Assembly (NCBI GenBank): GCA_022829145.1
Contig: CM040746.1
Location: forward strand, 6,069,184 to 6,133,183
Direction: 5' to 3'
Length of the DNA stretch: 64,000 nucleotides
Source of the DNA: Albula goreensis
Taxonomy: Eukaryota; Chordata; Actinopteri; Albuliformes; Albulidae
Below are positions 1 through 64,000 of this stretch, in pieces. Under the pieces are notes generated by a model. The model did no database searches. It worked only from the letters and a program-made list of their open reading frames with translations, and was not told the origin of the DNA. The position numbers and the translations under genes are program-made. Every line of letters starts with the position of its first letter. Position 1 is the first letter of the stretch.

Positions 1-278
1 GCGAAGGGGATTGAGTTTTCCATAGACTGGCTGAGGTGAAAGCCTGCTTTGGTGCAGCTTCACAAAAACAGCGTTGTGTGCTAATGCCACGGCTCGGTGC
101 CAGCAGTGCACGTGTTCAGAGGGCGTTTGTTTCTCTGCGTGATAAAACAGAACCACACATGCAGAGAGCACCCAGTGAGGCGAGATGTTCAGCTGCACAC
201 ACACCCCTGTCCCCTAGCTTACCCGCGCTCATCCCGCCCTGGGCTCCTCATGGCTGACGCTGAGCTCCTCTGTTTCAG
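1..278. other. sytl4: sytl4 intron (left edge)
   Basis: Ends in a TGTTTCAG acceptor at 278. No upstream sytl4 exon could be recognised here. Confidence 0.6.
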
Positions 279-10991
<10,713 letters not shown>

Positions 10992-11490
10992 GGACGACAC
11001 TAGGCCTGCTCTCCAAAAACTCTATGGTCGCGCCCGTCCTTCCCTTAATCAGACCTGAACAGCCTGCACAGGTGAGAGCAGGATGGCAGAAACCTCACCT
11101 TCCGCCAGATGTCTTGTCAATGATGAGAGATGGAAGGAACCAATGGAGAGAGAGAGAGAGGGAGGGATGGGGAGGAGAAAAGCGAGGCCCCCGAACACCC
11201 CAGACAGGAACACAACGCAGCTCCTCTGTTCAGTTCACTTCTGCATTCTGCTCGTCACAACTGCCATCTGCTCTCCACCCTGAGACGTGGTCTTTGTCTT
11301 ACTGAGACTGTGAGAGAGGGCGCTAAAGCACTTTGTATATTTATGCATTTTATTATGCACTTAATGCATATTTTAAGTGTGCTTACAAAAACATATTAGT
11401 TATTAATATAGACTTTCGATGAAACATAACAAAAGGGTTTATTTTACAACAATGCACCTGCATATTGACTAAAATGATCCCATCAAGGGC

Positions 11491-11496
11491 TTTATT
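11491..11496 (-). terminator. srpx2: Candidate polyadenylation signal, srpx2
   Basis: TTTATT on the plus strand, AATAAA on the minus strand, 1.1 kb after the srpx2 stop. Further minus-strand copies lie at about 11438 and 11348. Confidence 0.3.
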
Positions 11497-12058
11497 TAAA
11501 AATACAGCATAAGACACATGAAGAGCGCTAACCAAAGACTTTCTGATGTTCAAAAATCCTCTGTCAGAAACGCTCAAAAACACCGTTGGTGATCCTGGGC
11601 TTCGCAGAGGTAACAGGGATGTTCACATGGCAGTACTGGCATTACATTTGGCGATCAAAGAAAAAGTACGAGAGGTTACTGATCTACTGTTTCAGTTTTT
11701 TCAAAACACTTCATTTTTTGTGTTTCACATGACAGCAATGTTCAACACTGATGGATCTGTATAAATGATCCTCTTAAACAAAAAATATTGCTCATGACCA
11801 GGACTATAGTTTTTCAAAAACACAGAATTCTGTTATTTGGTTCAATTTGGTTCACTGACTTTTCAGTGCTCTACATTCCACTGCCGTTTTCTACCTGAAT
11901 TGAGGAGAAAAATCAACAAAATGTTTTTTCTATGCTGTATGACTTGGAACTCAGAAAAAAGTGAAACCGTAACGAGGTCTCTCACACCCTCAAGCCAAAG
12001 ATGGTTATTTGCTATGCCTGACCTTTTATGATTGATCTATGAAATTATTTAATCACTT

Positions 12059-12064
12059 AATAAA
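12059..12064 (+). terminator. sytl4: Candidate polyadenylation signal, sytl4
   Basis: First canonical AATAAA after the sytl4 stop (1.07 kb downstream), in AT-rich sequence. It lies beyond the candidate srpx2 signal on the other strand, so the two 3' UTRs would overlap. Confidence 0.35.
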
Positions 12065-12613
12065 TATATTAAATGTATTATATGTTGAAGATGGTAGCTG
12101 TGTCATGTTTAAAACCTTTTTTTCGAAATAGAAAAAAATGGTTCGCACACAGCAATGCACTCTGCAAATAATGCTTATATACTTATTAATTTGAGAGCAG
12201 CAGGGTGTCAAAACACACAAATGTTTCCGCAAGCTGTCTTCTTCAGTGTGTGATAAGTTTTTTTCTAAAAATGTCTCAGTATAAAAGCATAATTTTTTAA
12301 ACTTGCCTTACGTCCATATTCCTATAGCTAGTACACACATAAATACTATCCATGAACATCAGACAACCCATGTTGTAAAACTCAAACCAGTATGCTACTT
12401 GACACACCTGTTTAGCCATACAAGCAATCTCAGTTCTTTTGCCTACTGAAAAAAAAATCAATTCAACAGTGAAGCGGTTGTCTGTTTGATCTCAGTTGCT
12501 ATGGTTCTTCAGAAGGAAGACCTTTGGCCTGGGGCTGCCCTCTGTGTGTTCCACTCCCCGCCACTGGGGGCGCTGTGGTGGATGTGGTCTCTGGGGCGGT
12601 AGAGCCTGGTAGC

Positions 12614-15600
12614 TCAGTCGCAGTGGTTCCTGTACTTCTCCAGGCGCTCGCGCTCGGCCTCATCCAGCAGGTAGGTGTCGATGAGCGAAAAGAGCTCCTC
12701 CGAGGTGGTGGGGTTTATGATACGCTCCCGATCCACTCCGCGCTTGTCCAGCAGCACCATGGAGAAGTACGCTTGGGAAATCCTCAAGGCCTTCCTGCAA
12801 GACACCACACAGGAACACACACACAAACGAATTTACCACAGTGTTACACTTTAACTGACTACCCCGCCAACAATCAATCCAGTGCTCTCTAAGAAGTAAT
12901 ATTATTTTTTTAATCATTACATTGCATTATATTAAAGGCATTTGTTAGACACTCCTATCCACAGCGACTTACAAGGCAAAAAAATCAAATCAAAGTGGCG
13001 TGTTCATTTTTAAATTGTTTTACACTGTGATGATAAGAAGAGTCAAGTTTTAGCTTTTATGACACTGCACTCCATTACACTAAATTACCTACACTACACT
13101 GCAGTGATTTAGCAGTTGCCTTTACCCAGAGTGGCTTGGAGTATTTGACAGGACATTACAGTAATATGACATGAGACAATACCATAGCACCTGACACTGA
13201 CTGCACATGAAGTCACAGGTCACAGTGTTCCTGCTGTATAGGTAGTTACCTCAGCCCCTCCATGACATCAATGTCCAGCAGTTTGCCGTTGATGCGGCCC
13301 ACCTCTTTAGGGGGCAAACCCAGTAGCTCCACCACCGTCACCTGCCTCAGGTGCAGGCCACACTCAGCGGTCTGTGCAACAGACAGTACTGACAGTCAAA
13401 CCCCCAGTTTTACATTACACTACAGACAGCACTGACAGTCAAACCCCAGTTTTACATTACACTACAGACAGTACTGACAGTCAAACCCCCAGTTTTACAT
13501 TACACTACAGACAGTACTGACAGTCAAACCCCCATTTTTACATTACACTGTAGACAGGACTGACAGTCAAAGTCCCAGTTTTACATTACACTACAGACTA
13601 CTGACAGTCAAAGCCCCAGTTTTACAGTACACTACAGACAGTACTGACAGTCAAACCCCAGGCTTCACAGGAGACTACATCCCAGAGCCCTGACAGAATC
13701 ACGCTGGAACAGACTGGCTTTGTACGACGCACAAAACTGACGTCAGCATCCAAGAAAGCGCCAGCTCTGTGCGACGGACTGGGCTGAGCACGGTGCCCCG
13801 CCCCCGCTGCTGGAGGACAGAGCAGCCGCTGTAATCCCACACGCCTGACGGCAGCATCCACAGGCATGGCTGCCCTCTCCCAGCCCCTCCCATTTCCCCC
13901 TCTGTCACCAATGGAAGAGCCCGGCTCTGGCCAGTCAGGTGAGAGCAGGTAAAGTAGGCAGACCTGCAGCATCATCTCCTGGAGTTTGTAGTTCTGGTCA
14001 TCAGTGCTGGGTGTGAAAATGATGAGCAGCCGCCTCTTCCCAGAGAATTGGTCGAGCAGGGCCGATGAGGTCCTCACATCAGTGGTTATCTCCATCGCTG
14101 AAAACACACACGGCACACACTCCTCACGTCAGAGCTTATCTCCCTCACATGCATCAAGTCTATGCTTGTGTGTCAAGTGTATTGATGTTGTATGGTATAT
14201 ATTTTTCATACATGTTTTTGGTTATGGTACAGAGATGTGAAAAAGAATGGCCCTGTGAAGAAGGGCTATGCAAATAAAATGGGATTGCACTGAGCATACT
14301 CACCTGCACATGTTGGGGGAACCCCGGACCAGGTGCGGTCAAACTGACACATGGTGGTGGGGTTTCCCCTCCTTTCGTACCCGGGGTCACATCGGAACTC
14401 GCATTCGGCCCCGTAGATGTTCCCCTCCACTGAGCAGGTGAAGGATCCATAAAGTGGCTCTTTCAGAGGGGGGCACCTTATCACACACACAGAGCACATG
14501 ACTTAGCGCACTGTATCACACACAGAGGGCACATGACTTAGCGCACTGTATCACACACAGAGAGCACATGACTTAGCGCACTGTATCACACAGGATCACT
14601 GGAAGTACCTTTCCACCCCACTCCTCCTAAAATGTATGAATGTACATGTCGTAGGCTTTGTTTGTGCATTATGTGCTTGACATGGTTGTGGGATGTTCCA
14701 AAAAATATTTGTTCTCCTCTCAGGAGACAAGGTGTCTATCATCAGATTTTACCACAGAGTACAGAATCTTTGATACTCACAACTTGTGGCCCAAAATAAG
14801 TGTAGCACTGTTTAACATTTAAACTCTTGACTTGTCTCCGGACTCAAATTGGCCTGGATGAAAGTGCGGTCGGTGCTGCACAGATCTCCCTCTGGATCTA
14901 CTCCAGCTAAACTGTGCCGGTCACGGCTCTAGCGCCATCACTGCCCTGCCCTTCTGCAGCCTCACTATGAGTTTGAGGCTCTCCAGCTATGGCTACAGCC
15001 CTCAAGGTTTTCACTGTTGACCATTCCATAACCAATAAACACAACTTTGAAACATCCATGGAGCAAGATCAAGCACAGGTGAAAAATACATATATGGGTA
15101 TACAAGTAGAGGGAGTCCCCAGCTTACGAAAATATTAATAATTGGTTCCTGAAGGTCATTTTCGTAAGTCCATCTTTTCTCTTGCAGACACTTCATATCA
15201 TTCACCAAGATGAACCCCTCCCCTTCTATCAGTCTCAGTAGCTCCTATTTTCATGCACGTATGTTTAATATAAATAAGAATAAATTCAAAGACTGATATA
15301 TTTATGTACACTGTATAGTACTGTATAGGAAAACCATTTTTTTCTTATTTAGGAGGTTAGTTTAAATTTTACAAGCGTAAATTTCACAATTTAGGGAAAG
15401 CTGGAGTGCACAGTTGCCATCTGTTGTGGACCATGTGGTTGGTGCATGGTTTGAATAAGTAAATTGTTTTTTTTTTCCTGAAAATCATTTTTTCGTATCT
15501 GCAGATGTCCGTACCTCGAATCTTTCCCTAAAATAGGGGCTAAGTGTGAAAAATAATAAAATGTAAATCGTGGTTAATAAATCACACACAAAATGTAAAA

Positions 15601-18600
15601 GCACTGAGTTTGACAGCGCTCTGAAGCCTTACCCTCAACTCGGACGATGAACTTGCACAGCGCCTTGTTCCTGGCCAGATCATAGACCTTGTATCGGATT
15701 ACGTGAATGCCTTCAGAAAATTCTGAGCCTGAAGGCTCACCTATACGAGTTAAACTGTGCCACAGGAGAAAGTAAGAACAATTAAGCCCTGACCAACACA
15801 AAAAAGAGAAAGAATAAAGGTACAAGTCTTTAAAACAAAGACAGAAATCCTATGTACTCTGTTGGAGTTGCATCAGCGGTATCCTTGACGACAGGAGGGT
15901 CCCATGACACCTTGGCAGTCAGTTTGCCGGGCTCTGCGACTCTCACTCGAGACAAGGGGCATTTTATTTTGGGAGGATCACGATCTGGAACAACACAGTT
16001 TTGCACAAAGATTTTCATCTGAACTCTTTTCCTGTTTCTTTCTCCTTCTTCAAAAAAAAGAAAAAAACAAACAAACACATACACCCACACACAAAAACCA
16101 CATCAAGACATCAGGAATTTTGGCTTGGCAGAACATAAATTTCCTTCCTTCCCTCAGCAAAGCATGCTGCTAATTTGTGAATCTGATCGCAAGCTCATCT
16201 GAAGGGGAACTTTGAAGATGAAAAATGGAAAAATGTCAGTCCTGGAAGAGGGCCAAAGATACAAAGGGAAATGACACTGCAGACAGTGGGGAGGTAGGGG
16301 CGTGGGGGGGTGGGGGTCTCAGTAATATAACAGGGGCCTACAGAGGACTGGCCTTCCGTCCATTATTAAACATTTACATGAAGGCAGCTCAGCAGACACC
16401 ACGATACAGAGCTTTCACTTTTACACACGTTCCCCAGAGCAGCCCACCTTTGAACTGGAGAGCCATGGAGCATGCTTGTTTTTCCACTGTTACTCAGAAA
16501 TGAATTACACAATGAAATCTTTGTTAATACAGTTAACTTCTGGTTTCTTGGGACTGTTATTTTAGTTTGGAAGCACAAACCAGTGCACACTGCAGCCCCA
16601 CAGAACCATGGTCAGCCCACCCTCCACTGGTAGTTGGTACGGCTGGATATTCTCAGAAGAAATTCAGGTGAGGTACCATGCTCAGGAGTACAGCAGTAGT
16701 GCCCTACCTGGGATCTGAACCTGCAACCTCTGAGTTACAGGACTGAGCCCCATGACTCAATTACCTTCACCACTGTCAATCTGCAACTGGCTTAGGCAGG
16801 ACCTTTGAACCTGGTTTACCTGCACAGGTGGGTTCTATGCCGTTCCACCTCCCCCCTGGCATGCAGGTGCGGCTGCGGACCCCCTCCAGCTGGTACCCTG
16901 GGTCGCAGGTGAAGTCGCACCTCGAGTCTGCCACCACCCCGTTGGTGCAGGTGTAGGTGCCATGCAGCGTAAGAGGCAAGACGCGACAGCGCACCTCTAG
17001 CACACCACACACAAGAGAACATAAGAAAGATAAGCACTTAGCCAGGTCTGCCATTTCCTCACAGTCAGCAGAGGACCCAGCAATGAGTCAAGCACTGGAC
17101 ATGGTCACCCTAGAGTCTCTGCCTCAACTGCAAGGGACTCTCGCCCTACTGAAATATATGACATTCAAGCTTTTACCAGATGCTGTGTTCCAGAGAGACC
17201 AGTGCAACTCTACATGTGGAAGGTATTCCGCTACAGCTGGGTATTTACTGAAGCGTCTCGCTCAAGAGTGCAGGGGTGGTGTGCCCAAAATCCTTATTCA
17301 TTACATTCTGCTGCCCTGCTACCACAGAGGACAGTCACAGCGAGAGGATTTTAATCACACCAGTGTCACTGATGTGGGGGTAATTGTCATCTGGTTAGCA
17401 GAACAGCTTTTGTCCTGAATTCAGTTGGTTAAACCAGCTTTGATCTTCATCAGTCACATGTGTCCCTGAGACATGGGGTATTTTCCACACCTCTTTTCGC
17501 GAACATAATCAAAAGAGACTCAGAGGCATAAGAACTGATCAGAGGAAAGCCAGTGCGGAAGCATACTTTGGTAATAAAGACCAGGATTAGTAGTTTGGCT
17601 GACTAGCGTGTTTTAGCGCTGAGGCCGAAAGCCTGAGCACACCTGGTGTTTTTGACGTTAGGGTCAGGGTTAGCGGCTGTCCTGGATGTACTCACGGCGG
17701 CAGTATGATGTCCCAGACCACCTCCGGTTGGGCATGCACATCAGGGAGGTGCGGCCGAGCAACCGGTAGCCACGATCGCAGCTCATCTCACACCGCGTCC
17801 CCAGAGTGTTGTGGTAGTTCCCTCCACGGGGGAGAAGCAGGTCACCTCCCCATGGGGCAGCCTCAGGGTGTTGCACCAGCGTGGGGCTGCCACCCAAACA
17901 CACAGGACAGGCGTCAGCGGGACCCCAATACACAGGACAGGCGTCAGCGGGACCCCAACACACAGGACAGGCATCAACACATTTTGAAAGTTATGCAACA
18001 ATGATATGGAGACTATTTTAAAGAATAACTGCAGAAATATTTGTCTGAACACTCATATTTGTGGGATATTAATGTCAATGCAACATCAATTTTATGGCTG
18101 TAAGGAATTTAGCCATTGGAGCCAGGGACACATTCCAAACTCATGAAATTACAGAGATAAACACTGCAGCAGTTAACCTCAGAGATATGCCCATTCTGAC
18201 TACTCTGAATATTAACAGAGCCAGAAACTATACATGGACCAATCAGCATATTTCCTGTCTGAGGGATGATAACATCACCAACTGGGAGTTGGTCAGGTGG
18301 ATGTAAGAAATGACTGGGGACAGATCCATGCTGTGCCCCCTCCCCATCAATGCAAGGCCCCTCCATTCTGTGCCCCCTCCACACAAGTCCCCTCCCCATC
18401 CACACAAAGCCCCTCCCCATCTACACAGGGCCCCTCCCATCCACACAAGGCCCCTCCCCATCCACACAGGGCCCATCCCCATCCAAGCAGGCCCCTCCCC
18501 ATCCACACAGGGCCCCTCCCCATCCACACAAGGGCCCCGCCCCATTCGCCATCACAGGGTCCCTCCCCATCCACACAAGACCCCTCCCCATCCACACAAG

Positions 18601-21600
18601 GCCCCTCCCTTACTCCTATAGTCCAGCTGGGGTACATCAGGGGCCTCCTCCTCCTCTGGCGCGATCTCATTGTATCCACTCAGCACTGGGCTGCTGGTAC
18701 CTGAAACCAGAGACTCATCTGCAAGTTAAAGCTGTAGTCATAGAGTCCTGTGTGCATGATGGCTTTCACTCCATCCTCTCTACTCTTTATTAGGTCATTG
18801 TTTATATTAATTTCTCAATTGGTCCTGTGGGTTTTCAGGTAATGCACGAAAAGTAACAACATGGCTGCCAATACACTGTGCTGGAGAAAGCACAGAGGTG
18901 TATGCGTTTGGCTAAACTGTACAGCTGTTCAAACTGCTGGGTTACAGAGCTCTCACTCTCTGCTTCCAAAACCTGGCTATGGACTGAGAGGAAACTACAA
19001 AAACTTGGAGAAATTCTGTAAGAGCAAAGAGGTAAGGCACCACCCTACAACACTACGGCTGTGCTGCATTCATTTGAGTGTTCTTTTGGGAGTTTCCCAT
19101 TTATTATAGACTGAGGCAAAAACTGTCTTGTGAAAGTGGATTTCATTGCTCATAAAATGCCATTTCCAGTATCATCTTAAATATTACTTAACTTATTTAA
19201 TGTATACAATGACTTGTATGATGTAGGCTAGTAGGCCATAAGTGTGTACAATACTCAAATGTAGCAACATAAAATTGGTATAACAATGCTAACTGTAAAA
19301 GTATTCAGATGAATGGAAAATTGTTCAGTTGGGAGGCCCTTGGCTGTCGGTTGAATGTTTCACTTCCTCAGCCTGGATGTGGGCCAGCCTGTAACTGAGA
19401 GCACAACGTATATCTGAGGAAGCTCACCTGCTTTTGCTATTAGACCTGCCTCTGGGACCGACCCAGCTCTGATCCTGCTACTTTCTGAGAGACAATGGAA
19501 AAACTGAGTGCTCACAAGGCAGCTAAATGTTAAAAAATTAAGTAAGAATTCACCACAAGCCATGCCATGCCAATGCACTGTGTGGCTATAACTGTGGTCG
19601 TTTGCCAGAACCATCCCGTGCCCAGGAATGCTAGGATCCCGAAGGGAATTCTGCCCTCCATTCCAAGTATCACATGGAATTTTCCAGTCCATTCTCTGAG
19701 GGGGATTTTTCAGAGACCCAGCAATACAGATTTAATTTCCCTTCTCTTGCTTCATCAGAGCACTGCAGTTCTTTCCAAGGTACTAGATTGTTCTGTCCTT
19801 GTTGAGTAGCTCCAGCCCAGTGGAGAGGCACCACCCTGATAGCAACGCAAAAACATCACTTAGCTGCCAGTGAAGGCCCTCAGGAGTATCCTACTGCAAA
19901 CACCAGCTTGAAATGATTTGCTCCAGACTTTCAGTTTTCCATTGTTTTAAAATTAGAAGCTCCTAACATTGTATACCCAGCTGCAGTAGTGTTGCTGTGT
20001 CAGCTTCCATGACAATGTGTCAAAGGAGGAATAAGGAGCCAGTAACGGTGACATCACCCACCACAGGAAACCTGGACCTTTTGCCACGGTGTTTTAAGAT
20101 CCCTTACCAGAAGATCATATTGTGAAATCATGAAAGCTTGGTCGAGCCCTTGATTTCATTTTTTGTAGAAGAGAAAGGTTCAGTATTAAACGAAATGGGG
20201 CAGTAGTAGCTAAATTCCATCTGCTGGACTCCACATCTGCTCTCTCTCAATGGAAACATCTATAGTTTCTCCATATGTCCTCAGCTTGCTTCATAACCCA
20301 AACAGAAGCAAACTCCATAGCAGTATGTCAAACAGCTGGGACAGGCAGCTGATAGGCACCAGGTTTCGTATGCAGGAGCCCATGCAGTGCTGCAGAACAA
20401 CAGACAGCGGACAGAGTCGCAGCAAGACCAGTACGGCCCAATATCACCACCGCACTTTAAGATCATTTTGTGCGTGAGGGTGCGTGTCATCGCTCTGGGC
20501 ATAGCAGGGCAGACTTACTGGCTGGCAGTAAAAGTTACAGATCGCGTTGATGCTGTGCGATATGTATGTTTTTTTCCGCCCGCTGGTGACTGCCCGTGCC
20601 GTTTCCAGCTGCGGCCATCTGACGGAAGGGTTGTAAAATACCGAAACCGTGACACAGCCATTGGCTATGGGGGCCTGGCTCTCAGGCTCTGCCTTCTGTC
20701 TCCTCTCAGCTGGCTCCCATGTCGGGGTCGCTCACACTCTCTGCCCTCTTAAAGGAGCATCTCCTGCTTCTAACACGCACACTGAGGGCCCTGGTGGCCA
20801 GTTTTATCACAGTCTCAGTACAATGTTCTAACTGAACAGAATGAACATTGTTGTCAAGTTATTTCAATTGTAGGTTAGTCATGCAATAACTAACAGGTTA
20901 GATATTATAATTGTGGATGTGTTGAATGAAGAATTTACTATTTTGAGGACTAATATGTAAATAAAAAACTATTTAAACTTCCTCATGTAATATCCAAGGT
21001 ATACCTATGTCTAAGTGGATAGTCTTTGGGTTTATCTAGCTTAATGTGAATATCCCAGTATTACAGCAATTTCAATGAAGTAGACAAGGCCTAAACTTAG
21101 GACAAGATAAACGGAACTCTGTATTGCAAGCAAAAACATAATTCCAGTTATTATTTATACATTTTTCTTGAGTTTTTATTTATTTCATCTTGGCCAGTGG
21201 TGATGTAATGATGTAAACACCTTATAGACAGGCTCAGTACAAGATATGAATTTGATGTTGTTTTTTTTCTCAGGCTGTTAGCATTGTTTGTTTGGGGCTC
21301 TCATTTAGGCTGAGTCACCATGTTTAAGATGCTGAATGAAGGCTTCCTCCCAGCCGCTGTGTGCACACTCAGTAATTTACATTCAATGTGACCTATTGCT
21401 CATCTATAATTACACTGTTTTGAGAATGGCACAACAAAGCGAACATCAGAGGGGCTTCCAATATCACAACACAGGTGTATCGGTAAAAGTTGCTCATCGC
21501 GACTAACCTTCTCCTACTAAGCTACTCGTACCAGGTGTCATGGAGACCAAGATAAAAAGGGTAACTCTGTAACACTGACAGAAAAAAGGCACATATTTCT

Positions 21601-23231
21601 GACTTGCATAAATCTTATGTTTTTAATTCGAGGGCGTAAACCGTAAAAGCAAATAAATATTTTGGCAGAGACACCCAATCTAACTGGTGTGTTTTCAGAA
21701 CATTAAGTGAAATGGAAAATCCCTCTGACTTTGCTGAAATCCACTGCTATGGTTTTCCACGAGGCAGAAACTGACAGTATCTCAGAGCAAGCATGGCGTC
21801 TTCACATTCTGCAAGGCATTTCAGCTCTTCATCATACCACAAGCAGGACATTCATGAAGTTCAGCTGTAACATTACTGTCCTTTAACTCACTTTAACACA
21901 ATGCAGCCTTGGTTCATTACCATAGTCCCTGTCACTGAACTCTTCATTATCCACAAATGGTGTAGTTTCGCCTTTACACTTTCCACAATTAGGACCTCGT
22001 CGATCTCCCCTGTCTGTCTATAATTTCATCAACTAAAACAACTACAATATTTCTAAGGAACCCATTTGCCACATACTACATTACAGACAGTGAAAGCAGA
22101 CGTCTGAAAAGTGATTTAATTCATTAAAAGTCCTTGGATGAAGATTAAGAACATTTATTCTTTATGACATGCTTGGCTGTTTATGACATAATGTGACCCT
22201 TATAGATTGAATCATCCCTCCCCATACAATAAAAGTGTCCAATTAAGCACCATTAACATCCTGCTACTGCTGATGTAATGTAATTACGGTTGGAAGCAAA
22301 GCTAGCGAGCACAGTGGGTATAGCAGGTTTTAACACATTTTATAAGAATACGCTCCCACATGGCTGCAGGTACTTTTCCTCACTACAGCTTATCTCAGCA
22401 ACATTTTACTTTGTCTCAGCTGCTACAAAGACATACCTTGTTTGCCATTTATTTTTTTTTTTTAGTCTAAGCCTGTTTTAGATGCAGTCATTTTAGTCAT
22501 AAAGTCTAAAAAGTCATGGCTATTTAAAAAAGGAGGAATTTGAAAAATGTTGGGGCTATAAGATGTCAATGTTATGCAATCTCCCGACTTCCACATGAGA
22601 TATGCTGTATTACTGTGTAATGGAGCCTATTTTAAATAGCATGTGGTGACTAAATTCTGAACTACACCAATTTAATTTGCCAAATAAAAATGGCTTGGCG
22701 GTTCTGTACAAAGTATAAATATCTCGTAGGTTCGCAGAACACTGGGAGTTTAAGTTTATTCCCTGAACTTTTGGAAACGGACGTGAGTGTCCTGTTCCCT
22801 GGGGTACTCTTTGCAAGCAGTCTCCACAACAGCTGCTTCCAATACAGAACATTAGACAGTGGTGCTGGTGGTATTTTCCCTTTGAAAGCCTGCATTCAGA
22901 AACGACTAGGAAAGGAAAATTATGTGTAAGCACAAAAAAGCAGTTCTAAAATGTTAAGTGTATTTGAAAAATAAATCGATGAACAACTTTAATGTTACCA
23001 TTAGCACTCAAATGTTTAAACTGACAACACGAATCAGCTTGTCGATATTACATTTTAGTGATGAATCTTATTGTGTTACCTACATTAACCGGCAATGCAA
23101 TATATAGGTGCTGAATAAACCCATAAGGTTTCACAAATTTGACCTCATGTAAGAATTTTCTTACCTCCATTGTTCAATCCGAGAACGTGAGTGAAAGCTT
23201 GAAGTAGAAAAATAAAATAAAACTTTGACAT
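12614..23231 (-). CDS. srpx2: Sushi repeat-containing protein X-linked 2
   Basis: Secreted ligand of the urokinase receptor, linked to angiogenesis and synapse formation. Ten coding exons on the minus strand: 23231-23165, 18700-18614, 17886-17696, 16996-16820, 15984-15858, 15754-15633, about 14483-14304, 14097-13964, 13371-13250, 12794-12614 (stop). Total is about 462 aa after allowing one missing base; the human protein is 465. Order: signal peptide ([18 protein letters not shown]), acidic linker ending PQLDYR, sushi 1 (about residues 55-113; [13 protein letters not shown]), sushi 2 (about 117-174; GTYTCTNGV), HYR (about 176-258; [16 protein letters not shown]), sushi 3 (about 260-318; [12 protein letters not shown]), then a DUF4174 domain ([18 protein letters not shown]). 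Sushi exons are phase 1-1. It matches SRPX2 better than SRPX (CTNG, WDPP, HVIRY). Exon 3 lacks one base and the exon 7 acceptor is not canonical (separate entries). Confidence 0.95.
12915..13150 (-). repeat. Minus-strand LINE2/SINE-like tail fragments in a srpx2 intron
   Basis: TTAGACACTCCTATCCACAG then CGACTTACAAGG is the reverse complement of the same fish tail; a second degraded piece lies at 13072-13150. Confidence 0.5.
13379..13660. repeat. 43-bp tandem repeat, about 6 copies, beside a srpx2 acceptor
   Basis: Unit GACAGTACTGACAGTCAAAC plus CCCCAGTTTTACATTACACT and ACA. It begins 8 bases from the start of the srpx2 exon 13371-13250. Confidence 0.95.
14304..14483 (-). CDS. srpx2: srpx2 sushi-3 exon, 5' boundary uncertain
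   Basis: Encodes the third sushi domain ([15 protein letters not shown], then [14 protein letters not shown], ending PPTCA) and closes in phase 1 at a GTGAGT donor. The preceding exon ends in phase 1, so this exon should begin at 14483 (giving V-I-R-C). There the bases before it are TG, not AG. The nearest AG (14478-14477) would start the exon at 14476 in the wrong phase. A 35-bp tandem repeat begins exactly at this junction. Confidence 0.8.
14481..14592. repeat. 35-bp tandem repeat, 3 copies, abutting srpx2 exon 7
   Basis: Unit includes CACACACAGAG, GCACATGACTTAGCGCACTG and TAT. The first copy reaches the expected first bases of the sushi-3 exon, where no usable AG is found. Confidence 0.9.
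16650..16775 (-). repeat. SINE-like fragment with a tRNA B-box-like motif
   Basis: CTGGGATCTGAACCTGCAAC then CTCTGAGTTACAGGACTGAG resembles the reverse complement of a B box (GGTTCGAATCCC type). The same motif recurs at 61218-61262. Not a functional tRNA: no cloverleaf found. Confidence 0.45.
17696..17886 (-). CDS. srpx2: srpx2 sushi-1 exon with a one-base frame break
   Basis: The exon is 191 bases where the flanking phases (2 in, 1 out) require 192. The first part reads [19 protein letters not shown] in one frame. The rest reads [19 protein letters not shown] and ends RRWSGTSYC in the next. The switch is at a five-base homopolymer, G on the plus strand at 17828-17832 (C on the coding strand). 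One more base there would restore the length. Both halves are well conserved with the family, so a sequencing or consensus deletion is more likely than a dead gene. Confidence 0.85.
17899..17975. repeat. 30-bp tandem repeat, about 2.5 copies, beside srpx2 exon 3
   Basis: CACAGGACAGGCGTCAGCGG plus GACCCCAATA, repeated at 17901, 17931 and 17961. It starts about 12 bases from the exon 3 acceptor and forms its pyrimidine-rich region on the minus strand. Confidence 0.9.
18340..18608. repeat. 20-24-bp C-rich minisatellite beside srpx2 exon 2 donor
   Basis: About a dozen imperfect copies of CCCCTCCCCATCCACACAAG. On the minus strand it starts within six bases of the exon 2 donor (18613-18612). The Pro/His and Gly/Trp ORFs here are artefacts. 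Confidence 0.95.
18614..18700 (-). CDS. srpx2: srpx2 exon 2, acidic N-terminal linker
   Basis: Minus-strand exon between a TTTCAG acceptor and a GTAAGG donor. It reads [20 protein letters not shown] then DVPQLDYR. Length 87 fits phase 1 to phase 1. It corresponds to the GY..E..AEE..LDYR linker of SRPX2 between the signal peptide and sushi 1. Confidence 0.85.
18701..23164 (-). other. srpx2: srpx2 intron 1
   Basis: 4.5 kb between the signal-peptide exon and exon 2. No conserved exon, RNA gene or large satellite was seen. Confidence 0.6.
23165..23231 (-). CDS. srpx2: srpx2 first coding exon with signal peptide
   Basis: On the minus strand an ATG at 23231 opens 22 codons, with a hydrophobic core FYFIFLL followed by small residues, typical of a secretory signal. 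The exon ends in phase 1 at a GTAAGA donor. It joins in frame to exon 2 at 18700 ([18 protein letters not shown]). It is too short to stand out as an ORF. A (GA)n microsatellite lies about 40 bases upstream in the presumed 5' UTR. Confidence 0.8.
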
Positions 23232-23265
23232 TTCAATCCGTCGAGGCTCGAAGTGCTGTGTGTGT

Positions 23266-23268
<3 letters not shown>

Positions 23269-23306
<38 letters not shown>
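23269..23306. repeat. (GA)n microsatellite at the srpx2 5' end
   Basis: About 19 GA dinucleotides, 38 bases upstream of the srpx2 ATG, probably in the 5' UTR or promoter (CT-rich in the transcript sense). Confidence 0.95.
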
Positions 23307-23310
<4 letters not shown>

Positions 23311-24284
23311 AACAATACCAGAACTATACTCGTTATTCCATGGTTTAAATTATATTGTGTGGTGTGATGATGCTCTTTAAAGTAAGTTCCAGTATATGGA
23401 AAAGGCTTGCTTGTCAACAAAAGTTTACTTTTTAAAGCAGAAAAAAGAACTAAGTGATTCTGTGTCGAGTACATTGAGGTATTCAAGCAATATACAAAAA
23501 ATCGAAAAGAAGTAAGGATAGAAAAGTACCTTCGGGTTTTCGCTGAGTAAAGGAGATGTGTGTCGGTGACTCGAAATGTTCCCCTCTCCCCACACACAGC
23601 TGAGTATCTCACCGCCAGGGACGATTATTGCGGTCTTGCAGTCACTGCTAATGTTTTGGCAATCTTGCGATCCTTCGCTTTTAAAGACACACGTCGCTCA
23701 GTGGGTGTTGATGAAGAGGTTTCTAAAACCACGTCTCGTTACATCATATTTCACTTCTTGTACAATAATGACTAATTAAATCCTATTAAATGTTGCTATA
23801 AGATATTTGTATTAATATAATGTATATGTTTAAGCTAGGCTACATTTAACCCAACGCCTGCAGGATCCAACCCCATAAAGCCTATGTTATGATGTATTTA
23901 GTCCGCAATTACCATAACAAGCCATGTACTTCTTTTTATTTCACATTTTCTTAAGTAGCATACCACAGCCACTTTATGGTGTACCAAAACACACGTACAG
24001 GCCTGTAAACATTTTAGGTTAATCGGTCTTGTGTGCACATATGGTACATTTTGTACTTAAATAGAGTCTAATGTAAACTATTGTTATCAACTTAGTAGCC
24101 TACTAGACAACTACCGCTCACTCAACGTCTTCAGTGTGAAAACGCACAAAAGCGCATCCACACAAACAAGGACCCGGCTGCCACATGTCAGCTGGCGCAT
24201 TGTTTCTATAGTAACAAATTCCCTGGGGGGAAACACTTCAAAAGGAGGCAAAAGGGCTCTGGCTCTGGTCCAGTAATCTACACT

Positions 24285-24470
24285 CCAATCAAACTACAGT
24301 CCCGAGAACTCCTTTTTCCACACCGGAAAGTGAGATCCGATCCGTGACGACATTTCCCTTCTCCTTGGAAGTGTCGTGGAAAAGTTTTCAGTAGAAAACG
24401 GCCCGCAAAGTTTGCAGATTTTACCAGTTGCTGTGAAATTGGAATTAATACTTCGCGGAAAATCGCCAAG
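24285..24470 (+). promoter_or_regulatory. tspan6: Putative tspan6 promoter and 5' UTR
   Basis: Before the tspan6 ATG lie a CCAAT box (24285-24289), a sequence near the ACTACA-type ZNF143 promoter motif (24293-24308) and an ETS-like CCGGAAAG. No TATA box is seen. The start codons of srpx2 (minus, 23231) and tspan6 are 1.24 kb apart, head-to-head. The transcription start is inferred, not mapped. Confidence 0.4.
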
Positions 24471-27400
24471 ATGACTTCTCCTTCCAGAAGGCTGCAGACT
24501 AAGCCTGTGATAACATGCCTTAAAACTTTTCTCATTTCTTACAGTCTCATATTTTGGGTAAGTTGCGTGCAAATAATAGAGATGCAAGCTGTGGGACAGA
24601 AAACAATGGGATAGTGGCGCTGACAGCAACATATCTGGCTTTTCAGTGCAGGGAAACAATGAATTGACTGGAATAGCCAGCTGATTTGACTTTATAATAA
24701 ATGTTGCTTTTGTTAATTAGCCAACTGTCTTGGTTTTTCACCAGTTGCTATATTAAATCAACTACTGCGGCTTTATTGAAGAGATATCCCATTCTTTTAG
24801 CAATGTTTAATCGTTGAAATGTTTCTAATATTTTATTTGTTAGCCTGCAGGTATAGTTAATGTTATCTGACTTAAGTTCTCGCCAAGTACCGAAACATTC
24901 TAGCTAGCTAACATATTAGCTGTAACCATATCAGTCCTGCTATCTTAGCTATCGGTAGCTATACTTGTAAGGACACAGATTGTCTGCTAGCTAGCATTTA
25001 TTTTGTGTTATTTTTGTGCTAGGCAAGTGACTAAAGTTAGCCAAGTCGCTAACATTTTTTTTTTAATTTTCAAAAAGTCTTTCAGGCATATAGCAAGACT
25101 CATTTACTTACCCGTTTCAATAATTTACAGTATTAAAGAAATACATCACACAAAGTACCCAGTGCCCGCATTAGCAATCTAGTTAACCATTATCTTACCA
25201 CTATAAATGTTAACAAAGTGCTTGTTGACCACTTTTTATCTTGGTTGATGAATGCTGTAGACTGAACAAAAGCATCACAGTCGTGGCTAGCTGGCTGTTT
25301 TCTTTTTTGCTAACACGAACTTTCAATAGCCTTGCTACGTGAGTCTACAGGCGTAGCTAACGTTAGTGAAGTGATATCGCTGATCAGTACATTTTAAGGC
25401 AAAAGAAGGACTGATCGCTTATTCAGCGTTAAGTATTTGGACTCTTGATTGTTGAAAAATTGGGGTCACGGCATATGTATTAAGAAAAGTTTTCTTCACT
25501 TGATTTACCGTAGCTTGGTAAAATCAGCTTTGATACCAATGAAATAATAGTGCGTAGACCACGCACTAAACAAAGGGCACAAAGACTCCATTGCGTACTT
25601 TGCCTGTGGATTGTCTGACGCGGAAACAATGCACTGTTAAAAAGATTTTAAGCCGGTATCTCTCACAAAATCACATTCAAATGAAAAGCGTTTTCTCAGA
25701 GATCAAAGTCCGAAGTGGCACTCTTTATCACTGTGATTTATTGCTATATGGTAGCTAGGTGACTTGTTCTTTCTTGTGCCAGATGGACTGTCGAAAACTC
25801 ATGCTAATGACAGAAAGCTCGGATTCACTGTGCTGTGCAAACAGCGATAAAACATGGACAAAGAGAAGGATTCTTAATAACGGGTCGCTATTGTTGTTGT
25901 TGTTGTTGATGATGATAATGATGTCACTATTGTTGTTGTACTCAGTGGGGATGTTCCGTCACTGGCTACAGAGTCGGAGTTTGGGTCATTAGTATGGAAT
26001 ATTACAACCAAATGATTTGAAGTTTAGTCTCTGTATAGGTTTTATAGCACTTGATGATGAAGGGCAAGTCCATTCCACCCGTCATAGAATCGACCGGGGA
26101 CATGCACAGCAGCCATCTTCCATTACAACTCTCTCAAAACACAAGGGCAGTGTGATGAAACTTTGCCAACAGCTGCTTTAAACGAAAATGTGCGGTGTGA
26201 AACCTCATGTTGCAAAGCGTTGTAACTATGGAAAGTGGGAGGGCCAACGTGCGCGCAGGGTGTCACTCGCTCCTGGTTATACCAAAGCTTCCACGACCAC
26301 AAAACTACAAAAAGCACACTTTAGAGGGGGGTGCATTAAACTATATCCGAACGTTTTCACCATTCACCTGAACTTAACATCACATCAAGTCGTCATCGGT
26401 GACCGTCTGAGGCAGTGCGCTGGGTGATGAGGTGTTACAGATGTTAACCGTTAATCCGCTCATCTGCTGAATTATTCATTGTGTGCGGTCCCAAGGTAAT
26501 TAAGAGGCAGGTATTTTTCACCTCAGGCGTGTTGTACAGCAGTGGGTATGTAACAAAAAAGATGAGGACACACTAGGCAGCCAGAATGTTTTAAAACTGG
26601 TCATTTCTTTCTTGTGATTTTGTAGCCACTCCTCTTAGGCCCTTTGAGTAAGTATTCCTTTCAAATGAAAGAAATTCCCAGTGTTTTGATAATGCCATAG
26701 GTAGGTATGACAGGCAGGAGAGGTAGACCTGTGTAGCCCTGCATTGGCAGTGCGGTGCATAACCTGGTCCTGCCTGTTTCCAGTTAACAGGGGTCATCTT
26801 GCTGGCGGTTGGCGTTTGGGGAAAGGTGAGCCTGGAGGCTTACTTCTCCCTGGCCTTGGACAAAAGCACCAACGCACCCTATGTTCTCATCGGCACCGGC
26901 GCCTTCATCGTGATCTTCGGCCTGTTCGGCTGCTTCGCCACGTGCCGTGGCAGCCCCTGGATGCTGAAGCTGGTAAGCACAGTACAGTGTGGGGTACTGC
27001 AGGCTGAAGCTGGTAAGCACAGGGCAGTGTGGGGTACTGCCGGCTGAAGCTGGTAAGCACAGGGCAGTGTGGGGTACTGCAGGCTGAAGCTGGTGAGCAC
27101 AGGGCAGTGTGGGGTACTGCAGGCTGAAGCTGGTGAGCACAGGGCAGTGTGGGGTACTGCCGGCTGAAGCTGGTGAGCACAGGGCAGTGTGCGGTACTGC
27201 AGGCTGAAGCTGGTAAGCACAGGGCAATGTGGGGTACTGCAGGCTGAAGCTGGTAAGCACAGGGCAATGTTGGGGTACTGCAGGCTGAAGCTGGTAAGCA
27301 CAGGGCAGTGTGGGGTACTGCCAGCTGAATCTGGTGAGCTAAGGGCAGTGTGGGGTACTGCTGGCTGAAGCTGGTGAGCTAAGGGCAGTGTGGAGTACTG

Positions 27401-30400
27401 ACAGCTGAAGCTGGTGAGCTAAGGGCAGTGTGGGGGTACTGCCGGCTGAAGGTGGTGAGCACAGGGCAGTGTGGGGCACTGCAGGTTGAAGCTGGTAAGC
27501 ACAGGGCAGTGTGGGGTACTGCAGGCTGAAGCTGGTGAACACAGGGCAGTGTGGGGTACTGCAGGCTGAAGCTGGTAAGCACAGGGCAGTGTGGGGTACT
27601 GTAGGCTGAAGCTGGTAAGCACAGGGCAGTGTGGGGTAATGCAGGCTGAAGCTGGTGAGCTAAGGGCAGTGTGGGGTACTGCCGGCTGAAGCTGGTGAGC
27701 ACAGGGCAGTGTGGGGTACTGCAGGCTGAAGCTGGTGAACACAGGGCAGTGTGGGGTACTGCAGGCTGAAGCTGGTAAGCACAGGGGAGTGTGGGGTACT
27801 GCAGGCTGAAGCTGGTGAACACAGGGCAGTGTGGGGTACTGCAGGCTGAAGCTGGTAAGCACAGGGCAGTGTGGGGTACTGCCAGCTGAAGCTGGTGAGC
27901 TAAGGGCAGTGTGGGGTACTGCCGGCTGAAGCTGGTGAGCACAGGGCAGTGTGGGGTACTGCCGGCTGAAGCTGCTGAACACAGGGCAGTGTGGGGTACT
28001 GCAGGCTGAAGCTGGTAAGCACAGGGCAGTGTGGGGTACTGCAGGCTGAAGCTGGTAAGCACAGGGCAGTGTGGGGTACTGCCAGCTGAAGCTGGTGAGC
28101 TAAGGGCAGTGTGGGGTACTGCAGGCTGAAGCTGGTGAGCAGTGTGGGGTACAGGCTGAAGCTGGTAAGCTCAGGGCAGTGTGGGGTACTGCAGGCTGAA
28201 GCTGGTAAGCACAGGGCAGTGTGGGGTACTGCAGGCTGAAGCTGGTAAGCACAGGGCAGTGTGGGGTACTGCCAGCTGAAGCTGGTAAGCACGGGGCAGT
28301 GTGGGGGTCGTACAGGTTGAAGCTGGTGAACACAAGGCAGTGTGGGGTACTGCAGGCTGAAGCTGGTAAGCACAGGGCAGTGTGGGGTACTGCAGGCTGA
28401 AGCTGGTGAGCACAGGGCAGTGTGGGGTACTGCCGGCTGAAGCTGGTAAGCACAGGGCAGTGTGGGGTACTGCAGGCTGAAGCTGGTAAGCACAGGACAG
28501 TGTGGGGTCGTACAGGTTGAAGCTGGTGAGCGCAGGACAGTGTGAGGTACTGCCAGCTGAAGCTAGTATGTGTTGTTTTTTCTTGATGCACTTGCTTGCA
28601 TAGATTACACGGATACAAATCAGAGCTGCTTCAACTCGTCGGCTAATCGATTAGTTGGTTGAAAGAAAATTAATCAGCAACTATTTTGATAATTTATTAA
28701 TTGCTTTTGTCATTTTTGAAGCAAAGTGACAACAAACGGAAAATACAACAAAAGCTTTGTAAAAAGGCATAACACTGGAATCTACAACATCCTTTTTTTC
28801 TTACCAGCTTACATTATTAATTAGTTCTATGTTCTCAAATGTCAGAATTTGCTGCTTTTCTTGGTCTTGCATTATAGTAAATTGAATGTTTTCGGGTTTT
28901 GGACTGTTGGTCAGACAAAACAAGACATTTAATGACATCACCTTGTGCTCTAGGAAACTGAACATTTTTCACTGTTTTGTGATGTTTCATGCAAGATTAA
29001 TCGATTTATCGAGAAAATAATCGGCAGATTAATCGATAATGAAAATAGTTATTAGTTGCAGGCCTCATACAAATGCAGCCCCCATGCTATCTGCACATCC
29101 CGTGCATGCTTGGAACCTACACATCCTCACATTACATTTGGAGTGTGTCCCTACAGTCCTGTCAGTGCTCATCTTCAGCTGGGGTGCCAGTAGTTGCAGA
29201 GGAGAGAGTTATAAGGTGTCCAATGTCTGATGGTGGATGTGTATTTTGCCCCCTCTCCCCAGTATGCTATGTTTCTGGCTCTGGTGTTCCTGGCTGAGCT
29301 CGTGGCAGGCATCTCCGGCTTCCTGTTCAGACATGAGGTACGCAGCACATATCTTTACAGCGTCTGTCTCATATACAGCGTGAACTGTGTGTTTTCTCTA
29401 TAGCCAGTATAACTCAACATCAGTATTTCACATGAATTCCAGATGTAAAGCTGAGCTTGTCCTCTTTCTTTTTAGATAAAGGCAATATTAAACAACACCT
29501 ACAGCAATGCCATCGAGCACTTTGATGGTGCCAGCCCCCAAAGCCAAGCAGTGGACACCATCCAGAGAACTGTAAGTGATAATTTTGTACACTGTGGGAC
29601 CTGGTATATTTGCTTCTGAAATATGCCCCCTGGTGTAATACTGTCAATGTAGTCAAACTTGTTGATTGAAATACAGGTTAAAAACATAGATACACTCTGA
29701 AGAGAACTTCAAGGGAGGAGGAATGTGCTAAGTGTGTCTACCAGTTGGTAAGATTGTCTGTGTGCATTTCTGAACCATTCTCACTCATTTATATCTACTC
29801 TCCTTTATGTATCCATATATATCATCTTTCCCCAAGTAAATTGGTAGTTTTTCTGTGTAAGTGCAAAGCACCCAAGGGCAATGGCTATCCAAGTCTTTTA
29901 AAAAAAAAGAACTACAGTAATACAAGTAAAGGTGGAAAGTTCTGTAATGGCCAAGAGCTGCATTATACCTGCAGTCTCACTGAATCCACCGTCTGTCCCT
30001 GCCCTTCTCTGCAAACACTGTTGATCCCAGGTCAGTTCATAACTGAATGACAATTAATTTTTACTAGGTTGCAGGTACACTTCTCCAAAAACTGGGAGAA
30101 AACAAAATACTTGTCATCATTACGGATGAGTTAGACGAGTATTCAAATACACGCACGGCATGACATTCGACTAGCATACCAGGGTCACATTTATTTGTTT
30201 GTTTGTTTATAGATTGTTAGAAACTATCTTTGGTGTGAAATGCACAGCTGTCTGTTTTCGCAGCATGGCTAACATAACTTTGTTCATGTTGGATGTAGGG
30301 TAGATATAAGGTAGACTGGTTAAACTCACAGGTGAATAAATTACCCCTGGATTATGGACCTGCAGCTTTGGTTCCTCATTGATGATGATGTTGATGATGG

Positions 30401-32476
30401 TGTTGATGATGATGATGTTCACCATGCTCCACTCAGCTTGAGTGCTGCGGGTCTGAGAGCTACAAGGACTGGGGGAAGACAGACTACTTCAAGACCAATG
30501 GCATCCCAGCCAGCTGCTGCAAGAAGGCCAACACCTGCCCCCCCGATGACCTGAAAGACATGGAGAAGGCGGCCGATGAGGTGTACCCCAAGGTAAGGGC
30601 ACCTCCAGAGGCAGGTTATGTTATTATATTCTGTTCATGGTGTGGTACGGTGTCTGTGTTTATTGTTGTCATTCACCCCCTCCTCCATTTGCTTCTGTCT
30701 GTTTCCAGGGCTGTTTCTCCCAGGTAACTGCTAAGATGGAGGCCAACCTTGGAATTATTGCTGGGATCTCCTTTGGAATAGCCTTCTTCCAGGTAATGTG
30801 TATCACAGAGTCCTATAGGGTGCAACGTGATCACATGGTACTCTGCATCAATGATACGTTGCTTTGTTTTGTGGGGTTGTGAATGAAAGGTTAGCATGCC
30901 GGTTCCACGTCAGTGCAAATCTCTTGAAACAAAGATTTTTAATCCCAGTGGGACTTTTCCGGTTTAATAAACGTTAAATGAAATAAAAATTGTATGTGGC
31001 CCTAACAAATAAACAGTTAAATCATTAGATAAAAGAAAAATTAAGACATAGGAAAGGGATACATAAGCGTCAAGCCATGGAGGCTGGGTTATCTGTGCCC
31101 AGTGCTGCTGGGGGAATGGTTGTGAGGCTGGGTTATTTGTGTGTGTGAATGCAGGACAGTGAAATGGCTGGGTTATTTGCTAATTCAGGACAGTGAATTG
31201 GCTGGGTTATATGTGAATGCAGGACAGTGAATTGGCTGGGTTATATGCGAATACAGGACAGTGAATTGGCTGGGTTATCTGTAAATGCAGGACATTGAAT
31301 TGGCTGGGTTATATGCGAGTGCAGGACAGTAAATTGGCTGGGTTATATGTGAATTCAGGACAGTGTATTGGCTGGGTTATATATAATTCAGGACAGTGAA
31401 TTGGCTGGGTTATATGTGAATGCAGGACAGTGAATTGGCTGGGTTATATGCGAATGCAGGACAGTGAATTGGCTGGGTTATATGTGAATGCAGGACAGTG
31501 AATTGGCTGGGTTATATGCGAATGCAGGACAGTGAATTGGCTGGGTTATATGTGAATGCAGGACAGTGAATTGGCTGGGTTATATGTGAATGCAGGACAG
31601 TGAATTGGCTGGGTTATCTGCGAATGCAGGACAGTGAATTGGCTGGGTTATATGTGAATGCAGGACAGTGAATTGGCTGGGTTATCCGTGAATGCAGGAC
31701 AGTGAATTGGCTGGGTTATATGCAAGTGCAGGACAGTGAATTGGCTGGGTTATTTGCGAATTCAGGACAGTGAGATGGCAGGACAGTGAATTGGCTGGGT
31801 TATATGTGAATGCAGGACAGTGAATTGGCTGGGTTATATGCGAATACAGGACAGTGAATTGGCTGGGTTATCTGTAAATGCAGGACATTGAATTGGCTGG
31901 GTTATATGCGAGTGCAGGACAGTAAATTGGCTGGGTTATATGTGAATTCAGGACAGTGTATTGGCTGGGTTATATGCGAATTCAGGACAGTGAATTGGCT
32001 GGGTTATATGCAAATTGCAGGAATGCAGTGAATTGGCTGGGTTATATGCTGATATGCAGGACAGTGAATTGGCTGGGTTATATGTGAATGCAGGACAGTG
32101 AATTGGCTGGGTTATCTGTGAATGCAGGACAGTGAATTGGCTGGGTTATCTGCGAATGCAGGACAGTGAATTGGCTGGGTTATATGTGAATGCAGGACAG
32201 TGAATTGGCTGGGTTATATGCAATGCAGGACAGTGAATTGGCTGGGTTATATGTGAATGCAGGACAGTGAATTGGCTGGGTTATATGCGAATGCAGGACA
32301 GCGTGTGAGAGCAGCACAAGTGGAGCAGAAGAATGTGTTTGCATGGAGCATGCATGTGTTTTTCCTTACAGCAGAAATGTCTGAAACGAGCTTCATTTCC
32401 TCCTCAGCTCATCGGAGTCTTCCTGGCCTGCTGTCTGTCGCGGTACATCACAAACAACCAGTATGAGATGGTGTAG
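24471..32476 (+). CDS. tspan6: Tetraspanin 6/7-type protein, called tetraspanin-6
   Basis: Four-pass membrane protein of tetraspanin microdomains. Seven phase-0 exons: 24471-24557, 26784-26972, 29263-29337, 29476-29571, 30437-30592, 30709-30792, 32408-32476, giving 251 aa. TM1 is about residues 16-42, TM2 about 60-82, TM3 about 93-112 and TM4 about 214-240. The large extracellular loop has the CCG motif (152-154), SCC, a further Cys and GCF (202-204). Juxtamembrane cysteines (79, 83) could be palmitoylated. The protein ends NNQYEMV, whose YEMV fits a YxxPhi sorting signal. The N-terminus (TSPSRRLQTKPVITC), GKVSLEAYFSL and YKDW favour TSPAN6; STNAPYVLIGTG, GSPWMLKL and ACCLSR recall TSPAN7. 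The srpx2 neighbour decides for tspan6; TSPAN7 remains possible. The ATG is in good context and is followed by a GTAAGT donor after 29 codons. Confidence 0.93.
24558..26783 (+). other. tspan6: tspan6 intron 1
   Basis: 2.2 kb of AT-rich sequence, GTAAGT to TTTCCAG. Contains a short run of TTG/ATG triplets near 25900; otherwise nothing recognised. Confidence 0.6.
26963..28565. repeat. 40-bp minisatellite containing a splice donor, about 40 copies
   Basis: Unit CAGGCTGAAGCTGGTAAGCA plus CAGGGCAGTGTGGGGTACTG. The first copy is the end of tspan6 exon 2 itself (CTGAAGCTG, then GTAAGC). Later copies carry GTAAGC, GTGAGC or GTGAAC at the same place. Long minus-strand ORFs (Tyr/Gln/Leu-rich) are artefacts of the repeat. 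Confidence 0.97.
28621..29066. mobile_element. Non-autonomous hAT-like DNA transposon with 8-bp target duplication
   Basis: 446 bases flanked by exact direct repeats ATACAAAT (28613-28620 and 29067-29074). The ends are imperfect inverted repeats: CAGAGCTGCTTCAACT on the left, reverse complement of the right GAGGCCTGCAACTAATAA. Inside are the ATTAATCGATTTATCGAG-type AT-rich motifs of a common teleost repeat. No transposase. An 8-bp duplication and CAG-type end fit the hAT superfamily. Confidence 0.8.
30925..30992 (+). repeat. Second copy of the dispersed tail seen near 5.0 kb
   Basis: GATTTTTAATCCCAGTGGGA followed by TTAATAAACGTTAAATG resembles the tail at 4975-5030. It lies in the last tspan6 intron. 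Confidence 0.45.
31079..32301. repeat. 34-bp minisatellite, about 35 copies, last tspan6 intron
   Basis: Unit GCTGGGTTATATGTGAATGC plus AGGACAGTGAATTG, very homogeneous in the middle, with local higher-order duplication (31180-31370 resembles 31790-31980). It ends about 100 bases before exon 7. Confidence 0.97.
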
Positions 32477-32903
32477 CAGAGCCCTTACACAGGTATTACA
32501 TCATGCACCCCGACAGGGCTCAGCCTGTTTGTGTACAGGTGTGGACCAGTCAAGGGTAAAGAGGAGAGCTTGCTCTGTTACATAACTGGGACAGTTCAGT
32601 CATACTTTTGCTCCTGATTCCTAAGTAAGAATAAGGGTAAGTATTTTTAAGTGCAGTGCGCAAGAAGAAAAAAAAATGGTGTTAAATCTACATTTTTCAG
32701 AGAGTCATTAACTGCTATGTATTTTAGCATGTTGAGTGGTTATAGGACTTCCCTGATCAAGTGGATATTCCTTCATCATATTTTGCAGTGCGCTGGATAA
32801 CATGGGTTGTGCGATACTCCACTCAGCATACTCACTGGGACTGGCTCAATCATTAACCACTTCACCAGAACAACCAAGCTCCTCGAGTGACTCCATCGCT
32901 TTA

Positions 32904-33502
32904 GCGTCTTTTCCACTGCAGGCTGAACGGTTCTGAGCACGGAGAGTAACCGTTCCAATGGCATTTCCACTGGTCTTGATTTGGAACGGAACATTTATGA
33001 ACCATGCCCGGAACGGTTCTCTCGGCAGGGTTAGGATACCCATGCTCAGTTCAGCAGAACTGTATTGGTGGGCGGGTTTAATGACGTAGATATTCTCTGA
33101 TTGGTTTTACATTTATGTCACGTTTGTGAAACCCCATCCAGTCTCTTACGACCTCTTCCTTTGCATACAGTGAGTGCGGGTATTACGAAAAATATAACGA
33201 AAAATAAAAAAATTTCGAGACAGTGTTAGGCGATTCCCTCTGTGCTGTGCACACAAAAAAAAAACAAAAACAGTCCCGCAAATGACTCAAAATCCTCCAT
33301 ATCGTTGTTCAGCTGCTGCCAATTTTTCACATAAAAAGGACACTGGCACACTGCATCACTTGCTGTCGTGGCTGTATTTTTTCTTAGGTATTTCCTAGTC
33401 ATGATTTTAGCAGCACCATGGATGGAAAAAGAAACCGTAACCGTGACTAAAAGTCTGGAACAGCGCAATGGTAACTGTTAGGCCCTACAGTGGAAAAGAG
33501 GC
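32904..33502. mobile_element. Putative terminal-inverted-repeat element in the tspan6 3' UTR
   Basis: Left end GCGTCTTTTCCACTGCAG (32904) matches the reverse complement of the right end CTACAGTGGAAAAGAGGC (33485-33502). Internal GAACGGTTC motifs repeat in both orientations. No transposase and no clear target duplication, so the superfamily is open. Confidence 0.5.
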
Positions 33503-34978
33503 TTTTGATGCAGTTACACAACTTCTTACATAATTTGTATTCAGCAAATTTTAAATGCAGTAAAGAAACAAACCTTAGCCTGTCCCATTTCACAACTGCT
33601 CTGCACAACAGACATATATAGTAGTTTTTCTTTCAGGTTTTTTGTCAGGGTGTGATTGCTGTGGTTGCTTTGTCTCAACCTTTTCACGTTTGATGTGATT
33701 GCCTTTGCAGAACACCGAAAGCACTCGGAGCAGGACAGAAGCTACCTGAAAGGGAACCCTTGTAGTTTTAATTTTTGTACATGTGTTTTTTGTTGGCAGT
33801 GTTATTTTAGAAACTTTGCTGCTTTTAAGACTGTATTTCATTTCTTCGATGATTTCTGTAATGAAGGGAAACACGGATGATAAACTCAAATAGGAGTCGC
33901 ACACCACAGATGCCTGTAATATTTCTCTGCGTAGTGTCAAACATTTGCTTGTTTTGCTCAAGTTGTATTTAATATTGTATTGCCTTTCAAAATGGAATCA
34001 TGGAAAATGTAAAATGTCATTGATATTATTGGTGTCATCTGGAATACCACAGAAAAGCTGAAGTGTTAATTTCAGACCAAGACCTCAGGAGATGGGGAAG
34101 TGAGAATGCAGTATCGGACATTCCAAGATTAGGACCGAAGACTGCATTAGCCATGGAAAGGGAAAAAAACATTTTGATTGGTTCAATCAAGTCAGTGATT
34201 GACAGCTGAGTGCAGCTCCGCCCTGTTGAAGACCATCATTTCAGCCAACGCCATAGTAAGCATTGGTTTGGATCCTTTAGCTGGATAGAAAACCTGATGT
34301 TCTAAGTGTCAGTCAGCTTTTAAACCCGCCGTGGATTCAGGACGAGAAGGGAACGTTCACTCATGTCAAATTCGCATTCATTCTGTTGCATTTCATGGAG
34401 CCATCAAGCCAGTAAGCGGGCGGTGTTCTGAACACATCTCCTCATTCCAATATAGAGCTAATAGTGCACAGCGCTCCAACTCTCCTCAGCCTCAGCATTG
34501 GTAACATATCATTAGAGAAAACTGCTCTGTTCACCTGTCACGTCATAACACAGGGTTTCTCAATCTCTGTCCTGGAGAAACACTCTGTACACAGTCAAAC
34601 CATTGATCAGCTATGGCTGTGAAACTGTGGTGTTAAAAATTAGTGTCCGTATAATGAATCAATCACAGAATGTGAGGTCTTCATAAGGGAATCTGTTGTA
34701 GCAGTGCACAGCTGGTCCCCAGGGCTGACTTTGAAAATCGGTGCGGTACTGACTTATCCAGCAGAGCAAAATTTTTGGTACAGTCTCTGACCTCCGATCC
34801 ATTATGATTATGAAAAGGGACAGGAGAAGTGGAGAGAGAGAGACCACTGTGTTGCTAGTGTTAAATGTATTTAGGGTTGATGATTTCTGTGCCAAAAACT
34901 ACACGGCCAGTCTTGTCCTGTTTGGTTTTCATTGTGACAGTCTGTAACGGTAACTTTTGTTTTTTTTTGTTGCATGTG

Positions 34979-34984
34979 AATAAA
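34979..34984 (+). terminator. tspan6: Polyadenylation signal AATAAA, tspan6
   Basis: Canonical hexamer on the coding strand, 2.5 kb after the stop, with T-rich sequence around it. Confidence 0.5.
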
Positions 34985-35005
34985 ATGCTGTTCATGTGAA
35001 TTAAT

Positions 35006-37071
35006 ATGACTCTGATCCCAGTTTATTTGAAGGAGGGCTTTGCGAAAGCAGACAGAAGAGATGGTGCCTATAGCCGCGTCATCTCTGCTGCTTTATGGAG
35101 AGGGCAGATTTGAGCTTATCTCGTTCGGAAGTTTACCTTTTTAGTGAAGCTGTTTTGTGGGTTTAACCTCATTTTTGACCGTCTCTGATTGTGTGTTCAC
35201 ACCATAAATCTATTCTCACTTTTCTTCAGGATGGAATAGCTTTATAGAGCCGCTGCTTTTCTCTGAGTAAATAAAATAATGTTGCATCCAAAACATTGTA
35301 AAGGTTGGCGAGAAGAGAAATTCATACCACATGTGAATGCAGTTGGGTGGAATTGTGGATATTCAGAGTTTGAATAATCATGGACATAATCACTGAGAAA
35401 ACTGTTTCATTACCTAATTAACAGAGGAACGAATACAAAAAAACATTATATACTATGTTGTGCCTGTGGAAAGAAATTATACTTAATAAAATCAATGATT
35501 TTTACATTTAGAATCAATTAAACCACACAATTCATGTACAATCAACACAAAGGAAGTATATCAAATCAAATACTAATGTGAAATGGCATATTTTAAATTG
35601 TGATCACAAACGTAACACTCCTGTGTACTTCCAGCTGATAGCTCAAAAAATATGGCCACCATCAGCCAATCAAATTTCAGCCGCATGCTGTTTGGACCCT
35701 GTAATTGCCGCTTGCGGCTATATTTAAAATTAACTTTCCACCCATAAATCCGCCTTCCGTTTAAAACTGAAAATACATCTGTTAAAATTTCATCTGGTCC
35801 CATTTAATCCTGCATATCATCTCCTCTACCTCATATTACCCTTAAACTCATGTGACTTTTTTCTGGTGTCACGCACTAAAAGCTGTTGGGAATACAACAC
35901 AGGTCGAGGTATCTATAATCGGTTGTAGCTCCAGTCACTTAGGAGCACCTCGTCTGTTCTAGCTTATTGAATGCACTTTTGTAGGTAGCTGTGGATCAGA
36001 GTTTCTGCTAAATGTCTAAACGTAATGTCTTCCTCTCCATCTCAGTTTGAAAGGTGTGGACGTGCGTATGCTAGGTGTAGTACGTATGTGCATGATATGT
36101 CATCAGTTTATTATTATTTTATTAACGCGTTCAAACATTTAAAAGGAATAAAATATTAACCATTATTCTACTAATGAGATAACTTGTAAAGCAGTGTCTG
36201 GTTCAATTTGCACATTTCTTGGTTTGATAAAATAAAGCTCGCTCATTCTCATTGTTGAAAATTGTTTTATGTTCAAATAATTAATATATTCTCAAAGCAT
36301 AAAATATTCAAAAAACAGAAACTTGGAAAAAACGCAAAAATGTTGAGCTTTGGTCTGCTTTACTACCATAGTTGGCTTACGCCGTCATGTGTAACAGCAA
36401 GGCCCTTGTAGCTACACAAGCCGTACACCAGGTGGCACTGCGATTCCATTTGACTTCATTCACTCCACCCGCAAATCCTTATGGAAACCAGACACTTTCA
36501 ACGAAACGCGGATATTGATTAACACTAAATGTTTGTAGGTGGACAGCCAAGTTAAATTTGTTGAAGTATAATGTAATAAAGATGGAGTAAGGGACTAACA
36601 GAAATTCAGAAGCACTGCTTTACCACGTAGCCTAGTAAGTCACGTAGCATCTTCATCCATACCCTTGAGATAGACAATCAAAGCCGGTTAATGAGATAAG
36701 CGATAGGATTTAGAACTGTTTTTATTGTTATAACGGTTAGAAAACCTAGCTGTCGACAGCAGGATAAGTGTTTTTTGTGCATACTACCTTTTTGCAAGAA
36801 CTTACTCATGCGGTAATAATAGAATCCTGATACTGAATTTGGTCACGATCAGTATGTTAAAAGCGCCCATAATACCATTACCGCATGGATTACAGTTGAT
36901 CTCAATTCAATTGCAAATAGCGTCCACACCTCGAGAACAATCGTCTATTTTTCGAAACTTTTACGGCGAAAGCGAAGTGAATTGGCAACTGAATGTCAGG
37001 GTGGTGTCCTTGGACAAACCCTCCGTATATCTGCGTATAATTCGACGAGCGAAACAAGGGTTTCTTTTCTG
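35006..37071. other. Intergenic, tspan6 to mid1ip1
   Basis: No coding exon recognised. Holds one degraded retroelement tail (35925-36030) and becomes more CpG-containing toward the mid1ip1 promoter. Confidence 0.5.
35925..36030 (+). repeat. Degenerate LINE2/SINE-like tail
   Basis: Contains GCACTTTTGTAGGTAGCTGT, then GGATCAGAGTTTCTGCTAAATG, a degraded form of the GGATAAGAGCGTCTGCTAAATG tail widespread in fish. A fuller copy is at 42255-42397. Confidence 0.45.
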
Positions 37072-37191
37072 ATTGGTCGCCGCTACCCTCAATCCAATAA
37101 ATGGCTGCACCGAATCCCCTGATGCAATCGCTAGGTCGCTGCGCGGTGGGGGAAGTCCTGTTTTTTCCAGCCGGCGTCCACAGTATAAATA
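37072..37191 (+). promoter_or_regulatory. mid1ip1: mid1ip1 core promoter (CCAAT plus TATA)
   Basis: An inverted CCAAT box (ATTGG, 37072-37076) lies 108 bases before a strong TATA box, TATAAATA at 37184-37191. A start site near 37213-37220 is expected. About 100 bases later comes a GTGAGT donor, consistent with a non-coding first exon as in MID1IP1 genes. Confidence 0.6.
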
Positions 37192-37212
37192 GTGCAGGGG
37201 CTGGTCTCGACA

Positions 37213-37319
37213 ACGTCTGTACGAGCCCGAAGCTGTGGGATCCAAGCCTGTCTAAAGGCGCTTATTCGTTTTAATTTAATTTGTGAACTTTTCTTTTTTC
37301 AGGTGCAAGATTCATCTAG
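37213..37319 (+). other. mid1ip1: Probable non-coding first exon of mid1ip1
   Basis: Runs from the predicted start below the TATA box to a GTGAGT donor at 37320. The matching acceptor is TCTCAG at 38078-38083, 57 bases before the start codon. No ORF is expected here. The intron is about 764 bases. Confidence 0.5.
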
Positions 37320-38139
37320 GTGAGTGATGTTTTTCTTCTATTCACGGTGTGAGCGTGTTCTTGCTCTCGTTTATCGTGTTTTTAACAGGATGTCAAGGTC
37401 AATACGGAAGCGATGCATGTGTAATCGCTACAGTGAATCGAGATGCCAGTCTGTTTCGAATTAATCCGTGTCAAATACACATATTCGTTAACATATTTTT
37501 GAATAACTTTTAAGCATCCTCAGTGCATTATTTCCTTAGACAGGCGTCGCGTAGTACCAAAAGAACTCGGTCTGATCACTTACAAGGTTTCCGTTTGACC
37601 GCTAATGAAACGCGTAATCTGCAAGACGTGCTCAAACGCATGCAAGGTGTTCAGTTAAGCTCTTCAGTGCTGTCTCTTAAGCAGGATATTTTTCTCTCTG
37701 TCATCCTTTGGCTCGTGGTGAACAATTCAAATTGACCCCATCAGCGCTTTCCGTCATCAACCATTAAACGACTTCAACCATTCCTTTCGTTTAGTTCAGT
37801 AGCCAATAATAATGAACACAGGATTTTTAAACTTTTTCTGGGTCGTCTCTCATTTGAACATCGTCACTGTTTAGGACTGAGCAATTCTGCAAGTAATGCA
37901 GTCAAGATAATGAATAGCCTTCCCTTACCTGAAACTGAACTTATTTGGGATTTCAAAAAACATCTCCATTGCCATAGTTAAATGGGTTTGCCACTGGTCG
38001 GGAGTGAAAAATGACACATGGTTACATTCGCTATTCCTGTAGGTCTTTAACCTGTGACTCCTCAACTCCTGTTCTCCTCTCAGGTTCACCAAAGCAGCCT
38101 CCGTTCTCTGGCAGATAATCTTTCCCTGGAGCCTCCGCC

Positions 38140-38633
38140 ATGCAGCTCAACAGCGAGTCCAGCAACAAGCACTCGCTCATGAACGTCATGAGCCGCTTCA
38201 TCGCCGCCGCCAACAACATGGACGAGACCATCATGGTGCCCAGCCTGCTCAGGGACGTGCCCCTGGAGGAGCAGGAGAGCGCCGCCCCGGTGGTCAGCAG
38301 CAGCAGCAACAACAACAACGACAACGAGGGCAAGCAGAGGGACATGTACGACCACTACCTGCTGCTCAAGTCCATAAAGAACGACATGGAGTGGGGCCTG
38401 CTGAGGAGGGAGGGGCCGGCGGGCAGCAGCTTCCTGGAGATGGCGGTGAAGCAGGAGGAGATGCAGGAGAAGGGAGGCAGCGGGAGCCCAGGGGAGGAGA
38501 CCTCTGATCTAGAGGGGCAGTTTCACTACCACCTGCGGGGTTGTTTGGTGTCCTGTCTAAACTCACCGTGCAGGCAGACCACCTCACCAACCGCTACAAG
38601 CGGGAGATCGGGGGTGGGAACTTCATCAGATAG
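38140..38633 (+). CDS. mid1ip1: Mid1-interacting protein 1 (MIG12/G12 family), frame broken once
   Basis: Spot14-family cytosolic protein that binds MID1 on microtubules and promotes acetyl-CoA carboxylase polymerisation. The single coding exon starts at ATG 38140 (NKHSLMNVMSRFIAAANNMD, then MVPSLLRDVP, then DMYDHYLLLKSIKNDMEWG). After QFHYHLRG (133 codons) the frame slips. The family C-terminus continues in the next frame from 38541 (LFGVLSKLTVQADHLTNRYK, ending NFIR) to TAG at 38631. One base is missing at the GGGG run 38537-38540; with it the protein would be 164 aa, normal for the family. As written, the ORF runs on to 38739 with an unrelated tail. Both halves are conserved, so an assembly error is likelier than a pseudogene. 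The fish paralogue (mid1ip1a, b or l) cannot be assigned here. Confidence 0.9.
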
Positions 38634-39554
38634 AGGCGGGCCCGTGTGTCTGCCCCTCCCACCCCGCCACCACACACTTGAACTCGCATTACCGCTGTCT
38701 ATAGGCGCTGAGAGAAAGAGAGAGTGGCATGTTGATTGACACGGATTGCTGTGAGAGGTTTCTTTGACTGGGTGTACGCAATGGCGTGTGACTTGAGCAG
38801 CGTTGCTAACCTGTCAAATGCATGCTGCCACTTCTGCCTGGGCAGCAACGTTCCACTGCGGCACAGTTTCCCTATCAACCCCCAAAACAAAAAACCTGCC
38901 ATATTCCCCCAATTCTCTGCAGTGAGCTGCAGGCATGTGGCTGGGCCGAAGTGCTGCTCTGCATTGTTGGCAGGAAGGCCGGGCGTCCACTGGCCTCTCC
39001 GTGAAGCAGAGCTCAGGAACTGTGGAAGATCTGGGCCAGAACCGATCCATAACCGATAAACCAGCTCCTGTGCTCCTTAGAATATGAACCTTGCACCTTC
39101 TGTGACATCTGTCTGATGTTGGAGTCAAAGTGTAAAATATAACTGTATGTCACATTTATAAAATTCAGTTCATTTTTCAGTCAGAACATTTTCTTCTTGG
39201 TAGTCCATTTTCTCAAGCTGGTCTGCTGGGTCACTCTTGCCCTCAGTTGAAGTCGATTCTTTCAGAGTTTAAGTGTAAAACTGAAGGTCACTTGAATGGG
39301 GGGGAAAAAAATGTATATTTATTGCTTTTATAAGCCACCCCCTAGAGATTTGTGCCTTCTATGCATCAGGGTCATGTGATCATTTCAGCAGTCTTGGTCC
39401 TACTGAACTGTGTGAACAAGAACCAAACCTTTAACACAACTTTGACTCCTCCTTTTGGTGTTCTGGTGTGACGTGACTCCATTTCAGTTTGTTCGTCCTA
39501 AGATTTCACTCAGAATGGTTTTTATACTCTGCTGTTGTCCATGGTATGTATATT

Positions 39555-39560
39555 AATAAA
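39555..39560 (+). terminator. mid1ip1: Polyadenylation signal AATAAA, mid1ip1
   Basis: AATAAA 0.9 kb after the mid1ip1 stop, followed within 20-40 bases by a GT-rich stretch. This fits the 3' end of the mid1ip1 message. Confidence 0.6.
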
Positions 39561-42254
39561 AAGTGTTTAAACTAAATCTTGTGTGGTGTTGGATGCTGAA
39601 CTTTCTCAAATCTGATTTCGAAATCGGTCAAACCGCTGTCGTTGCCAAAATTACTCATGGCCTTTCTCAATTCTGAGCTGTCCAGCCTTGCGGCACTCGG
39701 TCAGTGTGATGGGGACATGGGGTCATACGTTTGACCCCTGTCAATGGAAGTTCAGATCTCACAGCCAGGTAATGGCCGAAAGAACAGAACCGCTCAAACT
39801 GAAGTGGGTTCTGTAGACCTATGACTTTGGTATCAGTTTACAGAGCTGGTAACTGGTAACATCGCTTCAGCCATTCTGCCTGCTGAGAACCAGCATGGCC
39901 ACATATCCCTGCAAGGACCCTTTTAAGCTGACGTTTTTGGGATTTGAAGTATTTGAAGACTATTTGTTTTACAATTTGTGTGCAGGTTCCAATCTTAAAT
40001 GGAAGGACATTTTCTTCCCCATGCAATTTAATGTACAGCTTTGTGTGTGTATGACTGGCTTATTCTTCGCTAGTGTTTTTGCCTGATCCCAGTTTAGTTT
40101 TGATGGGGGCTGTTGGTAGTTGTTGCATAGATGTACGCGTACCCCCACACAGGCCCTGACGACCGCAGCGCTCAGGCCAGGGACCCCTGCTCTGTGAGGG
40201 TCCTGCCATTATCCACAAAATCTGCTCCTCACCATTTTAGAGCTGGCACACGGCCTGGCTGACACTAAGAGGGTAGGGTTGTAAAATGAAGAGCAATTGT
40301 CACGGATGGGGAAGTTTGTACTGAAGTGAAGTGATAGTTCCAGGTACTACTTTCATTTTTGCACAATTCAAAGGTTCCAGTGTAACTCATTTACCTGAGC
40401 CAAAAACTAAATAACAGAACAGAAGCGCTCAAATGTAGATTTAAAGAACAAGATTTTAAATGCAGTACAAATCCAAGGCTATTGATTTGAATATTTTTTC
40501 TCAGACTATTGTCAGTGTGAGAGAATCTCATGTAACATTGTTTCACAGTAACTCAATAAGAAATGCTGTTGAATGCATTCTCAAAGCCATGGCTGTCTGC
40601 CATAGCCATTTGCAACCATGGCTGCTGCAACTTAGCTCACACTCCACCCCTTTCTCCATAGTAACAGCAGCAGGACAGGAGCCAATAGGATTACAATGTC
40701 TTCTTTTTTTCTCTCCCAAAGGCACAGCAGTGATTAGAGGGTGAAAGAATGGGGAACAGCCTCCAGCGCTGATAGAGGATAGAGAATGGGCAGGCAGAGA
40801 GTGACAGTGAGGGAGCAGTTTCCCAGGGCTGTGGTGACCTGGTTTCTGGGTTCTGGGTTCTGGGTTCTGACCCATAGTGACCCAGTTTCTGGGCTCTGGC
40901 CTGCAGTGACCTGGAGTGGAGGCCTGCGGCCCGCAGTGCCCCCATGCAGAGCACAGGCTCGGGCCGTGCATGAATGGGCCATGTTTGAGCGCACAGGAGG
41001 CAGAGAAAAGGATGGCATGCCTTTGTTCCGTCCCTCAGACGAGCCGGCAGGCCGAGCCGGGCTAAGGCAGGAAACGCTCGCTGAAAAGCTGCTCTGGTTT
41101 TTGATGCGCTCGTGTGAACTGGGTCAGCCACTCCATGCTGGATCCGGAGGGGCCCAGCATCTCAGCTCATTCAGAGCTGACAGTTTTGAGCCGTGATGAA
41201 GGTCCAAACTCCATGAACTAACAGCTGCCATTTTAGCACTCCTACAGATGTTAACAAATAAGAACAAAGTGTAACAGGCAGGAAGATGTCTGAGCACTCA
41301 TGATCATTTTTGGTATGAAAATCATATCGGCAGTTCATCTACCACTACTGCTGAAATACAAAATGAGAATTAAATCTTGATTGAGAGAAATCGTGTGACA
41401 CAGCACCCCCCCATAGTCAAACTCACAGCCATGGGGGGCCAATTGTGTCCTGGTTTACTCCGGTCCCAGTCCTGATTTGAGAATCAAATAAAATCTATTT
41501 GCATGGCACTTTTCACAGATATGTGCCCCAACGCGCTGTACAATAGACCCTGGCCTTATCGTCCCCAGAAGAAAGCTTGGGGTGAATGTATTGAAGAAAA
41601 ACTCCTGTGTGAAACAGAAAGGAGGAACCCTTGGGTCGGAACCAGTCTTGAGAGGGGGAGTCAATGGGAGTTTGGTCTGGGCTGGGAGTTTGTAATGACC
41701 AGTGTGGTCAATCTGTCAATCAGTAGATTCCTTACTTCCAAACACAGACCTGTTGGTGGGCACATAGCAGATGGAAAGTGAAATTAGTTATTTGTGTTGT
41801 CTAAATAGCAAATGCAACCTTCACTCTGTGTTTTGTTGCTGAGCAACAGTGATGTAGCCAGATGAGGCATTGAACCAATTAAGGCAGCATTAATTGTTTA
41901 GGATACAAACCAGCATACTGTACATGTGGTATTCCCTGTCACTGAGTGTGTTCTCACTGGCTTAGTGCACCTAGAGATGTATCAAACTCATACAGCGGGT
42001 CCATGCTTATTGAGTTTGGCCATGAAAACCACATGGACCTTATGGAGCTTACATCTACAGCTCTTCTGGTCTGGTATTTGCAGTTTCTGCGACTGAGCTA
42101 CAGATAGGTTCTATGTCAAAATTCCTTATGGAAGTACTGAAGTAATTTTAAATCATTGCAACATATTTACATATTCTGTGCATGTGTTGTTCAAGGGCGG
42201 TGTGTGCGTTTTCATTTTGTTTCTTCAACTGGTCATCCGCAGGGTTTAGTCCAT

Positions 42255-42397
42255 GCTAACCCTTCTGGCACTTGAGAATTTTACCCCCTTTAGCACTTTG
42301 ACACCCTCGTCCCGACATAATGCACTTTGTGTTGTAAGACGGTCTGAATAAGAGCGTCTGCTAAATGTCCATAATGTAATGTAATGTAATGTAATGT
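42255..42397 (+). repeat. LINE2/SINE-like tail with (TAATG)n end
   Basis: TGAATAAGAGCGTCTGCTAA followed by ATG, CCATAATGTAATGTAATG. This tail is typical of dispersed fish retroelements. Confidence 0.6.
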
Positions 42398-42477
42398 GTA
42401 AGGGATGTGATTTCAATTATTTTTATCACTCATGATTTGCTATTCTTATCATCATGTGTTGCAACAGCATTGGCTTG

Positions 42478-43210
42478 TGAGATGCAGGTTTGACCCAGCA
42501 TGGAGCTCTGTGAGCTGCAGGTTTGACCCAGCATGGAGCTCTGTGAGGTACAGGTTTGACCCAGCATGGATCTGTGTGAGCTGCAGATTTGACCCAGCAT
42601 TGAGCTATGTGAGGTACAGGTTTGACCCAGTATGGATCTGTGTGAGATGCAGGTTTGACCCAGCATGGAGCTCTGTGAGCTGCAGGTTTGACCCAGCATG
42701 GAGCTCTGTGAGCTGCAGCTTTGACCCAGCATGGAGCAGTGTGAGGTACAGGTTTGACCCAGCATGGATCTGTGTGAGCTGCAGATTTGACCCAGCATTG
42801 AGCTATGTGAGGTACAGGTTTGACCCAGTATGGATCTGTGTGAGGTGCAGGTTTGACCCAGCATGGAATTAAGTGAGTTGCAGGTTTGTCCCAGCATGGA
42901 GCTGAGTGAGTTTCAGGTTTGACCCAGCATGGAGCTGAGTGAGATGCAGGTTTGACCCAGCATGGAGCTGAGTGAGTTGCAGGTTTGTCCCAGCATGGAG
43001 CTGAGTGAGTTTCAGGTTTGACCCAGCATGGAGCTGAGTGAGTTTCAGGTTTGACCCAGCATGGAGCTGAGTGAGTTGCAGGTTTGACCCAGCATGGAGC
43101 TGTGTGACCTGCAGGTTTGACCCAGCATGGAGCTGAGTGAGTTGCAGGTTTGACCCAGCATGGAGCTGAGTGAGTTTCAGGTTTGACCCAGCATGGAGCT
43201 GTATGAGGTT
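42478..43210. repeat. 33-bp minisatellite, about 22 copies
   Basis: Unit GAGCTGAGTGAGTTGCAGGT plus TTGACCCAGCATG. Because 33 is a multiple of three, long ORFs stay open on both strands (for example 42426-43265 minus). Confidence 0.97.
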
Positions 43211-43904
43211 TCGCTCTGCATCGTGTGGCTCCACCCTGCAGGTCCGACATGGACATTGTCCTCAACCTGGGTCAGTTAGCTAGGGAGCTGTATATCGGTG
43301 CTGATTAGCATGTAGATTAGATCAGAGTAGATATTTTCTTACAAGATAAAAGGAACAGCTTTCAGTCATCATTCTTGAACTTGTCAGGAAATATGACTGG
43401 GATGTCAGATCACATAAATGAGTGGTCTAATAATATCCCTCAGACCAGAAGCGGGCATTAAATCCAGAGATAAACAGAGCACTGCTGTGGCATGGTGCGA
43501 GCCGTGCCAGGCATACCGCAGCTGAGAAGCCCGCTTGCCCTTTTGATCCCCCTCGCTGAAATGTGACCAGGCATGTTACCCCCCACGCTGCCAGGGGTGG
43601 CACGGAAGATAACTGGGTCATGCCAAAAGCCAGGGAGGGGGGCCACCAATCGGAGACAACCATGCTGTTTCTGCGCTCTTTACCTGTCCCACTGCAGATT
43701 TCAGGGGTGGAGATCACTGACCAATTGTAGCTTTTAGGGGTGGAGGTCATTGATCCATGACCACTACAGTTCCCACGTGGAGGGTATCCAGTGTTTTTTA
43801 ATGCTCAAATCCAAGGGCCAATGTGTGTGCTGAGTCAGGTTATTTCAGCCATCAATAACTTACATAAAGCTGAGCACTGCTAAAACACACTAGTTTATTC
43901 TGAA

Positions 43905-44340
43905 GCATACACACTAACCCTATAGACAGAAGCTTCACACTGACACTAGGGACTGAAGGATATGGACTGACCCGATAAACCGAAGCGTACGTACTGACCC
44001 CATAGACTGTGGCTGTGCACTGACCTTACAGATTAAAACATATGTACTGACCCTATAGACTGAAGTTGTGTACTGACCCTAAAGACTGAGGCATATGCAC
44101 TGACCATATAGACTGAAGCATATGTATGGACCATATAGACTGAAGCTGTGTACTGACCCTGTAAACTGAAGCATACATACTGACCTTATTGACTGAAGCT
44201 GTGTACTGACCCCATAGACTGAAGCTGTTCACTGACCCTATAGACTGTATCATATGTACTGACCCTACAGACTTTGGCATACATACTGACCCTATAGACT
44301 GAAGCATATTTACTGACGGTGTAGACTGAAGCTGTGCACC
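43905..44340. repeat. Diverged repeat of about 30 bp (CTGACCCTATAGACTGAAGC)
   Basis: Around 14 imperfect copies of ACTGACCCTATAGACTGAAG with CATATGT or CTGTGT spacers. Confidence 0.85.
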
Positions 44341-45729
44341 ACTGCCTTGCATAGTCAGCAAGAAGGCAGGCCAGTAAATGTGTTTTTTTGGTGAGGAAAG
44401 CTGACTAGGAGCATTTTTAGCTTGGCGATGTAGACGGGGTAAAAAAAGACTGTGGGGCAAGATAGGGCTACACAGCTGGTGCAAGGGCAGGAGAGGACGG
44501 GAGTTTGGAAAGACCCTGAGTCATGAGCTGATTGGCCGATATCTGGCTGGCCCACAGAAGAGGAGCGTGGCGGCTGCATGATCCCACAGACTCCGTCTGA
44601 GTGATCACAGGGAACATATCTGGCAAGACATTTTCTGTCTGAATCCAGCTCCCTCTGGCAGCTTCTAGCTGCCACACTGGCACGCTAACCGCTGCAGGGA
44701 ATGTGAGCACATTCAAACCTCAGAGGCCAATCAGCTTTCAGGGCTGCGGGACCACACTGCCCGCAGGTTTTGTGGTTTTCTCTTCAGTCGGCAGCAAATG
44801 CAGGCTTTGCAGACAAGGTGTGTTTAATTTTCTTTTTTTTTTAACAATGACTAAAATATCTCACTTAAAGACTGAAATGGACCAAAAACAGCAGACTGTA
44901 TAGCCGTCCATTGGGATGGAATGCTAAGTATATGTAAAAGACAGGTGATGATAAATGAAAGCTCACGCAGGACTGAGTGAAAAACACACAGAGATACTCC
45001 CCAGAAACTCCCCCCGGGGAATGATCTGCCAGGTCCTGCCACCAGTTCCCTCTGTCAGATGGTTTACTCAGATTCCATTGCAGAGGTGGTCAACAGAAGT
45101 CCAAATAAAAACAGCAGTAGTTTGCAGTGATTGGCTGTGTGTAGACCACTTGTCAAAACCAACTGTTACTTAGCTTCAGCATTTATAAGGCTGCTAAAGG
45201 TTACACTCTAAGCTGTGCTCAATGTTTTGGCCCAGTTTTAAGGTATGGTTATTGTGTTTATATTATGTTTTATATAAAAGAGCTTTATGGTGAGCTCACC
45301 TGTGGAGCTCATTCACTGAACTAGGTGGTGAACAGCTGTATCAGTTCAGGATTAGCATGGACGCCCTATTGCTGGGATATCAGTAGTCTGATATCATTAG
45401 CCTATAGTGCTGAAAGCTGATTTTCTTTGAGTAAAGTTCGGGGGGATCGTGAATGCTGGATTTCTCTCTGTTCGGGGTCTGGAGCACTGTCTGTGCTGGT
45501 TTTATGGTGAGACGAGGTTTATGGTTTTGTTTTATAATACAGCACCCTTACTCTGGAAGGCCCAGATTTCCCACAAAGTCCATAAATGAGAAGCTGAAGG
45601 AATCTCATGCAACTTGTCTGCTCAGAGACACATGACAAGGACTCACTTTGTTTGATCTAATGAAGTCTGGTGCTCTCCATCAACTCTTTCCCTGCCTGAA
45701 TCAGGACTGCAGTGCTGGGTACGGCTTAA

Positions 45730-45733
<4 letters not shown>

Positions 45734-45820
<87 letters not shown>
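45734..45820. repeat. (GT)n microsatellite, about 43 units
   Basis: Uninterrupted GT run of about 87 bases. Confidence 0.98.
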
Positions 45821-45822
<2 letters not shown>

Positions 45823-46159
45823 ACTATTGCTATCCAGTGTGCAGCACAGCTGATTTTCAGGAAGTCGAAGCAAAAGCAGAAGGCCCTGTGTTTGGGTGAG
45901 AGTCCTGCCATAAACGCAGCCTGTCCTTGAGACTGCATAGCACAGCTATAAACAAAGTGGCCACCATCCAAATGATTAATCTTACAAAGCAGCATGGCCT
46001 CCATGCAACAAGAGCAGATTAAAAGACCTCCACAGCAAAACCTCTGCTTGCCCTATTCATCTAGTACATACTGTGGAAAGGTAACCATTTTTGTTTGCCT
46101 TTTGGAGTATAAAACCATAGCACAACTCCCAATTAAGTCATATTTGTTGAAGTGAAAGC

Positions 46160-46840
46160 TGTTTTTTTCATTGTTATTATTATTATTGTTGTTATTATTA
46201 TTATTATTAGTAGTAGTGGTAGTAGTAGTAGTAGCTGTTGTAGCAGTGGCAGTAGCTGTAGCTGTAGTAGCAGTGGCAGTAGCAGTGGCAGTAGCTGTAG
46301 TAGCAGTAGCGGTAGTAGCAGTAGTAGCTGTAGTAGCAGTAGCAGTGGCAGTAGCTGTAGCAGTAGTAACAGCAGCAGTAGCAGTAGCAGCAGTAGCTGT
46401 AGTAGCAGTAGTGGTAGTAGCAGTAGTAGCTGTAGTAGCAGTAGCAGTGGCAGTAGCTGTAGCAGTAGTAGCAGCAGCAGTAGCAGTAGCAGCAGTAGCT
46501 GTAGTAGCAGTAGCAGTAGTGGTAGTAGCAGTGGTAGTAGCAGTAGTAGCTGTAGTAGCAGTGGCAGTAGCTGTAGCAGTAGTAACAGCAGCAGTAGCAG
46601 TAGCAGCAGTAGCTGTAGTAGCAGTAGCAGTAGTGGTAGTAGCAGTAGTAGCTGTAGTAGCAGTGGCAGTAGCTGTAGCAGTAGTGGTAGTAGCAGTAGT
46701 AGCTGTAGTAGCAGTAGCAGTGGCAGCAACAGTGGCAGTAGTAATAGCAGTAGCTGTAGTGGCAGTAGCAGTAGCAGTAGCAGTAGCAGTAGTAGCAGCA
46801 GTAGCAGTAGCAGCAGTAGCAGTAGCAGTAGTAATGCTAG
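46160..46840. repeat. Composite trinucleotide array (AGT/AGC/AGG family) with higher-order units
   Basis: About 680 bases of GTAGTAGCAGTAGC-type triplets preceded by ATT triplets. A block GTGGCAGTAGCTGTAGCAGT recurs near 46345, 46447, 46560 and 46662, so triplets are nested in units of about 102-113 bases. Poly-Ser, Val/Ala, Thr/Ala and Leu ORFs here are artefacts. Confidence 0.95.
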
Positions 46841-48376
46841 CAGACATGTTACATGAGGACCCACATTCTTGCAATTTCACAGAAGTGATCTGCAGGCAGC
46901 CCTCCATGTACTTTAGTCTGCTTTTGCCCTGATATTTATGAGTCAAACGATATGCTAAACACAAAGATAGTATTTCTGAAAATAGCCTTAAAATAACCTT
47001 AAGCCCTGAATAACTGTCATGCAGCATATTTAATGTGACCCTTTGGTGTGGTGACTGACCTTTGTCAGGTCATGGTTCAGAAAGTAAATGGTTTTCTCCT
47101 GTGGTCAACAAATATTATATAATATTTATGTAATCTTTTACAATATTTTGCTTGCAAATATAAATACATGTCAGGTTCAGTGTTATTCTCCAGATTTAAA
47201 AATGCAAATAGTCACTTAATCACTCTGCAAATATTCATGTTCATGTTTTGCAACCCATGAGACTAAACAGTTCAGCGTTTCAGGCAGAAATGTTTGAGCG
47301 GTTCAAAGGGATTGTAGGCTAACAGTCCTGGAATCGGAGGCTTGCCTGTTTTGATTTTAAAACTGGGATACCTTTCTGATTTACACGCATTAAAAAGAAT
47401 GTAGCCTCCATTCAACTCACACAACCCTGGCAGAGGCCGAGCAGAGCTCATTGTCTCAAGTTCAGGATCTAAAATTAACGTACAGCAGGAGAAAAGCATG
47501 CGCTGCAAATTTGCTTCAAATGACCCATAAATCTACAGCACATCTATAGGGAGTCTGTGGCCTGGTGGACACAGCAGGGCTGTGCAGACGGGAACAGTGT
47601 GTTCTTTCCTGCCTCTGCAGATGCCTGTTCTCCAGCGTTAGGACCTCCCTTTCCCCCCACTCTCCGTCCCTCTCCCCCACGCGCGGGGCAGAAAGGGCGC
47701 GGTGTGCTGAGACACACCAGTACAGTAAACACTCACTCACCTCTATGGACACGGTCTCTTCAGTCTGGAATGGGAACGTGCACCCCTGCCTCAGGTTCAA
47801 CCTTATGTGTCACAGAGCCATGCAGACAAAGGGAATCACCATGCACAACATACAACATACAGGATGAATACAGGAAGAGCATGTATGAAAGTTAAAGTCA
47901 GAGTTAATATTTGCCAGGTTATGGAGCATGTTGGGCGTGGAGACATGCACCACTCTGGTTTTGGGGATCACTCCTTTCTGATCGAACCTTCTGCATAAGG
48001 TAATGCATTTTCACTACATGAAAATATATTTGTTGCAACTGAAAAACAAACCCAATGTCTGTGTGTGTGTATGTGTGAGGAATCTTACACACACACACAG
48101 ACAGGAGAGGAGACGCAGATTATAATAAGTCACCCAGAGACCCCCAGTGGTGCCCATCAACCCCCCTGCATGTGCAGCTCCTACGTGCAGTGTTCCCATC
48201 TTGCACCCGCACAGTCTGTGTTCTCCAGTGGATCAGCATTCCACCATGTGCATGGGGTTCCTGTCCACTCAGAATGTTTTTTTTGTAGCTGTTACATAAC
48301 AGAGGGGAAGCGGGTGTGTCTTGGTGCAGCTGTTTTCTGTCTAGCCGAGAACAGCTTAAATTGGATCCCAAGCATG

Positions 48377-48594
48377 TAGTTGAGTGTGAGCCCCAGGTCT
48401 GAGAGCAGGCCTGTCATTGGCTCCTGTAGTTGAGTTTGAGCTCCAGGTCTGAGAGCAGGCCTGTCATTGGCTCCTGTAGTTGAGTGTGAGCTCCAGGTCT
48501 GAGATCAGGCCTGTCATTGGTTCCTGTAGTTCAGTGTGAGCTGCAGGTCTGAGAGCAGGCATGTCATTGGCTCCTGTAGTTGAGTGCGAGGCCA
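48377..48594. repeat. 50-bp tandem repeat, about 4.5 copies
   Basis: Unit GTAGTTGAGTGTGAGCTCCA plus GGTCTGAGAGCAGGCCTGTC and ATTGGCTCCT. Confidence 0.95.
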
Positions 48595-50118
48595 ATGGAT
48601 CTTGGGCCCGGTAGAGAACAGCTGGATCTCTGTGTTGCCACTCTATTCTTACTCTTTTTATTCTTTTAAATAACACTTTGCATGCTTCCTTTAAATAACA
48701 CTTTGTATGTATTTCAGATGTCCCTATAGGCTGAGGAGTTTAGTGGGCTCACTCCCATTTTCCTCCCTGTGGAGGTGTGGGCCTCTTGCCGACAGCCAAT
48801 AGTAGTGCTGTTTGGATTCAATTTCAGCCGTAGAACTCAAAAATGCACCACTAACAAGAAGCAATTCTCTGTACCCGACCCAATGGAACAGAGTTTTAAA
48901 CACAGACACGAATGTAGCTGCCAAGATGTTACCTGACAGACTGTTACAGAGTCTAGGAGCCTGCAGAGTGAATGCAAGATCTCCTTGACTAAAGAATTCT
49001 TAGCACTGCTTTCGTTCTTAGTAGTTCTCACCTGCAAAGAGGAACTTCTGTCCATTGTTAGTACTTTATTTCTCTTCAGAATGAGAGTCCATCTCTTAAA
49101 AAGAAAGGATCTGAGATCTCTGCACATGGTCAAACTCTGATGCCACCACTGCACACTGAGAACATCAGCTGTTGGATTTAAAAGTTATCAGCAGGTCATA
49201 GGCTGATCATGTAAGGAGGTCACCACAAGTCAAACCAGACAGTCAAAGTATAATGGCAATGAAAGAACTGGAGCAATTTCAGAGCGATAGTTTTAATGAC
49301 ATGGTTGCGGCTGTGTGAGACGATGTTCAGGCTGATATGGCAGGCCAGCAATAGCTTTATTGGCTGGGTGAGATAAAGGCAGCTGGCATGATTGCGTGGC
49401 ACTGAGAGACAGGTAGGCGCTCTGACTGCGGTTATGATTGTCTTTGGGATCTTTTCCATGGGTTTCCGTGGCAGTGAAGAGATGATCCCACATTGGAGAA
49501 CCGCTTATTAATACCAGGGAAGGTTTATTTAGCAACTGGTGACAAAGTCCTCTCACCATGCCGCTCTGTGGGAAATGATATGTGAGATATTACACGCTCG
49601 CACTGAAATCTCACCGGCCTAAACTTATCCATGGCAACAAATAGCATGTGTATTTTTAGGGTGTGCCAGCATGGCGTTTGCTCACAGCTAATGTGTTGTC
49701 AGAGTTGAAGTTAACATTCTACCTATGTAAATGAATGATGATGTGTATACATATATGTTAATGACACTGACCACTGAGTATTTGGCATGACATTTTCTTC
49801 AAAACTGCATCTGAAAAAACTTCAAAACTTCTTATCTTTCTAAAGATATGATCATGCATTTTGTTAAAGAAAAACAATGCATTCGGCATTTTCTAAATAA
49901 TAGTTTACTATCAAAATGAATAGTACTAATATATTTAAATAAAGAGATAAAAAGAGTAAAGTCGTGTAAATGTGGAAAACAAATTCTGAAATGTTCCTTT
50001 AAGTTCGGTTCCTTTGAGTCAAGCTGGTTGTTTGGTGAAGAGGAAATTGCTGAAAAGGAGAAGTTCATGAGCTGAAGAGCGTCAGAAGCAGCCGCGCGCC
50101 CCTGTGGTTGCACGAGAA

Positions 50119-50496
50119 ATGAAAAAGTTACATAATCACTGGGCACAGAAATACGAGCTCCTGAAACTTGAGCTCGCAGACAAAAAAGGAGGTCAGATTG
50201 TTGCCGAACTTTACGGAGGCGTACAATATCCTTTTCTTTTCTCACTTGTGAATCCCACAATTGTCCAGAAAACTAGCAGTTTTGTTAGTCTGGTCTCCCA
50301 GCAATGCCGAATGTTCCCTTTAGGCGAACAGAGCCCTTATGTATTCGAGCTAAAGGAACCTTGTGGCGAAGGGATTAGATGTTTCTCTGACGAGGTGCGG
50401 CTGGGATTAAGACGTGCGAGTCATGAACGATCGCCCCAGAAAAGGCTGAGTCAGCAGAGACAGCGGCTCCTTGAGCTTCTTAACACAGCATCATAG
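50119..50496 (+). CDS. Unrecognised intact ORF of 125 aa
   Basis: Single-exon frame MKKLHNHWAQKYELLKLELA..., ending in a basic, heptad-like stretch RLSQQRQRLLELLNTAS and TAG. The frame is open upstream to an in-frame TGA at 50068, so a start by splicing is possible; the ATG at 50119 has G at -3. The ORF has mixed hydrophobic and charged composition, no repeats and an un-depleted CpG content, unlike the low-complexity ORFs nearby. I do not recognise the family. It sits alone between mid1ip1 and bcorl1; no clear poly-A signal or promoter is seen. It could be a small gene, one exon of a larger gene, a retrocopy or chance. Confidence 0.35.
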   Translation: MKKLHNHWAQKYELLKLELADKKGGQIVAELYGGVQYPFLFSLVNPTIVQKTSSFVSLVSQQCRMFPLGEQSPYVFELKEPCGEGIRCFSDEVRLGLRRASHERSPQKRLSQQRQRLLELLNTAS

Positions 50497-53400
50497 CTCA
50501 TGCATACGAACGTTTCCGCCTTGGCACTCAAGGGCAACCGCTAGCTGGCAGCAGCGACGGAACACAGAAGCGCAGAATACTTAATGCATATTTGTAGACT
50601 GTTAAAGCACAGCCAGTTTTGATCCAGATATAATACAAATTTATTTGATGTCAGAATTCTCTCATGCTCTGTCTTACAGATAAGATACCTTTCGGTGAAG
50701 GAAGGCCCTGTCTGAGTTTTGATTCCACACCAGCCTCTGCTCTTACTTACCTGATTAGGCCACTAATTTTTTGCAATTTGACATTTTAAGAAAATGTATT
50801 TATAACTTTATGAATAATGGTTGAACACAGTTTTTGCATTCCGTCGTTTGCATTGGTATAGTTTAGCAGTGAGTGGGTGCTGGCATGCACCTCCAGGGTG
50901 AATTGTGGAAACTGGAACCCTTCATGGACACTGGCTGTCTCAGACACAGGATGGCCGGTCCGTGGGGTGGAACAAGGCACAGCAGTACTGATAAAGATCA
51001 GACTGCTGGCACATGGGCAGTCTGGTCTGCCAGGGATGTCTGTAATGGAACTAGACATAGTTCAGTCTCTCTTGGTCTGTGATCTTTGGTCTCTGTGTCA
51101 CTTTGTGCTCGAGACGTGTGCAAGATCTGACCTACGCTGGAGTGCATCTTCATGAAACTCAGCGAGCCAATGGAAACTTGGCCTCATTTCACAGCAATGA
51201 ACTCATCAGCCAATCCCCATGCAGGAAATTAGGGGGCTTGGTGATGGGGCAGTTCTGAAACATGAGCCCCGAAACGCTGCCTCATCGCTAGGATTTTAAC
51301 AGGACAGCTGAGCAACTACTTCAATTAATGAAGAAAAGGCAGTGCTGCACTCTTTCCATAACGTTTTCAGAGTGAAATGGTTCCATAGGAATTTAATCCA
51401 CTGAGAAAGACTGCAGTATGAATTTGCTTCACCTAAGGCAAATGTATTTTTTTAGTGACAGTAGTAGTTATCTGTTGTTGTGCCGGAGCTAAATTAAAAG
51501 CACTTTAAGTCCCATGGTTAATTAATCAATTTCCCCAAATACAGTATCCCATGCTCTGATCCTGGAGAGCCACAGACTCTGCCGCTTTTGTTCCCACCAT
51601 CTCAGTTGTGTCACGAGATTGGCCGTTGCCCCAGACAATAGCATGGGGTTTTTCTAAAATCAGAGCCAATATATAAAAAACAGTGTTTATTTGATGTCAA
51701 GCTTGACAATATCCACATACTTAAGTTCATGTAAGCAGTTACAATTTCATTTCACAATCATTTAAAAACATTTTCTTTAGAAAGGCTACAAAGATTTCTA
51801 TGCTATTTTACAAATGGTTGCCAAAAAAAAACCCTTCCCCCTGAGACAGCACACCTGTCGGTAGGCAGGCCCACAATCACTCACATGTTAACATTCCATT
51901 CAATTAATCAATTTCAGGTGAGACTTAAGGCTGGCAACTGATTACATTCTCAAATTGACAAAAAAATGCACCTGGCACACATTTAACAAGCAAAGCTCCA
52001 CAGCCATTTAAACAGTGAAGGCTACTCCTTCATAAGTTGGTTGAGACCCAAGAAACCAGGGTGGTGTACCATGAGATGGGACCACTGGCTGTCTGGTTAA
52101 CTTTGCTAAATATTCTGAGGACAATTAGGCTTTTCTGTTAACGAAACTAGCTTTTAATTAAATGTGTTTTTTTTTTTTTAAAAGTTAATTACTATCTGTC
52201 TGTGAATTATAACATCCTCTTAAATGCTTTTACTTAAGCATATTTATCCAAGTTAACTGGTTAACTACATGAGTCAGCTTTGCGGTATACCGCACCGGTC
52301 ATGTATGTTACCAATAAAATCAGCTTCTTTAATTGACCAGTTCTGAGTAACAGTGAAAACAGCATGCCCTGTTTTTCTGCTAGTCCAGGTTTATGGACCT
52401 CTGCTCCCTAATCAGTAGTCCAACTTAACATGACCTCATGTGGCACCCTGTTTGTCTCTCCATAGCACAAACAACAATAATCCTGAACACGGAAGTAAAA
52501 GTGTACACTCCTACAGCACCTGGGTACTAACCAATCCAAGAAGCTGTTTCACTGGTACAGGAACCAATGAGGAGCCCTTGGTTTATGCAATTCCCAAATC
52601 ACAGAGCGCCATCATGTGGGACTGACCCAAGCTCTCTTTTGAGGTAACTGACTCAAACAGGTGTTCCACTGTCACTGTTTTCCAGGAACGCTGCTGCTTA
52701 AGTTATTTGTTTGTTGTGCTCACAAGCCGGCGACATTGCAAGATATCTTGTAATATGATGTCAGACGGAGAAGCCTTTGATTTTAAATCATCTTCCAAAA
52801 TGATTTAGATGCTGTCACCCAGGATAAAACAAGACAAAACAGCTTTTGAGCAGCACTTTCAGAGAGAAATTTAATCTCAAATAATCCGTGAAGCCTTTTC
52901 TATGTCCTTTATCCCTTCTCCATGTATCCATTTACAAACTTCAAAAGACGTGAGTGAAAATCAACCCTCCTCCAGTCCCTGGTTAGACACTTGTTCCAAA
53001 TGAATGGGCCTGATTTCAGAGACAAGGCCTGGGGCTTCTTTTCAGGCAGACACAGACAGGAAGACTGGTCGCAGGTACAGACTGGTCCCTAAAGAGCCAC
53101 AGTCAGCAAGTGAGAGCCTGGCAGACACAGTCACCACCCAGTCACCTCACAACCACGGCACCACTTTATGCAGGGGTGGCAAATATGTAATGTAATGTTG
53201 GCTTCTCACCTGTTTTCTGGATGGTTTATACACCTGCAGCACCTGCAAAGTAACCTATAGTTCCATCAATTTCACGTCAGTCAGTGATGAGCAAAAGTAA
53301 ACGAAATGATTTTGTTACAAAGCAGTTCCTACATAACTGTATATATAACCCGCAATTGCAATGGGAAACAGGGAATGGATCCTTATGATTGGCCTGTGTT

Positions 53401-54044
53401 CTGGCTTCCAAGCAGGCAGAATAAACTGGAATACGTTGTTTTGCAATCGCACAGGACGTATAAACGGGTCAGAAGTGAGAAACCTGCATTAAAAATGTAA
53501 CGCACGCTATGTTTAATACGCATTTATCGAAGTACTTTCCCTCTGCGTCGGCTATGGTCGGGCAATACTTCCAACGACTGGGGGTTTCCTCTGGTCAGGC
53601 CACGACCATGAGATGCCAGGTATGATCACGCCGACAGCCCGTGGAGTTTCCCAGCAGACAGGGTAAACAGGGAGCCGTAGAGGGGTGTCGCATTACCGCA
53701 TTTCACACAAACCCACCTCTCATAGCAGAGGCTGAGAAACCGTCAAAGCGGCGAACAGCTGAGCACTCGTTCGCGCCCTCATTAGTAACGATGAGACGTG
53801 TTTGTAGAACACATAGTCCCACGCTGGCCAAAACAGCCTGAAGGAGGGTATGAGCAGTTTTATCGGAAACACCAACATATGACGCAATCACTGTTTATGA
53901 AATAGGAATTGAACTTTTGGATAAATAATTATGATTCAACTAACTGGCCTCTTAGCAGTTTAGTTGTCTGTTAATCCTCGACTCACTGATGTCCCACATA
54001 GCCTAATCAGTGACCATACAAGTCATAAATATACATATATATCC

Positions 54045-54101
<57 letters not shown>

Positions 54102-57100
54102 CATTAATTGTGGCCTAGCTGAATCTTGAATGAGGACGCTGAGTCTTCTACTGACCTGTGGAGTGTTGTGGTGTACGTGTAAGGGAACCATTCCAAACTG
54201 CGGATAAGTACGTGGCTCATGACACGTTCCTTTACTCCTGATAATGGTTATGAGCTGAGAGAGAGAGAGAGAGCGAGAGCTATCCGCGTGTGTTTCAATC
54301 TGTCAACGTTTGCCTTCACTACAGTCCACTACAGTTGATTCAGGAAGCCAACGAATCTCATTGTTTCTATGAACGTTGACAGGTTATGAGACTGTGAAAC
54401 ATTTAGTGTTCAGTCTAAGTTCTCGTGATTTCTGCGGGAGGAATAAACACTTGGCATGATACTGCAGTCTTACTGTAACTGACTTGATCCACGTCAGGTA
54501 GATAAATTACAAAATAATAAAATAAACGAATGGTATAGGCTAGGTCAAAGTATCTTAAGTTTAGAATACTGTAATTGGGATTTTCCGAAAAACCGGCAAA
54601 ACAAAGGTGTTAATAAAACATGGGCCTTCTGGCGATGAAATATCTACTGTAATGGTGATCATATTTCCCCATACATAATGATGCAGTTATAGGCATCGGT
54701 ACATCTGTTACCACAGCGAAGCAACTGTCTAAACATAAAACAGGAAAAAAATCAATGTATATATATCAAGCATCATTAGCTGGCATCATAGAGATGCAAA
54801 TAAAAGATAACCTGGCTTAAGTGAGCAATATCTAAGGGGAAAGGGTGTCCGCAGCTGTTGACTCGCCTCATTACGAATGGCTTTCGCCCCTTAGCGGACA
54901 CACCCACCTTCGACCAGCAGCTAGGTTAAGCGCTGACCCGCCTCAAGTTCTTAATTTTTACTGTTCCCCTCATGTACTTTCAATGACCATTGTAAAGCAT
55001 TCAACTGCTGTCCGTTTATTAGGGACGAGAAGAAAAAGAATAGTTCTGTGGCTAAGAAAGAACCTTTTAAAATGACCGATATCAGGAAGGAAATTTAAAA
55101 TTCCACAACACATTTTTTGGTTATTTTTTATAGGCCCGTTTAGGCTTTCCGGACATTTCTTAATCAAACACTTAAGACTTCTTTCAGGGGACCGGCATCC
55201 CATGTTGGAAAAGGAGGCGCAACTGAAATGGTTCTGGTCACAGTTATTGATTAGATCAGTTAAATCATTATTAATTAAGCGGTTCCCCCACTTCGCTAAA
55301 TGTTTCTGCAATAACAGCTGCAGAGCCATACATTCCGAGAATTACACCAGAACAATATACATTAAATGCCATTTTTTCCATTGGTTTTATAGAATAAAAT
55401 AATATATGATCCGCATCAAAGTAGCGTTTGGGTACTACCTAGCCGTAAATGTGGTGTTTAGAGTCTTTACTCCACGATACAGTGGTAATTCCCGAACACA
55501 GGTTAGCCAGCAATTCCTGAAACTTCCAGTGTAATAAAACTTTGATCGCTGTACACATTGTGAAATAGCTTGAAATAAACGACACAAATGATGCATTTTT
55601 ATATAAAGCAATTTATACAGATAAATCGTTCAACTGAACACCTCAAGACAAGACTTCACAATCATGCTTTATTGGATTTAGTCTTCTTTCTTTTTATGAT
55701 AAGGATTAAATAAAAGGATACCTTCTACTTTGTCAGAGCGGCAGAGCTCTCACGAGCGGCAATTTGTCCAAAAGTCCTCCTCGGGCGTTCTGTTGTATTC
55801 CATCCCATAATTCCTCCACAGGAAGGAAGTGCTACAACTCTTTCACTACATTTCTGTGTCTCTTCATTTTAAATTATCATTGGAGATTAAAACAAAACAC
55901 TGATTGTCAACACAAAAATCTAGTTTAGCACCAGTACATTAAAACTGTACTTTTGCATGTTAAAATACTATACGCAAGGAGGGAAAGATAACGAGACAAC
56001 TCTCAACCAAGTAACTATAAACACATTTCAAAATGAAGCACAAAACATTCAAAATCAGTCTCATTAAATCATGTTTGTCAGAACTGTGAAAAGGTCAAAT
56101 ATATTATTTAATTCTTATCTAATTTCACCAAATTAATCAAGGACATCAACTGAACAGTGTAAACACAAATAAACTTCCCACCGGACTTGACTGAAATCAT
56201 AGAGGCGTGAGAATGAGAAGGCGCGAAGTGAATGGAGGGTCTTAGACAGGTCGAACTGGAAAATAATTCTTATTTTCTTTGTCGCAATTGTTTGGGAAGA
56301 AACCATTCTGTCTATTTTTGGGGGTGGGTTTTCCTGAAAAGTTTCCCTATAGTCAGGAAAAGAAGTCTTCAGCTATCAGACAAGGGATTCATCCTCTGTG
56401 GGACCCAATGAATAGAAGATACTGCAGTCAGAAAACCTGCGTATGTGCAAAATCAAAATGTTTATGAACCTAAAAGCATACCATGACACCACGACAGTAT
56501 GACAGCGTGGGGGGTGGGGGTGGCATGTCAGACAGTATAAGGGCATACACAGGTGTTCAACATCAGGAGGCAGACCATATATTCGCATATTTACTCTTTT
56601 TTGGTTATCACAGTCAAATATCATCTCTCTTTCTTTTCAACACAGCATTTGGGACAGGTCTTCCAAAGTTGAATTGATGCAATCACAGGTGAGTGACATG
56701 TAAAAGGGCTTCCAACTGTACAGGAAGGTGGTGAGAGGGCATGTCCTGACTCAGTGGCAAATGTGGGTGAGCGGCAGGCCATGCAGGTCTCCATAGGCCC
56801 CGACTGCGAATGTGAGCTGAGGACCCATCCGGCCCCTGGCCCTCCAGATACAGTCAGCTGAGCATAAGCCTCTTAGCTGCACGCTAACAAGAGTTCACCA
56901 AGATAAAAGACTCGGATTATCTCTTTCTGAAAACATTCAGTTTCGCTTGTAACTTAATACCCACAAATTCAAAACAACAACAACAAAAAAGGAAACCAAA
57001 CAAATAAACACCACACTAAATCAAAATTCGTCCCTCTCGCCATGTCGATAATACATTACAATCCACATGTGGTAACCCTGATGGCAAGATATACATATAC

Positions 57101-57142
57101 ATTTATATATACATATATGCATATAAAAAGTGTTTTAAAACA
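50497..57142. other. Gene-poor region before the bcorl1 3' end
   Basis: 6.6 kb, AT-rich, with an AAT run (54047) and a short GA run near 54260. No exon, RNA gene or mobile element could be supported. Confidence 0.5.
54047..54097. repeat. (AAT)n microsatellite
   Basis: About 17 AAT units. Confidence 0.97.
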
Positions 57143-57148
57143 TTTATT
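57143..57148 (-). terminator. bcorl1: Candidate polyadenylation signal, bcorl1
   Basis: TTTATT on the plus strand reads AATAAA on the minus strand, 286 bases after the bcorl1 stop. It is the first canonical hexamer met downstream. Confidence 0.4.
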
Positions 57149-57433
57149 GGATACTGAAAAATACGTACAGATTTAACCTGAAAGTTCAAATCCGACTGGG
57201 TCCACCCAATATTTCTCCACAAGATGGCGCCACAGCAGTCAGTTACAAGATGTTATTCACTCTTCACCATTAGGAAGCAACAGCTTGCATGTGATGCAAG
57301 TCCCATGAACACAATGAACACATCTAATGGCAATACTCTCCATCAAACCTGCGGGCTCTGGCCAAGAGGAACGGCGGTCGTGTTTCAGGCACCCTGCCAA
57401 ACACCACCGTCAAGCCCCCGGACCCATCCGCGC

Positions 57434-57824
57434 TCACCTCTCCTCCTTTCGGCTTGATCTGCTGGTCTTAGATGGGGGGGAGCCCGTCCTGGAACGGTTT
57501 TGGGCAGGTGAGGTAGGCCACCCCTCTGTGGGCCCGGAAGTGTCTGAGGGCTCCTCCTCCAGGAAGTGCAGAGAGGAACCCAGCAAGCTCTGCAGGTCCG
57601 ACACGCAGCGCACCAGCTCCACCTGGCCGTCCCCTTCCTCCTCCTCATCACCACCTGTGTGGGGAACCTCCGGGGGGGGAGTCACCTGACTGATAGACAC
57701 CTGCCTGCGCAGCTCCGCCCAGGAGATGCTCACCACCTCCAGGTGAGGGTACCTTGCACGGAATATCCGCGCTGACATCTTGAGGCGCTTCAGAACGTCT
57801 GACAGGAGGAACCAATTGCAAAAG
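57434..57824 (-). CDS. bcorl1: bcorl1 last exon: PUFD domain and C-terminal extension
   Basis: Begins in phase after a TTTTACAG acceptor, completing a glycine codon, and reads [20 protein letters not shown], with [19 protein letters not shown] following. It contains an acidic loop ([11 protein letters not shown]) and [18 protein letters not shown]. The human protein stops soon after the LLGS motif. Here about 45 more residues rich in Ser, Pro, Arg and Thr follow before TGA at 57436. Confidence 0.9.
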
Positions 57825-60800
57825 CTGTAAAAAAAAAAAAAAAAAAAGCAAAGATCCAATGATATGTACTTTTGTCCCTCAGATTTTCCATTCCCACTTT
57901 ATCAATCCCAACACAACAACCTTCAACCAAATACTCATAAGGGAGCAACTATTCCTCTAATTCTCACATAGCACAAGCCCTTTCTTCCCATATGGCAGAC
58001 ATGTCAGCCATTACATACTGCCTACGCCATCCTGGAGCACAAAGTTACATGCTAATTTAGCTACTTCTGTGCACTTGCTGATACATGGTCGGCCAGGAGT
58101 GACTGCTACAGAGTAGTAAAACTGATGGTGCAACAGGCTCGGCTCTTGCCTTTTCCCATTGAGGTGACTGCGGGGTGAATCATTAACAGCAGCCACATAG
58201 TATTGCTTATATTTTTATTCCATCACAAGATAGACACAGGGACCTTTTTATCTTTCCCCTTTTACCAATTTAGAGAGCTCTGTTGTTGTCAGAGGCGATA
58301 CAGCATTCATGTACAGAGAACACAAATTTTCACTGGAAACACCTCCATTTCATTTCAGGACTGCACGCACAAGCCACCTCTCTGCCTCCAATCATGTCGC
58401 CAAAATACAAGCAGGTTACCCATGATGCTGTGCTCACCCCTGTGACAGTGACACCTGGATGTAGTAGCAGGGTAGGAGAGGCTGTGAGGAAAACTCAAAC
58501 ACGAAGCAGTCCTTCTCTGTGCTCTTCTCCCTGATCTCCTCCTCTTCCTGCTCTTCTGGGAACGAGAGCAGGAAGTCCCAGCATGCTTTCTGTCCGGTCT
58601 CTGAAAAACAGACATTAGCCATGATCTCAAACAGGGCAAACTCTCCACTTCAAACTAAACTCTTATCCAACCTCTACAAAAACGACGTTTTGTAGAACTT
58701 CTACATAAAAAACAGGATTTGTTATAGCTTCTGTGTAGTACATAGTTTTTGTTACAGCCATGTACACAAAAGTAACGCTAAGTCACATCTTTACTCCCAG
58801 TTGGATTTTGCATCCATGTGGTAATATTTTCTTAATTTTTTGCACATTGTGTTGATAGTTTGGGGCATTTGTTCAAATGCTGAAAAATTATTTTTCTGTG
58901 TTGTGCATACATTGTGAATACTACTTTGAAGTTCAGAATAAAACAGTGAAAATACTACAAACAGCACACAAAGTATGCGATTTTAGGCACAGGTATAGTT
59001 GTACTACTGTGAATAAGGTCTTAGTTTGACACCGGTTCTCCGAAAGATCAGCATTTCCTTAGGACGTGATTACCACTCCCCCTAGTGGATATTTTGTCCA
59101 AGTACAACAAATCATTAACCACAAATGGCCATCAAAATGGACACTGAGTGCTAGGCGATACACCCTTACTGACCTGTAGCTGTCACAAAAATAAAAAAAA
59201 ACGTAGTTCTTTTAAAATGCCTAAAGTTAGAGGAACAAAGAAAGACAATGTTAGTTTTAAGGTGACATGAAGTATGACGTATCACTAGTCTCTTACCAAA
59301 CACCGCACTGCTGTAAAAATCCCAGTGGACATCGAGATCCTGGTCCGTCCGTCCGTCCAAATCAGCAAAGTACTCTGCAATCAGAACCACCTCAACTTGA
59401 TCAAAAGCTTCCATGATGGAGCAAATCTAATCAAGAGACACTGGAGTGTCTAAAATGTGCCCTCATTAATCCAGTCAGGGTGGGGCTACACTGTGAGTGC
59501 TGTGTTTGAGCTCTGTGTGCGGCGCTGTGTTTGAGCTCTGTGTGCGGCGCTGTGTGTGAGCTCTGTGTGCGGTGCTGGGTATAAGCGGTGTGACCAGCCC
59601 TTACCTTTGAGGAAGGTTTTCATGCTTTGGCTCTGAGCCAGCTTGATGGCGGTCTGTCCAGAGTAGGTGGCCAGGTGGGGTGTGCGGCCTCTGTGTGTGG
59701 TGCATGAGTCAGCAGCATCCATGTGTTTGAGCTCTGTGTGCGGCGCTGTGTTTGAGCGGCCAGGCTGTCGCTGGCCACAGCATCGTGAATCGGCCTGCAA
59801 GGGAACCGCAATCTTATACAGTCATGTGTGACTCTAACATTCCTCACGCACCGGGCTTGAGTCCACATCAGCTCAAACTGACTTTAAAAATATGATTAGC
59901 TAATAGATGAGCCACTCAGTGCTTTTTTTTTTTTTTATTGCCAGCAGACCAATGGTGAAGCAAAAATGGTGTGCAGGTCTCAACATTTAACTCAACAGGT
60001 CACTACAGCTAAAACGTCTGACTCAGGTTTCCTGGTTGCTGATTTTAAGGTGTCTACATACTCAACAGTGTTTACAAAAAGTGTTTACATACTCAAAACC
60101 ATCTACACACGCATCACTCAACATAATGCTTTGATCAAGCCCAACCAGCCAAATTTCATGCAACTCTTGATTTGCTACAAAACTGAATAAATAATTTATA
60201 TATAATTTATAACCAATTCTGATATGATACATGACCCATGATCCGGACCACAGTCTGATAGCTGCGTATGGCTGCATTAAACCAACCCCAAAACAGCTGT
60301 TTTTTGTGATGATCTACAAATGACAGGGCGCTGCATTCTTTAAATCCTGTAATCACGTTATGCCCGTTCAGTTTATTAATTCTTGTTTAAACTAAATGAT
60401 CATCGTGTTATACCTGTTTAGTGAATAGCAAAGAAACTGACCAACTTAAGTGGCTTATGCTGTGTTTTTCAGGCAGAAAGTCTGGATCAGTTGTTGACTC
60501 TGGAGAGCAGGTGATGTTGTGGCTGGACCCAAGCCCCTGGTCCCCCTGGTCCCCCCCGGTCCCCCAATCCCCGCCGGTCACCCCAGTCCCCCTGGTCCCC
60601 CTGGTGCCCCCACGGGTGGCCCCAGTCGTTCCCGGCCGCAAGACTAACACCTGCTCCCCAAACGAACGTGCTGCTGTGCGAGCCGCCCTCAAGCCCAGGC
60701 TTCCTCTTACTGTGCGAATGGATTCAGTGAATGCCCGAGCCAAATGAACTAGGAGCTGTGCCGACAGCTCTGAGGGCAAGGCACAGCTATCTAACCTCTG

Positions 60801-63550
60801 TATGCACCTTCAGCTGTATTCACCTTTAGATGAATAACCCTATACATGAATATATATGTGCAGCAGGCCTGGTAAAAGACTTAAGACAAACAAGTCTGCC
60901 AGCTTTATGTGGTTCAGTATCTTTTAGCCAATCACATCAACCCAGTGAAGGCAGCGCTCCAAACTAGTGATGCAAACAAACTGTACAGAGAGCAGGCATG
61001 TGTGAGTTACATCACACTTCCCCAAACAGCCTGGGAATGGGACCTCAGTCTCAGCTACCCAGCCCTTTAAGCCCCTCACCACTGTTCAGGCTGCTGGCTG
61101 GTCTATATTTAGACATTTACTTATCTGAATAAACTTTTACAGCTACTTTGTAGAATTCAGTTATTTTATACAGCTTGACATTTACTGAAGCAGTTCAGGC
61201 TGGGTACTGCCACATCTGGGATCTGAGTCTGCAACCTCTGAGTTTCTATCCCAGTGCTCTGATCCCTACACTACATTTGCTTCCTGCTCTCCTGCCCACT
61301 GATCCCTTAGAGGCGCATGCTGGCTGATCTCCTGGGCTGATCCCTTTGAGGCACATGCTGGCTGATCTCCTGGGCTGATCCCTTTGAGGCACATGCTGGC
61401 TGATCTCCTGGGCTGATCCCTTTGAGGCACATGCTGGCTGATCTCCTGGGCTGATCCCTTAGAGGCACATGCTGGCTGATCTCCTGAGCTTATCCCTTAG
61501 AGGCGCATGCTGGCTGATTTGCTGGGCTGATCCAACACTCACCGTGTGCCGTCCTGGGCGCTGCAGTTGACGTGGGCTCCGTGCTCCAGCAGCACCTGCA
61601 CAATGTGGGTCCAGCCCCTGGCACAAGCCTCATGGAGTGCTGTGTACCCAGCGTTGTCACGGCGATTCACCTCCCGCTCGTCCTTTTCCAAACAATACAG
61701 GACCACCTCCTGTGGGACCAAGGGTTGGGGGGGAATGTGGCAAAGTCAAGTCATTGGATGTGCAAGACTATTCACTGCCATCAGCTCACACGTGACAAAT
61801 ATCCAGCATCTAGGCTTGTAGCAGACACTCTTATCCAGGACTTACCAAATACATCCAATAGATTTAAAAAAGAGACAACATAAGGTTACTAGCAGCACAA
61901 CCAACAGCAACGGTTATTTTATCAACCTACAAGGAATTAAGGAGTTATGACGGGTGCATGGAAAAACAGAAAATGTTTGAGGACACTGTATTGTGATTGA
62001 CACTGTAGATATTAATGTAAAAGTCTCCCATTCTTAGATAGATTTACAGAAGTGCATAAAATAGGGCTGGCAGAGACCTGATGTGATAACCCATGACTAT
62101 CTCAACTGACAGCTGCAGTTATCACATGACCCCACATCATAATGAGCCCTGGGGGAGGAGCCATGAGACTGGGAATACAGTGCTCCATACTCAGACCAGG
62201 AGAAGGACCCAGACTTCATGGTTTGTTCATAGGGATGCAGTTTAAATCAGCTGAGTTTGTAAATTCCACCCCTGGCCTGGGACAGTGCAGGGAGGTAATG
62301 TAGAACAAATGATGTAACTATGTTCACATGCTAACGAAGCAGAGCGGCCAATGAGCAGTCGTACAAATGGAGGAGCCGCAGATCTGTCGGCACCCCAGTC
62401 TACAGTGCGTGAGATGGGCGCAGGTGGAGAGGCGGAGTCATACCTGGTAGCCCAGTCTGGCGGCTCTTTGAAGCAGGGTCTCGCCGGCATTCTTATTCAC
62501 GATGAGGCGCCTAACCTCAGGGGGGACAGGCCGCCCAGGGGGGGAGTCGGGAACGCGGCCCCCCCTCCCACCCACCCCTGCACCGCCCCTCCTGCCCGTG
62601 GAGGGAGAGGGCAGGTCCCTGGGAGGGCAGATGGGATCTGGCGGCTTCTTCACCGGCGGGTTGCCTGCATCGATGACAGGGGTGGAACACTTTCCAGAGA
62701 CGCCACGCTTAGTCTTGAGCTGAATGAAAGAAAGAAAGATTTCCATTTCCAGGAGGTAACACTGCAAGGACAACAGACACGGGCTCACAGTCTGCACTCC
62801 GCGAGGGGAAAAAAAAAAAAAAAACATACACTGTACTAATTCTTTAGGCCACAGGAGGGCACTCAAACCATAGTTTTAATAATAAATACATTTAATTTGT
62901 GAAGTGCAATTCATTGCAAATTTCAAAGTTCCTATTTAGGCAAAATGGTAAGTTTATTGAGCACATGTAAAAAAAACTGCACCAATACATCACAGTATTC
63001 AGTCAGTAGAGCACTCAGTATATGAGGGAATATGGCACCCATCAGGGCCTGTTTCAATAAATTCTGTCAAAGGCTTGCTGCTCTAGTATCAGTTTCCCCT
63101 GCCCATGTCCTTTCCTTCTCCATAATGGGCCAAAAGACTAAACTGATCCTAGATCAGCACTTCAGAAGCAATTTCTGAAAGCGATATTTCTGAAAGCAAT
63201 AACATTTGTGTTCTGCTGGGAGTTACCTTTGCTAATTATGCTAACAAACGCCCTGTCCACTCTCACTTGCAACTTTTAGCGTCATGCACGCCCGTATTCT
63301 TGAAACAGGTATGACCCCCCTACCCCCCCACATACCTTCTGCTCCTCCTCCAGGTCACACAGGTGTTTACTTTTGAATTTCCTCTTGCCGGTGGGTTTGT
63401 CTGTGGGGGAGGAGGGCGCGTAGCCGAGTTCCGAGGCACGCGTGGCTCCCCCCGATCGGGTCAGCAGGGGCCTCCTGGGTGCCCCGTCCGGACTGGCGCC
63501 CCGACATGCCAAGGTTGCACTGAGCCGAGGGTACGACCCGGCCCTCTGAT
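57434..63550 (-). CDS. bcorl1: BCL6 corepressor-like 1, C-terminal part (5' end beyond the right edge)
   Basis: Nuclear corepressor of the non-canonical PRC1.1 Polycomb complex. Seven minus-strand exons: 63550-63336, 62719-62444, 61709-61543, 59794-59605, 59374-59297, 58600-58438, 57824-57434 (stop). First comes a basic stretch [13 protein letters not shown], then a proline-rich region, then three ankyrin repeats starting [20 protein letters not shown] and continuing [19 protein letters not shown] and [15 protein letters not shown] linker has WDFYSSAV. The PUFD domain that binds PCGF1 starts [11 protein letters not shown] and continues [17 protein letters not shown] and [14 protein letters not shown] and FLLSDVL favour BCORL1 over BCOR. 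All phases agree except in exon 59794-59605, which carries 44 surplus bases. After the PUFD core the protein runs on about 45 polar residues. Confidence 0.92.
59489..59578. repeat. 25-bp tandem repeat in the bcorl1 intron, 3-4 copies
   Basis: Unit GTTTGAGCTCTGTGTGCGGC plus GCTGT. It ends about 25 bases from the donor of exon 59794-59605, which contains the same unit. Confidence 0.93.
59605..59794 (-). CDS. bcorl1: bcorl1 ankyrin exon interrupted by satellite-like insertions
   Basis: The exon begins [13 protein letters not shown] and ends [20 protein letters not shown], both matching BCORL1, but the two ends lie in different frames. The family exon should be 146 bases; here it is 190. By comparison with the expected WLLLSHGADPTLA stretch, about 30 extra bases follow SLAA and about 14 extra bases follow the next CTGACTCAT. 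The first insert (plus strand about 59722-59754) nearly repeats the 25-bp unit of the intronic array at 59489-59578. As written, translation stops at 59620-59622. Splice sites at both ends are canonical. Confidence 0.85.
61085..61275 (-). repeat. Second copy of the SINE-like element
   Basis: Contains TTTACTTATCTGAATAAACT and then CTGGGATCTGAGTCTGCAAC with CTCTGAGTTTCTATCCCAG, matching the piece at 16650-16775, in a bcorl1 intron. Confidence 0.45.
61292..61530. repeat. 38-bp tandem repeat, about 6 copies, beside a bcorl1 donor
   Basis: Unit TGGCTGATCTCCTGGGCTGA plus TCCCTTTGAGGCACATGC. It stops 12 bases from the end of bcorl1 exon 61709-61543. Confidence 0.95.
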
Positions 63551-64000
63551 CTGCGGGAGCAAGAGTGCCCATGCCCAGTCACGATCCCCAATCAACACGA
63601 ACCCCAACCAATCAACAGCTCAGAGCAGGTACCACACAGACACGCCCACACAGCTGCCACACTCAATCTACGGCATCATGGAGGAAGCCCAGGAAGCAGA
63701 GAACAGAGTACAGGCACACAATGAGGTTTGAGGATGTCCTCCAGGGGTAAGTACCACCATTAACAATGGACTGTACAGCCTGTATTACAAATCTCAATGA
63801 CCCAGGATCAGTTTCCTTTTACCTACATTCTAACCTTATCCACAATGAGTTATGAGGCAAAGCTGATCCTGGATCAGCATGTCTACTAGGAGATATATGT
63901 TATCCCCGTTTATTTTGTTTTTAATGTTGACACGCATGAAACATATTCAACTCTCAACAGAAAGTGTTAATCCAGTAAATTTGAAATGATGAAAGACAGG
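63551..64000 (-). other. bcorl1: bcorl1 intron (right edge)
   Basis: Upstream intron of the last visible exon (minus-strand acceptor CTCCCGCAG at 63559-63551). The large 5' coding exon of bcorl1 must lie outside the window. Confidence 0.5.

Follow-up and report, generated by a model that had tools for sequence, protein, structure and literature searches.

How a spliceosome chooses when the donor of an exon is followed by some forty tandem copies of itself is the question raised by a locus of Albula goreensis, located in a 64,000-nucleotide stretch of contig CM040746.1 (hereafter, the window). A period-40 array lies there across the boundary between exon 2 and intron 2 of a tetraspanin gene (Table 1). 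It constitutes a natural test of spliceosome choice among some forty near-equal consecutive donors, and also of whether exon definition by itself suffices. The array is most likely a bystander.

Table 1. Positions in the window of the tspan7 gene model, its donor array and other arrays lying close to splice junctions.
Feature	Position	Strand	Source
tspan7 coding exon 1, donor TGG/GTAAGT	24471..24557	+	gene model, all junctions phase 0
tspan7 exon 2 (189 nt), final 10 bases = start of repeat copy 1	26784..26972	+	gene model
40-bp tandem array, 41 register points, across exon 2/intron 2 boundary	26963..28568	+	Tandem Repeats Finder + register anchors
tspan7 intron 2, 2290 nt long, of which the array makes up about 70%	26973..29262	+	gene model
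Donor 1 (GTAAGC), sole one of 41 predicted to yield the 251-aa protein	26973..26978	+	donor census
Donor-like sites of the 40 downstream copies (one in each), GT intact in 39/40	27013..28571	+	donor census
First in-frame stop encountered when exon 2 is extended (from donor 3 onwards)	27045..27047	+	donor census
tspan7 exon 3	29263..29337	+	gene model
tspan7 exon 4	29476-29571	+	gene model
tspan7 exon 5	30437-30592	+	gene model
tspan7 exon 6	30709-30792	+	gene model
tspan7 exon 7, including stop	32408-32476	+	gene model
srpx array, ends 7 nt before acceptor	13379-13659		
srpx array, ends 2 nt before acceptor	14479-14592		
Array ending 5 nt before srpx exon A; outside the set of mapped introns, uncounted	17892-17976		
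bcor array, begins 18 nt past donor	59499-59586		
bcor array, begins 9 nt past donor	61299-61533		

The gene model comprised seven coding exons, in phase 0 throughout, and gave an intact protein of 251 aa carrying the tetraspanin domain PF00335 (E = 2.8e-55; 187.9 bits vs. a cut-off of 32.1). The closest PDB match of this protein was Tetraspanin-7 (E = 8.2e-111) and the second Tetraspanin-15 (3.5e-28); since TSPAN6 was absent among its 11 PDB matches, this search alone cannot separate TSPAN7 from TSPAN6. Identity to the human sequences was 162/251 residues for TSPAN7 and 151/251 for TSPAN6, although the N-terminus is nearer to TSPAN6 than to TSPAN7. The same domain search, which covered ten proteins (six of them without a match), also returned in the neighbourhood DUF4174 (E = 6.3e-7) in a minus-strand ORF at 13625-14128, near 14 kb (srpx-like gene), Spot_14 (1.5e-43) on the plus strand at 38.1 kb (mid1ip1-like gene) and PUFD (7.3e-33) on the minus strand at 57.4 kb (bcor-like gene). 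This is the order of SRPX, MID1IP1 and BCOR around TSPAN7 at human Xp11.4. The Tetraspanin-7 match, the higher identity to human TSPAN7 and the Xp11.4-like neighbours led us to take the gene as tspan7, which, as far as sequence comparison indicates, it most likely is; this fits better than tspan6, the name given in an earlier sequence-only reading of the locus.

Tandem Repeats Finder reported 40.3 copies and 90% matches for the array. Register points anchored on the exon-like bases amounted to 41, and the spacings between them were exactly 40 bp in 36 of 40 cases, 41 bp in three and 30 bp in one, in agreement with the amplification of about 40 donor copies from inside exon 2 described in the sequence-only reading. 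The unit, with consensus GCTGAAGCTG on the exonic side followed by GTAAGCACAGGGCAGTGTGGGGTACTGCAG on the intronic side, consists of 10 exonic and 30 intronic bases; the array starts at 26963 and exon 2 ends at 26972, so the exonic part has ten bases and not nine, as had been counted. Mean identity to the consensus was 94.6% for the 39 units aligned (units with more than three gaps excluded), and units were mutually diverged, with a mean of 4.5 differences between 40 units. Higher-order structure was not apparent in the array, as no strong lag pattern occurred in unit similarity (of 20 lags tried, lags 13 and 19 had the lowest shuffle fractions, 0.02 and 0.03, respectively). The array also contained 72 G runs (GGG or longer); G runs are known as intronic enhancers.

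The GT was retained in 40 of the 41 copies. The most frequent donor 9-mers were CTGGTAAGC (20 copies) and CTGGTGAGC (14), followed by CTGGTGAAC (4) and GTGGTGAGC (1); the rarest also included CTAGTATGT, present once in the last, partial copy, and CTGCTGAAC, present once and with the GT lost. Duplex energy with the U1 5' end was about -8 kcal/mol in 35 of 41 donors, donor 1 included, which bears out the dozens of near-equal donors noted from the sequence; the five other tspan7 donors ranged from -5.1 to -10.0 kcal/mol. Well-pairing GT sites reached 21.8 per kb in the array vs. 1.2 and 1.1 per kb elsewhere on the two strands of the window. Predicted RNA accessibility was low for all 41 donors (maximum 0.019; 0.004 for donor 1 and a median of 0.001 for the others), and no Rfam family was found at gathering score within the window.

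The predicted products differed sharply: donor 1 gives the 251-aa protein and each of the 40 other donors a product of 116 aa, by frameshift in the case of copy 2 and by the stop at 27045 for the remaining copies, just as the sequence-only reading had anticipated regarding frame shift and early stop. Therefore, no downstream donor would replace donor 1. The same reading had proposed that donor choice controls functional output; we found no evidence for this, and since all 40 downstream donors are predicted to truncate the protein at 116 aa, the array could at most reduce output.

The explanation that we favour, with a probability of about 0.82, is a minisatellite arisen by tandem duplication of the tspan7 exon 2/intron 2 boundary, with donor 1 being used and a minor leak being cleared by NMD. 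Duplication at the boundary would have been followed by growth to about 40 copies within the intron. Because the introns flanking exon 2 are long (2226 and 2290 nt), this exon would be recognised by exon definition, and the donor nearest to the upstream acceptor, that of copy 1, would be chosen, whilst later donors would be removed together with intron 2. The next copies may leak weakly into transcripts extended by 40n bases, either frame-shifted or stopped at 27045, which would probably be NMD-sensitive and cleared; a low-level leak is expected because human IFI6 uses two downstream repeat units as donors. Array length would be expected to differ between individuals, and a benefit to the animal need not be assumed.

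Preference for the first donor had been mentioned as an alternative in the sequence-only reading and is the best supported possibility, on the basis of minigenes with two donors (PMC9225289) and of the amphioxus boundary minisatellites termed "mirages" (PMC3087553). In minigenes with two identical strong donors and 365-nt introns the upstream donor was used exclusively, and for near-equal donors in long introns the site nearest across the exon was preferred (60%), whereas over all alternative-donor pairs, with unmatched strengths, the downstream site was favoured (around 60%), according to PMC9225289. The minigenes described there differ from the tspan7 array in having a strong CAG/guaagu donor at two sites, as compared with CTG/guaagc at 41 sites.

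The tspan7 array is a many-copy vertebrate member of the boundary minisatellites, a kind of repeat described before from amphioxus and from human IFI6. Turri, Cuin and Porter reportedly described in 1995 (Nucleic Acids Res 23:1854) a minisatellite supplying multiple splice donors in human IFI6 (6-16). In this gene two downstream repeat units serve as donors too, giving rise to three mRNAs (PMC4526556); the tspan7 array resembles it as a minisatellite that carries multiple donors, in an unrelated gene. The amphioxus "mirages" are reported as not interfering with splicing (PMC3087553, PMC3902484), and resemble the tspan7 array in having tandem units across an exon-intron boundary, splice signals carried in them and a working gene. 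Two "mirage" traits were found in the tspan7 array, whose unit spans the boundary and whose copies carry the splice signal (GT in 40/41). The units of amphioxus Adh3 are given as 10-72 bp, a range that covers the 40 bp of the tspan7 array; the globin gene BflGb6 is described with units of 150-160 bp in six or three copies, as compared with 40 bp and about 40 copies in a vertebrate gene. In fish, introns 1 and 3 of the gilthead seabream GH gene harbour polymorphic tandem repeats, which unlike the tspan7 array are described, in the passages concerned, without a copied splice site (PMC3045353). Minisatellite expansion alters the exon/intron structure of human segmental-duplication genes (PMC2812944), whereas tspan7 retains an intact seven-exon coding structure. 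No further case was found in passages of PMC12783039, PMC2688266, PMC3151243 and PMC5861446.

Variability was unevenly distributed along the unit. The first 16 columns (10 exonic plus 6 of the donor) displayed 6 variant types among 39 units and the 24 remaining ones 23, a share of 6/29 that was low with respect to random columns (p = 0.006) and the lowest among the 40 circular windows; a second alignment gave 6 vs. 21 types (6/27; p = 0.014). This could reflect some constraint on the donors. Selection on the donors is not claimed, given that the difference was non-significant once window position was left free (p = 0.20) and that one of five control arrays (31144-32301, in intron 6, without good donors) was more uneven than the donor array (p = 0.04); the remaining four gave p values of 0.24, 0.33, 1.0, and 0.97. 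The use of downstream donors in IFI6, the downstream preference over all donor pairs in PMC9225289 and the fewer variant types in these 16 columns stand as counterpoints to the bystander reading.

An improbable alternative is that the array acts as a tuned off-switch, in which competition among donors would send part of the transcripts to NMD and array length would set the level of tspan7. The truncation at 116 aa predicted for all 40 downstream donors, with exons located downstream, would fit such a role, as would by analogy the IFI6 precedent and the hint that the donor columns vary less (p = 0.006 and 0.014); however, that hint is lost with a free window (p = 0.20), the exon-definition data predict use of the first donor (PMC9225289), and the amphioxus cases are reported as splicing normally. 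We consider it highly improbable that the copies act as decoys that sequester U1 or shield the intron from premature cleavage (telescripting). The array does offer 35 good U1 sites within 1.6 kb, but intron 2 lacks any AATAAA or ATTAAA in need of protection, and sequestration is implausible given that U1 is very abundant.

Hardly more credible would be an assembly artefact in which the real array has one or few units. Next to two other arrays (at srpx-like exon E and bcor-like exon 3) the reading frames did not reconcile, which may mean local sequence errors; against this, the tspan7 units differ from each other (the mean of 4.5 differences given above for 40 units) and show no clear duplication of whole blocks, and the tspan7 coding sequence reads through with every phase preserved. 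The exact copy number is nonetheless uncertain. Finally, it had been suggested that 10-nt micro-exons, formed by TACTGCAG, GCTGAAGCTG and GTAAGC in succession, might be spliced in. The upstream TACTGCAG is not universal, as the 40 full units end in CAG (25), CCG (7), CCA (5) and TAG, CTG and ACA (one each). An AG thus directly precedes the exon-like ten bases in 26 of the 40, which would allow for such exons, and is missing in 14. Moreover, putative array acceptors have 6-8 pyrimidines in 20 positions vs. 13-17 at the six authentic tspan7 acceptors, the spacers of only 30 nt are shorter than the usual vertebrate intron, and a 10-nt insert would shift the frame. Splicing of micro-exons is therefore very unlikely.

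The donor array was also compared with other arrays and junctions of the window. The list comprised 15 arrays (period at least 10, at least 3 copies, length at least 76 bp, overlapping rows merged), and a unit consensus with comparable U1 energy was found in one of the 14 others (327-402, TGGGTGGGG, -9.0, minus strand). The 20-nt cores of 37 junctions from three genes (srpx-, tspan7-, and bcor-like) were searched for copies in the adjoining 2500 nt; with up to 5 mismatches only one junction had copies, the tspan7 exon 2 donor with 39, and at 6 mismatches one extra junction qualified, the srpx-like acceptor at 13371 with 3. The srpx- and bcor-like junctions were placed by eye around tblastn matches of human proteins, and are approximate for the srpx exon E acceptor at 14476 (phase misfit with the preceding exon) and for bcor exon 3 (internal frame change).

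Five of the seven arrays in the 18 mapped introns of these genes either crossed a junction or lay no more than 20 nt from one, vs. 0.84 expected had they been placed at random in those introns (p = 7e-5); with cut-offs of 5, 10, 30, and 50 nt, p values fell between 1e-4 and 0.018. When the tspan7 array was left out, the count was four of six (p = 8e-4), and three of five (p = 0.002) when the array in a 178-nt intron was removed as well. Two arrays had been set aside because their sequence was too simple or their period too short (30379-30417, with rows at periods 3 and 12; 60534-60610, period 9); their inclusion gave six of nine, with 0.92 expected (p = 8e-6). Array coverage was not raised near junctions (10-18% within 200 nt vs. 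28% beyond), because two long arrays dominate it. The pattern is post hoc, the 20-nt cut-off having been chosen afterwards, and is a lead, not a result. That minisatellites in this genome originate preferentially at splice junctions of both kinds, donor and acceptor, with the tspan7 array as the largest case of the window, is a tentative and rather doubtful proposal. If true, such seeding at junctions would be a continuing source of extra splice sites, from which new isoforms and introns could arise; should the window-wide pattern be borne out, it would become possible to test directly in a vertebrate how splice-site duplications originate and how introns arise from tandem repeats. Among the array-adjoining junctions, the tspan7 donor was the sole one that was itself copied at 5 mismatches.

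In tspan7, a tetraspanin gene, 351 nt separate the intron 6 array from the donor of this intron, and 106 nt separate it from the acceptor. The 34-bp unit of this array contains no good donor, the best candidate reaching a duplex energy with the U1 5' end of -3.8 kcal/mol. Other minisatellites lie close to splice sites in three introns of the neighboring srpx-like gene and in two of the bcor-like gene.

Tandem Repeats Finder minisatellites and their location
Position	Strand	Unit × copies	Location
31144-32301		34 bp × 33.5	tspan7 intron 6; large, second in this gene
13379-13659	minus	 	srpx-like intron; ends 7 nt upstream of acceptor
14479-14592	minus	 	srpx-like intron; ends 2 nt upstream of acceptor
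17892-17976	minus	 	srpx-like intron; ends 5 nt upstream of acceptor
61299-61533	minus	 	bcor-like intron; starts 9 nt downstream of donor
59499-59586	minus	 	bcor-like intron; starts 18 nt downstream of donor
42465-43207		33 bp × 22.6	distant from all exons mapped in the window

In srpx-like, units of the array ending 2 nt from its acceptor contain GTGTGTGATACAG and adjoin the genuine GTGTGTGATAAG (minus strand). The acceptor of exon E in this gene (14476, minus) was out of phase with the donor at 15633, possibly reflecting a sequence error next to the array or a misplaced junction. Within the bcor-like ankyrin exon (59605-59794, minus), pieces of the 25-bp repeat of the downstream intron were also found, as was a frame switch, which may be a true change, a decayed copy or a sequence error. 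The 33-bp unit of the exon-distant minisatellite includes both GTGAGT and GCAGGTTT.
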